Positions 1-64,000 of a DNA stretch of 64,000 bases are shown piece by piece (position 1 is the first letter of the stretch; each line of letters starts with the position of its first letter). The notes beneath the pieces were generated by a model, which was given only the letters and a program-made list of their open reading frames with translations, did no database searches and was not told the DNA's origin. Origin of the DNA: a bacterium (GTDB taxonomy: Bacteria; Patescibacteriota; Saccharimonadia; Saccharimonadales; UBA4665); assembly GCA_021803105.1 (NCBI GenBank), contig JAJZMC010000010.1, forward strand, positions 62,001 through 126,000, given 5' to 3'. Both the position numbers and the translations under genes were made by a program.

Positions 1-381
1 AAAATTGGATTTGAATTTTACGTCAAGCGTTTAAAACATTTTTATGATACACAAATTATCCCAATACCAGATAATAAGGCTAACGAAAAATATTTAGATA
101 AAATTACTAATAATATTTTTCTAATAGCATTAGACGTTGAAGGAGAAATTATGTCCTCACGTCAACTAGCTAAGTACTTAAATAAAATAACCCTTCAACA
201 AAAAGAAATATATTTTATTATTGGTGGTCCTGATGGTTTACCACCTTCAATTATTAATAAAGCAAACTTTAAATGGAGTTTAAGTCGTTTAACATTTCCT
301 CATGATATGGCAACGCTAATAGTTTCAGAAAGTTTATTTAGAGCAGCTTCTATTAATCAAAACTTACCCTATCATAAATAA
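1..381 (+). CDS. rlmH: RlmH, 23S rRNA pseudouridine-1915 N3-methyltransferase (3' part)
   Basis: The reading frame is open from base 1, so the gene begins upstream of the window. The C-terminal SPOUT methyltransferase core is visible: an IIGGPDG glycine-rich SAM-binding loop, then RLTFPHDMA, then a tail ending in PYHK. All three are hallmarks of RlmH, which methylates the pseudouridine in helix 69 of 23S rRNA on the assembled ribosome. The visible part is 126 codons, most of the usual length of about 155. It converges with the minus-strand lipid genes, only 4 bases from the end of the next gene. Identification is firm; the start is outside the window. Confidence 0.93.
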   Translation, partial: KIGFEFYVKRLKHFYDTQIIPIPDNKANEKYLDKITNNIFLIALDVEGEIMSSRQLAKYLNKITLQQKEIYFIIGGPDGLPPSIINKANFKWSLSRLTFPHDMATLIVSESLFRAASINQNLPYHK

Positions 382-385
382 TAAA

Positions 386-943
386 TTAAATTGGTTTGTC
401 TTTAACACCAATAAGAAATCCAACTAATCCAGCCATTAGATGTAAAATTAACCAAGTGACTATAATCCATAAATACTGTGAAAAATTAAAACTAATAATC
501 ACCATACTTCCTAAAAGTCCACCAATTATATAATCAATCTGATCAAACGGGAATAAACTCTTACCAGGAAGAATATTAAATTGACGTTTAAAAAAACTCT
601 CAACAATATCACCGCCAAGAGCCCCAAAACCTAAAAGTATACCTAAAGCAAAAACTGGTAAGTGATTATACTGCACACCATTAGATATTGTCCTAAAAAA
701 ATCGACATGATTAAATAAAATTACTTGCAGCTGTAGTACTATAACTGCAACTACAATACCACTTAACAGTCCACGCCATGTTTTATGATCACCTAACAAA
801 GGAACAGATCGAAATCTAATATTAGCATCAATCGGTTGATTAAATCTTCTTAAATATGGTAGATGGCTCACTAAAACTGGTGTCATATTAGCTAATCCAG
901 CTGGTAGAAAAAACCAAGTAGCAAACAATATATCCTTAATCAT
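386..943 (-). CDS. CarS-like CDP-lipid synthase (CDP-archaeol synthase/CdsA superfamily)
   Basis: A 185-residue integral membrane protein with four to five hydrophobic segments. It has the cytidylyltransferase signatures GDHKTWRG near residue 51 and PFDQIDYIIGG near residue 132. The short DUF46/CarS form is known in archaea for CDP-archaeol synthesis but also occurs in bacteria, where the natural substrate is less certain. The likely role is activating a lipid phosphate with CTP at the membrane. It overlaps the PHP gene by 8 bases and is last in a three-gene operon with a CDP-alcohol phosphatidyltransferase, which would consume its product. Whether it makes CDP-diacylglycerol or CDP-archaeol cannot be told from sequence alone. 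Confidence 0.82.
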   Translation of the reverse strand: MIKDILFATWFFLPAGLANMTPVLVSHLPYLRRFNQPIDANIRFRSVPLLGDHKTWRGLLSGIVVAVIVLQLQVILFNHVDFFRTISNGVQYNHLPVFALGILLGFGALGGDIVESFFKRQFNILPGKSLFPFDQIDYIIGGLLGSMVIISFNFSQYLWIIVTWLILHLMAGLVGFLIGVKDKPI

Positions 944-1583
944 TTTTTATCCTTAAATACCGATTAATGGTTGGATAAAATCTAGCTATTATTCCTGCAA
1001 AATGGCTATTATACTGAGGTGCTATTAATAATTCTACAATATTATCCCTAGTAGGCTGTAATTTTACGTAAGTTTTTGTCTTACCAAAACCAAATTTACC
1101 GTGAGCATCACTACTAGCCGCATAGGAAAGATTATTTTCCTTTGCCCAAAATTTAATACCTCTACCATTAATTAATTTCAAACTACGACTATTGTAGCAT
1201 TCAATGATATCTACTTTATCAATAACACTTAAAATTTGTTCTTTAGTTAAACCATGTCTTAATTGATCAAAAGGATGGGGAATATAAACAATTCCTGATT
1301 GTTTTGTAATAGCATTTATAGTATCGACTAAAGATAGACCAGCTTGTATTTCGTTTTTTATATATAATCCTATAATTTCACCAGATTGAGTTAAAATTTC
1401 TTCACCAATAATGATTCTTTCTTTTAATATTTTTTTAGCCTCTTTGGCGTATCTGATAGTATTATGATCTGTAATAGCAATATAATCTAACCTACCAGTT
1501 TTAATCATTCTTCTATAATCTTCTATTTTCAAAGAACCATCACCTGATGCAACTGAATGTGTATGTAAATCAATTTTATACAT
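936..1583 (-). CDS. PHP-domain metal-dependent phosphoesterase
   Basis: A 215-residue single-domain PHP protein. The N-terminal metal motif DLHTHS is at residues 5-10, the second motif ITDHNT near residue 38, PHPFD near residue 102, and the final SDAHGKFG near residue 159. All the usual metal-binding histidines and aspartates appear present, so it should be active. Family members hydrolyse phosphomonoesters, nucleotides or related substrates. The substrate here is unknown; sitting between two CDP-lipid enzymes suggests a lipid-phosphate or nucleotide by-product. It overlaps carS and lies 4 bases after the upstream transferase gene, so translation is probably coupled. Confidence 0.82.
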   Translation of the reverse strand: MYKIDLHTHSVASGDGSLKIEDYRRMIKTGRLDYIAITDHNTIRYAKEAKKILKERIIIGEEILTQSGEIIGLYIKNEIQAGLSLVDTINAITKQSGIVYIPHPFDQLRHGLTKEQILSVIDKVDIIECYNSRSLKLINGRGIKFWAKENNLSYAASSDAHGKFGFGKTKTYVKLQPTRDNIVELLIAPQYNSHFAGIIARFYPTINRYLRIKND

Positions 1584-1587
1584 AAAA

Positions 1588-2217
1588 TCAAGTTAATTTA
1601 TTGCTAATACGGATTAACCGCGAAACAGCAGTAGTAGCCGCAAAAATAGCGATAATTATTATAGCGATATCAAGCTGATTAAGTATCAAACCAATAATTA
1701 CGACTACCATCCTAACTTCAAAACTTAACAAACCACCACCAAATAATCGATTTAATTCTTGATGACTCATAGATTTATTTTGTAAAGCTATGGCTGACTC
1801 ACCCTTAGCCTTTACATAGCTTACTGTCAATGAAAAACCTAATGCCATAACTACGAGTACCATCATGACTGGAGAAGCAGTTTGACTAATTTGATAAGCA
1901 ATACCACTAAAAATTATAACCTCTTTAAATCTATCGGTACTAGCATCAAGTAACATACCACGGACAGAATCCTTTTTTTGTAAACGCGCTAATTCACCAT
2001 CCAGCGTATCAAACAATCCGAAAACAATCAAAAAGATAGCTGCTAAAAAATTAAACCTATAAACAATCAATAAAGCAATCGGTAAATGTATAAAAAGACC
2101 AATATAGGTTACCATATTAGGTGTTAAATGGCCTTTAAAAAAACGATTCAAAAAAAATGCTAAACGACGCATTAATAATCTTACAAAACTGCGGATACTA
2201 ATTTTACCTTTATACAT
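1588..2217 (-). CDS. CDP-alcohol phosphatidyltransferase
   Basis: A 209-residue membrane protein of the CDP-alcohol phosphotransferase family. The diagnostic signature D-x2-DG-x2-AR-x8-G-x3-D-x3-D is complete (FDTLDGELAR, then GMLLDASTD), so catalysis is expected. These enzymes move a phosphatidyl group from a CDP-lipid onto an alcohol such as glycerol-3-phosphate or inositol phosphate. The acceptor cannot be read from the sequence. It is first in the operon. A TACAAT -10 lies 8 bases upstream of the ATG with no clear Shine-Dalgarno sequence other than AAAGG directly abutting the start, which suggests a very short leader. Confidence 0.88.
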   Translation of the reverse strand: MYKGKISIRSFVRLLMRRLAFFLNRFFKGHLTPNMVTYIGLFIHLPIALLIVYRFNFLAAIFLIVFGLFDTLDGELARLQKKDSVRGMLLDASTDRFKEVIIFSGIAYQISQTASPVMMVLVVMALGFSLTVSYVKAKGESAIALQNKSMSHQELNRLFGGGLLSFEVRMVVVIIGLILNQLDIAIIIIAIFAATTAVSRLIRISNKLT

Positions 2218-2387
2218 CCTTTATTATTGTAACATTCTTAGGTCATTATTAAATTGAAGTTCTGTAAATTTCTAAAAAATAAATAACTATTCATGATCAT
2301 CGCTAGTATTAATGAAAAATGTAAAATAATCAACATATTATTTAGATAAGATCATTCAACTGATAATACTTATGCTATAAAATATAC

Positions 2388-2416
2388 TTGCAATATAAAA
2401 AACATTATGTGATACT
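2388..2416 (+). promoter_or_regulatory. Promoter of the type IV secretion-like operon
   Basis: TTGCAA at 2388-2393 is followed after 17 bases by GATACT at 2411-2416, preceded by TG as in an extended -10. Transcription would start near 2424, giving a leader of about 20 bases that contains CGGAG (2429-2433) ahead of the pilin ATG at 2444. Confidence 0.5.
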
Positions 2417-2443
2417 TTTGCTCATAAACGGAGTCATTATACG

Positions 2444-2785
2444 ATGAAGGGTATACAGAGACTAAATTTTTTTATCTTAATATCAGCTATAATTATTCCC
2501 ATTCTATTAACAAAACCAGCCCTAGCAGTTACAACTGACGTTTCATCAATTAATAATTTTCTAAAAAGTATTATACAAGCTATAGCTGGATTAGCCGGTC
2601 TAGTAGCGACCGGCTTTTTTGTTATTGGAGGATTTATTTATATCACTAGTACTGGTAACCCAGCAAAACTAGAAAAAGCAAAACGAACTTTATTATTTTC
2701 CAGTTTAGGTCTAGCTATAACAATAGCAGCTTTTGTTTTATCTAATATAATCACTCAACTAGCTACGAAAGCTTTTGGAAATTAA
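2444..2785 (+). CDS. TrbC/VirB2-like pilin subunit
   Basis: A 113-residue protein with an N-terminal signal sequence ending after KPALA, followed by two hydrophobic helices separated by a short basic loop (NPAKLEKAKR). This is the VirB2/TrbC pilin layout. VirB2-type subunits form the pilus or channel of type IV secretion systems. It opens a tightly packed operon with PrgI-, TraC- and VirB4-like genes. A hairpin immediately downstream (2800-2831) may let this structural subunit be made in excess over the later genes. Sequence similarity of such small pilins is weak, so the call rests mainly on topology and context. Confidence 0.78.
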   Translation: MKGIQRLNFFILISAIIIPILLTKPALAVTTDVSSINNFLKSIIQAIAGLAGLVATGFFVIGGFIYITSTGNPAKLEKAKRTLLFSSLGLAITIAAFVLSNIITQLATKAFGN

Positions 2786-2788
2786 AAA

Positions 2789-4015
2789 ATGATAATGATC
2801 ACTACCACCTCAACAATCCGGGTGGTAAGTGTTCTTGTATTATCTAAAAATATTTCTACATTTATTAATCCAACTCTAAACATATTAATCGGTATTAGTG
2901 GTATTGTTACGGCATTTTTTCTTGTACAAGCTGGAATAGCTTACATGACAAGTTCTGGCCAACCAGACAAACTACTACATGCTAAAAAAATAATACGAAA
3001 CTCAATAGTTGGGTTAGTTCTTATTATTGGTGCTGGTGTAATTAATAATATTTTATTAAATGCCTATACCTTGCCAACTACTAATGGATTATCTCGTTTA
3101 CCAATACTTAACCACATAAATCCTCAACCAATATCTAGTGGCATAGTTGGATTAGTAATTAGCACAATAGTTGGGTTATTTAGAGATATTATTATGTCAA
3201 TAGCTCAACCTTTTATAAATAGTTTATCTTTTTTTACTCATGGAACACCCTTAATGGCGTCCAATCCAGCTATTTTTCATATCTGGATAATAACTTCTGC
3301 TATTGCTAACGCCTTATTTTTGTTAGCTATAGCTCTATTAGGCTTTCATATCATTAGTAGTACTTCATTAGGTCTAAGTGAAATTGATGTCAGACAATTA
3401 TTACCACAAATTATTATTATCTTTCTTTTAATAAATAGCTCGATCTTTATTATCGATACAATTATCGCTTTATCAAATGCTATGATCAATGTCTTATATA
3501 ATAATTTTCCAACAATTACTGTCTGGAACGTATTAAATCAAGTGACCAAACAATCTAACAGTCTCGGATTAGTATCTCTTCTAATAATGTTAGTCTTTAT
3601 TATTTTAAGTGTAATATTATTAATTTATTATGTCACAAGGTTAGTAGTACTATATCTGGGAGCAATATTATCACCACTAATAATGATGCTACTACTACTT
3701 CCAAGCTTCAAAGATTTTGTATCAATTTCAATTAGAACATACCTAACAACAGTTTTCGTATTATTCATTCACGTTATTATACTTTTACTGGCTTCTATAT
3801 TATTTAGCAGTATGCTAAGTAATACTCCATTAAAAAATCAAAATCCTACTATGCTTGTTATTGTCGGTATCGCAACTTTAATTAGTCTGCTAAAAACCCA
3901 AAGAATTTTAATGGAATTAAATTACGTAAGTATTGGACCAAAAGCTTTAAGAAAAATATCCGAACATTTTATTTCAGGCATAAGTCATATTAATCAAACT
4001 TTAAAAGAAGATTAA
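2789..4015 (+). CDS. VirB2-like domain fused to a VirB6/TrbL-like polytopic membrane protein
   Basis: A 408-residue protein. Residues of roughly 25-100 repeat the VirB2-like two-helix layout, with the basic loop QPDKLLHAKK closely echoing the preceding pilin (NPAKLEKAKR). The rest is a series of about six long hydrophobic helices like VirB6/TrbL inner-membrane channel proteins. This looks like a pilin-type module fused to a channel protein. The first 11 codons cover a hairpin, so initiation at the GTG at 2822 is a reasonable alternative to the ATG at 2789. It is 3 bases after the pilin stop and 4 bases before the PrgI-like gene. Confidence 0.7.
   Translation: MIMITTTSTIRVVSVLVLSKNISTFINPTLNILIGISGIVTAFFLVQAGIAYMTSSGQPDKLLHAKKIIRNSIVGLVLIIGAGVINNILLNAYTLPTTNGLSRLPILNHINPQPISSGIVGLVISTIVGLFRDIIMSIAQPFINSLSFFTHGTPLMASNPAIFHIWIITSAIANALFLLAIALLGFHIISSTSLGLSEIDVRQLLPQIIIIFLLINSSIFIIDTIIALSNAMINVLYNNFPTITVWNVLNQVTKQSNSLGLVSLLIMLVFIILSVILLIYYVTRLVVLYLGAILSPLIMMLLLLPSFKDFVSISIRTYLTTVFVLFIHVIILLLASILFSSMLSNTPLKNQNPTMLVIVGIATLISLLKTQRILMELNYVSIGPKALRKISEHFISGISHINQTLKED
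2800..2831 (+). other. Hairpin at the 5' end of the second secretion gene
   Basis: ACCACC (2804-2809) pairs with GGTGGT (2821-2826), and the stem extends by CACT/AGTG across a one-base bulge; the loop is 11 nt. It lies directly after the pilin gene. It could act as a processing or attenuation point protecting the pilin message, or mask the annotated start of the next gene. No U-tract follows, so it is not a standard terminator. Confidence 0.5.
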
Positions 4016-4019
4016 CTAT

Positions 4020-4514
4020 ATGAAATCAACTATCATACCAGCACAAATAACAACAGTCGAAGACAAAATAACTAACAATCTAAGTTTAACTCAATTAATT
4101 ATTTTAATTTTTCCAGTTTTTATATCATTTATCTTATATATCCTTATCCCGCCTTTTTTCAAATTATCAATAATAAAAATAATTATGTCATCAATAATTT
4201 TTATATTAATTGGTTCATTAGCTATAAGAATAAATAATAAGTTATTAATCACTTGGCTAGTTTTATTACTAAGATACTACCACCGTGAAAGTTTTTATGT
4301 TTTTAATAAAAATCAGCTAATATATCGAGACAAAAATTCTAATATTACACCAGTTAAATTACAAAATCCACCTAAAAATATTAGGAATAAACACCGCAAA
4401 ATTTACCCTCAAAAAAAATTATTATTAGATAATTTAATTAATAATCCTATGATCTATCTGAGTTTTAAAAATACTAAAAAAAGAGGTTGGTATGTTAATA
4501 TTTACAAAAAATAA
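4020..4514 (+). CDS. PrgI family (VirB3-like) membrane protein
   Basis: A 164-residue protein. A short N-terminal cytoplasmic stretch (IPAQITTVEDKI) is followed by two closely spaced transmembrane helices (about residues 24-66) and a basic C-terminal tail. This is the layout of PrgI, the Gram-positive VirB3 counterpart that sits next to the VirB4 ATPase in conjugation systems. It overlaps the following gene by 23 bases, which implies translational coupling. The family call rests on the N-terminal pattern and the neighbours; the tail is lysine-rich and not recognised. Confidence 0.72.
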   Translation: MKSTIIPAQITTVEDKITNNLSLTQLIILIFPVFISFILYILIPPFFKLSIIKIIMSSIIFILIGSLAIRINNKLLITWLVLLLRYYHRESFYVFNKNQLIYRDKNSNITPVKLQNPPKNIRNKHRKIYPQKKLLLDNLINNPMIYLSFKNTKKRGWYVNIYKK

Positions 4515-5103
4515 TCAGAAAATTTCTTCTAGGCAACAAATTAATATTCAAGCTATAGAAGATGATATTTTAAAACTGCCAAATAATAAATTCCGGGCTA
4601 TATTATCTTTATCTGCCATTAATTTTGAATTAAAAAGCGACAACGAACAAGATATTGTGACGGACATATATCAAATCTTTTTAAATTCCTTACCATGCCC
4701 AATTCAGATATACGTTCAGATAAGAGAAATAGACCTAGATAGATATTTATCAAAATTTAATACTTTATTAGACAATGAAAATAACTTAATCTATCAATCA
4801 CAAATTAAAAACTATATCAAATTTGTTACTAATCTTATTAAAACAAATAAAATATTATCTCGTTATTTTTATATTATTGTGCCTCATGACAGTGATATCG
4901 GCAACGAAAATATCATAAAAGAACAATTAGAATTAAACTGTGAAATAATTAATAAAAGCCTCTCAAAACTCGGTATACAAAGTAAAAGACTTAATACAAT
5001 TGAAATTCTGGATTTATTTTATAACTTCTACAATCCTAATCTAGCCAAAAATCAACCCTTATTATCTCAATCTATTAATTTATTTCAGGATAATTATTTA
5101 TGA
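4492..5103 (+). CDS. TraC-like protein of the secretion locus
   Basis: A 203-residue soluble protein without transmembrane segments. In related loci of candidate-phyla bacteria a small TraC-like protein sits between PrgI and VirB4, and the residue pattern here (central YIKFVTNLI, RYFYIIVPHD) fits that type. It is not simply the missing N-terminus of VirB4, because the next gene has its own N-terminal domain. It overlaps the PrgI-like gene upstream by 23 bases and shares an ATGA stop/start with VirB4 downstream. The function is presumably assembly of the ATPase complex, by position only. Confidence 0.55.
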   Translation: MLIFTKNNQKISSRQQINIQAIEDDILKLPNNKFRAILSLSAINFELKSDNEQDIVTDIYQIFLNSLPCPIQIYVQIREIDLDRYLSKFNTLLDNENNLIYQSQIKNYIKFVTNLIKTNKILSRYFYIIVPHDSDIGNENIIKEQLELNCEIINKSLSKLGIQSKRLNTIEILDLFYNFYNPNLAKNQPLLSQSINLFQDNYL

Positions 5104-6806
5104 TAGATTTATTCAATAAGACTAAAAACGAAACCTTAGAACTATCACTGGCTGAACAAGATCATCTTGATCTTATTAGTTACAGTGGATTAGAAGAAAA
5201 ATCTAGTTATCTCATTATTGACGATGCTTTTATCCGTACTTTATTAATATCTGGATACCCATATATAGCGAGTTCTGGTTGGTTAAATAACTTAATTAAC
5301 TTTAATCATAACCTCGATATTAGTTATCAAATTAGTAAAGTTAACGGGGAAGTAGCCTTACCTAAATTACAACGTAAAATAACTGAATTAGAATCAACTA
5401 AAAGATCTATGTTAAAAACAGGGCGAATTATTGGTCCAGAAATTAGTGATCCACTCAATTCAGCTATTTCACTTCGGGATAAAATTATACGAGGTCAAGA
5501 AAAATTATTCCAACTTTCCATATATATAACAATCAGAGCAAAAACTCTATCCGAATTAGAACAACATACAAAATTAATCGAAACATTACTATCGACAAAA
5601 ATGTTTTATTCAAAAATTGCTCGCTATCAACAGCTAGAGGCACTAGATTCTGTATTACCAAAAGCTGAAGATATTTTAGAACAAAAAAGAAACCTAGACA
5701 GTAGCTCTATTGCTTTAACTTTTCCATTTATTAGCAGTGAACTAGTTCAAGAAAGCGGCATCTTATATGGTATTAATAGATCAAACAATTCTCTTGTTAT
5801 TTTAGATAGATTTAATTTAAACAATGCTAACTCAATAATTTTTGCACAATCTGGTTCTGGTAAAAGTTACACCTGTAAGGTAGAAATTATGCGTCAACTT
5901 ATGCAAGGAGTAAATGTAATAGTTATTGATCCGGAACGGGAATATAAAAAACTATCAGAGTCTGTAAATGGAACCTATATAAAACTTTCTACAAAATCAA
6001 AACAAAAAATAAATCCATTTGATCTAAATTTAACAAACCATTTAGCTTCTGAATTAACAGAACATATTCAAAATCTGACAGAAATTATATCTCTTATGAT
6101 TGAAGGTCTTGATGTTATGGAGAAGGCAATACTTGATAAAGCGATTATTAAAATTTATCAAAAAAATAAAACAAAACCACCAAAGTTAGAAAATTTATAT
6201 CAAGAACTACTCCAACAAAAAGAGAAGGTTATCTCAAAAAAACTAGAGAAATATATCACTGGAAGTCTAAAAGAAGTTTTTAATCACCAAACTAATATTG
6301 ATTTAAATAATCGATTAATTATTTTTGATATAAAAGATTTACCAGAAAGTTTAAGACAAATTATGATTTTGATTATATCCAATTTTGTTAATTATAAAGT
6401 CAAAAACCAACCAGAAAAAAGATTACTAATAATTGACGAAGGGTGGTTACTAATGCAACAAGAAGAAAGTGCACGTTTTATTGCTGGCTTAGTCAGAAGA
6501 GCTAGAAAATATTATCTAGGAGTCACTATTATATCTCAACAAGCAAATGACTTTTTAAATAACGAATACGGACGAGCAATAGCTGCCCAAAGTAGTCTAA
6601 GAATATTAATGCAACAAGATAGTACAACAATAAAAAATGTAGTAAGTGAATTTAATTTAAGTGAGTATGAAGAAAATTTCCTATTAACTTGTGAAAAAGG
6701 TGAAGCCCTAATAATAGCCGATCAAAACCATGTAGCAGTAAAAGTAATTGCCAGTGATAAAGAACACCCTTTAATAACAACTAACCCAAGAGAAGTGTAC
6801 CAATAA
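5100..6806 (+). CDS. virB4: VirB4-like type IV secretion ATPase
   Basis: A 568-residue AAA+/RecA-fold ATPase. The N-terminal CagE/TrbE/VirB4 domain spans about residues 10-240. The Walker A motif AQSGSGKS is at 249-256, and a Walker B RLLIIDEG motif near residue 440 is followed by the VRRARKYYLG arginine region and ISQQ. VirB4 energises pilus assembly and substrate transfer at the inner membrane. All catalytic elements are intact. It starts within an ATGA overlap with the TraC-like gene, and its stop overlaps the next start by one base. No VirD4 coupling protein, relaxase or VirB11 is nearby, so this is a secretion or pilus device rather than a complete conjugation system. Confidence 0.92.
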   Translation: MIDLFNKTKNETLELSLAEQDHLDLISYSGLEEKSSYLIIDDAFIRTLLISGYPYIASSGWLNNLINFNHNLDISYQISKVNGEVALPKLQRKITELESTKRSMLKTGRIIGPEISDPLNSAISLRDKIIRGQEKLFQLSIYITIRAKTLSELEQHTKLIETLLSTKMFYSKIARYQQLEALDSVLPKAEDILEQKRNLDSSSIALTFPFISSELVQESGILYGINRSNNSLVILDRFNLNNANSIIFAQSGSGKSYTCKVEIMRQLMQGVNVIVIDPEREYKKLSESVNGTYIKLSTKSKQKINPFDLNLTNHLASELTEHIQNLTEIISLMIEGLDVMEKAILDKAIIKIYQKNKTKPPKLENLYQELLQQKEKVISKKLEKYITGSLKEVFNHQTNIDLNNRLIIFDIKDLPESLRQIMILIISNFVNYKVKNQPEKRLLIIDEGWLLMQQEESARFIAGLVRRARKYYLGVTIISQQANDFLNNEYGRAIAAQSSLRILMQQDSTTIKNVVSEFNLSEYEENFLLTCEKGEALIIADQNHVAVKVIASDKEHPLITTNPREVYQ

Positions 6807-7345
6807 TGAGTAAGATATTTTTATTTACCCCTAAGTCTTATCTAAAATATGAAATTATTATTATTAGCATTATTATATGTTTTTTAGTTACTATACCAAT
6901 AATAACTATCATAGCTTTAGCAGACGGAAATCCAATTAATTTAACTGGTGTTTTATACAGTGGACCAGGAGATCCAACTGATTATTATGCCTACGGTAAT
7001 TGTACATATTGGGTCGCTTTGTTAAGAAAACAAGTCAATGAACCAATCCCTAATACCTGGGGTAATGCTAATACTTGGGCAATAAGAGCAAAACAAGATG
7101 GTTATATTATAAATCATACACCTACTTTATATTCCATTATGCAAACTTCAATTGCTCCGTTAGGCCACGTAGCGTTCGTCACAAATGTTAATCTTATTGC
7201 TAAAACCTGGACTATATCAGAAATGAACGTAATAGGCTGGGACATGGTTGATAGTAAAACAATGCCAATCAATCAAGCAAAAAACTACGATTTTATTCAT
7301 AATCCAACCAATAAATACACTTCAAAAATTAATACTATACTTTAA
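6806..7345 (+). CDS. Membrane-anchored CHAP-domain peptidoglycan hydrolase
   Basis: A 179-residue protein with one N-terminal transmembrane helix (about residues 15-38) and an extracytoplasmic CHAP domain. The catalytic cysteine is in YGNCTYWV (C66) and the histidine in GHVAFV (H121), both in the usual context. CHAP enzymes are amidases or endopeptidases that cut peptidoglycan peptides. As the last gene of the secretion operon it is the likely VirB1-type hydrolase that opens the wall for the apparatus. In a host-attached bacterium it could also act on the host wall, which is speculation. Confidence 0.85.
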   Translation: MSKIFLFTPKSYLKYEIIIISIIICFLVTIPIITIIALADGNPINLTGVLYSGPGDPTDYYAYGNCTYWVALLRKQVNEPIPNTWGNANTWAIRAKQDGYIINHTPTLYSIMQTSIAPLGHVAFVTNVNLIAKTWTISEMNVIGWDMVDSKTMPINQAKNYDFIHNPTNKYTSKINTIL

Positions 7346-7502
7346 ATCAAAATATTATTATATTAATTTTATTTAAAATGAAAAAAATTCATAACTTAAC
7401 TTTAAGTCATTTAATCCATTAAGATTTAATGCTTAAAACTCACCACAAAATAATTCCAATCATTATAACCCTGAAAACAATGGCTTCAATGTAAACAATT
7501 TA

Positions 7503-7832
7503 CTATTCTGAAAATATAGATTGAAGAATGCTAAACAACCTATCTTTATCGGTAGATTTCAAATTACCGATATATGCCTTTAGTCTACTTTTATCAATCA
7601 TCCTAATTTGATCGCAAGCGACGCTTGATTTTTGATCCAAGATATTTATTGTTAGTCTAAATGGCCAAGCTTGAATAGTTGAAGTTAAAGGCACGATAAT
7701 AACTGTTTTAAGATATTCATTCATCTCATCCGGAGAAACTACAATACAAGGACGAATTTTACGTATTTCTGAGTCCTTTACTGGTTCAGGATCAAACCAA
7801 TATACTGAAAATTGTTTAGGAAAGCTCGGCAT
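7503..7832 (-). CDS. mazF: MazF/PemK-type toxin (mRNA interferase)
   Basis: About 109 residues when started at the ATG at 7832 (MPSFPKQF), which overlaps the antitoxin end by 17 bases. An upstream in-frame start at 7892 would lie deep inside the antitoxin gene and is less likely. PemK/MazF signatures are present: IRPCIVVSPDE, the VIIVPLTS strand, and CDQIRMIDKSRL. The fold cleaves single-stranded RNA at short motifs in a ribosome-independent way. It pairs with the AbrB-type antitoxin encoded just upstream in the same operon. Confidence 0.88.
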   Translation of the reverse strand: MPSFPKQFSVYWFDPEPVKDSEIRKIRPCIVVSPDEMNEYLKTVIIVPLTSTIQAWPFRLTINILDQKSSVACDQIRMIDKSRLKAYIGNLKSTDKDRLFSILQSIFSE

Positions 7833-8130
7833 TATTTTTTTTCCACTCTTCAAAAGTTGGACCACCCCATGATAAATTTTTAAGTCCATCAAAATTTGAT
7901 ATTTTCATATCTTTAAATTCTTGATTCGGATCACCATTCAAATCAACTAAAGTTTTAATCTGATCACCCCAACCATCTCGTACATTAGTTAATTTACTAA
8001 TTATAATTTTACCTTGTCTAGCCTCTAATTTAACTCTACTGCTTAAACCACTCATCTTTAGAAGATTTTTAGGTAAGCGAACGGCAACACTATTACCGGA
8101 AGTTGTAAGAGTTGTATTAATTGAATTCAT
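7816..8130 (-). CDS. mazE: MazE-type antitoxin (SpoVT/AbrB DNA-binding domain)
   Basis: A 104-residue protein. The N-terminal 45 residues form a SpoVT/AbrB swapped-hairpin domain (TTSGNSVAVRLPKNLL, then KLEARQGKIII). The C-terminal segment ends in FEEWKKNNAELS and would wrap around MazF. The start codon is fixed by the promoter: TTGACA, 17 bases, TACAAT, then 6 bases to the ATG, so the message is predicted to be leaderless. A short palindrome over the -10 is the probable autoregulatory operator. Confidence 0.9.
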   Translation of the reverse strand: MNSINTTLTTSGNSVAVRLPKNLLKMSGLSSRVKLEARQGKIIISKLTNVRDGWGDQIKTLVDLNGDPNQEFKDMKISNFDGLKNLSWGGPTFEEWKKNNAELS

Positions 8131-8165
8131 ACGTACATTGTACGCACTATAATAATATTTGTCAA
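8131..8165 (-). promoter_or_regulatory. mazEF promoter with overlapping palindromic operator
   Basis: On the minus strand TTGACA (8160-8165) and TACAAT (8137-8142) are separated by 17 bases, and the -10 ends 6 bases before the mazE ATG. The palindrome CGTAC-AAT-GTACG overlaps the -10, as expected for MazE autorepression. The predicted transcript starts at or next to the A of the ATG. Confidence 0.78.
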
Positions 8166-8415
8166 AAATATTTATTCTTCATAATTTTACATCATAAAAA
8201 TTTTTTACAAAGATACCGTGAACTAACTTAATAATTCACATTTATATTAATAGGGTAATAAAGAACGATACTTTACGGAATTGAAACACCTTAGAAGCTG
8301 AATTAATCTATCTATACAATGAACTTAGCGACTTTTGATTTATATATACTAATAGGAGTGCAGAATATTGTTCATAGAAGAATGTTGAATAACCTATAAG
8401 TTAGCCCTTATTTCG
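8166..8415. other. Gene-free spacer between mazEF and fic
   Basis: About 250 AT-rich bases between the divergent mazE and fic promoters. I see no open reading frame of useful length, no RNA gene, no terminal inverted repeats and no integrase or transposase remnant. A few GATAC-like words recall the fic operator but are not regularly arranged. Confidence 0.4.
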
Positions 8416-8480
8416 GATACGTATCAAATCTTGACATTAATCGTATCACCATGATACGCTTTAAGCATATGAATGATACG
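8416..8480 (+). promoter_or_regulatory. Repeated CGTATCA/TGATACG operator around the fic promoter
   Basis: Three related sites occur within 65 bases: the palindrome GATACGTATC (8416-8425), the interrupted palindrome CGTATCA-CCA-TGATACG (8442-8458), and a half site TGATACG (8474-8480). A TTGACA -35 (8431-8436) lies between the first two. A weak -10 (GATACG, 8453-8458) would overlap the second site and the first ATG (8451). The arrangement suggests that the N-terminal HTH of the Fic protein represses its own promoter, and that translation may start at the second ATG (8469). Confidence 0.65.
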
Positions 8481-9521
8481 AATAAACTCCCAGCAATTAT
8501 TAACGTATTTGCAAAGAATCAATCTCTTAGCTCCTCTGAGGTTGCTAATCTAGCCCTAATAAAACAATCTCTAGTAACAGTCAAAAGACAACTCGCAATT
8601 CTAACTAAATCAGGCTATCTTAAACAATCTGGTGCTGGACGTTCAATAAAATACACACTCACCAAGAAAGGATGGTTACTTAGACCTATTGACATAAGAG
8701 AGTACTTTAAGTTAAGCCCCGATCAACGCTTAAAAAACCACAATTTCCAATTTGACGTTTTTGAAGAACCTTATATCTCACTGTTTACCGATAGCGAAAT
8801 TGAAACAATGGAAATTGCAACACAAAAATACAGAAGTAACGCTGAAAATGCGACCATTGAAACTCATAAAAAAGAAATTATGCGATTTATAATTGAATTT
8901 TCTTGGAAAACTTCTCAAATTGAAGGCAACACTTACGACTTAATCTCTACCGAGCGACTGCTTCTTTATGGTGAGAAATCATCTAAAAACACCGAGTTTG
9001 AAACCCAAATGATATTAAATCAAAAGGAAGCCTTAGAATTTATACTCGATAATATTGAGGTTTGGAATAGTCCAAAAATAAGTTCTCTTGAAATACTTCA
9101 TTCCTTGGTTGCGCAGAAACTTGGTATATCGAAAAACTTAAGAAAAACAATCGTTGGTATAACTGGAACGAATTACCGTCCACTAGAAAATGAATTTCAG
9201 ATAAAAGATGCTTTAGGGTTATTGTTCAATTATATTTCAAAGTCCAACAATATATATGAGAAAGCATTATTGGCTGTATTAGGGGTGAGTTATATCCAGC
9301 CCTTCGTTGACGGTAATAAGCGCACGAGTCGTTTACTTAGTAATGCAATATTAATTTCAGATAATTTTGCACCTCTTTCATACCGTAGCGTAGATGATAG
9401 GGAATATAAGGAAGCTTGTCTTGTGTTTTATGAACAAAATGATATTGTACCGTTCAAGAAGTTATTTATTTCCCAGTATATATTCTCTGCCAATAACTAC
9501 AACATCGCAAAAATAAAGTAA
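8451..9521 (+). CDS. Fic-family protein with N-terminal winged HTH and degenerate catalytic motif
   Basis: A 356-residue protein with a winged helix-turn-helix at about residues 12-75 and a Fic domain from about 140. The class II inhibitory motif [ST]xxxE[GN] is present (TSQIEG, 154-159). The active-site loop reads QPFVDGNKRTSR, so the invariant catalytic histidine of HxFx[DE]GN[GK]R is glutamine (codon CAG at 9297). The anion-binding glycine, asparagine and arginine remain. AMP transfer is therefore unlikely, and the protein may be mainly a DNA-binding regulator or a nucleotide sensor. The ATG at 8451 lies inside the operator; 8469 is an alternative start. Base composition looks less AT-biased than the surrounding genes, hinting at transfer. 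Confidence 0.85.
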   Translation: MIRFKHMNDTNKLPAIINVFAKNQSLSSSEVANLALIKQSLVTVKRQLAILTKSGYLKQSGAGRSIKYTLTKKGWLLRPIDIREYFKLSPDQRLKNHNFQFDVFEEPYISLFTDSEIETMEIATQKYRSNAENATIETHKKEIMRFIIEFSWKTSQIEGNTYDLISTERLLLYGEKSSKNTEFETQMILNQKEALEFILDNIEVWNSPKISSLEILHSLVAQKLGISKNLRKTIVGITGTNYRPLENEFQIKDALGLLFNYISKSNNIYEKALLAVLGVSYIQPFVDGNKRTSRLLSNAILISDNFAPLSYRSVDDREYKEACLVFYEQNDIVPFKKLFISQYIFSANNYNIAKIK

Positions 9522-9670
9522 TAAATATATTACATAATCGTTTATTTATTCGTCAATAGTGACCCTAGTAATGTCGAAATAGAATCTTATCTGTAAAGAG
9601 ATACTTAGATGGAACAAGTTATTAAGAGTAACAATTACGTTCTTTCAAACTTTAACCTACTTGAAAAGTG

Positions 9671-10414
9671 TTACTGACTCTGCAATATAGCTACCATCGG
9701 GCCCGTACAACTATATGCATTCTTCTGGCTAAGTAAATCGTTCATCACTGCCGAGACTGAGTTGTTCAAGCTTTGATTATTATCAAAATTACAAGTCATT
9801 GGTTGATTTACCCACGCTGGATTAGGATTAGAGGTGTATTCAAACAACATACTGCAACCATTGCCTTTTTTGCCGTATATTTGATACTTAACGTTGCTTA
9901 TAGGTGAGGTAGCGGTTAGTGTGGCAGGCACACATTTTTGAAAGTAAGGGGTAAAACAGCTTACCGAGCCACAATCGACAGTCGTAGTAACTGGAGAGGT
10001 TATAGAGCCTCTAACACTAGTCAAGCCCCTTTTGTTATTAAACTTACCAGTATAGACTTTTGCGTTTGCAACAGTCTTATGCTGACTTAAATGATAAGCA
10101 TAAACACCACCAACTATCAAAATTAAAATTAAAACCACTAAACCGATGAACACTGGAAATCTAGATTTTCTAGGTTTGTCAGTAACCGACTGCTGTATAG
10201 TAATTACTGGTTGTGACTGTTCACTTACTACAGGAACCGGACTCGTAGAAGTTTGGGTAAGATCAATGGGATTTTTTTGAGAAACAATTGGAGCATTAAA
10301 GGCAAGCTGTGCAGGCTGATTTACTCTACCTAAGTCAGGAGTTACTACGTGACCAGGTGGATAAATTGATGATGGAAGCTGTGATTCGTTTGGCTCTTGA
10401 TTTTCATTATTCAT
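9671..10414 (-). CDS. Single-pass membrane protein with extracytoplasmic cysteine-containing domain, function unknown
   Basis: I do not recognise a family. The protein is about 247 residues: a proline- and glutamine-rich cytoplasmic N-terminus of about 85 residues, one transmembrane helix (FIGLVVLILILIVGGVYAY), then about 140 extracytoplasmic residues with several cysteines, including CGSVSC and later single cysteines that could form disulfides. The start at 10414 is preferred over the upstream in-frame codon because a TATACT -10 (10422-10427) ends 7 bases before it. It lies between the Fic gene and tRNA-Glu. This architecture is common among uncharacterised surface proteins of small host-associated bacteria. 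Confidence 0.72.
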   Translation of the reverse strand: MNNENQEPNESQLPSSIYPPGHVVTPDLGRVNQPAQLAFNAPIVSQKNPIDLTQTSTSPVPVVSEQSQPVITIQQSVTDKPRKSRFPVFIGLVVLILILIVGGVYAYHLSQHKTVANAKVYTGKFNNKRGLTSVRGSITSPVTTTVDCGSVSCFTPYFQKCVPATLTATSPISNVKYQIYGKKGNGCSMLFEYTSNPNPAWVNQPMTCNFDNNQSLNNSVSAVMNDLLSQKNAYSCTGPMVAILQSQ

Positions 10415-10421
10415 ACCAACA

Positions 10422-10427
10422 AGTATA
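10422..10427 (-). promoter_or_regulatory. -10 element of the 10414 gene
   Basis: TATACT on the minus strand ends 7 bases before the ATG at 10414, so the transcript is predicted to be leaderless. A good -35 is not evident. Confidence 0.5.
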
Positions 10428-10462
10428 CACAACAATAATGAAACAATAATATTACTTATGCT

Positions 10463-10539
10463 TGGTGACCCCTGCGGGATTCGAACCCGCGATCTTTAGG
10501 ATGAGAACCTAATATCCTAAACCACTAGACGAAGGGGCC
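10463..10539 (-). tRNA. tRNA-Glu (anticodon CTC)
   Basis: A 77-nt cloverleaf on the minus strand. The acceptor GGCCCCT pairs with AGGGGTC (one G-U). The D arm is GTCT/AGGA, as in other glutamate tRNAs. The anticodon stem TTAGG/CCTAA encloses loop TTCTCAT with anticodon CTC. The T arm is GCGGG-TTCGAAT-CCCGC. The discriminator A is followed by an encoded CCA. CTC reads GAG, the rarer glutamate codon in this AT-rich genome. A TATAAC -10 lies about 19 bases upstream. The toxin/Fic patch abuts its 3' side, a common position for acquired DNA, but no duplicated tRNA end was seen. Confidence 0.95.
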
Positions 10540-10649
10540 AATACCTTAATTACTAAAAGTTATACTAACAAAATTCTATTACTTTTACTACCTGCTATTA
10601 CACGCTATATACAACACTATATAGGATATAATAAAACCACTCGATTATG

Positions 10650-10678
10650 TTGCTAAATTAACCAACTTTAAGGATAAT
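10650..10678 (+). promoter_or_regulatory. Promoter of the histidine kinase gene
   Basis: TTGCTA (10650-10655), 17 bases, GATAAT (10673-10678). Transcription would begin near 10685, giving a leader of about 30 bases before the ATG at 10716, with no obvious Shine-Dalgarno sequence. Confidence 0.45.
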
Positions 10679-10715
10679 GTACTTATGCTTTAATTTCTAG
10701 CGTAGCCCTGTATCT

Positions 10716-11942
10716 ATGTTTAATTTTTTTTCAAAACCAAATAACAATATTTCACCATCAAATTTAAATTTAACTGACAATCAAAAAAAATTTGAAGTGA
10801 TTATTAACACCATTGAAGATGGTGTTGTATTAATTGATAATAAAGAAACCATCCAATTATTTAATCCAAGCGCAGAAAAAATTACCGGCTGGAAAGCGAC
10901 TGATGCTACTGGAATTAATATATTTTCCGTTATCAAATTGATAGATAACAAAAATCAACCCTATAATGATTCCATAAATCCCATCAAAAAAGTTTTTTTA
11001 ACCGGACAAACCTTACGAGATAATAATGCAAATTTAATAACCACATCTAATAATACAATTCCTATCACAATAAGTGTTTCTCCAATTCTAGACGCTAATA
11101 ATCAAGTATCAGCTGCTGTAGTCGGATTTAGAAATGTTTCTACCGAAAGAGCCGAAGAACAAAGACGAGCTGATTTTATATCAACAGCATCTCATGAAAT
11201 GAGGACACCGGTAGCAGCAATTGAAGGTTATATTTCACTTGCTTTAAATGACAAAGTAGCCACTATTGACAATCGAGCAAGAGGCTATTTAGAAAAAGCT
11301 CACTCATCAACCCAACATTTAGGCAAACTATTTCAGGATTTATTAACAAGTGCGAAAGCCGAAGATGGAAGACTAATAAGTCATCCGGTAATTATAGAAA
11401 TGGGAAGTTTTATTGAACAATTAACTGATGATTTAAGATTTGTTGCTGATAAAAAAAATTTACTTACCAACTTTACAGTAGGGTCAACTAAAAATATAGA
11501 TGCTTCAAATGGTAACTTAACAGCAGAACACCAAGTAAAACCACTCTATTATATACTTGCTGATCCAGATAGAATTAGTGAAGTAATTACCAATCTCTTT
11601 GATAATGCCGTTAAATACACAGCTCAAGGTAAAATAACATTAGGTATCACTGGAAATAATGAAATCGTTCAATTTTATATCAAAGACACTGGTTCCGGTA
11701 TACCTGTTGAAGATATACCTCATTTATTCCAAAAATTTTATCGAGTAGATAATTCATCTACTAGAACAATTGGTGGAACCGGTTTAGGTTTATTTATATC
11801 AAAAAAAATTGTTGAGCTTTATCAGGGGAGGATTTGGGTTGAAAGTGAATTAAACAAAGGTACTACTTTTTTTATAAATTTCCCAAGAATTTCAAGCGAA
11901 AAAGCTGCAAATATCAAAAATAACCTAATTATTCCTCAATAA
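10716..11942 (+). CDS. Soluble PAS-domain sensor histidine kinase
   Basis: A 408-residue protein without transmembrane helices, so it is cytosolic. A PAS domain covers about residues 22-145. A HisKA domain follows with the phospho-accepting histidine in ASHEMRTP (H160). The HATPase domain has N box NLFDNAVKYT, G1 DTGSGIP and G2 GTGLGLF, all intact. It should autophosphorylate and pass phosphate to a receiver protein; the response regulator gene 58 bases downstream is the obvious partner. The PAS ligand or signal is unknown. Confidence 0.92.
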   Translation: MFNFFSKPNNNISPSNLNLTDNQKKFEVIINTIEDGVVLIDNKETIQLFNPSAEKITGWKATDATGINIFSVIKLIDNKNQPYNDSINPIKKVFLTGQTLRDNNANLITTSNNTIPITISVSPILDANNQVSAAVVGFRNVSTERAEEQRRADFISTASHEMRTPVAAIEGYISLALNDKVATIDNRARGYLEKAHSSTQHLGKLFQDLLTSAKAEDGRLISHPVIIEMGSFIEQLTDDLRFVADKKNLLTNFTVGSTKNIDASNGNLTAEHQVKPLYYILADPDRISEVITNLFDNAVKYTAQGKITLGITGNNEIVQFYIKDTGSGIPVEDIPHLFQKFYRVDNSSTRTIGGTGLGLFISKKIVELYQGRIWVESELNKGTTFFINFPRISSEKAANIKNNLIIPQ

Positions 11943-12000
11943 TACTTATGTTATGATACAATTGAAAAAGGATAAGCATTTAAATAAAATGAGGTCATAA

Positions 12001-12978
12001 ATGTCTAAAATTTTACTCGTAGAAGACGATAATAACTTAAGAGAAATATACGAAGCTCGTCTTCAAGCAGAAGGGTTTAATATAATATCTGCTCACGACG
12101 GCGAAGAAGCATTAGTTATAGCTAAAAACGAACAACCGGATCTTATAATATCAGATGTTATGATGCCAAAAATTAGTGGCTTTGAGATGTTAGACATTAT
12201 TAGAAACACACCAACACTCAATAATGTTAAGGTTATCATGCTGACTGCATTAGGTCAAAATGATGATCAGGATAGAGCCGGAAAACTGGGAGCTAATAAA
12301 TATTTAATTAAATCACAAGTAACTCTAGAAGATATCGTAAACGCCGCACATGAATTATTAGACAATCCAAGCAATAATAATCAAACTCAATTATCAACGA
12401 CTGCACCACTTCAACCAAACCAAAACACTATTATAGAGCCAACTACTAGTGATCAACCTGATCCAATAAGTACTCCCAAAGAGGAAGAAACAACAGCAAT
12501 AAACCCAACTATTAACACTGATAGTACTATTTCTTATCCAAATACTGATACTGCACCTGAACAAGCATCAATCCCAGATCCTAGCCAATCAACTATTGAT
12601 CCGACAACAAGTACTAATGACACTCAACAACCAGACTCAGAAACTTCCAACCCTGATCAAAATAACCAACAATTAATTGACCAAGCTGTTAATACATTAA
12701 ACAATCAAACACCTAATGATAATCAATCAACTACCAGTGTTAATTTACCTCATATGCAAAATACAGCTGATGAATTCAATAATATTCAAAATCAAATTAA
12801 TGATTTTGTCTCTCAACCAAACCAAAACACTATTATAGAGCCAACTACTAGTGATCAACCTGATCCAATAAGTACTCCCAAAGAGGAAGAAACAACAGCA
12901 ATAAACCCAACAGACATTAAATCACCAGCAACACAAGACAGTTTTGACGTTACAGATTTACATAATATTTCTCTATAA
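12001..12978 (+). CDS. Response regulator: receiver domain with long low-complexity tail
   Basis: Residues 1-120 form a canonical receiver domain with acidic pocket VEDD, phosphoacceptor D52 in ISDVMMPKISG, a conserved threonine in MLTA and lysine near 104. Instead of an output domain there are about 200 residues rich in Thr, Asn, Gln, Pro and Asp, predicted to be disordered. This tail contains two copies of a 33-residue segment encoded by a perfect 99-bp DNA repeat. GAGGT upstream of the ATG is a plausible ribosome site. It probably works with the kinase encoded just upstream. With no DNA-binding domain, the output is likely protein-protein interaction. Confidence 0.88.
   Translation: MSKILLVEDDNNLREIYEARLQAEGFNIISAHDGEEALVIAKNEQPDLIISDVMMPKISGFEMLDIIRNTPTLNNVKVIMLTALGQNDDQDRAGKLGANKYLIKSQVTLEDIVNAAHELLDNPSNNNQTQLSTTAPLQPNQNTIIEPTTSDQPDPISTPKEEETTAINPTINTDSTISYPNTDTAPEQASIPDPSQSTIDPTTSTNDTQQPDSETSNPDQNNQQLIDQAVNTLNNQTPNDNQSTTSVNLPHMQNTADEFNNIQNQINDFVSQPNQNTIIEPTTSDQPDPISTPKEEETTAINPTDIKSPATQDSFDVTDLHNISL
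12411..12509 (+). repeat. 99-bp perfect direct repeat, copy 1
   Basis: Bases 12411-12509 are identical to 12813-12911. The offset is 402 bases (134 codons), so both copies are in frame within the response regulator tail and encode QPNQNTIIEPTT and following residues. Identity at silent positions points to recent duplication or gene conversion. Confidence 0.93.
12813..12911 (+). repeat. 99-bp perfect direct repeat, copy 2
   Basis: Second copy of the repeat at 12411-12509, in the same reading frame of the response regulator tail. Confidence 0.93.
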
Positions 12979-12999
12979 ACAAATAACTTACTATTGAGT

Positions 13000-13005
13000 T
13001 ATAAT
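13000..13005 (+). promoter_or_regulatory. -10 element of the pseudouridine synthase gene
   Basis: TATAAT ends 9 bases before the ATG at 13015, so the predicted leader is only 2-3 nt. This also argues against the upstream TTG at 12994 as the start, since it lies within the promoter. Confidence 0.6.
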
Positions 13006-13014
13006 ACCTGTCAA

Positions 13015-13680
13015 ATGAGACTTAATAGATATATTGCTCAATCTACTGGATTATCACGACGTAAAGCCGATGAACTACTTTCACAAAATAGAATAAAAAT
13101 TAATAACATTGTAGCCACGATAGGTGACATAGCTAATGAAAACGACATAATAACTTTAGATGACAAAATATTAAGTTTACCTAAAAAACAGACTGTTTTA
13201 ATGTTAAATAAACCGATAGGTTACACTGTAAGTCGCAATGGTCAAGGTAGTAAAACAATTTATAATTTATTACCTAAAAAATATCATGATCTTAAACCAA
13301 TTGGTCGATTAGATAAAAACTCATCTGGCTTATTACTACTCACCAATAACGGAAACCTAGCTTTTGAATTAACCCATCCTAAATATCAAAAAATTAAAAC
13401 TTATCAAATCCTACTAAACAAAAATTTAACACCATTACATCATCAAATAATAAATAATTACGGTGTTAATTTAGAAGATGGTCTTTCAAAGTTAACTTTA
13501 ATAAAAACAAAAGATAATAATAAAGAATGGACTGTTAAAATGTCGGAGGGACGGAATAAACAAATCAGAAGAACATTTAGTAGTTTAGGCTATAAAATTA
13601 TTACATTACATCGAACTACTTTTGGTCAATATAATTTAAATAATCTACCGATTGGACAATTTGAGATAATTAAACAATAA
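13015..13680 (+). CDS. RsuA/RluB-family rRNA pseudouridine synthase
   Basis: About 221 residues from the ATG at 13015 (MRLNRYIAQ). An N-terminal S4 RNA-binding domain (GLSRRKADELL) is followed by the synthase domain with the catalytic motif GRLDKNSSGLLLLTN, whose aspartate is the nucleophile, and the C-terminal EGRNKQIRR motif. It isomerises a uridine in 16S or 23S rRNA; the family does not tell reliably which site. The 13015 start is preferred because the TATAAT -10 overlaps the earlier in-frame codon. It is downstream of the response regulator and close to der. Confidence 0.9.
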   Translation: MRLNRYIAQSTGLSRRKADELLSQNRIKINNIVATIGDIANENDIITLDDKILSLPKKQTVLMLNKPIGYTVSRNGQGSKTIYNLLPKKYHDLKPIGRLDKNSSGLLLLTNNGNLAFELTHPKYQKIKTYQILLNKNLTPLHHQIINNYGVNLEDGLSKLTLIKTKDNNKEWTVKMSEGRNKQIRRTFSSLGYKIITLHRTTFGQYNLNNLPIGQFEIIKQ

Positions 13681-13735
13681 ACCATGCTCTAATATTAATA
13701 TTAATTGAATAAGCAACAAAAAAGATAACAGATGC

Positions 13736-13741
13736 TATACT
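13736..13741 (+). promoter_or_regulatory. -10 element of der
   Basis: TATACT ends 6 bases before the der ATG at 13748, placing the predicted transcription start on the start codon. Confidence 0.6.
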
Positions 13742-13747
13742 TTAATA

Positions 13748-15133
13748 ATGACTAAAAAACTACCAATTATTGCAATTATAGGTCGAGCTAATGTTGGTAA
13801 ATCTAGTTTATTCAATAAAATCTTACAAAGAAGACAAGCAATTATAGCAAAAGAGGCTGGTACTACAAGAGATAGTTTAATTGAAAAAGCAACTTTTAAT
13901 AATAGTTATTTTTGGTTAGTAGACACAGCTGGGATGAAAAATCCAATTGATGATTTTGAACTAACCATTCAAGAACAGATTACTGAAGCAATTAATAATG
14001 CAGACGTAATTTGGGTTATGGTAGAAGCAAACATACCAATCATCGATGAAGATAGAAAAATAGCAAAGTTAGCACTAAAAAGCAAAAAGCCCGTTTTTTT
14101 AATTATTAATAAAGTTGACCAGGCTATTAACCAAAGATTAGACCATTTTGCTAAGCTTGGTATTAAACCAATTTTTCCTATATCGGTTTTCCAGAATAAA
14201 GGTATTGAAAAATTATTAGTAACAACCCTAACTTTAATTCCTAATGTTCAAGATATTATTTCCGATAATAATTTAAAACTAGCTATCATTGGTCGACCAA
14301 ACGTAGGTAAATCTAGTTTATTTAATACTCTAGCAAAAAAACAACAAGCGCTTGTAGCCGATAGAGCAGGCACTACAAGAGACATTAATCGAACTGAAGT
14401 TAAATATAACGGTCAAATAATTGAACTACTAGACACAGCTGGTATTAGGCGTAACGGTAAAATTGAAGTCGGAGTAGAAAAATTTAGCGTTTTAAGAACA
14501 ATCAACGCTATTGAACAATCTGATATATGTCTACTAGTTTTAGATGTTAATGAATTACATGTTCAATTAGATCAAAAATTGGCCGGGATGATTAAGAACG
14601 CCTCAAAAGGATTAATTATTATAATTACAAAATGGGATATAGTTGAAGATAAAACAGCCTTCAAACGAGACGAAATCGCTGCTAAACTTAAATACGATTT
14701 CGCGTTTATACCATGGGCTCCTATTATATTTGTTTCATCAATTACCGGGCAAAATGTTGCAAAAATATTCGAATTAGTACAAACAATTAATCAAAATCGC
14801 CAGCTTAAAATTCCTACCACCGAACTAAATAGGTGGCTAAAAAAGGTCATTGATCAACACCCACCAGCTGGACTAAAAAACCGTTCTCCAAAACTTAATT
14901 ATATGGTACAAGAAATCGATAATTCAGTTCCAGCCTTTAAAATATTTGGTAGTCAAACTAATTTTATCCACTGGAGTTATAAACGATATCTAGAACATCA
15001 ACTAAGAGAAACATTTGATTATTCAGGAACAGCTATAGAAATATGGTTTATTGAAAAACATATACCACATAAACATGGCATCTCACCTACTAAACAGTTT
15101 AAAGATAAATCAGTAAGTAACATTAGTAATTAA
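13748..15133 (+). CDS. der: Der (EngA) ribosome-assembly GTPase
   Basis: A 461-residue tandem GTPase. The first G domain has P-loop GRANVGKS and DTAG; the second has GRPNVGKS at about residue 180, DTAG and a TKWD-type G4. A KH-like C-terminal domain of about 110 residues follows (FKIFGSQTNFIHWSYKRYLE). Der is an essential 50S assembly factor. No Shine-Dalgarno sequence precedes the ATG, and the -10 is 6 bases upstream, so the message is predicted to be leaderless. Length and motifs match the family fully. Confidence 0.97.
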   Translation: MTKKLPIIAIIGRANVGKSSLFNKILQRRQAIIAKEAGTTRDSLIEKATFNNSYFWLVDTAGMKNPIDDFELTIQEQITEAINNADVIWVMVEANIPIIDEDRKIAKLALKSKKPVFLIINKVDQAINQRLDHFAKLGIKPIFPISVFQNKGIEKLLVTTLTLIPNVQDIISDNNLKLAIIGRPNVGKSSLFNTLAKKQQALVADRAGTTRDINRTEVKYNGQIIELLDTAGIRRNGKIEVGVEKFSVLRTINAIEQSDICLLVLDVNELHVQLDQKLAGMIKNASKGLIIIITKWDIVEDKTAFKRDEIAAKLKYDFAFIPWAPIIFVSSITGQNVAKIFELVQTINQNRQLKIPTTELNRWLKKVIDQHPPAGLKNRSPKLNYMVQEIDNSVPAFKIFGSQTNFIHWSYKRYLEHQLRETFDYSGTAIEIWFIEKHIPHKHGISPTKQFKDKSVSNISN

Positions 15134-15140
15134 GAAATAC

Positions 15141-15146
15141 TATAAT
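15141..15146 (+). promoter_or_regulatory. -10 element of pth
   Basis: TATAAT ends 6 bases before the pth ATG at 15153, predicting a leaderless transcript. It sits directly after the der stop codon. Confidence 0.6.
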
Positions 15147-15152
15147 AAAATT

Positions 15153-15797
15153 ATGGCATGGCTTCAAAAAAAAATAGAAACTAGTAAGGTAACAAACTAC
15201 TATAGTCTTAATTTAACATATAAATTATTACTTATTGGCTTAGGTAATCCTGGAAAAAAATTTGACTATACACTACACAACATAGGTTTCCATGTTTTAG
15301 ATGAATTTATTAATAATTCAGATAATTTTAGCTCCTGGAAGTTAAATAATAATTTTAAATCATATGTTTCAGAAGGAATCATTGGTGAAAAAAAAATTAT
15401 AGCCGCTAAACCCCAAACCTTTATGAACAACAGCGGTTTTAGTGTTAAACAAATAATCGATTTTTATAAAATTACTCCCAAACAAATAGTCGTAATTTAC
15501 GATGACATAGATTTAGAATTTGGTTTAATAAGAACACAATTTGGAGGATCCAGTGCCGGGCATAATGGTATTAATTCAATTATTGATCAAGTAGGTGAAG
15601 ATTTTAACAGAATCAGAATCGGAACTAGTACAAAAACTATTAATAAACCAGCTAAAGAATTAGTTTTAAAAAAATTTTCTAAAAATCAACAAAAAAATTT
15701 TCCAATTTTATTTAAAGAAATAAACGCTCTCATCAACGAATTTATATTTAGTTCACAGCCTACCATATCACCCGAAACAAGAAAATTTATAAACTAA
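15153..15797 (+). CDS. pth: Peptidyl-tRNA hydrolase
   Basis: A 214-residue protein with the Pth signature IGLGNPGKKFDYTLHNIGF; the catalytic histidine lies in the HNIGF element. The later motif KPQTFMNNSG and the loop VIYDDIDLEFG...GGSSAGHNG are also present. It releases tRNA from prematurely dropped peptidyl-tRNA. About 25 residues precede the usual start of the domain, slightly longer than typical, but the TATAAT promoter 6 bases upstream supports this ATG. The stop codon lies in the left arm of a strong terminator. Confidence 0.95.
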   Translation: MAWLQKKIETSKVTNYYSLNLTYKLLLIGLGNPGKKFDYTLHNIGFHVLDEFINNSDNFSSWKLNNNFKSYVSEGIIGEKKIIAAKPQTFMNNSGFSVKQIIDFYKITPKQIVVIYDDIDLEFGLIRTQFGGSSAGHNGINSIIDQVGEDFNRIRIGTSTKTINKPAKELVLKKFSKNQQKNFPILFKEINALINEFIFSSQPTISPETRKFIN

Positions 15798-15838
15798 AAG
15801 AGTCTCCGGAGGGGGTGGGCACCGCCGGAGACTCTTTT
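15796..15838. terminator. Strong bidirectional terminator after pth
   Basis: A perfect 14-bp stem (15796-15809 with 15825-15838), GC-rich at the loop end, with a 15-nt loop. It ends in CTCTTTT when read in either direction, so it can stop both pth (plus) and the candidate minus-strand RNA coming from 16153. Confidence 0.88.
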
Positions 15839-16153
15839 AAGAGATAATTTAAAAAAATTATCTCTAATTTTAACCCTTCAACCCACCCCGATGAAACATC
15901 GATGTCAAATTTATAAATAAAGACTCGTGTCGGTTTAAAACCGTCATTTAGACTCATCTTGAACGGGGAACTTAAAAAACAAGTTTTTTGTCGTTAAAGG
16001 GGTTAGTATGTTTTAGAACGTTTTAAGATAAATCTTAACGTCATAATAAGTGGAGGGTAACAACTTTTTAGACGCCGTTCTAAAACAATCTAACGAATGT
16101 TAGATAGGGGTATAATGTGCAAGAATCCTTATTGTTTTATTAAGGACTCATAG
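15800..16153 (-). ncRNA. Candidate structured non-coding RNA of about 355 nt
   Basis: There is no convincing reading frame, but the interval is bounded by a near-consensus minus-strand promoter (16160-16188) and a strong terminator (15796-15838). The predicted transcript contains many helices: GTTTTAGAACG (plus-strand 16009-16019) pairs perfectly with CGTTCTAAAAC (16076-16086), and ATCTAAC-GAAT-GTTAGAT, CGATG-TTT-CATCG, CGGTTT/AAACCG and an 11-bp stem at 15840-15865 add to this. I find no tmRNA T-arm or resume frame, no RNase P ACAGAA or GAGGAAAG elements, and no SRP Alu or GGAA loop. The class is unknown. Confidence 0.6.
15840..15865 (-). other. AT-rich hairpin inside the candidate RNA
   Basis: AGAGATAATTT (15840-15850) pairs with AAATTATCTCT (15855-15865) around a four-base loop. 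It directly precedes the terminator on the minus strand and probably forms the penultimate helix of the candidate RNA. Confidence 0.6.
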
Positions 16154-16159
16154 TTTGCC

Positions 16160-16188
16160 ATTTTATCAAATTAATGTCATAATGTCAA
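16160..16188 (-). promoter_or_regulatory. Promoter of the candidate ncRNA
   Basis: Minus strand: TTGACA (16183-16188), exactly 17 bases, TAAAAT (16160-16165). Initiation is expected near 16153. No protein-coding gene lies downstream before the terminator at 15838. Confidence 0.75.
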
Positions 16189-16257
16189 CTAATTAAATAT
16201 ATTTGCGATATACACAAAAATATATCATTACAAATAATCATTATTTAAGCCATATGT

Positions 16258-16263
16258 TAAAAT
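16258..16263 (+). promoter_or_regulatory. -10 element of the small membrane protein gene
   Basis: TAAAAT ends 6 bases before the ATG at 16270. No clear -35. A further TATAAT at 16111-16116 could also drive this gene. Confidence 0.4.
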
Positions 16264-16269
16264 ATAGAT

Positions 16270-16443
16270 ATGAAATTAACAATCATAATTAGTTTAACTA
16301 TTTTCGGCACAATAGGAAGTTATTTTGGAGAATTATTAGATCACGGTAATTGGTTAGGTGGATGGGGAATTATTTTAAGTACAATTGGTTCATTTTTTGG
16401 AATTTGGGTAGGTATTAAATTTTATAAAAACTATTTAGCTTAA
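16270..16443 (+). CDS. Small two-helix membrane protein (57 aa), function unknown
   Basis: Reads MKLTIIISLTIFGTIGSYFG, then ELLDHGNWLGGWGII and a second glycine-rich helix ending KFYKNYLA. There are two hydrophobic helices with glycine spacing, resembling in outline the GlsB/YeaQ-type small membrane proteins, though I would not assign the family. It lies between the candidate RNA and topA on the plus strand. A -10-like TAAAAT 6 bases upstream and codon use like its neighbours support it as a real gene. Confidence 0.65.
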   Translation: MKLTIIISLTIFGTIGSYFGELLDHGNWLGGWGIILSTIGSFFGIWVGIKFYKNYLA

Positions 16444-16534
16444 TTTTTTATTTTACTCCGTTATATAAATTAATTTTATAAATTACAGTATAATAATTTG
16501 CATAAAATTATTAAATACGCTTAAGTATAGTACT

Positions 16535-18832
16535 ATGAGTCAAAATTTAGTTATCGTAGAAAGCCCAGCCAAAGCTAAAACTATTCAACAGTTTTTAGGA
16601 AAAGACTACACCGTAAAAAGTAGCTTTGGTCATATTAGAGACCTACCTCAAAAAGGATTAAATATCGAAATAAACAACAACTTTAAACCAATTTATGATA
16701 TTTCAAATGATAAAAAAAAGATTGTCGCTGAACTTAAAAAATTAGCTAAAAACAATCAAGTTTGGCTAGCAAGTGATGAAGATAGAGAAGGTGAGGCTAT
16801 TGCCTGGCATTTAGCTCAAGCTCTTAAACTAGACATTGCTACTACTAAACGAATCGTTTTTCATGAAATTACCAAACCAGCTATTTTAAACGCAATATCT
16901 AATCCTAGGACTATTGACTTAAAACTAGTAGACGCCCAACAAGCCAGACGCATTTTAGACAGATTAGTTGGATATGAATTATCTCCAGTTCTTTGGAAAA
17001 AAATTAAAACCGGCTTAAGCGCAGGTAGAGTACAATCCGTTGCTGTTAGAATAATAGTCGACAGGGAAAGAGAAATTAATGATTCAGTCCAAACTGGCTA
17101 TTTTAAAATAATTGCTAATTTTATTATTCCAAACAATACTACACTATTAACTGCTGAACTTAACACTAAATTTAAAGATATTAACGCCGCTCAAAAGTGG
17201 TTAAACAACATTAGTAATGAAACCTTCATTATCGACTCAATAAAAACAAAAGACAGCGTAAAACAACCTGGTGCTCCTTTTACTACTTCAACCTTACAAC
17301 AAGAAGCTTCAAGGCGACTTAACTTTTCAGTTAGGCAAACCATGCTTATAGCTCAAAAATTATACGAAGCGGGCCATATAACATATATGCGTACTGATAG
17401 TACTCTACTATCTGACCAAGCAATAAATGAAACAAAAAATTACATCCTAAAAAATTTTTCTGCACAATATTATCAAAAACGTCAATTTAAAACAAAACAC
17501 TCCAGTGCTCAAGAAGCTCACGAAGCTATTCGACCTACAAATTTTAATAACTTATCTACACCATTAGACGAACCATCAAATCATCTTTATAATCTCATAT
17601 GGCAAAAAACAGTGGCTTCCCAGATGACACCAGCTAAATTAATTAAAACGGAAGCTATAATTAAAATTTCCAATAACAAAGAATTTTTTGTAGCTAGTGG
17701 TGAGATAATAAAATTTAAAGGTTTTTTAGAAGTTTATTCAGATAACAAAAATGAACGCATTCTACCTTCAATAAAACAATCAGAAAAATTAACCTATGAA
17801 ACTATTGAAGCTATTGAGACTTTTAATCGTCCTCCAGCCCGATACTCAGAAGCTACTTTAGTGAAAAAACTAGAAGATCTTGGTATTGGTCGTCCAAGTA
17901 CCTATGCACCGACTATTTCAACAATTCAATCTAGAGGTTACATAGAAAAAGTTAATTTAGAAGGTAAAAAACGTAACTCAACTAAACTAATCCTCTCAAA
18001 AGATAAAACGATTGACAAACAAAATGTGATGACTATAACTGGTGCTGATAAAAATAAACTAGTCCCAACCCCAATAGCCGAAGTAACAACAGATTTCTTA
18101 ATTAAACATTTTCCCACCATCGTAGATTACGATTTTACAGCAAAAATAGAAGCTGAATTTGACAAAATAGCTACTGGATCTGAAAAATGGGTAACAACTA
18201 TTAAATCATTCTATGAATCATTCCACCCACTTGTGGAACAATCAGAATCCATATCACGTAAAGAAGCCTCTCAAGCTAGATTACTTGGCGTAGATCCTAC
18301 TAGTGGTAAAAATATTTACGCCAGATTTGGAAAATACGGCCCAATGCTTCAAAAAGGTGATGGTGATGAACCAACTGATAAACCAACGTTTGCACCAATG
18401 CCTGTAGGTAAGACTATTATGACTATTACATTAAACCAAGCCATAGAAATGTTTAAATTACCTAGAGTTGTCGGTCAAACTAATGAAAAAGAAGACATTA
18501 TAGCCAATATTGGACGATTTGGACCGTATATTAGTGTAAATAAAACATTTATATCTATTAAGCCTCATGATCCTCTTACGATATCTCTGGATGAAGCCTT
18601 AGTCTTATATCAAGAAAAAATTGAAAAAGATAAAGCCAAAAACATAAAAACTTTTAAAAGCGGCCTAAAAATTATTAATGGCCCTTATGGCCCTTATATA
18701 ACAGACGGTAAAAAAAATGCCAGGATCTCTAAAACACAAGAACCGGATAAAATTACTGAAAAAGAAGCTCAAAAAATTTTAGATAATGCGCCAATTAAAA
18801 AAATTAAACGTAAATTTAAAAAAAATAAATAA
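16535..18832 (+). CDS. topA: DNA topoisomerase I
   Basis: A 765-residue type IA topoisomerase. The N-terminal TOPRIM domain begins VIVESPAKAKTIQ and includes DEDREGEAIAWH. The active-site tyrosine is in ITYMRTDS (about residue 285), followed by HEAIRPT. The C-terminal zinc ribbons of E. coli TopA are absent; several TopA C-terminal repeats are there instead (FGKYGPML, FGPYIS, GPYGPYIT) with a lysine-rich end. It relaxes negative supercoils. A TATAAT at 16489-16494 may be its promoter. Motifs are complete and the start is supported by the immediate IVESPAK context. Confidence 0.96.
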   Translation: MSQNLVIVESPAKAKTIQQFLGKDYTVKSSFGHIRDLPQKGLNIEINNNFKPIYDISNDKKKIVAELKKLAKNNQVWLASDEDREGEAIAWHLAQALKLDIATTKRIVFHEITKPAILNAISNPRTIDLKLVDAQQARRILDRLVGYELSPVLWKKIKTGLSAGRVQSVAVRIIVDREREINDSVQTGYFKIIANFIIPNNTTLLTAELNTKFKDINAAQKWLNNISNETFIIDSIKTKDSVKQPGAPFTTSTLQQEASRRLNFSVRQTMLIAQKLYEAGHITYMRTDSTLLSDQAINETKNYILKNFSAQYYQKRQFKTKHSSAQEAHEAIRPTNFNNLSTPLDEPSNHLYNLIWQKTVASQMTPAKLIKTEAIIKISNNKEFFVASGEIIKFKGFLEVYSDNKNERILPSIKQSEKLTYETIEAIETFNRPPARYSEATLVKKLEDLGIGRPSTYAPTISTIQSRGYIEKVNLEGKKRNSTKLILSKDKTIDKQNVMTITGADKNKLVPTPIAEVTTDFLIKHFPTIVDYDFTAKIEAEFDKIATGSEKWVTTIKSFYESFHPLVEQSESISRKEASQARLLGVDPTSGKNIYARFGKYGPMLQKGDGDEPTDKPTFAPMPVGKTIMTITLNQAIEMFKLPRVVGQTNEKEDIIANIGRFGPYISVNKTFISIKPHDPLTISLDEALVLYQEKIEKDKAKNIKTFKSGLKIINGPYGPYITDGKKNARISKTQEPDKITEKEAQKILDNAPIKKIKRKFKKNK

Positions 18833-18864
18833 TAATATACAATCTTGATAATTAGTAAAAGTAA

Positions 18865-18973
18865 TTGACTAATAGTATTTTTACAACATATAATACGTAA
18901 AGTAGTCATTTATATGCTAAAATATATTCATAGTAATAATCTAATTGACTTTTTCGAGTAATCATTATATAAT
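18865..18973 (+). promoter_or_regulatory. Two tandem promoters before the sigma4/HARE gene
   Basis: Upstream promoter: TTGACT (18865-18870), 18 bases, TATAAT (18889-18894). Downstream promoter: TTGACT (18945-18950), 17 bases, TATAAT (18968-18973), which would start about 14 bases before the ATG at 18994. Two near-consensus promoters 80 bases apart suggest strong or dual control of this regulator. Confidence 0.65.
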
Positions 18974-18993
18974 TTAAACTAAACCACTTCATT

Positions 18994-20037
18994 ATGAGTA
19001 AACAATTAATTACAAACCAAATAAACACCACTGATTTAATTAAGAAACTATTAAATAACATCAGCCAGGAAAGAGAACGAGAAATTATTGCTCGTCGTTT
19101 TGGGTTATTTGATAGAAAAGAAACACTTGAGCAAATCGGTGAAATGCTTGGTATTACCAGAGAAAGAGTAAGACAACTTGAAAAAACAGTTACATTAAAG
19201 CTAAAACTAGTTACTGAGGAAGGTAAAATACCAGATTTTTTACTCTTTATCGACAACCTTACAAGTGTGTTAACACAATATGGTGATATCTTAAAAATAA
19301 ACGATATTAGTGATAAACTCTATAAAACCCAAGATAAAACCGAACAATCTAGAATTATGTTTCTAGCCTTAATGTCTTCTAAAATGATTGTTTTAAATGA
19401 AAATGATAATTATTACAATTCAATCGCTCTAAAATCAACATTTACTGATAAAAAACTACTAAACGCAATAGACAATATTGTTAATGTTATTCAAAAAAAG
19501 GGAAGTCCAGTTTCCATTAATGACCTAATAAAACTTACCAATAACTCTGATTCAAAACAACTTGAATCACTGGCCAATATTTCAAAAAAAATAGCATATT
19601 TAAATAAATATTGGGGGCTTACAAAATGGCCAACAGTGAATCCAAGAAACATAAGAGATAAAATTTATGTTATTTTGAAAGAAAACAACAATCATATGCA
19701 TTTTAATGAAATAGCAAGCGCTATCAAAAAAAGTGATTTCAAGCGAAAAAATGTAACTACACAAGCCATTCACAATGAACTTATCAAAGACAAAAGATTC
19801 GTTTTAGTAGGACGTGGTATATACGCACTAACAGAATGGGGTTATCAAAAAGGTACGGTAGCTGATATTATTACTAAAATACTTCAAGATGCAAATGAAC
19901 CTCTACACAGAGATGAAATAGTAAAAAGAGTCTTAAAAGATAGATTCGTCAAAGAGACTACTATACTATTAAACCTCCAAGGAAAATCTCAATTTAAAAG
20001 AGTAGCCAAAGCCACATACAGCTTAGCAAAAAATTAA
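18994..20037 (+). CDS. Sigma-70 region 4 plus HARE-HTH domain protein
   Basis: A 347-residue protein. Residues of about 15-75 are a sigma-70 region 4 helix-turn-helix (EREREIIARRFGL, then TLEQIGEMLGITRERVRQLE). The C-terminal half holds at least one and probably two HARE-HTH winged helices (HMHFNEIASAI with VGRGIYAL, and PLHRDEIVKRVL with ATYSLA), the fold of the Firmicutes RNA polymerase delta subunit RpoE. There is no region 2, so it cannot act alone as a sigma factor. It probably modulates RNA polymerase or binds DNA near promoters. Tandem promoters suggest it is well expressed. Confidence 0.82.
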   Translation: MSKQLITNQINTTDLIKKLLNNISQEREREIIARRFGLFDRKETLEQIGEMLGITRERVRQLEKTVTLKLKLVTEEGKIPDFLLFIDNLTSVLTQYGDILKINDISDKLYKTQDKTEQSRIMFLALMSSKMIVLNENDNYYNSIALKSTFTDKKLLNAIDNIVNVIQKKGSPVSINDLIKLTNNSDSKQLESLANISKKIAYLNKYWGLTKWPTVNPRNIRDKIYVILKENNNHMHFNEIASAIKKSDFKRKNVTTQAIHNELIKDKRFVLVGRGIYALTEWGYQKGTVADIITKILQDANEPLHRDEIVKRVLKDRFVKETTILLNLQGKSQFKRVAKATYSLAKN

Positions 20038-20111
20038 ATACAAAAACCATACATTTTACGAACACACAATAATTAGTTACTATTAGAAGAAGAGTAGAAA
20101 TTTTAATAAAC

Positions 20112-20138
20112 AATCTAAAAGAGAAGTAATTTTAGATT
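20112..20138 (+). terminator. Possible terminator hairpin after the sigma4/HARE gene
   Basis: AATCTAAAA (20112-20120) pairs with TTTTAGATT (20130-20138), about 75 bases after the stop codon. GC content is low and the U-tract poor, so termination efficiency is uncertain. Confidence 0.4.
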
Positions 20139-20172
20139 ATTAATAATTATTGATTAAAATAATTATTAATAA
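20137..20172. repeat. 15-bp perfect inverted repeat of pure A/T
   Basis: TTATTAATAATTATT (20137-20151) and its exact complement (20158-20172) are separated by six bases. It overlaps the preceding hairpin by two bases, so the two stems are nearly coaxial. Confidence 0.8.
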
Positions 20173-20473
20173 AAGTTTAATAACAGAAGAGCACTATAAA
20201 ACAACCCTCAACAATAAACACAAACCCAATGTCGTACAATGTATATTTTACGACTCTAGTATGTTAATACAGAACGAGTTACAATTCAACTACTACACTT
20301 CTAAGTAGGGTATAACTATTACAATCGTTTCAAAAATACTTTAATTACACTAATAAAAATTAACATCTTGTTTTCATAATACTACTACAATCTATATCTA
20401 TGTGAGATTCGTATCCGTATATTCAGCTAGATATCAACTAGTGTCAAAATTAACTCATAAAACGCTATTTGAC

Positions 20474-20482
20474 TTATCCACA
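20474..20482 (+). promoter_or_regulatory. DnaA box
   Basis: Perfect match to TTATCCACA, isolated, in the spacer downstream of ftsQ. Confidence 0.45.
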
Positions 20483-20650
20483 GTTTTATATTATTTTATA
20501 TGTTTTTTAACTAATTTTATATTTTTTGCTCCCCACCCTTTTATATAATTTTTTATATTAATTTTGACTTTTGCATTATTATATTAGTTTATATACTTTT
20601 TTATCAAAACTTTTTCTTAAGTAACCCCATAAACAAAAAACGAACAGAAG

Positions 20651-20681
20651 GGGCAGAGTCTACTTATAATAAGCTCTGCCC
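20651..20681 (-). terminator. Terminator at the end of the dcw cluster (ftsQ)
   Basis: GGGCAGAG (20651-20658) pairs with CTCTGCCC (20674-20681), with an inner CTTAT/ATAAG stem. It contains the ftsQ stop codon and is followed on the minus strand by a run of T about 10 bases on. Confidence 0.8.
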
Positions 20682-21589
20682 GGTATTCTTACATCAATAT
20701 ATTGACTCGGTGATTGATTATGTAATGATAAATTATGTATGACAGCTAAGTACGTCCCTATCTGGAGTAAAGGATTGTTCGATTGTAAATCAAATTTTAC
20801 ATAATATTTTGTATTGGTTATATAAGCATCAAGTTCATTGGCTCCTGGTAACACCTCAAAATAATTGACAGTGATTTTTTTTAGTTTTAGTTCGTATGTA
20901 ACATCATTAATAAAATTAACAATTGATGGTGTTAAAATATTATCACCAATTGCTAACTTCACAGATATTGGATAATTTACAATAATTAGTCCAGATGATG
21001 CCTTATTTATATTATCGATAGATACAACCCTACCCTGTCCGTCAACTAAACCAGCATTATAAGTAGTCGACAAGAACAATCTAGGTGATGAAGTAGTAAT
21101 ATCAATATTCAAACTATTACCAACTAAAGGTACATTGGCTTTAACGCTAACAATCGTCGGATACTTACTTTCAAGTACTTTGGCAATATTATTCACATTA
21201 ACTGTTAATTTATTATGATTAAACCAAGAACTAGCGAGCTGTTGATCGATTATTTTTTGATAAATCATCGAATTAAATTGAGTATTATTATTTAATACTT
21301 TTACTTGAGCCACAGTAGATAATGACAATAATCTAATACCTGCAACTATTATAACTGACCATATAAATAACTCTACTATTCTTCTAATCCAAAACTTAGT
21401 TATATTTATCTCTGTTATATGATTAATATCAGTCTCATCTTTTTTAAATTTTATATTAGTTGATTGCTGTTTAGCTTGTTCTAAACTAACAGAATGATAC
21501 AAATAACGACGATTTTCTAATTGTCGGCTACTATAAGCACGCTGCCTTCCAATTACTTTATTGTTATTCTTTTTTTTAAATTTAAACAT
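20660..21589 (-). CDS. ftsQ: FtsQ/DivIB cell division protein
   Basis: A 309-residue bitopic protein: a basic cytoplasmic N-terminus of about 95 residues, one transmembrane helix (RRIVELFIWSVIIVAGIRLL), then a POTRA domain beginning VAQVKVLNNN and an FtsQ beta domain (LVDGQGRVV). FtsQ links FtsL/FtsB to the divisome and helps control septal wall synthesis. It overlaps murG by 8 bases and is the last gene of the cluster. ftsA and ftsZ, which often follow, are not here; a terminator overlaps its stop. Confidence 0.88.
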   Translation of the reverse strand: MFKFKKKNNNKVIGRQRAYSSRQLENRRYLYHSVSLEQAKQQSTNIKFKKDETDINHITEINITKFWIRRIVELFIWSVIIVAGIRLLSLSTVAQVKVLNNNTQFNSMIYQKIIDQQLASSWFNHNKLTVNVNNIAKVLESKYPTIVSVKANVPLVGNSLNIDITTSSPRLFLSTTYNAGLVDGQGRVVSIDNINKASSGLIIVNYPISVKLAIGDNILTPSIVNFINDVTYELKLKKITVNYFEVLPGANELDAYITNTKYYVKFDLQSNNPLLQIGTYLAVIHNLSLHNQSPSQYIDVRIPGRAYYK

Positions 21590-22754
21590 GTTTATCTTGT
21601 AAAATTAAATTAACTAATTTCTTGGTAGCATCAGGCTGAGCTTCTTTTAAAATATTGCTAATCAATTTTTCTTTCAATTTATCATCATGTAATAATTTTA
21701 TAATACTATTAAAAAGTAAATGCGGATCACTTTTTAATTCATTTTCCTGTAAAACTATAGCTGCCTGATGGTCACTCAAATAATTAGCATTTTTTAATTG
21801 ATGTCCATTAGCTAATGAAGGGCTGGGAATTATAATACAAGCCTTACCTTGAATTGCAAACTCAGCTATATTAGTCGCTCCCGCTCTTGAAACAATAACA
21901 TCAGCAACACCACTATATTTATAAACATCTTTTATAAACCCAAACACCCGTACTCTACTTCTTAATTTAACAGACAGTATACTCGTATCATCATATTTTA
22001 CAGACATAACAGTTTCATTATTACCACCAACCAAATGGATAATAACTAATTTTGGTTCTTGTTCTAGTAATTCTTTTACTATTTTTAAAAATATCAAATT
22101 TATATTAACTGCTCCCAAACCACCACCAATGATTAACAAAACTTTATTATCAGAATTCAAATTTAATTCTTTTAAATACTTCTGTTTTAAATTAAAATCA
22201 ACACGACTAAAATTTGAAGACACCGGTATACCAGTAACAATAGTTTTAGACTGAATATATGGATATATTTTTGCATCTAGTGCTACAGCGTTAAATTTCG
22301 CTTTTTTAGAAATTAATTTGTTGGCTAAACTAGGTGTTGAATCAGAATCATGCGTAATATAAGGAACCTTTTTTAACCTAGCGGCCAAAGCAACTGGTAC
22401 ACTCACATACCCTCCCCTACTAAATAAAATATCAGGTTTGACTTTTTGAATTATAAAATAACTTTGAATGATGCCTATAATAAAATAAATAAAATCTCGA
22501 CAATTTTTTAAAACTGTTTTTATATCTAGTAACTGAAATAGTCCTTCCCCATGATAACGACGAAATTTTCCAGCAAAAATAGAAAAACTTTGATTAATGT
22601 TATCATCAGAATTAATAAACTTTACTAAATCATCGCTTTTTTGACCAATATAAATAATAGTATTTTTAGGGTCCCGTTTTTTAATCTCAGCCGCGACGGC
22701 CAAAATTGGAGTGATATGCCCCCCTGACCCGCCTCCGGTTACCAAAATCTTCAT
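21582..22754 (-). CDS. murG: MurG, lipid II-forming GlcNAc transferase
   Basis: About 390 residues from the ATG at 22754 (MKILVTGGGSGGH). The glycine-rich GGGSGGHITP loop is at the N-terminus, GGGLGAVNIN begins the second Rossmann half, and the UDP-GlcNAc-binding motif SRAGATNIAEF is near residue 285. It transfers GlcNAc to lipid I at the cytoplasmic membrane face. The start overlaps the end of ftsW by 68 bases, so the two are translationally coupled. An in-frame start at 22778 would add eight basic residues and is less likely. Confidence 0.95.
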   Translation of the reverse strand: MKILVTGGGSGGHITPILAVAAEIKKRDPKNTIIYIGQKSDDLVKFINSDDNINQSFSIFAGKFRRYHGEGLFQLLDIKTVLKNCRDFIYFIIGIIQSYFIIQKVKPDILFSRGGYVSVPVALAARLKKVPYITHDSDSTPSLANKLISKKAKFNAVALDAKIYPYIQSKTIVTGIPVSSNFSRVDFNLKQKYLKELNLNSDNKVLLIIGGGLGAVNINLIFLKIVKELLEQEPKLVIIHLVGGNNETVMSVKYDDTSILSVKLRSRVRVFGFIKDVYKYSGVADVIVSRAGATNIAEFAIQGKACIIIPSPSLANGHQLKNANYLSDHQAAIVLQENELKSDPHLLFNSIIKLLHDDKLKEKLISNILKEAQPDATKKLVNLILQDKHV

Positions 22755-23985
22755 TACTTTTACCTTTCTTGGTATCATTATTTATTTCTACTGGCTTAAG
22801 ACTAGTATAGCGTGAAATTTGAAAAACTAAACCAACTGCTGCCGTAGAAAATACTATACTAGTTCCACCATAACTAATAAAAGGCAGTGTAATACCTTTT
22901 AAAGGAAATAGCCCTAACATTGAACCAATATTAATAAGTGTCTGTATACTAAGCCAAGTAAAAATTCCAATTACTATTAAACGCAAAAAATCATCTTCTA
23001 ACCTCTCTGAAACATTTTTCAAATGATTAAAAAGCATGAAAAAAATCCCAATTAATATAACACCACCAACAAAACCGAATTTTTCGGCAAATATAGCAAA
23101 AATTGAATCATTAGATGCTTCAGGTACATAACCATAAGCTTGAACACTTTTACCAAGACCAAGACCAACCAATCCTCCTGACCCAACTGAAATTAAAGAT
23201 TGACAAGCCTGATAACTACTACCCTGACAATTTGAGTGAGGGTGTAAATAAGTTTGAACTCTAGCCAATCGATAAGGCGAACTAACAACAGCAATAACCA
23301 CTCCGATCATAATGATAACAAAAATAATAATTAATCTCTTAAGAGGCATGCCAGCAACATAGGCCATTGCACTCATTATGGCAACTATGACACCCATTGA
23401 ACCTAAATCACTCTGTACACCAACGATAATAACCCCCAAAATAACTAAAGAAACAGCTAACGGCACAAAAACAGCTCGAGTGTTTTTAATCAATCCTTGT
23501 TTTATTTTCATCGCTAAAAAACCAGCTATCCAGATAATTACCGCAAGTGTTACAACATCAACGGATTGAAAAGAAAAACTTCCCAGTCTAACCCAACGAT
23601 GAGCTGGATAATTAGGATTAACTGGTAAGACAATAGCTGCCAGTGTAGTTAAAGCAGCAAAAGCAACCAACAACTTATAGGTATTTTTCCACCATATTAA
23701 TGGCACTCTAGTAGCAATCAAAAAACCAATCAGACCTAAAGAAACAGCAATTAACTGTTTATAAGCGAAATAATTAGTACTAACACCATACGTAATAGCT
23801 AACGCTGGTCCAATAGAGTAAATAACAATTAAACCTACTAACATTAACATTATAGTCAAAACTAATAACCAATAATCTGGCTTATGTCTACGTCCAATTT
23901 TTAATGGATCGCCACTAGATTGAAGCATCTCAAAATACCGACTTATTTTTTTTCTAATTGTTTGCCTAACAGACATATCTGGCAT
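22687..23985 (-). CDS. ftsW: FtsW, SEDS peptidoglycan polymerase/division protein
   Basis: A 432-residue protein with about ten transmembrane helices. SEDS features are present: LVGLIVIYSIGPA in the first helix, the VQSDLGSMGV aspartate segment, the extracellular YVPEASNDSIFAIFAEKFGF stretch (split here for length), and LPFISYGGTS. FtsW polymerises glycan strands with its partner transpeptidase FtsI, encoded two genes upstream. A 45-residue basic cytoplasmic N-terminus precedes the first helix. The C-terminal tail overlaps murG. Confidence 0.94.
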   Translation of the reverse strand: MPDMSVRQTIRKKISRYFEMLQSSGDPLKIGRRHKPDYWLLVLTIMLMLVGLIVIYSIGPALAITYGVSTNYFAYKQLIAVSLGLIGFLIATRVPLIWWKNTYKLLVAFAALTTLAAIVLPVNPNYPAHRWVRLGSFSFQSVDVVTLAVIIWIAGFLAMKIKQGLIKNTRAVFVPLAVSLVILGVIIVGVQSDLGSMGVIVAIMSAMAYVAGMPLKRLIIIFVIIMIGVVIAVVSSPYRLARVQTYLHPHSNCQGSSYQACQSLISVGSGGLVGLGLGKSVQAYGYVPEASNDSIFAIFAEKFGFVGGVILIGIFFMLFNHLKNVSERLEDDFLRLIVIGIFTWLSIQTLINIGSMLGLFPLKGITLPFISYGGTSIVFSTAAVGLVFQISRYTSLKPVEINNDTKKGKSNEDFGNRRRVRGAYHSNFGRRG

Positions 23986-23994
23986 AATAATTAA

Positions 23995-25032
23995 CTAAAG
24001 CCTATTAATTAAGAATATGACTAAACCAAAAACTGCTGCAACTTGACCAATAATCCAAAATCTCATCGTAACCTTTGTTTCAGGCCAACCTATGGCCTCA
24101 AAATGATGGTGAATTGGAGATGACAGAAACACTTTCTTACCATGCCTTAATTTTTTAGAAAGCCGATTAATAACTACCGAGCCTGTTTCAGCAACATAGA
24201 CAATTCCAATAATTGGTAAAATATAAACGGTGTTAGTTTGCATTGCAATAATACCTAAAGCAGTTCCTAGAGCAAAAGATCCAATATCCCCCATATAAAA
24301 CCGAGCTGGAAAAATATTAAACCAAGTATAACTTAATAATGCGCCTACAATAATAAAACAGAAAATTGCTAATTGGTATTGATGTTCAATAGTTGCTATA
24401 ACACTATATACAGCAAAAGATGAAGTTAAAAGACCTCCCGCTAAACCATCTAACCCATCACTAATATTAACTGCATTAGATGTAGCTATAACCACTAACC
24501 AAAATAATGGGATAATTAATATCCCAATATTTAAATTATGTATATAAGGTATAAAAATAGTATGAACACCCAATTTATCATAGAACCACCAACCACCAAC
24601 AAGAGAAACTATGCTATATAATAAAAATTTATAACGAGCTGACATACCTGCAATACCACCGTTACTTCTGATATTTAATAAATCATCAATCATTCCAACT
24701 AAACCAGCTCCAACTAAACCAGCTAATGGTAACCAAGTTTCGCTTCGATTTAAATCATATATCAACACCACTATACTAATAGCAATAACAAATATTAAAC
24801 CAGCCATCGTTGGAATCAACCTTTTATGCTTTTCGGCATGCAGTCTCTGATAAACAATAGCTTTACCTCCTGACCAGGCATCAGTTCGAGGTTTCTTCCA
24901 CCATTTATAATGATAAGCAAAATACGTATAAATAGGTGTTATAATCATTGCCAGACTAAAACTTAAGAATGTTAAAGTTAACAAACGAATTAAAAAATGT
25001 AGTGTAAGTGCAAAATGTAGTGTAGCATTCAT
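23995..25032 (-). CDS. mraY: MraY, phospho-MurNAc-pentapeptide transferase
   Basis: A 345-residue polytopic enzyme with MraY motifs NISDGLDGLAGG and YMGDIGSFALG and a late SSPIHHHFE motif, carrying the catalytic aspartates and histidines. It makes lipid I from UDP-MurNAc-pentapeptide and undecaprenyl phosphate. The first 17 residues include a small tandem duplication (TLHF twice). A perfect 26-bp palindrome and TATAAT-like sequences lie upstream, so it may have its own promoter within the cluster. Confidence 0.95.
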   Translation of the reverse strand: MNATLHFALTLHFLIRLLTLTFLSFSLAMIITPIYTYFAYHYKWWKKPRTDAWSGGKAIVYQRLHAEKHKRLIPTMAGLIFVIAISIVVLIYDLNRSETWLPLAGLVGAGLVGMIDDLLNIRSNGGIAGMSARYKFLLYSIVSLVGGWWFYDKLGVHTIFIPYIHNLNIGILIIPLFWLVVIATSNAVNISDGLDGLAGGLLTSSFAVYSVIATIEHQYQLAIFCFIIVGALLSYTWFNIFPARFYMGDIGSFALGTALGIIAMQTNTVYILPIIGIVYVAETGSVVINRLSKKLRHGKKVFLSSPIHHHFEAIGWPETKVTMRFWIIGQVAAVFGLVIFLINRL

Positions 25033-25075
25033 TTTTGTTTATTTAAATTTCTTTCATTAAATTATATCAAATTAT

Positions 25076-25101
25076 ATTAATTTAAGATATCTTAAATTAA
25101 T
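25076..25101. promoter_or_regulatory. Perfect 26-bp palindrome between ftsI and mraY
   Basis: The left half ATTAATTTAAGAT is followed without a gap by its exact complement. On the minus strand it is followed by TATAAT-type sequence ahead of mraY, so it may be an operator or UP-like element. It has no loop, which disfavours a terminator. Confidence 0.6.
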
Positions 25102-25164
25102 TATCTGTCTACACATTCTAATAAAATTAATGGTTTCTCCTGCTTTTATTTATTATTAAAACTT

Positions 25165-26952
25165 CTAAGGTTTTGGACTAACAAACCCTTCATTAATTAG
25201 CATATGAACAATATCAGCAAAAACCGGTTGACCAGCAAAAGAACCAGCATATCCAGGAATTTTAGGCTTAATATTAAACACACAAATAACATATTTTACC
25301 TTACTTCCACCTACAAAACCAATATAAGAACCATTGTATGTATTCTTATAATAACCACCAGTTGGTTTAGCAACCTGAGCCGTTCCAGTCTTACCACCAA
25401 CTATATAATTCGGACTAAAATTCATAAAACTAAAACCACCATGTAAGTATGCTTTTACAACATTTTGCATTAAAGGAACCATCTCATTACCAATATTAGG
25501 TCCAACGACATTTTTTTCTAATATTTTTGGTTGATGAATTATCGCTTTACCATTCGGACTTATTGTTTCAGCTACTAAGGTTGGCTGATAATAGGTACCA
25601 CCATTTAAAACACTAGACAAAGCTGAAGCCATCTGTAAAGGAGTAACTAATAACCCTTGGCCGAATGAAGTGTTAGCATATCGTAAATCAATACTAGGAT
25701 CATTCATATTAGGTGGTGGAACATAACCAGCTGCTTCATATCCTTGCTCAATACCAGTTGTACGCCCCAAACGATAATGTTGAGTCATATAATTATACCA
25801 AGCATCTATGCCTTTTTTATCTATCTGACCACCACCCATTTGCATAAGCATCCAAGTCGCACCAGTATTTAAAGACAATGCTAGAATACTTGCAATATTT
25901 TGTTCTCTTGGACCACCATCTATTGAAATATCATGAATATTAAAGCCATTAACTACCCAATGAGCTGGATCAAAAAAATTCGTATTAGGTTGAATCACTC
26001 CTTGATTTAGAGCTGCTGGCGTAGTTAACGTTTTCATAATAGAACCAGGCTCAATTGCATCACTGACTGTTCCATTGTCATATACACTTGCATTAGTAAC
26101 ATTTTGATAATTAGCTGGATTATAAGTTGGATAATTAGCCATCGCAACCACATGACCATTATACGGATCCATGACAATCGCATTAATTTGTTGAGATTTT
26201 GTGGTTGTATATTCTTTTTTTATAATCTGTTCTACTTGAGATTGAATACCTACATTAATCGTTAAAACAATATTCTTTCCATTTTTTGGAGGTATTTCAA
26301 TATTATTAGTATTGGCCGCTAAAGGAACACCGTTTACATCAGTTACAGCTTTAACCCTACCAGGTGTACCTGCTAACTCTTTATTTAAAGCTTGTTCGAT
26401 ACCATAAACGCCCTGACCAGAATTATTCACAAAGCCAAGTAACTGTGACGCCAAACTACCATCAGGGTATACTCTATAATCTTGGCTTTGTGTTCCAACT
26501 CCTGGTAAATGAAAGGCTAATAATGTTTTATTTTGAGCTTGTGTAATTTTATGAGCTACAATTATATATTGTAATTTTTTAAATTTCATTAAATACATAT
26601 AATGCTTTAAATTACCACCAATAACTGAATAAATGTCATTAGCTGTTTTACTAATATTAGTTATTATAGATGGATCAATATATACTGTATAAAATGTTTG
26701 ATTTAAAACTAGTGGTACTATTCTACCGTTGTCATATGCCTCAATAATACCTCGACTTGCTGGTATTTGATATTGCTTTAATTGATCATTTAAGGCTGCG
26801 TTTTTATAATAACTAAACCTAATAACTTCTAAATAAAATAACCGAACAACAAAAATAATAATTAATAAAACTAACAAACCCCATAATAATTTGATCCGAT
26901 TTGTTTTTAATGAGGCTAAATTTTTTTGACTTAATGATAACATCACCTTCAA
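25165..26952 (-). CDS. ftsI: FtsI/PBP2-type transpeptidase (class B penicillin-binding protein)
   Basis: A 595-residue class B PBP with a short cytoplasmic end, one membrane helix (about residues 20-45), a dimerisation/pedestal domain, and a transpeptidase domain. Catalytic motifs are PGSIMK (SxxK, nucleophile serine), SLN (SxN) and GGKTGTAQ (KTG), all intact. It cross-links septal peptidoglycan with FtsW. There are no C-terminal PASTA domains. It lies 38 bases after ftsL and is followed by a 132-base gap containing the palindrome upstream of mraY. Confidence 0.94.
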   Translation of the reverse strand: MKVMLSLSQKNLASLKTNRIKLLWGLLVLLIIIFVVRLFYLEVIRFSYYKNAALNDQLKQYQIPASRGIIEAYDNGRIVPLVLNQTFYTVYIDPSIITNISKTANDIYSVIGGNLKHYMYLMKFKKLQYIIVAHKITQAQNKTLLAFHLPGVGTQSQDYRVYPDGSLASQLLGFVNNSGQGVYGIEQALNKELAGTPGRVKAVTDVNGVPLAANTNNIEIPPKNGKNIVLTINVGIQSQVEQIIKKEYTTTKSQQINAIVMDPYNGHVVAMANYPTYNPANYQNVTNASVYDNGTVSDAIEPGSIMKTLTTPAALNQGVIQPNTNFFDPAHWVVNGFNIHDISIDGGPREQNIASILALSLNTGATWMLMQMGGGQIDKKGIDAWYNYMTQHYRLGRTTGIEQGYEAAGYVPPPNMNDPSIDLRYANTSFGQGLLVTPLQMASALSSVLNGGTYYQPTLVAETISPNGKAIIHQPKILEKNVVGPNIGNEMVPLMQNVVKAYLHGGFSFMNFSPNYIVGGKTGTAQVAKPTGGYYKNTYNGSYIGFVGGSKVKYVICVFNIKPKIPGYAGSFAGQPVFADIVHMLINEGFVSPKP

Positions 26953-26990
26953 TTATACTCTAAATCGAACTTTTAAAATTATCGTTTAGG

Positions 26991-27341
26991 TTAATTGTTT
27001 AATGTAGCTGACGGTGTAATAGTAACCATACCTTTAGTAACTGAACTGCTTTGAGCTCGATTGACAGACTGTAACTGAGCTGAAGCTACTTCTAAGTTAT
27101 TATACTGGGAAATTAATCTTGCTTGCTGTTGCTGTAAATTATTAATATTATAACCAAAAGAATTTGTTTTAGTTACTTGAGTTAAATACAATAAACCCAA
27201 CAAACAAGCTAATACTATCAAAATAACCGTATTAGAAATTGGTCCAATAATACTTTCACCCGATTTCATAAAACTAATCGAATTTTGATTTTTACTATTA
27301 AATTTTGATCTACTAATTGCTAGACTGCTTGAATATGTCAT
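26991..27341 (-). CDS. ftsL: FtsL-like division protein
   Basis: A 116-residue bitopic protein with a cytoplasmic N-terminus of about 35 residues, one transmembrane helix (SNTVILIVLACLLGLLYL) and a short coiled-coil-like stretch (NINNLQQQQARLISQYNNLE). Sequence conservation in FtsL is weak, but size, topology and the slot between rsmH and ftsI are characteristic. It would form the FtsQ-FtsL-FtsB subcomplex; FtsB was not seen here. Confidence 0.75.
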   Translation of the reverse strand: MTYSSSLAISRSKFNSKNQNSISFMKSGESIIGPISNTVILIVLACLLGLLYLTQVTKTNSFGYNINNLQQQQARLISQYNNLEVASAQLQSVNRAQSSSVTKGMVTITPSATLNN

Positions 27342-27371
27342 ATTTCTCTCTTTTACGTTTATATTTATTTT

Positions 27372-27403
27372 CCAGCCCTAATGTTTGTGATCATTAAGGC
27401 TGG
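27372..27403 (-). other. Stem-loop upstream of ftsL
   Basis: A 12-bp stem with one G-T pair (27372-27383 with 27392-27403) and an 8-nt loop, lying between a tiny reading frame and ftsL. Its location after the small ORF is reminiscent of attenuators or of mRNA processing sites. Confidence 0.55.
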
Positions 27404-27409
27404 TTAGCG

Positions 27410-27469
27410 CTATAAAACTTTTACAATGACTTTATAGGCTCGGGAGTTACTTTTTACCTGAATAGGCAT
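27410..27469 (-). CDS. Possible 19-residue leader peptide between rsmH and ftsL
   Basis: Reads MPIQVKSNSRAYKVIVKVL. It is preceded by a textbook Shine-Dalgarno sequence AAAGGAG (27478-27484) with 8-base spacing, stronger than that of most genes in the window, and is followed by a 12-bp stem-loop. It starts about 25 bases after the rsmH stop. It may be a leader peptide, a small basic protein, or a chance frame; the Shine-Dalgarno sequence is the main support. Confidence 0.42.
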   Translation of the reverse strand: MPIQVKSNSRAYKVIVKVL

Positions 27470-27494
27470 TAGGTTCGCTCCTTTCTTTTTGTTT

Positions 27495-28367
27495 TTATTT
27501 TTTAACTACAGCTCGTAATTTTGCACTACGAGACCGCGGATTATTAACTGTTTCATTTTTTGTAGGGATAATTGGTTTTTTTGTTAGTATCATCACTTCA
27601 GAATCATAATGTTCACCATTTTTTTCTTTAAAAAAATGTTTAACTATTCGATCTTCCAAACTATGAAAACTAATAACCGCTAATCTACCACCAGGCTTTA
27701 ATAGTTTAAGCCAAATTGGCAAACTTAAACTTAGTTGTGATAATTCTTGATTAACTTCAATTCTGATAGCTTGAAATGTTCTGGTAGCCGGATGTACTTT
27801 ACTTCTACCTGGCCACGCTTTTAAACATATATCAGCTAATTCTCTTGTACTAATAATAGGCCGACTATTAATAATTAATTTAGCGATTAACCTTGCTTTT
27901 GGTTCATCACCATATTCTTTTAATACTCTAGCTATTTCTTTTTCTGAGTATTCATTAATAACCTGCATAGCACTTAAGCTCTGCCCTTGATCCATTCTCA
28001 TATCAAGTGGTCCATTATCTTTAAAAGAAAAACCCCTATTTTTATCATTAAAGTGCTGTGACGATACTCCAAGATCCGCCAAGATAATATCAAATAATTT
28101 TCCCTGCTTTTCTAAGTTAATTGATGCCTGATAATAATCTTCTTTTACAATTATTATTGGTTTACCAACAAACAAATTTTGCAAAAATGTAGTTGAAGTT
28201 ATATCACGATCTACTAAAACCGATTCCTGATAATTATTAGTCTGATTTAATATAGCACTAGCATGTCCTCCATAACCAGCTGTTAAATCTAGATAACTAT
28301 CATTCTTTTTTGGTTTTAAAACCGTAAGCACTTCATTCACTAATACTGGCTGGTGAATTTGTGACAT
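27495..28367 (-). CDS. rsmH: RsmH, 16S rRNA C1402 N4-methyltransferase
   Basis: A 290-residue protein (MraW family). SAM motif DLTAGYGGHASAIL is near the N-terminus, then ILADLGVSSQHF, RMDQGQSLSA and the late VISFHSLEDRIVKHFF motif, all diagnostic. It methylates cytidine 1402 of 16S rRNA at the P site. It follows mraZ across a 322-base leader that contains competing inverted repeats. No Shine-Dalgarno sequence is seen before the ATG. Confidence 0.96.
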   Translation of the reverse strand: MSQIHQPVLVNEVLTVLKPKKNDSYLDLTAGYGGHASAILNQTNNYQESVLVDRDITSTTFLQNLFVGKPIIIVKEDYYQASINLEKQGKLFDIILADLGVSSQHFNDKNRGFSFKDNGPLDMRMDQGQSLSAMQVINEYSEKEIARVLKEYGDEPKARLIAKLIINSRPIISTRELADICLKAWPGRSKVHPATRTFQAIRIEVNQELSQLSLSLPIWLKLLKPGGRLAVISFHSLEDRIVKHFFKEKNGEHYDSEVMILTKKPIIPTKNETVNNPRSRSAKLRAVVKK

Positions 28368-28689
28368 TATTTTGGTTTTTATTTTGGTGTATTTTACTTG
28401 TTTTTATTTTTACAAGGTCACCTAATCAGCAGTCAACTGTTTGTTTTAAAAATTTTTGTTTTATACTTTGATTTAAATCGTATGTACAGAAGATATAACA
28501 AGATTTTAAAAATCTATAAACTTCTAACTTTTTAAATCAAAATGAGAGACTTTTGTGAGGTGGAGTTTTGGGAAGTGTTTTAAAATGTACTAGGGTATTT
28601 AAAGTGTAACCCCATAATCCACTTGTTGACTGCCGATTAGCTAACCTCGAACCGTTAGTTAATCCTTGTTATTAATTTTTAATGTACTA
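28368..28689 (-). promoter_or_regulatory. Long structured leader between mraZ and rsmH
   Basis: 322 bases without a gene. GATTAACTAAC pairs with GTTAGCTAATC as a local hairpin (28635-28664). The 3' arm of that hairpin is also part of CTAATCGGCAGTCAAC (28625-28640, minus strand), which can pair with GTTGACTGCTGATTAG (28422-28437) at 15 of 16 positions. The two pairings are mutually exclusive, as in a conformational switch. The middle is AT-rich, with a GGTGGAG/GGGAAG patch on the plus strand. Binding of a protein or antisense transcription is also possible. Confidence 0.5.
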
Positions 28690-29052
28690 CTACACTTTTG
28701 GTAATATCCGCCAGTATAATCCAGCTTTTACCGCTACTATTTCGCGCTTAATGCCAGCGTAATCTAGTAGGTTTTGGTCTAAGCAAAGTCTACCTTGTTT
28801 ATCATCAATGGTACCTTCACTCTTACCCATTCTGAATTTAACATTTAAATCAGCCGTTTTTTCATCAAGAATATTACCTTGAAGATTTGGCTCAACTACT
28901 TCATCCCATACTGATTTTGAGTAGAGATGTAAGTATTTATTAAATCCACGAGTGATAACATATCCACTTTTAAACTCTTCTCTTAACTCAGCAGGTATTG
29001 TTAACCTACGTTTCTCGTCAAGTTTTCGTTCAAAATAATCGACTGTTATCAT
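28690..29052 (-). CDS. mraZ: MraZ, dcw-cluster transcriptional regulator
   Basis: A 120-residue protein with two SpoVT/AbrB-like halves (DEKRRLTIPAELREEF and DKQGRLCLDQNLLDYAGI), the MraZ layout. MraZ forms rings and binds TGGGN repeats in its own promoter. Two such doublets lie at 29100-29114 and 29131-29145, just upstream, so autoregulation is very likely. AGGAAAAAAGGG precedes the ATG as ribosome site. It opens the dcw operon. Confidence 0.94.
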   Translation of the reverse strand: MITVDYFERKLDEKRRLTIPAELREEFKSGYVITRGFNKYLHLYSKSVWDEVVEPNLQGNILDEKTADLNVKFRMGKSEGTIDDKQGRLCLDQNLLDYAGIKREIVAVKAGLYWRILPKV

Positions 29053-29099
29053 CCCTTTTTTCCTAGTGGTTTTTATTTTTACGTTGGTATATATGTACT

Positions 29100-29145
29100 A
29101 CCCACGATAACCCACTTACATGAATATACTACCCACGATAACCCA
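29100..29145 (-). promoter_or_regulatory. MraZ operator: two TGGGN-N5-TGGGN doublets
   Basis: On the minus strand TGGGT-TATCG-TGGGT occurs at 29100-29114 and again at 29131-29145. The doublets are 31 bases apart, about three helical turns. Spacing within each doublet is exactly that of known MraZ boxes. Confidence 0.85.
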
Positions 29146-29188
29146 CTACAATAGCTAAAAAAGAAAATAGTGGTGTTTCTTACACTAC

Positions 29189-29225
29189 TTATCCACAATA
29201 TAAAATACCCAAAAAGTTATCCACA
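29189..29225 (+). promoter_or_regulatory. Two DnaA boxes upstream of mraZ
   Basis: Perfect TTATCCACA at 29189-29197 and 29217-29225, same orientation, 28 bases apart. Located between the MraZ boxes and the end of the 29233 gene, they could link dcw transcription to DnaA. Confidence 0.6.
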
Positions 29226-29232
29226 AGTATCA

Positions 29233-29487
29233 TTATCTCCTACCTGCCCTACTAACAGTTCGCTGAGACGAAGTATAACTAACGTAATGATAACCTACCT
29301 CATCTTCTCTTTCACGCAAATATAACCCAGTAGTAGCAAAAGCTTGAACAGCTACTAAATTAGGTTTCACAACTGAATATAACCTTAAACTTTGTCCAGG
29401 TAAATCCATTAATCCCAATACTGATGCTAAGATCATCGGTAAAAGTAAAATTTTTTTAAAAATATTTTTTATTTTATTATATAACAC
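29233..29487 (-). CDS. Small exported or membrane-anchored protein, function unknown
   Basis: An 84-residue protein starting with GTG. A basic N-terminus (NKIKNIFKK) leads into a hydrophobic helix (ILLLPMILASVLGLM), then about 50 polar residues with a tyrosine-, arginine- and serine-rich end (YHYVSYTSSQRTVSRAGRR). No family recognised. A near-consensus promoter (29495-29523) ends 7 bases before the GTG, so the gene is likely real and leaderless. It sits between the mraZ region and the NYN gene. Confidence 0.65.
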   Translation of the reverse strand: MLYNKIKNIFKKILLLPMILASVLGLMDLPGQSLRLYSVVKPNLVAVQAFATTGLYLREREDEVGYHYVSYTSSQRTVSRAGRR

Positions 29488-29494
29488 AATATAT

Positions 29495-29523
29495 AATATA
29501 CACTATTCTTGTAATATTGTCAA
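29495..29523 (-). promoter_or_regulatory. Promoter of the 29487 gene
   Basis: Minus strand TTGACA (29518-29523), 17 bases, TATATT (29495-29500), then 7 bases to the GTG start. A leaderless transcript is predicted. Confidence 0.7.
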
Positions 29524-29546
29524 ACAAATTATGTTTATATAATCTA

Positions 29547-30143
29547 TTACCTTTTAACTACTTTTTTAAATCGACTTCTAATATTATCCTTATAAGCTAA
29601 AGATCTTCTTTCAAGATCAAGTCTAATAATATTACTTTCAAACTGCTTTAATAACGACGAATACATCCAGTTTGGCGCCATCAAAGCTTTCAGTTTATTA
29701 TTATTAATTAAATGCTCGATTAAACCATAAAAATCACCATCACCCGAAACAATAATTGCTTTATCGTAATTATTAATTTCTTTCATAGCATATAAGACTA
29801 AATCAGCATCAATATTTCCCTTGATTGTACTCTTTTGATCAGTATTTTCAGATAAAACAGAATCTTTTAAATTAACATTATTCGATTCTTCAACTACCGG
29901 TTTAACATCTATTGTCGGTTTTAAAACTACTAAATACCCTAAATCATGCATATATTCATAGAGATTTTCATTTTCTACCATATAACCAATAAATAAGTAA
30001 GCCTTGGTAACATTATATTTAGTCGCTAAAAATTTTCTGAACTTACGCCAATCAATTTTCCAACCCATTTTTTGAATGCTAATATTTAAATTTTGACTAT
30101 CAATAAAAGCATAAACATTTTCTTTCTTTGTCCGAATAACCAT
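29547..30143 (-). CDS. NYN-domain (PIN-like) putative ribonuclease
   Basis: A 198-residue protein of the LabA/NYN group. The N-terminal acidic motif AFIDSQNLN, a central KGNIDADLVLYAM segment and SGDGDF near residue 137 supply the metal-binding aspartates of the PIN-like fold. A loop of about 25 residues (KPVVEESNNVNLKDS region) is inserted before the third aspartate. NYN proteins act on RNA, but the substrate is unknown. It is last in the recO-glyS-helicase operon, 32 bases after the helicase gene. Confidence 0.85.
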   Translation of the reverse strand: MVIRTKKENVYAFIDSQNLNISIQKMGWKIDWRKFRKFLATKYNVTKAYLFIGYMVENENLYEYMHDLGYLVVLKPTIDVKPVVEESNNVNLKDSVLSENTDQKSTIKGNIDADLVLYAMKEINNYDKAIIVSGDGDFYGLIEHLINNNKLKALMAPNWMYSSLLKQFESNIIRLDLERRSLAYKDNIRSRFKKVVKR

Positions 30144-30175
30144 AAATTAATCATACACCTCAATTTAAATTTGTT

Positions 30176-31717
30176 TTAACTATTTTGATATTGTTTTAAT
30201 TGATACTCTTTTATAAGACTTACTACTTCTTTGCCATATTTCCTAATTAAATTTTTTTTCCAACCCGGTAAAGAACTGAGTTGTAACATACTGATTGGTT
30301 TAACAATAGCAACTATTTCCAGAATCGAGTCTGGTATGTTAAAAATTATGGCTTCATCTTTTTCACTAATTAAAGCTCGCCAATTAATTAACAATCTAAG
30401 TAATTCTTGATTAATTAAACTTCTATTTTGACTGGCTAATTCTATAATATCTCCAACTTTCTCATCCGGCTGATCAGTTAATAGTGAGGAAAATTGTCTT
30501 AAACTAAAGTCTAAATCATATATTTGAGGATGTAATAAAAGCGCGGTATTATTAAGTCCAGTTAAATAAAGTCCACTTAATGATTTAACTCTAGACATAG
30601 CAACATAACCCATTCCTGGAGTAAAAGCCCGACTTAAATCAATTTCCGCTGCATCTAAACTCATTCCCTGACTTTTATGAATTGTCATCGCCCAAGCCAA
30701 TCTTAAAGGAAATTGTTCAACCTGAGCAATATTTTCACCATCTTCTTCAATCGTCCATTTATACCGACTTACTTTAATTTCTCGACCATTTGTTAACTTA
30801 ACAATCGGTTGATCTGACTCAAAATCAACTATTTTACCTCTACTACCATTAACATATCCCTCTGAAAAATTATTTACCACAAACATAACTTCAGCATCAA
30901 TTTTTAATTCTAATATTTTAGGAGATAAAATATTCTTTAATAATTGATCAACTTTATATTTTTGACCTTTAGTTTTTGCTTCAAAACTATACAACTCCCC
31001 ATTTAACATATTTAAATGACGTTTATTAATAGTATCAACATCAATATTATGAGAATAAAGTTTAGTAACTACATCATCTGGTTTTCTAGCAATCCCAATT
31101 CGTGATTTTATCAAATTAATTTGCTCATCATTTAGGTTATTATTTCTCATAGCATTTAAAAAAGTAAGTAGACCATCACTTTTTATCTGACGGTGTTGTT
31201 CAGTTAAATAACAAATGTGTAGTTCTAATTCATACCATGATTGACAATGATAAAGAAAATCAATCTTATCATTATTTTGACTAATTGGTGGTAATTGAAA
31301 AAAATCACCAACTAAAATTACTTGCATACCACCAAAAGGCTGATTACTCTCTCGTAAAAGACGAGCTACTTCGTTAACTAAATCTAACCTAAAACCATGT
31401 AGCATTGAAATTTCATCAATAATTAATACATCAGTTGAACGAAACCGATGTCTTAATGACTCGTTAGCCATCAAATAAGCTTTATCATCCTTAGTTAATT
31501 CATCTTTTATGCCAATTCCAGACCAAGAATGAATAGTTAAACCCCCAATATGAGTAGCAGCAATACCAGTAGATGCCGTAACGGCCACTCTTTTACCTAT
31601 TTTCTCGGCTTGAAAAATAAATTTATTAAGAGTATATGTTTTACCTGCACCAGGAGCGCCTGTTAAAAAAACATTTACTCCGCTTTTCATAATAATAAGA
31701 GCCTGATTTTGAGTCAC
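30176..31717 (-). CDS. PIF1/RecD-like superfamily 1 DNA helicase
   Basis: A 513-residue helicase. Walker A GAPGAGKTYTL is near residue 20, DVLIIDEISMLHG is motif II, then GGMQVILVGDFFQLPP (motif III), YLTEQHRQ (IV) and, late, LAWAMTIHKSQGMSLD and YVAMSRVKS (V/VI), as in PIF1. A C-terminal segment of about 70 residues (LQLSSLPGWKKNLIRKYG) resembles an HRDC-like domain. It probably unwinds DNA 5' to 3' in repair or at G-quadruplexes. It is linked with recO, which fits a repair role. Confidence 0.88.
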   Translation of the reverse strand: MTQNQALIIMKSGVNVFLTGAPGAGKTYTLNKFIFQAEKIGKRVAVTASTGIAATHIGGLTIHSWSGIGIKDELTKDDKAYLMANESLRHRFRSTDVLIIDEISMLHGFRLDLVNEVARLLRESNQPFGGMQVILVGDFFQLPPISQNNDKIDFLYHCQSWYELELHICYLTEQHRQIKSDGLLTFLNAMRNNNLNDEQINLIKSRIGIARKPDDVVTKLYSHNIDVDTINKRHLNMLNGELYSFEAKTKGQKYKVDQLLKNILSPKILELKIDAEVMFVVNNFSEGYVNGSRGKIVDFESDQPIVKLTNGREIKVSRYKWTIEEDGENIAQVEQFPLRLAWAMTIHKSQGMSLDAAEIDLSRAFTPGMGYVAMSRVKSLSGLYLTGLNNTALLLHPQIYDLDFSLRQFSSLLTDQPDEKVGDIIELASQNRSLINQELLRLLINWRALISEKDEAIIFNIPDSILEIVAIVKPISMLQLSSLPGWKKNLIRKYGKEVVSLIKEYQLKQYQNS

Positions 31718-31755
31718 TAATTAACCTTTTTTAAGTTTTTTTAAAAATTTTTAAA

Positions 31756-33057
31756 CTATTTTATATATGAACTTATTTCATCAACTTTTAAACGTTCTTG
31801 CTTGGTACTATCACGATCTCTTACAGTAACGGTTCCATTTTCTAAGGTATCAAAATCAATTGTCACACAATATGGCGTACCAATCTCATCAGCCCGACGA
31901 TATCTTTTACCAATATTACTATTATCATCCCACATAACCGATCCAAATTCCAGTTTTAAAGATTTAAAAATTTCCTTTGCCTTAGCTACTAATTCAACTT
32001 TATTTTTTACTAGTGGACCAACAACTATCAAATAAGGTGCTAACTGATTAGATAATTTTAAGAAAGTTCTTGATTTACCATTTACTTCATCTACCTTGTA
32101 AGAAGCTGTCAGAACTGCCATAATAGCCCGCTCAACTCCAAAACTTGGCTCAATAACATGAGGTAAAAAAGACTCCTCACCATTTTTAGGACGATATAAC
32201 ATTGATTTTTTACTAACTCTCTCAATATTTTTTAAATCAAAATCTGTTCTATAAGCCAGTCCTAATAATTCTTCTTGTCCAATTGGAAATTTAAATTCAA
32301 AATCAACTGTTCGTTGACTATAATGAGCTCTATCAGATTCATCAATCTCACGTTCAATTATCATATCAGTTGGCAAACCAATTAAATCACACCAATCTCT
32401 AATTAGTTGCAACCACATATTAAAGCTGTCCTGCCAATTTCTAGGATCTATAAAATATTCAATTTCTAATTGTTCAAATTCTCTTGAACGAAATATAAAA
32501 TCTCTTGGACTGATTTCATTTCTAAATGCCTTACCAGATTGTCCAATACCAAAAGGTAGATCAGGATAAAAAACATCCAAAACATTCTTATAATTAGTAA
32601 AAATTCCTTGAGCTGTTTCTGGCCTTAAATAAATTAAACTAGAAGTATCTTCGACAACAGGTCCAATATTCGTCTTAAACATTAAATTAAAATTTTGAGG
32701 CTCTGTAAAAGACTTTTCTTGGCCACACTGAGGACATTTATCAAGATTAACTTTATCAGCTCTAAATCGCCAATGACACACTCTACATTCTACTAATGGA
32801 TCAGTAAAAGTCTCTACGTGTCCACTAGCTTGCCAAACTTTAGCATTCATTAAAATTGCTGCATCTAATGGATAAATATCATCACGTTGATCAATAAAAA
32901 ATTTCCACCATAAATTAATTAAATTTCTTTTTAGCATTATTCCTAGAGGTCCGTAATCCCAAGTTCCACTTAATCCACCATAAACATCTGAACCTGGAAA
33001 AATAAAACCTCTTCTTTTAGCTAAACTAACAAGCAAATCAAGTGTAACTTCTGACAT
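31756..33057 (-). CDS. glyS: Glycyl-tRNA synthetase, homodimeric type
   Basis: A 433-residue class II enzyme of the alpha-2 type found in Gram-positives, archaea and eukaryotes. The N-terminal motif RGFIFPGSDVYGGLSGTWDY (split family signature) is followed by a four-cysteine zinc site (CRVC, CPQC), motif 2 RNEISPRDFIFRSREFEQLE-like residues, motif 3 PSFGVERA, and an anticodon-binding domain at the C-terminus. The minimal length fits CPR homologues. It lies 7 bases after recO. Confidence 0.95.
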   Translation of the reverse strand: MSEVTLDLLVSLAKRRGFIFPGSDVYGGLSGTWDYGPLGIMLKRNLINLWWKFFIDQRDDIYPLDAAILMNAKVWQASGHVETFTDPLVECRVCHWRFRADKVNLDKCPQCGQEKSFTEPQNFNLMFKTNIGPVVEDTSSLIYLRPETAQGIFTNYKNVLDVFYPDLPFGIGQSGKAFRNEISPRDFIFRSREFEQLEIEYFIDPRNWQDSFNMWLQLIRDWCDLIGLPTDMIIEREIDESDRAHYSQRTVDFEFKFPIGQEELLGLAYRTDFDLKNIERVSKKSMLYRPKNGEESFLPHVIEPSFGVERAIMAVLTASYKVDEVNGKSRTFLKLSNQLAPYLIVVGPLVKNKVELVAKAKEIFKSLKLEFGSVMWDDNSNIGKRYRRADEIGTPYCVTIDFDTLENGTVTVRDRDSTKQERLKVDEISSYIK

Positions 33058-33064
33058 ACAAATA

Positions 33065-33763
33065 TTATATACGAATATAGCTCGAGAACATAGTTTGTAC
33101 CATTGGTAATAATTTAATAATCAAATCTGATACCCCTTCTACTTGTTGCAAGATTAAAGGATTATTGACACTAAACATTAATCGTAAAAATTTTATCTCA
33201 TTAGCTGAATAAATGTTGGTGTTAGCTGATGAATAAAAAGTAAAATTTTCAAAATCAAAATCATAACTATGTTTAATATCCAATTTTTGGCCAGAAGATA
33301 ATGTTAATAAATTAGGTTGGTGACCTGATAAAACCAACAATCTACTATAGAACCAACAAACTACTATTGATAGATCAATCCTTGGATCATTAAGCGATTC
33401 TAATGCTTGAAGCATAACCAAAAAAAACTCTTGATCTGTCTCGTCTTCAGTTGCACGATTCAAAATTCGTAGTAATTGATACCCTGTCTGTACTCTTTCT
33501 AGATCAATAAGAATACCATCAAAGAAAACCTTAAGTTCAGCAGTGATTAAACGTGCTATATCACGTTTCCCTGGTCGAAAAATTATTACACTTAAACTAA
33601 AAAGTTCAACTGATGCCGCCAGTTTACTTTTTTGATTTCTAACGCCTTTAACTATAACCTTAACTTTACCAAAATCTTCTGTTAGCAAAGTTACAATTCG
33701 ATCCGATTCACCATAATTAATTCTAGACAGTACTATAGCTCTAGTCTTATAATCACGTCTCAT
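33065..33763 (-). CDS. recO: RecO DNA repair protein
   Basis: A 232-residue protein. The N-terminal OB fold (KTRAIVLSRINYGESDRIVT, LLTEDFGKVKVIVKG) is followed by a helical domain (about 80-230). RecO loads RecA onto SSB-coated single strands with RecR. The zinc-binding cysteines found in some RecO proteins are not present. It follows the degenerate receiver gene by 2 bases and precedes glyS by 7. Confidence 0.9.
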   Translation of the reverse strand: MRRDYKTRAIVLSRINYGESDRIVTLLTEDFGKVKVIVKGVRNQKSKLAASVELFSLSVIIFRPGKRDIARLITAELKVFFDGILIDLERVQTGYQLLRILNRATEDETDQEFFLVMLQALESLNDPRIDLSIVVCWFYSRLLVLSGHQPNLLTLSSGQKLDIKHSYDFDFENFTFYSSANTNIYSANEIKFLRLMFSVNNPLILQQVEGVSDLIIKLLPMVQTMFSSYIRI

Positions 33764-33765
33764 AA

Positions 33766-34155
33766 CTAAACCAAACTATTAGATACAATATCAAGTAAAT
33801 TATCCATAGACACATCAAGCTTATAGTAATAGTTTAAAATGCCTAAATTATTGAATAAAATATTATTACTATTTTTAAATTCACTTTGATCTACCATCGA
33901 CAAAATTATTACCGGAATATTATGCCATTCCTTATAACTTCGTAATTCATATAAAAATTCGATTCCAGAGTGTTTGGCTAGTTGTAATTCTAAAATTATT
34001 AAATCTGGTACTAATTCATCAACAGCATTTATACCAACCTGTGCATCATGAACTGTTACAACCTTATAATGATTTTTCATTAATACAGACTTATATATCT
34101 CAGCCAATACCTTATCTGGTTCAATTAGTAAAATATTAGCTGATTTTTTCATCAT
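33766..34155 (-). CDS. Receiver-domain protein lacking the phosphorylated aspartate
   Basis: A 129-residue single receiver domain. The fold is clear (ANILLIEPDKVLAEIY, then VPDLIILELQLAKHSG, VIILSM, and YYKLD). The phosphoacceptor aspartate is glutamate (E56 in IILEL), and the acidic pocket has EPD instead of EDD. Phosphorylation by a kinase is therefore not expected; glutamate may mimic the active state. It overlaps the preceding kinase-like gene by 4 bases and recO follows 2 bases later, so it is co-expressed with repair and translation genes. Confidence 0.85.
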   Translation of the reverse strand: MMKKSANILLIEPDKVLAEIYKSVLMKNHYKVVTVHDAQVGINAVDELVPDLIILELQLAKHSGIEFLYELRSYKEWHNIPVIILSMVDQSEFKNSNNILFNNLGILNYYYKLDVSMDNLLDIVSNSLV

Positions 34156-34886
34156 GACTCTATTAATTCAAGCTGGGCAGCTGGTGACAAAATAACACCT
34201 AGACCATACAACTTGTGATGATGAGAAATTTTTAATTTTAAATTCAATGATTGTAAAATATTATCGGCAATAAAAATACCAGCTGATGGACTATAGCTTA
34301 CATCTGTTAGTGGTTGTCTGACTCTACCGTATAGTTCTCTACCTCGCTTTAGGGTATCAGAAGAAAAATGAGCATTATCAACATAAAGACCCGCCACAAT
34401 GCCATATCGACAACGATGACTTGCTAAATGTAACTTTAATTGTTTTGTTTCAATACTCGGCAAAGCTTCGATTAAAGCCATCCCTAAACTAACTAGTGAA
34501 ACCTGTAAGCCTGTTTCATTAGTCAAAACAGGATTATGTCGCCCATCAATATTTAACTCTAGAGTGACACCATAATGGCTGGCAATAGTTTTTAGGCTCT
34601 CAGCAGTCCGATATAGAATTGCTGGCACTGAAACCAATGATATATCGGTCGAAGCTTGTTCTAAACTTAATCTAATACCTAAATTATAAGCGTCTATTAA
34701 ACTTAAACTATATGCCGTTATTTTTTTAACAAATTCTGGATCATAATTACCTGTTATTTGACTACCTTCAATATATCTAGCAATTTGTAACAACGGAAAC
34801 TTAATCTGTTCTGTTAAACTTAATAACAACTCAGGAGATAATAACCCAATACTATCGTCCGAAATATATTTTAACCCCTGCTTCAT
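34152..34886 (-). CDS. Degenerate histidine kinase-like protein
   Basis: A 244-residue soluble protein with the outline of a HisKA plus HATPase pair. The dimerisation helix reads LTEQIKFPL at residues 24-32, where a kinase has SHELRTPL, so glutamate (E26) replaces the histidine. The ATPase half keeps the general pattern (SVPAILYRTAESLKTIASHY, SPSAGIFIADNILQ) but lacks the asparagine of the N box and a clear DxGxG. It is paired with a receiver protein that also lacks its phospho-site. It may serve as a protein-binding scaffold. A TATATT -10 lies 8 bases upstream. Confidence 0.7.
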   Translation of the reverse strand: MKQGLKYISDDSIGLLSPELLLSLTEQIKFPLLQIARYIEGSQITGNYDPEFVKKITAYSLSLIDAYNLGIRLSLEQASTDISLVSVPAILYRTAESLKTIASHYGVTLELNIDGRHNPVLTNETGLQVSLVSLGMALIEALPSIETKQLKLHLASHRCRYGIVAGLYVDNAHFSSDTLKRGRELYGRVRQPLTDVSYSPSAGIFIADNILQSLNLKLKISHHHKLYGLGVILSPAAQLELIES

Positions 34887-34958
34887 TACTTAATAATATA
34901 GCATTTTTAATATGATAAATGCAGTAAAAAATTGAAATTGTTTCGTATTTATAATACT

Positions 34959-35606
34959 TTAAGGCGAAAAAGTAAGATTTGCTAAAATTACATTATTAAA
35001 AATTGTCATGTAATTTGTACCAACAGTCCAAACTTGCAATGTTTCATTTCTAAGAGGCAAAATTACCATTTCTCCATTTAAGTTATTTTGTACTTGACCC
35101 GTTATCATCACACCCACTACTTTTGATACTTTTGGTAAACTATAAGGTTTAACAGTTATCAAACCAGCTTGTTGTTCTGATGATAAATTAGTTAAGGTTG
35201 TTGCATACGTTTGATTAATAATTTTAACCCTTAAGGCAAAAGTTGAGCTCGATCCGCCAATTGCTGGAACGTAACCCGGATTAAAATAACCATCTACTAA
35301 ATTATTACTACCAGTATCATCAACATAAGCACTCCAATTCTTTGGATAATTAACAGATAAACTACCATAAATTTGAGGACCAGTATAATTAGCAAGTGGA
35401 TACTGTGATTCAGTAGCATATTTTTTAGAATCTACTGAAGCTTGTTGTTGTTTTGCTAAAACAATCGCCTGATTTATTTTCTGATCAACGCTACTTTTCG
35501 AATCTAAGTAAGATGAATATGACCAACTACCAAATATTAATAAACCAACAATTACAATAATTCCAAGCGCAATGATCCCACTAATTAATATTTTTCTACT
35601 ATTCAT
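34959..35606 (-). CDS. Membrane-anchored extracytoplasmic protein, function unknown
   Basis: A 215-residue protein with an N-terminal transmembrane helix (SGIIALGIIVIVGLLIFGSW) and about 185 extracytoplasmic residues. These begin with a helical stretch (VDQKINQAIVLAKQQQ) and continue as a beta-rich domain with SVNYPKNWSAYVDD, resembling the PsbP-like or lipoprotein-like folds seen in many uncharacterised surface proteins. There are no catalytic motifs. It has its own region upstream, with TAAAAT 9 bases before the ATG. The genuine function is unknown. Confidence 0.7.
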   Translation of the reverse strand: MNSRKILISGIIALGIIVIVGLLIFGSWSYSSYLDSKSSVDQKINQAIVLAKQQQASVDSKKYATESQYPLANYTGPQIYGSLSVNYPKNWSAYVDDTGSNNLVDGYFNPGYVPAIGGSSSTFALRVKIINQTYATTLTNLSSEQQAGLITVKPYSLPKVSKVVGVMITGQVQNNLNGEMVILPLRNETLQVWTVGTNYMTIFNNVILANLTFSP

Positions 35607-35830
35607 TACAAAAACATTTTAACTAAATTACTATAAACTAACAACCTTAAAATAATAACCCTCCATAATATAAAGCTTTAACTTCTTAAATTAACTATGT
35701 ATCATGTTGTAATAAAGTTTATACAACAAGTTATAAGTAGCATATAATTCTGACTAAAGGTAATATATCTAAAAACTTGGTTCTGAGAGTTTTTATAATC
35801 TTTTTAAGAAAATTTAATGTCTCTTTTTAT

Positions 35831-36208
35831 CTAAATATCTATAATCTTAAGATATTTATTAATCCGACCGACATCTTCTCTGTCTTTTTCGTTTTTTGAA
35901 TATAGTTCTATTAATAATATATCATTACCTATCCTAATAAATATAACTCTTAGCATGTCTTTATTTAAATCTCTACAATCCAGACGTACTTTTATCACTT
36001 CTTTAGACTCCGTGATTGATCTCAAGACAGCTGCTTTTTTTGTAGCAAAAAATGTTTCCCTAACATGTAACGCAGAACTTCTATTTGTATCAATATAAAT
36101 AGTAGTTACAGCGTTTTTGAAAACCTCGAAATCCTCAGATAAACTTCTCCATTTTTTATTAAATTTTTTGAATTCTTTTACAAATTCTTGAGTTTGATCA
36201 AAGTTCAT
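35831..36208 (-). CDS. RelE-like toxin of a Panacea toxin-antitoxin pair
   Basis: About 125 residues from the ATG at 36208 (MNFDQTQEF). The pattern FVKEFKKFNKKW...DFEVFK at the N-terminus and RVIFIRIGNDILLIELYSKN near the C-terminus recalls the RelE/ParE fold, whose members cut ribosome-bound mRNA or inhibit gyrase. Catalytic residues cannot be assigned confidently. It overlaps the end of the antitoxin gene by 11 bases, which is typical of such operons with the antitoxin first. The upstream TTG at 36214 is a less likely start. Confidence 0.62.
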   Translation of the reverse strand: MNFDQTQEFVKEFKKFNKKWRSLSEDFEVFKNAVTTIYIDTNRSSALHVRETFFATKKAAVLRSITESKEVIKVRLDCRDLNKDMLRVIFIRIGNDILLIELYSKNEKDREDVGRINKYLKIIDI

Positions 36209-36977
36209 CCTCAATCACTTTCACGGAAGTTTCAGTGGTTCTATACATAGCTAATTGATAATTGATTAGCATTCGATCTTTAGTCGCTAACCATGGCATA
36301 TCCCTATGAGACAAACTCGATAGCTCTGTAGCTGTTTTATCACTTAACCTTGCTAGGACTTCATCGATGTGTTGAAGTTCTTCAGCCGACACATTATCTA
36401 GGTGTGGCTTAACGACCGGAAGGTATTTTTTCTGAGTATGATTAAAGTACTTAGTACTTAATACTTCAAGCTCATCAGCCTCTTCCATAGCTTTAACAAC
36501 AGCGCTAAACGTATTTGTAGGTGTTGGTCCATAGTGGTTCTTAATATAAGTTAAACCGGTAACGGATTTACCCGTCTTCTCATAATAATCAAAATCAATA
36601 AAATAGAGTAACTTGTAAAGAACCGTCTCACCAATATTAGGCTTAGCGCCAACCTTATCTAATACATAAAGCAACACTTCTCGTAGTGTCTCTACTTTTT
36701 CTTTAACCACTGCTCTTGGTTTAATATTATCATTTGATTGTCGTAGCTTTATTTTAACAATATCGTCTGAATTATCGCTATAAGATTTATCATCAATTAA
36801 CTCGCTTGTCGATAATTCAAAAAGCGTAGCCAATAATCTAATCTGCTCAAGGTCTGGTAATTTTTTTCCTGATTCGAGATTTGCATAGGTTGCTCGAGCT
36901 ATTTTTAACTTATCGGCAACTTGTTGCTGAGACAAACCAGAAATTTCTCTTAGTTGAGCTAATTTACTTGCAAACAT
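36198..36977 (-). CDS. Xre-HTH plus Panacea (DUF4065) antitoxin
   Basis: About 259 residues from the ATG at 36977 (MFASKLAQLREISG), which is preceded by AAAAAAGGGA at good spacing. Residues 1-60 form an Xre helix-turn-helix (LSQQQVADKLKIARATYANLE). The C-terminal half is a Panacea/SocA-like domain (ETVLYKLLYFIDFDYYEKTG, GLTYIKNHYGPTP). Panacea is known as a promiscuous antitoxin domain that neutralises unrelated toxins, with Xre fusions among the described forms. The overlapping RelE-like gene is the evident partner. Confidence 0.82.
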   Translation of the reverse strand: MFASKLAQLREISGLSQQQVADKLKIARATYANLESGKKLPDLEQIRLLATLFELSTSELIDDKSYSDNSDDIVKIKLRQSNDNIKPRAVVKEKVETLREVLLYVLDKVGAKPNIGETVLYKLLYFIDFDYYEKTGKSVTGLTYIKNHYGPTPTNTFSAVVKAMEEADELEVLSTKYFNHTQKKYLPVVKPHLDNVSAEELQHIDEVLARLSDKTATELSSLSHRDMPWLATKDRMLINYQLAMYRTTETSVKVIEDEL

Positions 36978-37013
36978 GACTGATTCCCTTTTTTGAAACA
37001 ATTTAACATACTG

Positions 37014-37042
37014 ATAATAGCTTATGCTATATATTTAGTCAA
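37014..37042 (-). promoter_or_regulatory. Promoter and operator of the Panacea module
   Basis: Minus strand TTGACT (37037-37042), 17 bases, TATTAT (37014-37019). The palindrome ATAGC-TTAT-GCTAT (37017-37030) overlaps the -10 and is a likely Xre operator. Confidence 0.65.
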
Positions 37043-37203
37043 TACTTTTGATAATATTCATGACCTACTTCTTAGTATTTAATATGACTAGCCCATACTA
37101 ATAAATAATAATCAACAAAGTCTAAATTTATTACAGTTTACCTAGAATTATCCCATCAACAATATGTCTGATTTCAATATCAAATAACCCGTCCATTATT
37201 CAC

Positions 37204-37220
37204 TTTTGTTTACAACAAAA
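37204..37220. terminator. Possible hairpin after the methyltransferase gene
   Basis: TTTTGTT and AACAAAA around a 3-base centre. It lies about 55 bases downstream of the methyltransferase stop on the minus strand; weak and AT-rich. Confidence 0.3.
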
Positions 37221-37274
37221 ATAGCCTAAAATTACAATTTTTAGATCAACTATGAAAATATAACAAATCTAAAA

Positions 37275-37760
37275 CTAATATTGGTATAAAAAAACATTAT
37301 CTTTACTTTTAATCACCTTCCGGGAAGGTACTTCAAAAGCAAAAGTTACTAATTTCACAGGCTTATACTTATAATTTAGCATTTTATTATCTAACTTAGT
37401 CATAAATTTAGGTAACAAAAAAACAAATATGCCGTCTGAGGGTGGTAATTTTAATTGCCAATAATTACCAAAAACAATTTTTACGTTTTTACCATATCGT
37501 CTAGTAGATAAAAAAGCTACCAGATATAAAATAGGGTTAATTTCATAACCAATTACTTTTAAGTTTTGCCTAGCAGCTTCTCTTAAAAATCTACCATCAC
37601 CGCACCCTAAATCTAAAACAGTTGCACCAGAATCTAAATTCATTAAATCCAAAGCTACGTTAATTTGATGAGAAAAAGTTGGTAAATATGGGGCTCCAAA
37701 TAAAACGACATAAAAAAAAGAACCTAAAATAAAAATAAATAATAAAACCAAATAAAACAC
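37275..37760 (-). CDS. Class I SAM-dependent methyltransferase with membrane anchor
   Basis: A 161-residue protein. An N-terminal hydrophobic helix (FYLVLLFIFILGSFFYVVLF) is followed by a Rossmann core with motif I VLDLGCGDGRFL and motif II VIGYEINP. The catalytic end is short and has no NPPY or DPPY motif, so the substrate is unclear. Membrane attachment suggests a lipid, quinone or membrane protein. It starts 2 bases from xseB and is probably co-transcribed with xseA and xseB. Confidence 0.78.
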   Translation of the reverse strand: MFYLVLLFIFILGSFFYVVLFGAPYLPTFSHQINVALDLMNLDSGATVLDLGCGDGRFLREAARQNLKVIGYEINPILYLVAFLSTRRYGKNVKIVFGNYWQLKLPPSDGIFVFLLPKFMTKLDNKMLNYKYKPVKLVTFAFEVPSRKVIKSKDNVFLYQY

Positions 37761-37761
37761 A

Positions 37762-37974
37762 TTACTCCGAATGAAACTGAGCTTTAATTTGTGTAATTGA
37801 ATTTTTGGTTTCTTCTAAATAGTTCTCCATATCAGAAGTTAATTTTAAAGCTTTTTTATAAAGTTCGATTACTAAATCAAGTGGAATATCTTCTTCTTTT
37901 AAAGATTGCATGATATCATCCAGTTCTTTTTTAGCTTTTAAATAATTAAAATCTTTGTTAACAGTCTTTGACAT
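37762..37974 (-). CDS. xseB: Exodeoxyribonuclease VII small subunit
   Basis: A 70-residue helical protein with the XseB pattern (FNYLKAKKELDDIMQSL, IPLDLVIELYKKALKL). Several copies bind one XseA and regulate the nuclease. Its start follows directly on the xseA stop, with no gap. Confidence 0.92.
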   Translation of the reverse strand: MSKTVNKDFNYLKAKKELDDIMQSLKEEDIPLDLVIELYKKALKLTSDMENYLEETKNSITQIKAQFHSE

Positions 37975-39099
37975 CTATATTTTATCCTTAATTGACTCTA
38001 TTTTAACATTAATTATTTTCTTTAATAATTCAATCTGCAAATTATGCCCTTTAATATACTCAGTTCTATTATTAACAAATTTATTATCATACTTTAATAT
38101 GGCATAACCCCGTTTTAATGGTAGATATGGATCATAGGCTTTAATTAATTGTTTAATATTAGCAATTTGTTGTTTTTTAAAATCTATACTCTCCTTGACT
38201 AATCCTTCTAACAATTCAAGTTTTTCTCCAATCATTTTTACTTCCTGATTATATCGATTAAAAAAATGATCATCTAGATTATTAACCACTTGTGACAGCC
38301 AATTAAATAACTCTTTTTTATCAGGTACTAAAAGTTCAGCGGCATTACTTGGTGTAGATGCTCTTTGATCGGCTGCTAATTCTGCTAAAGCCAAATCTTT
38401 TTCATGACCAATAGCAACCATAGTTGGTATTCGACTGCCAGCAATCGCTCTAGTAACTTGTTCACTAGAAAAAGATTGCAAATCTTCTGAACTACCACCA
38501 CCCCTAATAACAACTAAAACATCTACCAGTTCAGCTTGTGCATTAAATTGTTTAATAGCTGAAACAATCATATCACTCGATTTATCACCTTGTACCAAAA
38601 CATCCATAACGTATATTTTAAGACCCGCAAAACGCGCCGATAAAATCTTTTTAAAATCCGAAAATGCAGCCGAATCAACGGAAGTAATAACACCGATTGA
38701 TTCTGGTGGATACGGTATAATTCTCTTTCGATCTAGATTAAATATACCCTCTTTTTCTAATTTCACTTTTAAAATATCCGCTGCTTTTTTAATACTTCCC
38801 TCACCTACTAATTGAATACTCTTGATATTAATCTTAAAACCATATTTTGGGTGTAATCTTGGCGTTCCTCTTACTTCTACAACCATACCATTTTCAAGCG
38901 GTAGATTCATCATAAAAACATAACCAAATAATTCTATCCTAGCTTCATCATCTTTCAAATCAAAATACATTAACCGATTGGATCTAATAGATAAATTCGC
39001 TACCTCACCCCTAATTACCACATCACTATAAGCATAGTCTAATGTTTGATTAAAAACAGTCACAAACTCACTTACACTAAAAGTTATCACCTCATTCAT
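37975..39099 (-). CDS. xseA: Exodeoxyribonuclease VII large subunit
   Basis: A 374-residue protein. The N-terminal OB fold (VVIRGEVANLSIRSN) precedes the catalytic core with IGVITSVDSAAFSDF, VVIRGGGSSEDLQSFS and PTMVAIGHEKDLALAE, all characteristic. The C-terminal coiled-coil is shorter than in E. coli XseA (about 450 residues), as expected in reduced genomes. It degrades single-stranded DNA to oligonucleotides. It lies 9 bases after the flippase-like gene. Confidence 0.94.
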   Translation of the reverse strand: MNEVITFSVSEFVTVFNQTLDYAYSDVVIRGEVANLSIRSNRLMYFDLKDDEARIELFGYVFMMNLPLENGMVVEVRGTPRLHPKYGFKINIKSIQLVGEGSIKKAADILKVKLEKEGIFNLDRKRIIPYPPESIGVITSVDSAAFSDFKKILSARFAGLKIYVMDVLVQGDKSSDMIVSAIKQFNAQAELVDVLVVIRGGGSSEDLQSFSSEQVTRAIAGSRIPTMVAIGHEKDLALAELAADQRASTPSNAAELLVPDKKELFNWLSQVVNNLDDHFFNRYNQEVKMIGEKLELLEGLVKESIDFKKQQIANIKQLIKAYDPYLPLKRGYAILKYDNKFVNNRTEYIKGHNLQIELLKKIINVKIESIKDKI

Positions 39100-39108
39100 G
39101 TTTTTATT

Positions 39109-40167
39109 TTAACTACTTGTTGCATCATTATTTTTAGACTTATTAACTGAGAATTGATACAAAACATATCCTGGAGGAATCTGAAGTAAAGTATTAACAA
39201 CACGATACATAATAGTAATCGGCAAACTAATCTTAGGAGAAACACCAACAGCCGCTAAAACAATTGTCATTAAAGCTTCGTAAATTCCTATTCCGCCAGG
39301 CAATACAGATATTAAACCAGCAAAATTGGCGACACCATAAGCTAAAACAATACCACCAATATTAACAAATTGATCAAAAGCTAAATAAACTACATAAATA
39401 GCTAAAACTTCAGTAAAATTTGCCAATAAAGCATAAAAAAAAGGTGCTACTAATTGATCTAAGTTATTTTTTAATTCTTGATAACTATTATGAAAATCAT
39501 CAAAAACTCTTCTAGCATGAGCGATATCGATTGTCTCTGGATCAGATCTTCTAAAAAATTGAATAACTTTATTTAATACTTTAGTTAAAAAACCAAAAAA
39601 ATTATTGATTCTAGATCGAGATCCAACAATATAAACAAATAAAATTGTCAAAACAAGTAATAGTGTAGACAAAATACCGGCTACTAAAATTGAAATATCA
39701 TTAACATGATTGCCTAAAGCTAAAGCGATAACCCCAAAAACAATTAACACTTCGAAAGAAACCAAGGTTAAACCTAATTTCATAATTTGAATTAATGTAG
39801 CTCGACCTCCAGATAAGATTTTTCCATTTCTTAAACGTAAACCAAAATATGAAATACCGGTTACTCCACCACTAGGAAAAACATGATTAACGAAATTTAA
39901 TTCAAGAGCAATACGATATAAAAACTTATATGACAAATCATTACCAACTACCTTAAATAATCTCTGATATAACTTAGTTTGAGCATGATAATTCAACAAT
40001 TCAATTGGAATTAAAAGTAATAATGCATAAGCATTAACATGAGTTAAATTTTCTAGAGTATCTACAATTTGATGTCTTGTTGAATATATAACCCCAAGCA
40101 ACACAATTATCGTTACTACATTAATAATTAATTTCCAATGTTTTTTTAAGACGGTAGATTTACCCAT
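39109..40167 (-). CDS. Flippase-like/LPG synthase transmembrane domain protein
   Basis: A 352-residue membrane protein with about eight helices of the UPF0104/AglD/MprF-TM type. Motifs include HVFPSGGVTGISYFGLR and, near the end, SVLPGGIGIYEALM. Family members are linked to translocation of lipid-linked sugars or aminoacyl lipids. No catalytic MprF domain is attached. A TATAAT -10 (40176-40181) ends 8 bases before the ATG, so the transcript should be nearly leaderless. It heads the xseAB operon. Confidence 0.82.
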   Translation of the reverse strand: MGKSTVLKKHWKLIINVVTIIVLLGVIYSTRHQIVDTLENLTHVNAYALLLLIPIELLNYHAQTKLYQRLFKVVGNDLSYKFLYRIALELNFVNHVFPSGGVTGISYFGLRLRNGKILSGGRATLIQIMKLGLTLVSFEVLIVFGVIALALGNHVNDISILVAGILSTLLLVLTILFVYIVGSRSRINNFFGFLTKVLNKVIQFFRRSDPETIDIAHARRVFDDFHNSYQELKNNLDQLVAPFFYALLANFTEVLAIYVVYLAFDQFVNIGGIVLAYGVANFAGLISVLPGGIGIYEALMTIVLAAVGVSPKISLPITIMYRVVNTLLQIPPGYVLYQFSVNKSKNNDATSS

Positions 40168-40301
40168 TTAATATTATTATATCTAACTTAATCCGACTTA
40201 AGAAACAAATCATTATTAAACAGATATATTTTATTATGAAGACTAAATAAAAGATATTTTTTTACCAGGCTACATACCAGTAAATCTAGCAAAAAACAAC
40301 T

Positions 40302-40324
40302 TAAATAAACTAAAACTAGACATT
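40302..40324 (+). repeat. Imperfect direct repeat flanking the Phd-VapC module, left copy
   Basis: TAAATAAACTAAAA followed by three variable bases and GACATT; 20 of 23 positions match 41189-41211 on the other side of the toxin-antitoxin module. Confidence 0.6.
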
Positions 40325-40340
40325 ACTATTGTCCGGTGAC

Positions 40341-40386
40341 GACACCAAAGTGTCAACTTGACAGTATTAAGAATATTACATATAAT
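40341..40386 (+). promoter_or_regulatory. Promoter and operator of the Phd-VapC module
   Basis: Perfect consensus TTGACA (40358-40363), 17 bases, TATAAT (40381-40386), with the antitoxin ATG at 40394, 7 bases later. An inverted repeat GACAC-CAAA-GTGTC (40341-40354) lies just upstream and may bind the antitoxin complex. Confidence 0.82.
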
Positions 40387-40393
40387 AAACTGT

Positions 40394-40636
40394 ATGAAAA
40401 CTTTATCTGTTGCCGATCTTAAATCTCAATTTTCTATGGTAATAAGTGACCTTAGAGAAGGTCGAGAGATATTAATAACTTACGGACGAAATAAAGAACC
40501 ATTGGCGACAATCATACCCCAAAGTAAATTAAAAAAACCGGATTATTCTATACCAATTGGAGATCTTAAATTAAACGGCTGGAAATATACAATGAACGAT
40601 TTTGAATTAACCGATAATGACTTGCTCAGTTTATGA
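40394..40636 (+). CDS. Phd/YefM-family antitoxin
   Basis: About 80 residues from the ATG at 40394 (MKTLSVADLKSQFS). The Phd/YefM N-terminal DNA-binding fold is evident (VADLKSQFSMVISDLREGREILITYG, given in part), with a C-terminal tail that should bind the toxin. The earlier in-frame TTG at 40358 coincides with the -35 hexamer and cannot be the start. The stop shares ATGA with the downstream toxin gene. Confidence 0.88.
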   Translation: MKTLSVADLKSQFSMVISDLREGREILITYGRNKEPLATIIPQSKLKKPDYSIPIGDLKLNGWKYTMNDFELTDNDLLSL

Positions 40637-41031
40637 GTTATTTGCTAGATACTCACATATTACTTTGGACCAGATTAGATCCACAAAGATTAACTAAATC
40701 CCAATTAAATGTTTTAAGTAATCCTGACGAACAAAAATTTATAAGTATATTAAGTATTTGGGAAATTAGCCTTAAATTCTCTTTACAGAAATTAACATTG
40801 GGTGAATATACTCCCGAAATATTTTTAGAAAGTGCACTCAAATTAGGATTAACAATTATCGAACCTTCACCAGCACAATATGCTTCTTTTTATAACCTTC
40901 CAACGGTTCTTCAACACAAAGATCCTTTTGACCGTATGATCATTTGGCAAGCCATAACAAATAAACTTACACTTCTATCATCGGATAATAAAATGAAAGA
41001 ATATAAAATCCATGGATTATCACTTGTATAA
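40633..41031 (+). CDS. VapC-like PIN-domain toxin
   Basis: A 132-residue PIN protein. Acidic active-site residues are intact: D6 (LLDTHILLW), E44 (SIWEIS), D97 and D100 (HKDPFDRMI), and D118 (LLSSDNK). The WxR-like N-terminus and SIWEI pattern match the subgroup usually paired with Phd-type antitoxins. It probably cleaves tRNA or rRNA. It is translated by ATGA coupling with the antitoxin. Confidence 0.92.
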   Translation: MSYLLDTHILLWTRLDPQRLTKSQLNVLSNPDEQKFISILSIWEISLKFSLQKLTLGEYTPEIFLESALKLGLTIIEPSPAQYASFYNLPTVLQHKDPFDRMIIWQAITNKLTLLSSDNKMKEYKIHGLSLV

Positions 41032-41188
41032 ATAAAGAAGGCGTTAAGTTCGATAAAAAGTTCCAATTTTTGTTGTACTTAAAAACACCTAATCTAAGCC
41101 TAATACAATATCTAATATACCTACTTTTAATTACTTCAGTAACCTATATTTAATTCTCGCATTATTAGAGAAAACAAGCAAGAGAACC

Positions 41189-41211
41189 TAAATAAACTAA
41201 AAGCGGACATT
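41189..41211 (+). repeat. Imperfect direct repeat flanking the Phd-VapC module, right copy
   Basis: Matches 40302-40324 at 20 of 23 positions. The pair brackets the toxin-antitoxin module. Confidence 0.6.
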
Positions 41212-41266
41212 TCTAAATAATTATGACAACAGATGAATTAAATTGTGTATTTCGCTATCTTAGCAC

Positions 41267-41272
41267 TATAAT
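41267..41272 (+). promoter_or_regulatory. -10 element of the THUMP methyltransferase gene
   Basis: TATAAT ends 9 bases before the ATG at 41282; TTGTGT (41243-41248) is a plausible -35 with 18-base spacing. The predicted leader is 1-3 nt. Confidence 0.55.
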
Positions 41273-41281
41273 TTAATATCA

Positions 41282-42475
41282 ATGACAAAAAGTTTACTAA
41301 TTCTTGGCCGTCAACCTGAACTATCATTAGTTGAGGTATATAGTTTATACGGAAAACAAAATCAAATATCTCAAATAACCGATCAAACCGCGTTAGTTAA
41401 TCTAAGCTATCAGGACATAAATTTTGAAAGACTAGGTGGATTAATAAAACTAGCCGAAGTTTTAAGTATTGAACCTCTGATTACCAATAACGACCTGTTA
41501 ATAATTATAAAACAACATCTCGAAAAAATAATCTCGACCGTTGAAAATAAAAAAATTACCCTCGGTGTAAGTTTTTACGACACGAAAATTTCTCTACCTG
41601 AAATTAATAAACTAAAAATATCATTAAAATCTTTTATGAAATCACAAGGTAAATCTACTAGACTAATTCCAAATAACACTGCTAAGTTATCTAGTGCCCA
41701 AGTTTATCATAATAATTTAATAGCTAAAAATAATATCGAATTTATTATTGTCAAAAACAATAATCAAATTATTATTGCAAAAACTAAGAAAGTTCAAGAT
41801 ATCAACTCCTATACCAACAGAGATCGTTATCGTCCAAAACGCGATACTAGAATCGGTATGTTACCACCCAAATTAGCTCAAATCATTATTAATCTCGCTA
41901 GTGATAATACCGAAGAAAGTAATCAACATAAAACCTTACTTGATCCATTCTGCGGTACCGGTGTAATCCTACAAGAGGCTCTTCTAATGAATTACAATGT
42001 AATCGGAAGTGATATTTTACCCAATATGGTTGCTGCTTCATCTCAAAATATTAACTGGTTAAAAAATAAATACTCAGGAATCAATCATCTAACATCTAAG
42101 GTTATGTTAGCAGATGCAACTAACTACCATTGGCAACCCACCCCAAACTTAATTGCTTGTGAAACATACCTAGGCAAACCTTTCACTACCCCACCATCAA
42201 CCGAAGTTTTAAATCAAACAATTAGTGACTGTCAACTAATTATTAAAAAATTTTTAATTAATCTAAACACTCAACTACCACAACACTCTAAATTATGCAT
42301 TGCTGTACCTGCTTGGTATCAATATGGAAAATTTATTCATTTACCACTCATTGACCAACTCTCTAAAATAGGCTATAATCACATAAGTTTTGAAATTATA
42401 AACAATCGTCCACTAATTTATCATAGAAGTGGACAGTTTGTTGCTCGCGAACTGTTAGTTCTACAAACTTTTTAA
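41282..42475 (+). CDS. THUMP/Trm11-like tRNA guanine N2-methyltransferase
   Basis: A 397-residue protein. The N-terminal half resembles a THUMP/NFLD-type RNA-binding region and carries TYTNRDRYRPKRDTRIGMLPP (in part), which precedes the catalytic domain in Trm11/TrmG10 enzymes. The SAM motif is DPFCGTGVILQEA, then VIGSDI. The catalytic motif that is usually DPPYG reads CETYLGKPF here, a form seen in some Trm11-like relatives. This type is more typical of archaea and eukaryotes but recurs in CPR bacteria. The likely target is tRNA guanine-10. Confidence 0.8.
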   Translation: MTKSLLILGRQPELSLVEVYSLYGKQNQISQITDQTALVNLSYQDINFERLGGLIKLAEVLSIEPLITNNDLLIIIKQHLEKIISTVENKKITLGVSFYDTKISLPEINKLKISLKSFMKSQGKSTRLIPNNTAKLSSAQVYHNNLIAKNNIEFIIVKNNNQIIIAKTKKVQDINSYTNRDRYRPKRDTRIGMLPPKLAQIIINLASDNTEESNQHKTLLDPFCGTGVILQEALLMNYNVIGSDILPNMVAASSQNINWLKNKYSGINHLTSKVMLADATNYHWQPTPNLIACETYLGKPFTTPPSTEVLNQTISDCQLIIKKFLINLNTQLPQHSKLCIAVPAWYQYGKFIHLPLIDQLSKIGYNHISFEIINNRPLIYHRSGQFVARELLVLQTF

Positions 42476-42493
42476 TACACTAAGGATTTAAAA

Positions 42494-42766
42494 ATGAGTC
42501 ACGTTAAAGCTGGTGGTACTTCTAAAAATATTCACGATAGTCCTGGACAAAGGCTTGGTGTTAAAATTTTTGGTGGTCAGAAAGTTAAAAACGGTCAAGT
42601 AATTGTACGCCAAGTTGGTATGACTAAAAGAGCTGGTAAGGGTACCATGCTAAGTCGGAATTTCACTATCCATGCCATTAAAGATGGTACTGTAAACTAC
42701 CAAAATCGTAAAATTAGATTATTTAGCGGTAAAAGTGTTTATCGTACAACTGTAGTTGTAGATTAA
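42494..42766 (+). CDS. rpmA: Ribosomal protein bL27
   Basis: A 90-residue L27. The N-terminus MSHVKAGGTSKN is in the form needed to reach the peptidyl-transferase centre, without the cleavable extension seen in Firmicutes. LGVKIFGGQKVKNGQVIVRQ is diagnostic. The middle segment (VGMTKRAGKGTMLSRNF) diverges from typical L27. AAGGA precedes the ATG. It usually follows rplU (L21), but here the upstream gene is a tRNA methyltransferase. Confidence 0.92.
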   Translation: MSHVKAGGTSKNIHDSPGQRLGVKIFGGQKVKNGQVIVRQVGMTKRAGKGTMLSRNFTIHAIKDGTVNYQNRKIRLFSGKSVYRTTVVVD

Positions 42767-42770
42767 TATT

Positions 42771-43175
42771 CTAAAGCATTTTTAAGTGATATCTAATGCG
42801 TTCTATAACGTCAGTTATTACTACTTGTGATTTGACTAAATAATCATCTACGCCTAATGCTTCAGCACGATCTTTATCACTATCCTGACTAAGTGCAGTT
42901 AACATGATAATTTTTATATTAGCTGTCTCAGGAGTATTACGTAAAATATCTAAAACATCAAAGCCACTCACTTTAGGCATCATTACATCTAACAATATTA
43001 AATCAGGCTTATAACTAAGTGCGGTAGCTAGTGCATCCTCTCCATTAGCTACTCTCCTAACATCAAACCCTTCAACCTGTAATCGAGATAAATAAACATT
43101 AGCTAAAGCATCATCATCCTCAACTAATAAAATTCTCTTCAAGGTTTTGTTTATCTGTTTTAAATTATTATCCAT
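42771..43175 (-). CDS. CheY-like single-domain response regulator
   Basis: A 134-residue receiver with intact acidic triad VEDDD, phosphoacceptor D63 (ILLDVMMPKVSG), threonine in MLTA and lysine near residue 113. There is no output domain. It closely resembles the receiver domain of the gene at 12001, which suggests a paralogue. No kinase gene is adjacent, so it may be phosphorylated by the kinase at 10716 or another. It converges with rpmA. Confidence 0.9.
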   Translation of the reverse strand: MDNNLKQINKTLKRILLVEDDDALANVYLSRLQVEGFDVRRVANGEDALATALSYKPDLILLDVMMPKVSGFDVLDILRNTPETANIKIIMLTALSQDSDKDRAEALGVDDYLVKSQVVITDVIERIRYHLKML

Positions 43176-43245
43176 ATCAATATACTACCTTACTAAAAAA
43201 TAAAGAGCAATAATTTAAGATTATAAATATCATAAAATTTCTAAA

Positions 43246-44868
43246 TTATATAATTAACGTCTTAATAAAACTATCAAACATTGGATGCGGTCTATTAGGG
43301 CGACTTTTAAATTCTGGATGAAACTGACTAGCTAAAAAAAATGGATGATCAATAGCTTCAATTATTTCAACTAACCCATTTTTTTCATTAATACCACTAA
43401 CCTTTATGCCCCAATCATTATATTTATCAACATATTTATTATTACATTCCCCTCGATGTCTATGTCGCTCTAAAATAGTAGTTGATTTATAAACTTTATA
43501 AGCTAAAGTTTTATCTATTATATTACAGCTATAATTACCTAGTCTCATCGTACCACCAGTCATAGCTTTATTTTTTTGGTCTTTCATCGTAATAATAACT
43601 TTATTATTTGCTTCTTCGTTAAGTTCGAAGGTTGTTGCATCAGTCATACCATAATTACGAGCAGCAGCAATAACCGCCATCTGAAGACCTAAACACAAAC
43701 CCAAATAAGGTATTTTTTGATCTAAAGCAAATTGAGCTGCCTTAATTTTACCTTCCAATCCTCTAGCCCCAAAACCTCCAGGTACAACAATACCGTCAAA
43801 ACTCATTAATTTTTTATGCATTAATTTAATTTTTTTATTATCATTATCATCATATTCACTAGCATCGATTGACTGAATTACTAAATTAACATTATTATGC
43901 CAAGCCGCCGATTTTAATGCTTCTATCACCGATAGATAAGTATCACTATTATCTAGATACTTAGCTATCATTGCAATCTTAACCGTTTTAGGAAATTTAG
44001 TTTTAGCTCTTCTAACAACATCTCGCCACTCAGATAATTTTGGTGAAACTTTTTTAAGTTTTAACTTATCCGTTATAACATCAGCAATTCCACTATCCTC
44101 CAAAGTTAAAGGTACCTCATAAATAGTAGTAGCATTTGGTAATAAAACAATCGACTTTAAATCAACACCAGAAAACAACATTAATTTTTTCTTAATATCA
44201 AGATTAGGCGTCTTCTCACTTCGTGCAACTAAAATATCTGGCATAATACCAAGTCCACGTAGTTCTCTAACTGAATTTTGAGCTGGTTTTGTTTTAATTT
44301 CTTCTGAAGCTGTTAAAAATGGTAAATATACCACATGAACATATAAACAATTTTCTTTACCAACTTTAATTCCAAACTCTCTAATCGCTTCAATAAAGCT
44401 AAGTGATTCATAATCACCAACAGTACCACCAATTTCGATAATTTGAATCTCAAAACCCTTTGATGCAATTACAAAATAATCCTGAATAGCAGCTGTTAAG
44501 TGTGGGATGATTTGAACATCATCTCCTTGATATTTACCAGCTCTTTCATCTTGAATAACTTTTAATAATACCTTACCAGCCATAACCGATGAAGCACTCG
44601 TCATCTCTTCATCAATAAATCTTTCATAATGTCCCAAATCTAAATCAGTCTCAGCACCATCTTTAGTAACAAAACATTCGCCATGTTCTCTAGGGTTTAG
44701 TGTACCTGCATCAACATTTAAATAAGGATCACATTTTTGTAAATTGACCTTAAACCCTCTAGCTTTTAAGAGATTAGCAATTGAAGATGCTGTAATGCCC
44801 TTTCCTAAGCCGGATAATACTCCTCCAGTAACAAATATATACTTAATGGGCTTCTTGTTAATAGCCAT
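43246..44868 (-). CDS. pyrG: CTP synthase
   Basis: A 540-residue enzyme. The N-terminal synthetase domain starts FVTGGVLSGLGKG with DPYLNVDAGTLNP. The C-terminal class I glutamine amidotransferase domain has nucleophile cysteine in LGLCLGLQ and HPEF with the catalytic His-Glu pair. It converts UTP to CTP with glutamine and ATP, supplying CTP for nucleic acids and for the CDP-lipid enzymes at the left end of the window. GAGGA is a good ribosome site. Length and motifs are standard. Confidence 0.97.
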   Translation of the reverse strand: MAINKKPIKYIFVTGGVLSGLGKGITASSIANLLKARGFKVNLQKCDPYLNVDAGTLNPREHGECFVTKDGAETDLDLGHYERFIDEEMTSASSVMAGKVLLKVIQDERAGKYQGDDVQIIPHLTAAIQDYFVIASKGFEIQIIEIGGTVGDYESLSFIEAIREFGIKVGKENCLYVHVVYLPFLTASEEIKTKPAQNSVRELRGLGIMPDILVARSEKTPNLDIKKKLMLFSGVDLKSIVLLPNATTIYEVPLTLEDSGIADVITDKLKLKKVSPKLSEWRDVVRRAKTKFPKTVKIAMIAKYLDNSDTYLSVIEALKSAAWHNNVNLVIQSIDASEYDDNDNKKIKLMHKKLMSFDGIVVPGGFGARGLEGKIKAAQFALDQKIPYLGLCLGLQMAVIAAARNYGMTDATTFELNEEANNKVIITMKDQKNKAMTGGTMRLGNYSCNIIDKTLAYKVYKSTTILERHRHRGECNNKYVDKYNDWGIKVSGINEKNGLVEIIEAIDHPFFLASQFHPEFKSRPNRPHPMFDSFIKTLII

Positions 44869-44941
44869 CTTTTCCTCAACTTTATTTAACTATGCTACAT
44901 CAATTAATAGTATCTTTACAAGTTTTTTATAATTTTTATTT

Positions 44942-46189
44942 TTAATGACTAGCTAAATAACTTTCAGCCGCCTGCAATTGAACGTCTTTTCCAGCTTTAA
45001 TGTCTTGTAATGTCAAAGGAACCACTTTATCAGGTTGAATACCTTTATGATTAATATCTTGTCCATTTGGACGATACCAACTAGCTATGGTAACTTTTAA
45101 TTGGCTACCATTAGGAAAATTAATTAATTGCTGGACCACTCCTTTACCGAAACTTCTTTGACCAATCACATAAGCATCACCATGATCGTGAAGAGCACCA
45201 GTTGTAATCTCAGCTGCTGAAGCACTACCTGAATTAATTAATACCACAGTTGGAATACCATGTAATATATCATTGCCTAAAGCATAATAACTGGCTACAA
45301 CCGTATTGCCTCTTTTTTCTTGTAATATTAGTTGATTTTGTGGTAACCATAAACTAGACACGTTAATAGCAGCTGATAATAACCCCCCCGGATCATTTCT
45401 AAGATCTAATATAATACCTTTAACATGATCTTTTTTAAACATAATTGCTGCCTTAGTTGCTAATGAAGAAGTATCATTCGCAAACGTCGATATCTCCATA
45501 TATCCAATATTACCTTTTAAAATTTTTGTGTTAACACTTGGTATAACTATATTCTGTCTTGTTATTGTAAAGTTTAATAATTTTGTCTTACCACGTAAAA
45601 TCTGAAGTGTAACTTTTGTATTCGCCTTACCTCTAATTAAACTTACAGCTTTAGTAATTGTCATGTTATGAGTAGATTGACCATTAATCTTCGTTATAAT
45701 ATCTAATGGTTTGAGACCAACCTTAGCAGCAGGGCTTCCTTTAATTGGAGCGATGACTTCTAAATCACCGGACTTAGTTTGCCCTAACTCCGCTCCAATA
45801 CCAGAAAATGCTTCATTAAGCTGATTATTAAATTGTTTAGCTTCTGAAGCCGTGAAATACACCGTATACGGATCATTAACAGCTGCCGCCAGACCGTGTT
45901 TAATGCCATTAAGTAACTCCGTTTCAGTCATTTTACCATCGTAATTATTTTTTAATGCCTGATAAACCTGATTAACCGTCGAATAATTTAATTTATTCGG
46001 CAAAGAACTATTTAAACTTTTAGTTTGCCAAGGTAGGGATATACTAATATTACCCTGCCCAATCTGATAACCTATATCAAAAACCAACAAAATAACAATT
46101 ACATTAACAATCTCAAAAATTAATAAATGTTTTTTAATAACATTTATTAAAGATTTTATATTTATTTTTTTCCACTTTACATCAAACAT
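44942..46189 (-). CDS. C-terminal processing protease (S41, CtpA-like)
   Basis: A 415-residue exported protease with an N-terminal membrane helix (IVNVIVILLVFDIGYQIG), a helical region, a PDZ domain (about residues 115-195) and an S41 catalytic domain. The nucleophile serine is in INSGSASAAEI and the general-base lysine in RSFGKGVVQ. CtpA-type proteases process or degrade cell-wall hydrolases and other envelope proteins. It lies next to a PcsB-like hydrolase and FtsEX genes, which suggests control of wall cleavage. Confidence 0.92.
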   Translation of the reverse strand: MFDVKWKKINIKSLINVIKKHLLIFEIVNVIVILLVFDIGYQIGQGNISISLPWQTKSLNSSLPNKLNYSTVNQVYQALKNNYDGKMTETELLNGIKHGLAAAVNDPYTVYFTASEAKQFNNQLNEAFSGIGAELGQTKSGDLEVIAPIKGSPAAKVGLKPLDIITKINGQSTHNMTITKAVSLIRGKANTKVTLQILRGKTKLLNFTITRQNIVIPSVNTKILKGNIGYMEISTFANDTSSLATKAAIMFKKDHVKGIILDLRNDPGGLLSAAINVSSLWLPQNQLILQEKRGNTVVASYYALGNDILHGIPTVVLINSGSASAAEITTGALHDHGDAYVIGQRSFGKGVVQQLINFPNGSQLKVTIASWYRPNGQDINHKGIQPDKVVPLTLQDIKAGKDVQLQAAESYLASH

Positions 46190-46248
46190 CTACAACTATT
46201 GTATCAATATTTTTAGATTTTTATTAATTAAAATAAGTTCGAAAAATT

Positions 46249-47532
46249 TTAATGTATGAAATAAAAATCTGATAAACCTGAATTACTAGAAAACTGATAT
46301 GGCCTTTGCATAGCAAAGAAATGACCATGCCAATCATCATTCATACTAATGGTATCAATTTCACCGGCTGGTACTACTCTACCGTCATAAGTTTGACCCG
46401 GTGTAGCAATAACTATCATAACATGACCATAGGATCCATTTGGATCAACTGCTATTGATCCAACGGCTGGAATCCTATCAACTGGTCGATTAGCTGTATA
46501 CCACCATTGATTAGCATTACCTGTCACTTGGAAATTACTATGACCCTCTACAGTCGTAAAATACCAATAAGCAAAAGAAGTACATTCCCTATTTGGAAAA
46601 CCACCAGCAGTAATTAAACTATCCTGCGGGGCATTACACCAAGACATTGGATAACCACCATTCGGAGAATTAGCCATTGATCCACTATAATAATAAGTAC
46701 CATAAATTGGATAATTAGGTGTTGCACAATTACCACCAAAACCACCACTAGGAGGCGCAATTGCTGATGAATTCTTTTCATTTATAGCAGCTTGTTCAGC
46801 CTCTAACGCAACTATCTTACTCTTATTGTTGGCAATCTGTTGGTTATATTGAGTCTGTTGAAATTGATTATATGATAACAAAGACTGTTGCTGTTGTTGA
46901 TCACTAGCTAATTGACTTTGCTGAGATTGTTCAGTTTGTAATAATTGACTAACTTGAGTTTTCTGAGCCTGAAGTTGACTTTCTAACTGCATAACTTGTG
47001 TTAATATATTCTGTACTTGCATCTGAACTGCATTCCTATAAACCTGAGCGTCAACAAAATCACTTAAATTCTTACTAGTAGCTAGCTCTTCAATTGTTGT
47101 CATTTGACTATTTATATACATTGATTCAATATCAGCACCTAAAACCTGCTTCTCCTGGGCTAATTTCACTTGACCAGCTTGTATTTCTTGTTGTATCTCA
47201 GCCTGTTTAGTTTGACTAGCACTAATCGCATTAGAGATAGCTACCATTTGAGCCTGCAGTTGAGCAATAGCATTCTGATAACTAGTTGCTTGAAGTTGTA
47301 ATGAATTAATCGTTGCCTGATTAGATGTATTTTGATTCTGTAAGTTATTAATTTGAGTAGTAATTTGATCAGCTCTAACAAAAACCGTTCCACCTACTAA
47401 TAAAATAGCTACTAAAATTAAGGATAAACCTCGAATATAAGTTAATGAAAAATGTACTAATTTTTTACTTTTTATCATATGTTTTATTTTTGTTGTACCA
47501 TTTTTGATTATACTACAATAAATCAATAACAT
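46249..47532 (-). CDS. PcsB-like hydrolase: coiled coil plus CHAP domain
   Basis: A 427-residue protein. After a signal-like helix (about residues 33-50) come about 200 residues of glutamine-rich coiled coil, like PcsB and EnvC, then a linker and a C-terminal CHAP domain with cysteine in NRECTSFAYWYF and histidine in SYGHVMIV. PcsB-type proteins are activated by FtsEX to split daughter cells, and ftsX and ftsE are the genes just upstream. Two starts are possible: the ATG at 47532 with GGGAGGG before it, or the ATG at 47478 after a TATAAT. Confidence 0.87.
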   Translation of the reverse strand: MLLIYCSIIKNGTTKIKHMIKSKKLVHFSLTYIRGLSLILVAILLVGGTVFVRADQITTQINNLQNQNTSNQATINSLQLQATSYQNAIAQLQAQMVAISNAISASQTKQAEIQQEIQAGQVKLAQEKQVLGADIESMYINSQMTTIEELATSKNLSDFVDAQVYRNAVQMQVQNILTQVMQLESQLQAQKTQVSQLLQTEQSQQSQLASDQQQQQSLLSYNQFQQTQYNQQIANNKSKIVALEAEQAAINEKNSSAIAPPSGGFGGNCATPNYPIYGTYYYSGSMANSPNGGYPMSWCNAPQDSLITAGGFPNRECTSFAYWYFTTVEGHSNFQVTGNANQWWYTANRPVDRIPAVGSIAVDPNGSYGHVMIVIATPGQTYDGRVVPAGEIDTISMNDDWHGHFFAMQRPYQFSSNSGLSDFYFIH

Positions 47533-47657
47533 ATAGCCCTCCCTTTATTTACCGGTAAACTTTCGGGTCATTTAAGTGTATCAAGTTAATCAGAATATTC
47601 AAGGTCTTTACTCTTAAGTGTGCGAATTATAACAAATAAACAACTATTTTTGTTTAT

Positions 47658-48611
47658 TTATTTAGTTTTAAACTTCAAATATCTTCTAGTTGCAATATAA
47701 GCCGAAGTTACTCCAATTAAAATTCCAATTAAAAGTTGCACAATTAATAATCCAAGAAAGTGATTATCAAAATAATCATTAGCATAACTAATATCAAGTA
47801 AACCTAAACTACTAGCCTGTAAAGCACCACTCGTTGCAACAAAAGCAGCATTAATAATCCCCACCGATAAAACAGCCGCAATAATTCCATAAATTACACT
47901 TTCAACAATAAATGGCCCTCTAATAAAACTTTTACTAGCTCCTAAAAGTCTCATAATTTGAATTTCATCTCTACGATTAAAAATTGTCATTTGAATTGTG
48001 TTAAAAATAATTAAAGCACAGACTATTGTAAAAGCTATAACAGCTACAACACCTACCTCTCGTAAAATATCAGTAGCATAAGTTATTCGATTAATAGCAA
48101 TTTCTCGTTGTCCACTATAACTAGGCAAGTTAGACTGCAAAATAGCAACATTGGGTTGAGATAAAAACGATTTAATATTAGAAATTTTATTTAAGTCATA
48201 TGGTTTAATTAAAATAGTTGGTGGCAACGGATTGGAAGTCTGAGAAATAGCATTTAATAATTGCTGATTAGAGGAATTCTGGGCCTCATATTGTTTTAAA
48301 ACAGTATTTTTATTTAAATATTTAACTGATTTAATATTTGGTAAAGCCTTTAATTGATTTAACAAAGTAGTAGTCTGAGTAACACTAACACTATCTTTTA
48401 AATAAACTGATATATCTACTTTAGATGTAATTTGAGCAATTGTATTTCCAAAAGTTGCATTAGTGATAATAGAAAAAAGTACAATTGTTAAAGTTATTAC
48501 CATCACAGCAACAGCAGCTACTGCTAAACTAAAATTACGTAAAAAACTAACAATACCAGCATGGATAATTCTAAGACCAGTAATAAAACGTCTTTTAAAA
48601 ATTACTAACAT
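47658..48611 (-). CDS. ftsX: FtsX, division ABC transporter-like membrane protein
   Basis: A 317-residue protein with the FtsX layout: an N-terminal transmembrane helix (LAVAAVAVMVITLTIVLF), an extracellular domain of about 130 residues (VDISVYLKDSVS), then three C-terminal helices of the FtsX permease family with RRDEIQIMRLLGAS. It pairs with FtsE and relays ATP hydrolysis to an extracellular hydrolase. It starts one base from the ftsE stop. Confidence 0.93.
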   Translation of the reverse strand: MLVIFKRRFITGLRIIHAGIVSFLRNFSLAVAAVAVMVITLTIVLFSIITNATFGNTIAQITSKVDISVYLKDSVSVTQTTTLLNQLKALPNIKSVKYLNKNTVLKQYEAQNSSNQQLLNAISQTSNPLPPTILIKPYDLNKISNIKSFLSQPNVAILQSNLPSYSGQREIAINRITYATDILREVGVVAVIAFTIVCALIIFNTIQMTIFNRRDEIQIMRLLGASKSFIRGPFIVESVIYGIIAAVLSVGIINAAFVATSGALQASSLGLLDISYANDYFDNHFLGLLIVQLLIGILIGVTSAYIATRRYLKFKTK

Positions 48612-48612
48612 G

Positions 48613-49308
48613 CTAATTATTTCGATCCTCTTTATAGCCAGAATTAGCTCGATCGCTTATTATTTTTCCATTAGAAATAGTAACAACTCGTCGTTTTAAC
48701 TTATTAACAATCTCTTGATTATGGGTAGTTAAAAGAACTGTTGTACCATATCGATTTATCTTTTCTAATACCTTAATAACGTCCCAAGCATGTTTAAAAT
48801 CAAGATTTCCAGTCGGCTCGTCAGCAATTAAAATACGAGGTTGGCGAACAATTGCTCTGGCAATTGCGACTCTTTGACGTTCACCACCAGATAATTCAAT
48901 TGGCATACGTTTTTCTTTACCCCGGAGGTTCACTATTTCTAATACTTTCGGTACGGTATGTTTAATTTCTCTCGAACTAACACCAACTATTTCTAAAGCA
49001 AACGCAATGTTCTCAAAAACTGTCTTATTAGGTAATAATTTAAAATCTTGAAAAACAACACCAATTTTACGACGCAGCATTGGGATGTTATGATCTTTTA
49101 ATTTGTCGTAATCAATCCCTCCCACAATAATTTTTCCAGAGGTTGGTTTTTCCTCCCTTGTTAATAATCTAAGTAATGTCGTCTTTCCAGCACCACTTTG
49201 ACCAACTACAACAACAAATTCATTCGGTTCAACATGCAAAGTTATCCTATCTAACGATGGATTTTCTGCTTTACCGTATGTTTTAATAACCCTATCTAAT
49301 AATATCAT
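48613..49308 (-). CDS. ftsE: FtsE, division ABC ATPase
   Basis: A 231-residue ABC ATPase with Walker A GQSGAGKTTLL, signature LSGGERQRVAIARA, Walker B ILIADEPTGNLD and switch histidine TTHNQ, all intact. FtsE powers FtsX. TATAAT lies about 10 bases before the ATG without a clear Shine-Dalgarno sequence, so this may be another short-leader gene and the operon promoter. Confidence 0.96.
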   Translation of the reverse strand: MILLDRVIKTYGKAENPSLDRITLHVEPNEFVVVVGQSGAGKTTLLRLLTREEKPTSGKIIVGGIDYDKLKDHNIPMLRRKIGVVFQDFKLLPNKTVFENIAFALEIVGVSSREIKHTVPKVLEIVNLRGKEKRMPIELSGGERQRVAIARAIVRQPRILIADEPTGNLDFKHAWDVIKVLEKINRYGTTVLLTTHNQEIVNKLKRRVVTISNGKIISDRANSGYKEDRNN

Positions 49309-49386
49309 CTACTCATCTATTATAACATTTTAACGAACCATCAATCGATAAATTTTTGCCTTATCTAATTAACTTTTTATAATCTA

Positions 49387-50472
49387 TCATTCTAATGATA
49401 GATTATTTAAATAACTATCAATTAATAAATCAAGATCTCCAGATAATACTTGATCAATATCTGAAGTTTCATATTGAGTTCGTAGATCTTTAACTTGTTT
49501 ATAAGGATGCATAACATAACTTCTAATCTGATTACCCCATTCTGCAGATTGTAATGGTCCTTTTAAAGTAGCTAAATTATCAGCATGTTGATCTAATTTT
49601 AATTTAAGTAATTTAGATCGTAAAATAGTCATAGCTAATTCTTTATTTTGTAATTGAGACCTCTCATTTTGAATAGCAACCGATATATTAGTTGGTAAAT
49701 GAGTAATACGAACAGCAGAATCTGTTGTATTGACACTTTGACCACCATGTCCACCACTTCTATAAACATCAACCTTTAAATCTTTATCTTCAATAGCTAA
49801 ATCTTTCGGAGCAATAATTTTTGGTATAACCTCAACTCTTGCAAAACTAGTTTGTCTTAAATTATTGGCATTAAAAGGACTAAGTCTTACTAAACGATGT
49901 ACACCATTTTCTGATTTTAATAATCCGTAAACTGTTTTACCAGTTACTTCCAATGTAACACTTTTAATACCAGCCTCGTCACCTAACATTTGATCCAAAA
50001 TTTTAAATTTAAAAGATTTTTTTTCAAAAAATCTAGTGTACATTCTAAGTAACATACTTACCCAATCTTGAGCATCAGTACCACCAGCACCAGCATAAAT
50101 ACTAAAAATTACATCATAATTATCATAAGCACCATTAAATCTTAAAGCCTGCTTTAAAGCATCAAATTGATTTATTAAATCACTGACTGCAACCGATAAT
50201 TCTGATTCTAGAGTTTGATCATTTAAATTTAAAAGATTCATAGTATCATTTATACTTGTTCTTAATTTATTCCAAGGGGAAATTTGTTCTTCCAAATTTG
50301 CAATCTGTTTCATTACTACTTTAGCTTGTTCATTATTCTTCCAGAAATCAACCTGTTTAGACTCATGTACTAACTTTTCATGTTCCTCAGATAATGAAGT
50401 TATGTTTAACTGAGACATAGCCAGACTAACTAAATCCGTCAATTTAATAATCTGTTGTTTTAAATTTTCCAT
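49387..50472 (-). CDS. prfB: Peptide chain release factor 2
   Basis: A 361-residue class I release factor. The GGQ peptidyl-hydrolysis motif is in SGGHGGQSVN, and the UGA/UAA-recognition tripeptide SPF is in VRLSPFNAN, which identifies RF2. The frame is continuous from the start codon; the programmed +1 frameshift found in most prfB genes is absent. Its presence means UGA is a stop codon here. It lies 4 bases from the M16 peptidase gene. Confidence 0.96.
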   Translation of the reverse strand: MENLKQQIIKLTDLVSLAMSQLNITSLSEEHEKLVHESKQVDFWKNNEQAKVVMKQIANLEEQISPWNKLRTSINDTMNLLNLNDQTLESELSVAVSDLINQFDALKQALRFNGAYDNYDVIFSIYAGAGGTDAQDWVSMLLRMYTRFFEKKSFKFKILDQMLGDEAGIKSVTLEVTGKTVYGLLKSENGVHRLVRLSPFNANNLRQTSFARVEVIPKIIAPKDLAIEDKDLKVDVYRSGGHGGQSVNTTDSAVRITHLPTNISVAIQNERSQLQNKELAMTILRSKLLKLKLDQHADNLATLKGPLQSAEWGNQIRSYVMHPYKQVKDLRTQYETSDIDQVLSGDLDLLIDSYLNNLSLE

Positions 50473-50476
50473 AATT

Positions 50477-51763
50477 TTATAACCACAAAAGAGCTAGTCT
50501 GTTTTCAAGTTCATTAATAAAATCATAACCACACCCTCCCAGAACACCAATTCCCCAAATTTTATCGGTAAACATCTTGTTAGTGGTTTTCACCATATCA
50601 TTCTTATTAATTTTCATAATTCGAGTCGGTATTTGGTCATACGGTTCTATCACTTCATCAAAAAAATAACGGTTCCTATAACCAGCAACGGTACCACCTA
50701 CGGTTTGAGCACTTCTCTGAAATCTTCCTAAAGCATATTGTTTAGTTGCTTTAATCTCACTATTCGAAATTTTTCCATTTTTAAGATTACTAATTTCTTT
50801 TGTAATAATATCCATTAAAGGTAGTGAATTCTTAAATGAAACTTGAGCCCCAAACCACCAATTTGATGAATTTTTAGTATGACTAATGCCAGAATTCATA
50901 CCATAGACAAGACCAAGTTCTCTAGCAGTACCTAGTATTTTTGAATATAAAGTTTCAGTTAAAAACGTATTAACAATACTAAGAGCATCATATTCTCGAT
51001 CTATTAATCTATCTTTTGAAAAAGTATCTAAATAAAAATATAAATTTTTAACAGTTTGATTTTTAATATATATAGGTTTTGATGGTTTAATGATTATCTC
51101 ATCAGGTAAGATAAATCTTTCTCCTTCATTAGACAAATTAATTTCTTCTAATATTTTTTTAATTTTAGCCTGACGGGTTTTATTTATTTTACCAGCAATA
51201 ATAAATCGCATATTTTTACTACCATGAGTCTTATAATAATGTTCTTTTATATCATTGTTGGTAACATTTTTCATTAGTTTAAGATGTTCTTCATCTGTTC
51301 TTGCTATTAAACCAAACTCCTTACTCATAGTTAATCCTAATTTACGAAAATGATTATTAGAGCGAGCTGCCATTTCTTCAGCCACATTGCCAAATTCCGA
51401 TCTAAATTCTTCTTCCAAAAAAAGTGGTTTAGATATAGCGATCAACATCAATCTCATTACTCGTTCCCATTCAAAATCGGCACACTCAGCCTCATATGTA
51501 ATATCATAAACTCCAGTAGATGCATTATTATATGCTCCATTTTTTTCAAGTTCAGCCTGAAAATCACGAGCCCTTGGAATAAAATCATTTGCTCCTAAAA
51601 TTATGTGTTCCATTAAATGTGGTACTTCTATTTTATTTTCATCTACTAAGTATTCTCCAGCCCGAAAATTAAAATCAAAAGTCATAACAGAAGCATCAGG
51701 TATATTTATTAATAATCCCCGGCTACCGTTATCCAAAACTAATTCCGATACTACATGACGCAT
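50477..51763 (-). CDS. M16-family zinc peptidase
   Basis: A 428-residue M16 peptidase. The inverted zinc motif HxxEH is in PHLMEHIILG (about residues 49-53), with the third ligand glutamate in NVAEEMAARS about 75 residues later. Two M16 halves are present, so it resembles the YmxG/PqqL-like clan of processing peptidases that cut peptides. The substrate is unknown. It lies between secA and prfB. Confidence 0.88.
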   Translation of the reverse strand: MRHVVSELVLDNGSRGLLINIPDASVMTFDFNFRAGEYLVDENKIEVPHLMEHIILGANDFIPRARDFQAELEKNGAYNNASTGVYDITYEAECADFEWERVMRLMLIAISKPLFLEEEFRSEFGNVAEEMAARSNNHFRKLGLTMSKEFGLIARTDEEHLKLMKNVTNNDIKEHYYKTHGSKNMRFIIAGKINKTRQAKIKKILEEINLSNEGERFILPDEIIIKPSKPIYIKNQTVKNLYFYLDTFSKDRLIDREYDALSIVNTFLTETLYSKILGTARELGLVYGMNSGISHTKNSSNWWFGAQVSFKNSLPLMDIITKEISNLKNGKISNSEIKATKQYALGRFQRSAQTVGGTVAGYRNRYFFDEVIEPYDQIPTRIMKINKNDMVKTTNKMFTDKIWGIGVLGGCGYDFINELENRLALLWL

Positions 51764-51780
51764 AAATTTATCAAAAACCT

Positions 51781-54390
51781 TTAATGTTTTCTCCTTTTAG
51801 CAGCCGTTTTGCGTTTTCTTTCTTTTTTCCTAGCTAATTTTGTTTTCTCTTGTTGTTTTTTCTTTAATTTTAAATCACGAACTTTAGTAGTAAAATCTTT
51901 TTCATCAAATTCAACTTCTGTTTGACTAATTGATGATGCGTTATCAATCGAACCTCTGGCAGCTCTAGTTAAATCAGTTTCAGTCGCTTTATTAAGCTCT
52001 TCAGCAGAAATAGGCTCAGCATAAAAAATTGATCGTAAAACGTCATGCTTTAAATTATTTTGCATAATTTCAAAAATAATTTGTCCTTGTCTTCTATATT
52101 CTACTAACGGATCCTGTTGTCCAACACTCATCCAGTGAATACCTTCTCTTAAATGATCCATATTCTCGAGATGTTGCATCCAAAGATTATCTAAAACTTG
52201 TAAAAAAATATCTCTTTCAACTTTTCGGATAATTTCTAATCCAAAAGTTGTTTCACGATCTTTATATAACTGTTTAGCTTCAGTTAAAAAATTCTTTTTA
52301 AATAAAGAAACATCACTGTTAAGTAATCGATCAACTGTCTTTAAATCAAATGGAAATACTTCTCGAATAATATCCTCTAAATCAGTAGTGTTCTTCAATA
52401 ATAAATCAGCAATTTGATTAACCATTTCTTCTATAAAAATTTTTATCCTTTTAGAAATATCTTCTGAATGAAGTATTTCATGTCTCATTCCATAAATAGC
52501 TTTACGGTGACGATTCATTACATCATCATACTGAACAACATTTTTACGCTGATCAAAATTATAACCCTCAACTTTTTTTTGTGCTCCCTCTAAACTTTTT
52601 GAAATAATACGATTTTCAACCGGCACATCATCATTAACTTTTAATCTATTCATTATGTAAGCTATGCGATCACCACCAAATATTCGCATCAAATCATCTT
52701 CTGTACTAACAAAAAACTGTGTCATACCAGGATCGCCCTGTCTACCAGATCGCCCTCTAAGCTGATTATCAATCCTTCGTGATTCATGTCTTTCACTACC
52801 TAGAACAAATAACCCCCCCAGAGCCTTAACATCTTCTGAAATAACAATATCAGTTCCTCGACCAGCAATATTAGTAGCTAGTGTTACTCCACCGGCCTCA
52901 CCAGCCTTTGAAATAATAAGAGCTTCCCTTTCATTGTTTTTAGCATTTAACACTTGATGAGGTATTTGAGCTTTAGCCAATAAATTACCAAGAATCTCAT
53001 TTTTTTCTATTGAAACCGTGCCAATTAAAACAGGTTGACCTTTAGCGTGTAACGCCTTTACTTCTTTAACGATAGCTTTAAACTTGGCATTTTCACTACG
53101 ATATATTCGATCTGGTCGATCAATTCTAATAATCTTACGATTTGGTGGAATATCTACAACATTTAGCTTATATATTTGATGAAATTCTTCACTTTCAGTC
53201 ATGGCCGTACCAGTCATACCAGATAATTTATTGTAAAGACGAAAATAATTTTGAAAAGAAATTGTTGCTAAAGTCATACTTTCTTGTTGAACAGTTACCC
53301 CTTCCTTAGCTTCAATGGCTTGATGTAACCCTTCGTTGTATCTTCTACCAGCTAATAATCTTCCAGTAAACTCGTCCACTATAACCACTTCACCATCTTT
53401 CGTTACAACATAATCTTTGTCTCGATGAAACAAAGCATAAGCTCGCAAAGCTTGTTGTAAGTGATAAATTGTTCTAATATTTTCACTACCATATAAATTG
53501 TCTATGCTTAAAATCTTTTCAATTTTTTCAATACCATGATCAGTTAAAATAACTGTTTTTCTTTTCTCATCTGTTTCAAAATCAACATCTTTTTTGAGTT
53601 GTCTAACTATTTTAGAGAACTGATCATAAGCAGTACCGGTTGCTGTACTGGGAGCCGATATAATCAGTGGTGTTCTCGCTTCATCAATTAATATTGAGTC
53701 TACTTCATCAACAATTGCAAAATTAAGTTCACGTTGTCGTAGTTGATCTTCTTCTCTGACCATATTATCTCGCAAATAATCAAAACCAAATTCATTATTA
53801 GTACCATATGTAACATCAGCTAAATAAGCTTCCTGTCGAGAAACAGGACGTAAATGATGAAATCTAATATCATGATGATTGGTGTTTGAAAATAAAGGAT
53901 CATATATATAACTTTGGTCTGCTATAATAACACCCGTCTTCAAGCCTAGAAAATCATAAATCTGACCCATCCAACCAGCATCACGCTGAGCTAAATAATC
54001 ATTAACCGTAACAACGTGAACACCTTTTTCGCTCAGTGCGTTTAAATACACTGGCGCTGTAGCTACTAATGTTTTCCCTTCACCAGTTTTCATTTCAGCT
54101 ACGCTACCTTCATGCAAAACAATACCTCCAATTAACTGAACATCAAAATGTTTTTGTTTGAGAGTACGACTTGCCACCTCTCTAACTACAGCAAAGGCAT
54201 CAGGTAAAATAATATCTAATGATTCTTTTTTTAAACGTTTTTTTAAAATATCTGTTTGCGACTTTAACTCATCATCACTCATTTGATGATATTTATAATC
54301 TAACTTATTAATCTCATTAACTTTTTTTCTTAACCGTTTAATTGTTCTAGCTTGTGGATCACCCAAAATTTTTTTTAAAACAGTATTCAT
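51781..54390 (-). CDS. secA: SecA protein translocase ATPase
   Basis: About 869 residues from the ATG at 54390 (MNTVLKKILGD), which has GGGAGGAAC upstream. Walker A TGEGKTLVA, DEAD-type DEVDSILIDEARTPL, the preprotein cross-linking region and NIAGRGTDI with RGRSGRQGDPG are intact. The C-terminus ends in a lysine/arginine-rich tail without the CxCx8CH zinc motif, so it does not bind SecB in the usual way. SecA drives export through SecYEG. An earlier in-frame start at 54438 adds 16 residues and lacks a ribosome site. Confidence 0.97.
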   Translation of the reverse strand: MNTVLKKILGDPQARTIKRLRKKVNEINKLDYKYHQMSDDELKSQTDILKKRLKKESLDIILPDAFAVVREVASRTLKQKHFDVQLIGGIVLHEGSVAEMKTGEGKTLVATAPVYLNALSEKGVHVVTVNDYLAQRDAGWMGQIYDFLGLKTGVIIADQSYIYDPLFSNTNHHDIRFHHLRPVSRQEAYLADVTYGTNNEFGFDYLRDNMVREEDQLRQRELNFAIVDEVDSILIDEARTPLIISAPSTATGTAYDQFSKIVRQLKKDVDFETDEKRKTVILTDHGIEKIEKILSIDNLYGSENIRTIYHLQQALRAYALFHRDKDYVVTKDGEVVIVDEFTGRLLAGRRYNEGLHQAIEAKEGVTVQQESMTLATISFQNYFRLYNKLSGMTGTAMTESEEFHQIYKLNVVDIPPNRKIIRIDRPDRIYRSENAKFKAIVKEVKALHAKGQPVLIGTVSIEKNEILGNLLAKAQIPHQVLNAKNNEREALIISKAGEAGGVTLATNIAGRGTDIVISEDVKALGGLFVLGSERHESRRIDNQLRGRSGRQGDPGMTQFFVSTEDDLMRIFGGDRIAYIMNRLKVNDDVPVENRIISKSLEGAQKKVEGYNFDQRKNVVQYDDVMNRHRKAIYGMRHEILHSEDISKRIKIFIEEMVNQIADLLLKNTTDLEDIIREVFPFDLKTVDRLLNSDVSLFKKNFLTEAKQLYKDRETTFGLEIIRKVERDIFLQVLDNLWMQHLENMDHLREGIHWMSVGQQDPLVEYRRQGQIIFEIMQNNLKHDVLRSIFYAEPISAEELNKATETDLTRAARGSIDNASSISQTEVEFDEKDFTTKVRDLKLKKKQQEKTKLARKKERKRKTAAKRRKH

Positions 54391-54562
54391 TAACCTTAGT
54401 TCCTCCCAAAAAATGTGCCTGAATTTTTCTACTTTCAACTATTATAATGTTTATTCGTTAAAAATGCGATATGATTATCCTAAAAATAAAAACTTATAAA
54501 ATTAGTCATAGCTTTTTTCGTTTTCTAAAAATTACAAAAAATAAATATTATAATAAAAATTT

Positions 54563-54946
54563 TTAATCGTTTTCAAGGCTAGTCATAAAATGACGATTAT
54601 GCCTTGAAGATAGATGACGATAAAGCTTACTTGATGAATGAAGTTGTTTATATTTAATCAACTGATGTTTCATTTTTTCTTCTACTATATCAATAGCTGC
54701 ATAAATATTTAAAGTACTTTCACTAACAACAATCTTTTCACCAGGTAACGTAAAACTTACCTCACACTGACATTTATTTTTATGAAAACTCTTAATCTCT
54801 CTTAATTGAACCTCAACATAAACCGAATCTCTTAAACGTCTTGCAATATACTTATCAAGTTTTCCGATTTTACGATTCATATATTTTTTTAAGTTTTCAT
54901 CTGCTTCGATATTAAAAGTCGAAAAATCAATTTTTTTGATCACCAT
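54563..54946 (-). CDS. Ribosome hibernation-promoting factor (HPF/RaiA family)
   Basis: A 127-residue protein matching the N-terminal HPF domain (MVIKKIDFSTFNIEADENLKKYM in outline; LDKYIARRL; CQCEVSFTLPGEKIVV; NIYAAIDIVEEKMKHQLIKYK). It is the short form without the C-terminal dimerisation domain. HPF/RaiA bind the 30S decoding site and silence ribosomes under stress. AAAAAAGGAG is a strong ribosome site 5 bases before the ATG, unlike the leaderless genes. Confidence 0.9.
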   Translation of the reverse strand: MVIKKIDFSTFNIEADENLKKYMNRKIGKLDKYIARRLRDSVYVEVQLREIKSFHKNKCQCEVSFTLPGEKIVVSESTLNIYAAIDIVEEKMKHQLIKYKQLHSSSKLYRHLSSRHNRHFMTSLEND

Positions 54947-55090
54947 TTATCTCCTTTTTTGCTGTTTTAGGTTTATATAACCATATTATTCATTATAGTC
55001 CTTTAAGCAAACATAGAACATACTTTTGTTATATATTAACTTATAACAATATATTTGATATAAATATACATTAAAAATATATTTTACAAA

Positions 55091-56383
55091 CTAAATTCTT
55101 GTTTTACCAATCATATATGGTATTAAAACTTCGGGAACTGCTATATGACCATCAACTAACTGATAATTTTCTAAAATAGCAATCATAATTCTGCCAAGAG
55201 CAAAAGCTGTAGCGTCATTAGTATGAACTAGTTCAATCGAATTATCTGTATTTTTAAGTCTTATTTTTAAATCTCTACTCTGATAATCGCTCATATAATC
55301 TGCTGTATGAGTCTCTCTGTATTTTTCTTGACCCGGTAACCAAGCCTCAATATCAACACCAGTAGCATTTGGTTTACCAATATCAAACGTACATTTTTGT
55401 AACACCTGATATGGTAATTCTAATTTTTGCATTAGGTGTTCTTGTAACGCAACTAATAACTTATGCTCTTCTAAGCCAGTTTTAGCTGATGAAAATACTT
55501 CCATCTCTAATTTATCGAACTGATGCATTCGAAAAATACCTTCAGTATCTTTACCATAAGTACCAGCTTCTCGTCTAAAACTTGTTGCATAGCCGATATA
55601 TCTAATAGGTAATTCTTTTTCGGGTATTATTTCATTCCAATACATAGTACAAAGAGTATGTTCAGCACTAGCATTTAACCACAAATCATCTTGCTCAATT
55701 TTATAGGTTACTTCTTCCATGTTTAGTCTAGAACTAGCTAAATACGGTTCAGTCTTTAAAAGTGCTGGTGGCAAAATTGGCATAAAAGGTTTAGCTGATA
55801 TATTCAAATTATTATTTTCAATTATTGATTTAATTAAAGTTTCATCAGATAGAGTATTAATAACGAAATTCATTAAAGCCAACTGTAATCTAACCAAATC
55901 ACCTTTCAAATAAGCAAAACGACTACCTGAAATCTTGACTGCTCGCACGCTATCGATTAAACCTAATTCATTAGCAAGCTCATGATGTAGTTTAGGTTTA
56001 AAATTAAATTGTTTTTTTTCGCCAACTTGTCTAAGTATAAGATTATCTTTTTCTGATGACCCAATTGGTACGCTATCTAATGCGAGATTAGGTATTTTAT
56101 GCATCTCTACGTTAAAGAATTGCTCTACTTCTTTTAAAGTATCCTCTGAGCTTGCTATTTTTTGTTTTAAATCTTTTGCATTTGATAACAATTGTTCATC
56201 TTTATAATTCTTATTATGAGATAATTCATTTCTTTTTTTTCTTAAATCTTCTATTTCAATAAGTAATGATCGCCGTTTATTATCTAACTCAAGGACTAAA
56301 TCAATATTTTCCTCATACCCCTTTTGTTTAACCTTTAATTTTGTTAAATCTGGGTTTTCACGAATAAATCTTATATCAATCAT
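55091..56383 (-). CDS. serS: Seryl-tRNA synthetase
   Basis: A 430-residue class II enzyme. The N-terminal coiled-coil arm (about residues 27-105) recognises the tRNA long variable arm. The catalytic core has the TSE-like LNASAEHTL, motif 2 ATSFRREAGTYGKDT and motif 3 TAFALGRIMIAILENYQ, all intact. It charges tRNA-Ser. Length is standard. A 144-base gap separates it from hpf. Confidence 0.96.
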   Translation of the reverse strand: MIDIRFIRENPDLTKLKVKQKGYEENIDLVLELDNKRRSLLIEIEDLRKKRNELSHNKNYKDEQLLSNAKDLKQKIASSEDTLKEVEQFFNVEMHKIPNLALDSVPIGSSEKDNLILRQVGEKKQFNFKPKLHHELANELGLIDSVRAVKISGSRFAYLKGDLVRLQLALMNFVINTLSDETLIKSIIENNNLNISAKPFMPILPPALLKTEPYLASSRLNMEEVTYKIEQDDLWLNASAEHTLCTMYWNEIIPEKELPIRYIGYATSFRREAGTYGKDTEGIFRMHQFDKLEMEVFSSAKTGLEEHKLLVALQEHLMQKLELPYQVLQKCTFDIGKPNATGVDIEAWLPGQEKYRETHTADYMSDYQSRDLKIRLKNTDNSIELVHTNDATAFALGRIMIAILENYQLVDGHIAVPEVLIPYMIGKTRI

Positions 56384-56424
56384 TATTTAATTATACGAGA
56401 TAGCTTTTAGTATACCAAAGATTA

Positions 56425-57681
56425 TTAACGTCTTTTTAATATAGCTAAGCTTTCAATATGTGCGGTATGAGGAAAAAAATTGTACAGTGATAAATCTTCA
56501 ATCTTATAAAGATCACTCAATAATTTTAAATCACGAATTTGAGTTATTGGATTACAGCTTAAATAGCCAATCATTTCTGGTGGTTGTTGTCTTAATAATT
56601 TTATTAATCGTTTGTTAATTCCTAACCTAGGAGGATCAATTACCACTACTTTAGATAATATTTTATCTGATATATTTTCTGCTCTTTGATAAAAAGTTTC
56701 TGCCTGAAGTTTAAGGTTTAAAGCATTTAATTTAGCATACTCTAAATTAACTTGATCATTATCGACTAACACAATAGTTTTTTTAGCCAAAGACATACCA
56801 ATACTACCAACCCCAGAATATAAATCAGTTATTTCGTTAAACGATAAATACTTTTTCATTCTCTCTAATACTAACCGGTAAACTGGAACATTAATTTGAA
56901 AAAATGATCGACTATTATATAAGAATGATTGATTATTAATTAAAACATCTCTTAACACCTCTTCACTTTGACGATAAATTAATTTGGTTGGTATTGACGC
57001 TAAACTCCTCGGGTCAGAGTAAAATATTTCTATACCTACTAAAGGATCCTCTAAAACAAACTTCGTCTTAAGGTTATCTGTAACAAATAAACTCATTAGA
57101 GTATTACCTAATTGATCTGATCGTATAATTAAACTTTTTAAAATATCAGCTTTGACTTTTAATTTATTTAACTGATCAACAACATAACCTGCAGTTTGGT
57201 TAATCGATAACATCGATAAAGAAGACCGTATTATCTTGTCTTTAGTATGACTATCTCTTCTAAAGTATGACAAATATAAACCACCTTCATCACTACAAAA
57301 ACTGTATTCCATTTTATTACGATAATACCAATCCTTATTATCACTTTTAATAATTGTTACAGGGTTTACTTCAAGTTTGTGGTGTTCTATTAATTCATTA
57401 ACAAACTGTAATTTAAAGTTAGATTCATCAGCTAAACTAAGTATTTGCCATGGACTGGTGGATAAAAAATTATTATCTTTCGGAGTTTGTCTTAGCTTTG
57501 ATGGCTTAATAATTTCTACTACTATAGCTTCACAATAAGATGATTTTTCTTTATAAACTTGTATCTTTACAACTTCTTCAGGTAAAGCATTCCAAACAAA
57601 AACCTTCCTACCGTCAATCATTTCGGCTAGACCTTGTCCACCGTAGATTAATTTCTTTATTTTTACGACTTCAAATATCAT
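56425..57681 (-). CDS. RumA/TrmA-family RNA uridine-5-methyltransferase
   Basis: A 418-residue protein with an N-terminal TRAM RNA-binding domain (about residues 1-55; KKLIYGGQGLAEMIDGRKVFVW in outline) and a SAM domain with DLYSGVGSIGM, VVIDPPRLGIN and nucleophile cysteine in YLSCNP. It makes m5U in 23S rRNA (RlmD/RlmCD type) or tRNA; which one cannot be read. The Fe-S cysteine cluster of E. coli RlmD appears absent. It is close to the HAD gene upstream (6 bases). Confidence 0.88.
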   Translation of the reverse strand: MIFEVVKIKKLIYGGQGLAEMIDGRKVFVWNALPEEVVKIQVYKEKSSYCEAIVVEIIKPSKLRQTPKDNNFLSTSPWQILSLADESNFKLQFVNELIEHHKLEVNPVTIIKSDNKDWYYRNKMEYSFCSDEGGLYLSYFRRDSHTKDKIIRSSLSMLSINQTAGYVVDQLNKLKVKADILKSLIIRSDQLGNTLMSLFVTDNLKTKFVLEDPLVGIEIFYSDPRSLASIPTKLIYRQSEEVLRDVLINNQSFLYNSRSFFQINVPVYRLVLERMKKYLSFNEITDLYSGVGSIGMSLAKKTIVLVDNDQVNLEYAKLNALNLKLQAETFYQRAENISDKILSKVVVIDPPRLGINKRLIKLLRQQPPEMIGYLSCNPITQIRDLKLLSDLYKIEDLSLYNFFPHTAHIESLAILKRR

Positions 57682-57687
57682 TTAGTC

Positions 57688-58326
57688 TCAAGTAGCCTGA
57701 TCCCATTTTGCAATAATTTCATAAAGTTCTTTTACGCTATCTACTATTGCCCATGGTTCTTGGGCTAATAATAAATCCCTAGACATATAACCCCAACTAA
57801 CAGCAATTGATTTAATATGATTTTTTTTAGCAGCTGTAATATCTCTAGTTTCATCACCTATATAAAGCAACATATCTTTATTAATATTTTTTTGTTTCAT
57901 TATAAAACGCAAAGTTTTAGCTTTACCTAATAACCCAATACCACCATAAATATTTTTAAAATATGACAATATATTATAATGATCTAAAATTTTTGTAATT
58001 GAACTTTTTGAATTACTACTAACAATATAAAGTTGAAAATTAGATTTATACAATTTTTCAATTAATTGCTCAACACCAGGAAATAACTTAACTTCAATTA
58101 ACCGATCAGCCATCATTTTTCTTCCTTTAATTAGTAATATCGGCCAAATTCTTTTAGGAATACGTAATTCTGATGCTGCCTTAAACAAACTCAGTGTCCT
58201 TAATTTAGCTACTTCTTTTTCATCGATTAACTCACTCTTACCAGTTAACTGATGAGCAATTTCAAGCGCTACTTTAAAACTATCTCCCATAGTTCCATCA
58301 AAATCAAAAATAATAGTTTTAACCAT
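57688..58326 (-). CDS. HAD-superfamily phosphatase (phosphoglycolate phosphatase-like)
   Basis: About 212 residues from the ATG at 58326 (MVKTIIFDFDGT). Motif I is FDFDGTMGDS with the nucleophile aspartate, motif II IVSSNSK, then a lysine (GLLGKAKT), and motif IV YIGDETRDITAA. A helical cap (about residues 16-80) follows motif I, as in Gph/PGMB-like enzymes. The substrate is unknown. TAAAAT lies 8 bases upstream of this ATG, supporting it over the in-frame start at 58347. Confidence 0.85.
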   Translation of the reverse strand: MVKTIIFDFDGTMGDSFKVALEIAHQLTGKSELIDEKEVAKLRTLSLFKAASELRIPKRIWPILLIKGRKMMADRLIEVKLFPGVEQLIEKLYKSNFQLYIVSSNSKSSITKILDHYNILSYFKNIYGGIGLLGKAKTLRFIMKQKNINKDMLLYIGDETRDITAAKKNHIKSIAVSWGYMSRDLLLAQEPWAIVDSVKELYEIIAKWDQAT

Positions 58327-58465
58327 GCTTAAATATTTTATCATCATCTCTTTTTAAATAATAATTTTAAAAAGAGTTCGATTAGCTAATATTTTCATAA
58401 AATAAAAATAAACTATTTACTGTTTAATTTACCATAAATATAATACAAATATTAATCATGATAGA

Positions 58466-58843
58466 TTAATTTTTTAAATCAATTTGAGCTATTGATTCAT
58501 GATCTAAACCATAATAATGAGCTATTTCATGCCATAAAGTATGCCTTATTTGTTTTTTAAGACTAGCCAAATCAAAAGCACTAGCTTCAGTTGGATGTTT
58601 AAAAATTGTTATTTTATCTGGTAATATTTTAGATTGACCTTGTCTTTTACTTAATGGAACACCTTCATACAAACCAAATAAGGTTTGATCACAACGCAAT
58701 TTTAATTCCTCTCGTTGCAAAAGTGTCGGATCATCCTGATAAATAATCGCTATGTTTTTAATTGCCTGCTGATTTTTATCAGACAAAGAATCAATTGCAT
58801 CAGCTACTAACTGTTCAAATTCATCATCAGACACTTTCCACAT
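58466..58843 (-). CDS. Small zincin metallopeptidase (PF06262-like)
   Basis: A 125-residue protein with the extended zinc motif WHEIAHYYGLDH (HExxHxxGxxH) near the C-terminus. The N-terminal half (FEQLVADAIDSLSDKNQQAIKNI) and QTLFGLYEGVPL match the small metallopeptidase family often annotated as minimal MMP-like domain proteins. No signal peptide, so it is cytosolic. The target is unknown. It lies 2 bases after lysS. Confidence 0.88.
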   Translation of the reverse strand: MWKVSDDEFEQLVADAIDSLSDKNQQAIKNIAIIYQDDPTLLQREELKLRCDQTLFGLYEGVPLSKRQGQSKILPDKITIFKHPTEASAFDLASLKKQIRHTLWHEIAHYYGLDHESIAQIDLKN

Positions 58844-58845
58844 TA

Positions 58846-60363
58846 TTATTTTATCCTTTTAAATAAATCTGGATAAATCGATTTTGTAACATTGTCTATT
58901 TCAAATTTTAATTGCGGAAATGGGACACCTTCCCTAGCACTAACTCCCTCTAACACCCAAAAAAACCTTTCAGACATACCCCAACCACAAGCTGGAGGCA
59001 TGCCATACTCTAACATCTCCACAAAATCGATATCGAGCATTTGAGCTTCCATATCTCCAGTATCTCTCATATGTTGTTGTTGTTTAAGTCTATTTAACTG
59101 TTCAATTGGATCATTTAACTCAGAATACCCATTACCCATTTCAGTTCCAGCTATTACTGGATGAAATCTTTGAGACACCAACGAATTAGTTGAATCTTGT
59201 TTCGCTAATGGTGAAATTATAACAGGCTCCCCAACTAACCAAAAAGGTCCAGCCGACTGACTTCTAATTATTTTCCAAACACTATCCATCGCTCTAATAA
59301 CACTAACTTTGCCTTCTAATTTTACTTGGTGTTTTTTTAAAATATCTTTAAGTTGATTAATATCTGGATTAAAAACATCAACCTTAAATTTTTCCAACAT
59401 AATATCCTGATACTTAATAACTGGCCATTTTTGATCTAAATTAACTTCAAAATCATTAATTTTAAAACTCAACGTACCCCAAGTTTTAACAGCAACTTCT
59501 TTTAATAATTTCTCATAAAATTTAATCCCTTCTTCATAATCTTGATATGCAGTATAACTTTCCATAGCAATATGTTCTGGTAAATGTTCATCAGAATAAT
59601 TTTCATTACGAAAACGAGGTCCAATATCATAAACTTTTTCAAAACCACCACCGAGTAACCTCTTTAACGGTAACTCATGAGAAATCCTAAGATAAAAATC
59701 TTGATTTAAAGCATCCATATGAGTTACAAACGGATTAGCATCAGCTCCACCAGTTGTATGTTCTAAAACTGGTGTGTTGATTTCAATAAAATTAGCTTGA
59801 TTAAGATAATCACGAATAGCTTGCCAAAAAACACTTCGTCTTATAAAACGATCTCTTACTTCTTGATTGACATTTAAATCAACATAACGACGACGTAATC
59901 TTTCTTCCTTACTTTTAAAACCTTCTTGTTTTGTTGGTAAAGCTCTCAGACTTTTACTAATAATTCTTATTTTTTCTACTTCAATTGATTTTTCACCGGT
60001 TTTTGTTTTAATGACGACTCCACTAGCTTCTATAAAATCTCCGCTATCAAGTAATGGTAGTTGTAAAAATCCTATTTGAGAAATGTCAGCTTGAATCGGC
60101 TGAACTTTATCTTGTCCTAAAAATAATTGTAATTTTCCAGACTGATCATAAATACTTAAAAAAGCAATCTTACCAAATTTTCTAATAGCCGAAATACGAC
60201 CTACCACTGAGATATTACCACCTTTTAAATCATCAAATCGTTGACTTACTTCTTCAAGAGAATAATCACGTTTAACAGAAGATGGATACGGATCAACACC
60301 CAAATCTTTTAAAGCTTGTAATTTTCTTAATCTTTCTGTTCTTAATTCTTTTAACGTTGCCAT
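58846..60363 (-). CDS. lysS: Lysyl-tRNA synthetase (class II)
   Basis: A 505-residue class II LysRS. An N-terminal OB anticodon domain (VVGRISAIRKFGKIAFLSIY in outline) is followed by the catalytic core with motif 2 GPRFRNENYSDEHLPEH. The usual motif 3 GxGxGIDR reads GWGMSERFFW here, keeping the arginine but not the canonical residues around it. A C-terminal extension REGVPFPQ follows. It attaches lysine to tRNA-Lys. No other tRNA synthetase subtype fits better. Confidence 0.92.
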   Translation of the reverse strand: MATLKELRTERLRKLQALKDLGVDPYPSSVKRDYSLEEVSQRFDDLKGGNISVVGRISAIRKFGKIAFLSIYDQSGKLQLFLGQDKVQPIQADISQIGFLQLPLLDSGDFIEASGVVIKTKTGEKSIEVEKIRIISKSLRALPTKQEGFKSKEERLRRRYVDLNVNQEVRDRFIRRSVFWQAIRDYLNQANFIEINTPVLEHTTGGADANPFVTHMDALNQDFYLRISHELPLKRLLGGGFEKVYDIGPRFRNENYSDEHLPEHIAMESYTAYQDYEEGIKFYEKLLKEVAVKTWGTLSFKINDFEVNLDQKWPVIKYQDIMLEKFKVDVFNPDINQLKDILKKHQVKLEGKVSVIRAMDSVWKIIRSQSAGPFWLVGEPVIISPLAKQDSTNSLVSQRFHPVIAGTEMGNGYSELNDPIEQLNRLKQQQHMRDTGDMEAQMLDIDFVEMLEYGMPPACGWGMSERFFWVLEGVSAREGVPFPQLKFEIDNVTKSIYPDLFKRIK

Positions 60364-60450
60364 CTTTAATATTGTGTCATACTTTGAATATTTTTAAAAA
60401 TTGCCGAACTATCTTTATGTAATGTTAGTTTGAGAAGAAAACATATGAAA

Positions 60451-60469
60451 AACCAAACTAAGTTTGGTT
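60451..60469 (-). terminator. Terminator hairpin downstream of greA
   Basis: AACCAAA and TTTGGTT flank a 5-base centre and are followed on the minus strand by TTTTTC. It lies 166 bases after the greA stop; a second AT-rich hairpin at 60547-60567 precedes it. Confidence 0.55.
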
Positions 60470-60546
60470 ATAATTAATTACTATTATGCACGTGTCCTAT
60501 CACATAACGAGTGTTCTTATCAAAACTCATAGAACAGCTATATCAT

Positions 60547-60567
60547 ACAAATAAAAATTTTATTTGT
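60547..60567. repeat. AT-rich inverted repeat between greA and lysS
   Basis: ACAAATAAAA and its complement TTTTATTTGT with a single central base. Part of the 271-base spacer, which otherwise holds no gene. Confidence 0.6.
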
Positions 60568-60634
60568 TACATCTATCATCACTAAAACTTTGCCTGTATC
60601 TGGTAAATAAAACTAAACTTACTACTTTAATTAC

Positions 60635-61093
60635 TTAATCAATAGTAACTATTTCATAATCAATTGTTTCGTTTGGTGTTTTAATTACGACCTTATCGCC
60701 AATTTTTTTACCAATTAACTCCATACCAATTGGTGATTCATCAGATATCTTACCATTAAGAGGATCGGCTTCAACCGTACCAACTATCTGAAATTCTTTC
60801 ATTAATTTATTATTTTTAAGTTTAACAAAAGAACCAAGTGCAATAACATGACTATCATGCGGTTTCTTAATAACTTCGACATTTAATAAAATATTCTCAA
60901 TTTCTGCTATTCTAGCCTCATTACGCTCTTGTTCAGAACGTGAAGATCGATATTCATCATTCTCACTTAAATCACCTAGCTCTCGTGCTACTCGGATGGC
61001 TTCGGCTAAAACAGGTCTAGCAGCAATTAATTTAGCTAACTCTGCTTTTAATTCTTCTAATCCACTAGGTGTTAACCGATAAAGTTTTTTCAT
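60635..61093 (-). CDS. greA: Transcription elongation factor GreA
   Basis: A 152-residue protein with an N-terminal coiled coil (about residues 8-75) carrying the acidic tip GDLSENDEYRSSRSEQ, and a C-terminal FKBP-like domain (GSFVKLKNN, SPIGMELIGKKIGD). It inserts into the RNA polymerase secondary channel to rescue backtracked complexes by transcript cleavage. AGGAAATG precedes the start by a suitable distance. Confidence 0.95.
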   Translation of the reverse strand: MKKLYRLTPSGLEELKAELAKLIAARPVLAEAIRVARELGDLSENDEYRSSRSEQERNEARIAEIENILLNVEVIKKPHDSHVIALGSFVKLKNNKLMKEFQIVGTVEADPLNGKISDESPIGMELIGKKIGDKVVIKTPNETIDYEIVTID

Positions 61094-61145
61094 AAATTAC
61101 ATTTCCTGTCTAATGTTTTTCTAAATTATCAATCATATCTAAATT

Positions 61146-62396
61146 CTATTGTATCATTTTAATTAATTCAGTCTGAGATAAATACTTAAGATGCGGTGAT
61201 GAACGTAACTTAAATTCATACAGTTGATCTTTTATAGTTTGATCATTTACCACAACTCTAAATGGTATACCTAGAAGATCAGCATCAGCAAATTTATCGG
61301 CTGGCCGTACATTACGGTCATCATATATTACTGCAATGCCTAATAATGTCAAGTCCTGATATAATTTATCAGCTATTTTCACTAATTTAGGCTCCTCTTT
61401 AATAAAGGTTAGGTAAACTTTATAAGGAGCAATCTCCACCGGCCAATTAAGACCTTTCTCGTCAGAAAAATGCTCAGCTATAACCCCCAGTAATCGGCTA
61501 ATGCCTATACCATAACAACCCATAATTATTGACTGGCGTTGACCATCTTTATTAGTATAATAAACATCTAAAGCGTCAGTATATTTACTTTCCAAATGAA
61601 AAGTATTACCTACTTCAACTGCTTTAACTTTAACAAGATCAGCCGAATTTAAACCTAATTTTTGAAGATTCTCTTTCTTGAATATTTCCTGATTAATAGC
61701 AATCTTTTTAACTTTATCTAAATATATTACATCTTCACCAATCTCACTAACTGTTTGAAACTCATCACTAAAACGATCAGTAAAAATACCACCATCGGCA
61801 TAAGTTCGATAGGTATTATCTCCTAAACCCAATCGTTCATAAACAGCATAATATCCCTTTAGTATTAAGTTATAAATTTCTTGATGTTCTTGTTGATTAC
61901 TAGCAAAAGAATACATATCCTTCATTAAAAATTCTCGTCCCCGTAGCAAACCACTCTTAGCTCTTAATTCATTACGAAATTTATTTTGTATCTGATAAAC
62001 AATAACCGGTAAATCTTTATACGATTTAATAAAATCACCTAAAGCGTCAACAATCGGCTCTTCATGAGTTAAACCAACACCAAGCTCAGTTCCATTAACT
62101 AATTTTGTTTTAAACCAATTATCGACTTTTTTATCATCCCACCTATCAGTCTTCAACCAAATATCTTTTGGTTGCAAGGTACTCATTAATAATTCCTGGC
62201 CACCAACTTTATTCATTTCTTCTCTAACAATTTGTTTAATATGCTCAAGAACAATTAATCCAAGTGGCAAATAGGCATAAACACCAGCCATTTCTTTATG
62301 TATATAACCAGCTTTAATTAATAACTGGGCATTAATAGCCGTCTCATCCGATGGAACAGTTTTTGATGTTTTAGAAATCAGTTTAGAAAATTTCAT
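61146..62396 (-). CDS. proS: Prolyl-tRNA synthetase, short form
   Basis: A 416-residue class II enzyme. Motif 1 and TSE-like LTHEEPIVD, motif 2 FRNELRAKSGLLRGREFLMKD (in part), GCYGIGISRLLG as motif 3, and a C-terminal anticodon domain (PYKVYLTFIKEE, then DDRNVRPADKF). Bacterial-type ProRS is normally about 570 residues because of an editing insertion (INS); that domain is missing here, so deacylation of Ala-tRNA-Pro would need another protein. AAGGAAAAT gives a ribosome site. Confidence 0.95.
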   Translation of the reverse strand: MKFSKLISKTSKTVPSDETAINAQLLIKAGYIHKEMAGVYAYLPLGLIVLEHIKQIVREEMNKVGGQELLMSTLQPKDIWLKTDRWDDKKVDNWFKTKLVNGTELGVGLTHEEPIVDALGDFIKSYKDLPVIVYQIQNKFRNELRAKSGLLRGREFLMKDMYSFASNQQEHQEIYNLILKGYYAVYERLGLGDNTYRTYADGGIFTDRFSDEFQTVSEIGEDVIYLDKVKKIAINQEIFKKENLQKLGLNSADLVKVKAVEVGNTFHLESKYTDALDVYYTNKDGQRQSIIMGCYGIGISRLLGVIAEHFSDEKGLNWPVEIAPYKVYLTFIKEEPKLVKIADKLYQDLTLLGIAVIYDDRNVRPADKFADADLLGIPFRVVVNDQTIKDQLYEFKLRSSPHLKYLSQTELIKMIQ

Positions 62397-62449
62397 TTTA
62401 TTTTCCTTAAATTAAGCCTGCTTACATTATACTGTAATTATCTAAATTT

Positions 62450-63235
62450 TTATCTAGTTGATACCGCTAAAAACAATAAATAAAAAGCTACGCCGTTTTT
62501 TATAGCATGTAAAATCATAGATGAATACAAACCACCCGTTTTCTCTCGTAGATATACTAATACTAAAGATAAAACAAAAGTATCAACTGCCCCAACCCAT
62601 AATAATCCAGATGCGCCACCTTCCGGTAAATGAGCAGCGGCAAAAAATACAGAAGTCATAATAGCAGCAAAGAAAATAGGTAAAATCTTTTTAAAATTAC
62701 TATATAAAAATCCCCGAACCATAATTTCTTCAGCAATTGGTGGCAAAATTACTAAACTAATAAACGTAATTATTAGCTGGGCTACACCGTGAACATTATT
62801 AAATCCAATGTGCTGAGCCTGATTAACGTTAAAACCGGTCCAAAACTTAGTTAAAAGTGAAATAGCAATTAAAAATCCAGCATAATAAATTGGAATACCT
62901 AGTAAACCATAATAAAGATCGCTTATTTTAGGTCTTCTTAATCCAATAGCTGATATTTTTATTTTTCTAAGTTTTAAATAATACCAAATTGCTAATATAT
63001 TAATAAGTTCAGCTAATAAAATATAAATAAATTGAGCAAAAACAGAATTATTTAACCAATTATTAGCTGTTGCTTGATTCCAAGATCTTAATACTGGATA
63101 AAGAGAAACCAGAAAACCGGCAATAATCTGAGATAAGAAAAAAACAATAAGTATATAAATTATGCCAAACCATGGTTGAAAATTATTCTGATCGGTGTCT
63201 CTAATTTCTAAAAAATTTTTCTTAAAATAATTCAT
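62450..63235 (-). CDS. CPBP-family intramembrane metalloprotease
   Basis: A 261-residue protein with about seven transmembrane helices. The CPBP (Rce1/Abi-like) motifs are present: EEIMVRGFLYS (EExxxR) near residue 172, FFAAAHLPEG with its histidine, and HAIKNG near the end. Related enzymes cleave prenylated or membrane-embedded peptides; the substrate is unknown. It lies 3 bases from the RseP-like protease gene, so two intramembrane proteases are encoded side by side. Confidence 0.88.
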   Translation of the reverse strand: MNYFKKNFLEIRDTDQNNFQPWFGIIYILIVFFLSQIIAGFLVSLYPVLRSWNQATANNWLNNSVFAQFIYILLAELINILAIWYYLKLRKIKISAIGLRRPKISDLYYGLLGIPIYYAGFLIAISLLTKFWTGFNVNQAQHIGFNNVHGVAQLIITFISLVILPPIAEEIMVRGFLYSNFKKILPIFFAAIMTSVFFAAAHLPEGGASGLLWVGAVDTFVLSLVLVYLREKTGGLYSSMILHAIKNGVAFYLLFLAVSTR

Positions 63236-63238
63236 AAT

Positions 63239-64000
63239 TTAAAAAAACCTATGAATATCCACATTAGTAACTAAAATAATTATGATAAGTAAAATAATAA
63301 ACCCAATGGCATTAATTAATTCTTCTGTTTTAGCGCTAATCGGTTTTTTAATTAATCTAGCAATTAACATCATCCAAAGACGACCACCATCTAAAGCTGG
63401 TATTGGTAAAATATTCATAATTGCTAAAGTAAGTGATATTAAAGCAATAATAGTAAACATAAACTGATATCCTAATATGCTACTCTGTTTTAGAATAAAA
63501 AATATACCAACCGGACCGCTAACTTGTGAGGAAGCACTACATTCACCATTTTGTCTAGCAATTTTGTTATTAGTTAAAGTACCAGCAATTATACTACCTA
63601 ACCCATAAACAGCATTGCCTAAACCTTTAAAAGTTAATGCTGTAACTTGAGTACTTAAACCTAGCGCTGTAATTGGTGCTGACCAAGTAGACCTCACTAA
63701 ACTATAAGAAACTGGAGAAATACCTAAATAACCTTTTGGTGGAGTAACTACTTGACAGGCTCTAGCAGCTTTGTAAGCCTTAATATAGGCAACCTGAGAA
63801 GCCTTAACAACCGCAGAAGACAATAAAGTAGCAGAAGTTTGCTTAATTTTTCCGGTAACGGGGTTTTTATACAGTATATTTATTTTTTGATCGGCTAAAC
63901 TAGCTGTTAAATTCGGTAGATTATTGACATTACTAATCGTTTTTAAACTTTTACCATATTGACCGATAGCTAATATCTGATCATTGGCAGATAGCCCAGC
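63239..64000 (-). CDS. RseP-like site-2 protease (M50), C-terminal part
   Basis: The frame stays open to the window edge, so the gene starts outside. The visible 253 codons start with a PDZ domain (AGLSANDQILAIGQYGKSLK in frame at 64000), followed by a long hydrophilic stretch and membrane helices. The C-terminal metal-binding motif is IPALDGGRLWMM. The HExxH helix must lie upstream. RseP-type proteases cut transmembrane anchors such as anti-sigma factors. An internal TTG at 63823 is not a start. Confidence 0.92.
   Translation of the reverse strand, partial: AGLSANDQILAIGQYGKSLKTISNVNNLPNLTASLADQKINILYKNPVTGKIKQTSATLLSSAVVKASQVAYIKAYKAARACQVVTPPKGYLGISPVSYSLVRSTWSAPITALGLSTQVTALTFKGLGNAVYGLGSIIAGTLTNNKIARQNGECSASSQVSGPVGIFFILKQSSILGYQFMFTIIALISLTLAIMNILPIPALDGGRLWMMLIARLIKKPISAKTEELINAIGFIILLIIIILVTNVDIHRFF

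Follow-up and report, generated by a model that had tools for sequence, protein, structure and literature searches.

A conserved structured RNA gene adjacent to pth in an order of Saccharibacteria

What does the interval between pth and topA encode in Saccharibacteria? In the window analysed here, a stretch of 64,000 nucleotides, a sequence-only reading had noted a near-consensus promoter (TTGACA, 17 bases, TAAAAT) directed into a gene-free interval that ends at a perfect 14-bp terminator. Two identities had been proposed for its product: a structured RNA not described before and possibly confined to the lineage, or a known class of RNA in very divergent form. Both the promoter and the terminator were found on the minus strand, where they delimit an RNA gene of about 355 nt, the predicted start of which lies near 16153 (Table 1). 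The homologous RNAs of relatives measure 305-460 nt, with the exception of one of 564 nt.

The promoter matches the consensus at 11 of 12 positions, features an extended -10 element and ranks best among 13 promoter-like sites present in 2 kb. Since shuffled sequences yield 11.1 such sites, the promoter proves nothing by itself. It is strongly conserved together with the RNA, as evidenced by the consensus GTATTGACA..TTTGcTAaaAT.gCaA derived from 88 loci. A near-palindrome, TTGC-N6/7-GCAA, spans the -10 element in 54 of these loci, and may be either an operator or merely the extended -10 itself. The terminator consists of a perfect 14-bp stem (AAAAGAGTCTCCGG/CCGGAGACTCTTTT) and a loop, which reads GCGGUGCCCACCCCCUC in family f1. 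Because the loop is 15 nt long, the terminator was missed by a simple scanner. The hairpin overlaps the pth stop codon, and may thus serve both strands.

No coding signal was found in 91 homologues, in which the longest ORF has a median length of 39 codons versus 46 in shuffled sequences. The interval is gene-free, as had been claimed, throughout the RNA body, but not toward topA, where a plus-strand ORF of 57 codons occurs (approximately 16271-16444). This ORF, located between the RNA promoter and topA, would encode a small hydrophobic protein; similar ORFs are apparently present in nine loci (cluster 19).

Table 1 Features of the RNA gene and its promoter (positions are those of the window).
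Feature	Position	Strand	Description or basis
Promoter	16160..16188	-	-35 TTGACA 16183-16188; 17-nt spacer; extended -10 TG.TAAAAT 16160-16165
RNA	15797..16153	-	Fold, alignment of relatives
P1, 5' hairpin	16123..16149	-	Variable sequence, pairing mostly retained
Conserved 5' linker GCACMUUAUACCCCY..UCUAAC	16099..16120	-	Alignment of relatives
P2 5' arm: GUUAG, small internal loop, GUUUUAGAACG	16076..16094	-	Covariation
P3 stem AAGU/ACUU, near-invariant loop UGUUACCCUCC	16048..16066	-	Alignment
P4, small variable hairpin within the P2 domain	16023..16038	-	Predicted fold
P2 3' arm: CGUUCUAAAAC, small internal loop, CUAAC	16002..16020	-	Covariation
P5 5' arm CCCUUUAAC	15993..16001	-	Pair counts across sequences
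Variable domain 2, predicted branched helices	15890..15992	-	Two significantly covarying pairs
Near-invariant GGGGUGGGUUGAAGGG (P5 3' arm and GGGGUGGG)	15874..15889	-	Alignment
AT-rich accessory hairpin preceding the terminator	15840..15865	-	Absent from some relatives
Intrinsic terminator	15796..15838	-	14-bp stem, near-invariant loop, U-tract; seven significantly covarying pairs

None of the 4227 families of Rfam 15 scored above the gathering threshold at 15797-16153, and a single tRNA was the only hit in the whole window. At permissive thresholds the locus gave weak sub-threshold matches to miRNA and sRNA families, which are not credible. Infernal thus returned no strong match to the three classes that the sequence-only reading had named. 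RNase P RNA (RF00010) had no match at the locus, and the copy belonging to the genome maps to G000:C3:76502-76860 (247.6 bits). Similarly, tmRNA (RF00023), the hallmark of which is a tRNA-like domain combined with a tag reading frame, was detected at the locus by neither cmscan nor ARAGORN, and is encoded at G000:C5:40830-41220 (74.7 bits). 6S RNAs are roughly 180-200 nt long and feature a central bubble; the corresponding model (RF00013) matched neither the locus nor any other region of the same genome. Sub-threshold 6S-like matches, located about 0.4-1.2 kb from rnpB, were identified in three relatives (G025:C51:16563-16716, G011:C5:117588-117670 and G010:C1:1304927-1305091), and probably represent the divergent 6S RNA of the order. 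Bacterial SRP RNAs are marked by a conserved S-domain hairpin; the SRP RNA model (RF00169) gave no match at the locus, and no match above the cut-off in any of 40 genomes. With RNase P RNA and tmRNA at other loci, 6S-like sequences near rnpB, and neither SRP RNA nor Ffh detected, the proposal of a known class in divergent form is not supported. The missing gathering hit, along with the order-wide conservation and the covariation reported below, favours the other proposal, an undescribed and possibly lineage-specific RNA. No family, paper or annotation describing this RNA was found in a search whose coverage left out preprints and most subscription journals. The RNA would form a new family, although it may eventually turn out to work by a familiar mechanism.

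When 40 related genomes, belonging to 17 families, were searched at the DNA level, 39 gave matches at E <= 1; a few are weak and probably due to chance, and most are strong and span many of the 17 families. When a collection covering 84,980 species was searched with a degenerate core pattern, 95 stretches were retrieved. Among the matches listed, the named organisms are Saccharibacteria/Saccharimonadia or Patescibacteria, the others being unlabelled MAGs. The covariance model of the P2/P3 domain recognized 23 of 32 order members and none of the 348 Patescibacteria sampled outside the order. With a broader covariance model, the core domain was detected in 239 of 393 order genomes, representing 130 of 156 genera. 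Order genomes with no match exist, and genera g39 and g45 (family f18) mostly have none, which may be due to divergence, strict filters or loss. In the class as a whole, a borderline match (E 0.008) came from a single genome that lies outside the order (G758). A DNA-pattern search of the phylum allowed too narrow a spacer, and missed even the copy in the window.

One strong match per genome is the rule. G445 features two copies with equal scores (C4:35619-35721 and C9:87725-87827), reflecting either a true duplication or an assembly artefact. The core pattern also occurs at 8149-8172 in L167 (IMGVR_UViG_3300049064_000004), a 38-kb contig from a viral collection, which may correspond to a provirus end or to host contamination.

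Neighbouring genes, named from their sequences, recur. Clusters containing pth lie 3' of the RNA, in convergent orientation, in 89 of 113 loci; on the 5' side, topA (83/113) and dprA (68/113) are divergently oriented. In a divergent family, dprA lies beside the RNA in 16 of 17 cases. Some loci have different neighbours, and the RNA is still there. In the genomes compared, this single-locus, order-wide pattern is that of a vertically inherited core gene kept in a nearly fixed place.

The minus strand folds with a z-score of -7.6, and none of 100 shuffled sequences is equally stable. The plus strand also folds well (z = -6.2), and folding alone consequently leaves the strand unchosen. Two elements of the earlier description, the 11-bp perfect long-range pair (GTTTTAGAACG/CGTTCTAAAAC) and the AT-rich stem ahead of the terminator, are indeed present. 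In 57 aligned cores, 96.7% of the cells are paired, compared with 82.4% after shuffling; two-sided changes occur at 14 of 21 pairs, and the signal is abolished by sliding the partner. The alignment of the 57 cores was fitted to the structure; sequences aligned without structure were therefore used as well, and gave concurring pair counts (83 sequences). P2 includes 17 pairs, in which 97.5% of the cells are paired, with two-sided compensatory changes at 11 pairs. Family f18 has another sequence in place of that of P2, with the pairing retained. P5 also occurs in compensated variants, such as CCCUUUAAG/CUUGAAGGG and CCCUUUCAC/GUGGAAGGG.

Covariation was assessed in 86 sequences by a purpose-written G-test with a tree-based null (E <= 0.05). 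Ten pairs were significant, all within the proposed helices: two in domain 2, one, borderline, in P2, and seven in the terminator, where any terminator could give such a signal. Covariation among relatives had been put forward as a check of the candidate, and both compensatory changes and pairs significant against a phylogeny-aware null were found. G-U combinations are far more frequent than A-C combinations in every helix (63 versus 3 in P2), and this asymmetry assigns the RNA to the minus strand. An own promoter, the lack of an ORF, a terminator and structural covariation together point to a stand-alone RNA gene.

The alignment of 20 relatives shows hardly any variation in the promoter, a 5' linker, the P2/P3 domain, GGGGUGGGUUGAAGGG or the loop of the terminator, whereas hairpins and linkers are free to differ in both sequence and length. 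Conservation is much higher in several loops and junctions than in the stems. The UCUAAC motif of the 5' linker, present in 71 of 90 sequences, might compete with P2 by pairing with GUUAGA, a possible alternative pairing that may constitute a switch. Based on complementarity, GGGGUGGG probably pairs with CCCACCCC of the terminator loop in a putative pseudoknot. Both segments vary too little for covariation to lend support to this interaction, and a few sequences (L093, L119 and L013) weaken it.

We consider it somewhat probable that the gene encodes a housekeeping RNA of this order of Saccharibacteria, transcribed constitutively and acting in trans as the scaffold of a ribonucleoprotein. The strong sigma-70-type promoter would drive constitutive, presumably high, expression, and the intrinsic terminator would end the transcript. 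Four elements would make up the fold: P1, the long-stem domain formed by P2, P3 and P4, the domain that P5 closes, and the terminator hairpin, the loop of which would probably pair back to GGGGUGGG and thereby clamp the 3' terminus. One or several proteins would bind the RNA at near-invariant segments that are single-stranded or located in loops (GCACCUUAUACCCC, UGUUACCCUCC and GCCCACCC), and the RNA would therefore act as a scaffold. Its conservation suggests a basic cellular job. A bolder version, which we hold to be unlikely, places the RNA at the heart of a ribonucleoprotein machine that is specific to the order, possibly essential and unparalleled in other bacteria, serving, for instance, translation or protein targeting in cells with no detectable SRP.

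Several near-invariant segments are C-rich, and at least one lies in an apical loop. The RNA could accordingly be a trans-acting base-pairing regulator, the C-rich loops of which (CCCUCC, CCCACCC) bind G-rich ribosome-binding sites. Start sites were surveyed in 400 kb of G000 (L168-L187), about half of the genome, comprising 329 genes. GGAG-type Shine-Dalgarno motifs are found at approximately 10% of the genes (33/329 versus 2/329 in the control), which offers targets to such a regulator but makes them infrequent. Exact 7-9-nt complements of the P3 and terminator loops show no clear enrichment at starts (P3 7-mers, 10/329 versus 44/1645). Complements of 5' linker 7-mers are mildly enriched (17/329 versus 32/1645), possibly because of a TATAA-like composition. 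Complementarity to rRNA reached 7-9 nt at best, no better than shuffled motifs, in the rRNA-bearing end of one contig, in which the 16S 3' end was unlocated. The start-site and rRNA results lower the likelihood of a base-pairing role, which we rate as rather doubtful, if still deserving of attention. Of the same 329 genes of G000, 64 have ATAAT just upstream of the start, versus 21 in the control; such TATAAT-like words suggest that many transcripts are leaderless.

Other readings are less probable. Control in cis, either of pth by its terminator region or by antisense transcription, or of dprA/topA, would fit an RNA that is convergent with pth, has its terminator over the pth stop codon and diverges from dprA/topA in most loci. 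However, transcription points away from dprA/topA, the RNA body overlaps no adjacent coding sequence, and the RNA persists where the neighbours differ, making this quite improbable. We give slightly less credit to a regulator that binds RNA polymerase in the manner of 6S RNA, or to a second 6S RNA: the similar punctuation, the presumed abundance and the long P2 helix with its small internal loop are in keeping with it, but length and the Rfam search speak against it, as do the 6S-like sequences near rnpB. A ribozyme would suit the size, the branched fold, the likely pseudoknot and the near-invariant internal nucleotides; however, the RNA resembles no known ribozyme family and RNase P RNA is encoded elsewhere, leaving this a slim prospect. 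The lack of any SRP RNA above the cut-off in 40 genomes would leave room for a highly diverged SRP RNA or a functional replacement. That idea is very hard to credit, as the locus has no SRP match and the Ffh M domain (PF02978) is likewise undetected in the 40 related genomes, while 14 of 14 controls were positive. Moreover, SRP loss has been reported for Parcubacteria (PMC4508563), and the RNA is found in none of the 348 genomes sampled outside the order in the phylum.

Saccharibacteria are epibiotic parasites with tiny genomes, and the maintenance of a 350-nt RNA across 130 genera, in genomes of about 0.5-1.6 Mb, indicates real selection. Large, stand-alone structured RNAs conserved across an order have often turned out to be central to the cell. 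As some Saccharibacteria are culturable, the expression, partner and function of the RNA could be tested. The RNA also offers a marker and a candidate Rfam family.

The RNA resembles tmRNA and RNase P RNA in length, in promoter and terminator punctuation and in being single-copy; both of these, however, map to other loci of the same genome. Like 6S RNA, it is a stand-alone RNA with long helices, but it is twice as long and has no 6S match, and relatives carry 6S-like sequences near rnpB. Conserved C-rich loops are shared with the C-rich-loop sRNAs of Firmicutes, such as RsaE and RNAIII; in contrast to these, start sites in about half of the genome show no clear excess of sequences complementary to its loops, and its fold is larger and more deeply conserved. 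Further parallels are raiA, OLE, GOLLD and ROOL, large structured stand-alone bacterial RNAs discovered by comparative genomics. Like them, the new RNA is long, highly structured and conserved beyond the needs of a base-pairing sRNA. It differs from them in having no Rfam match at the cut-off, in belonging to another lineage and in its fixed pth/dprA/topA locus.
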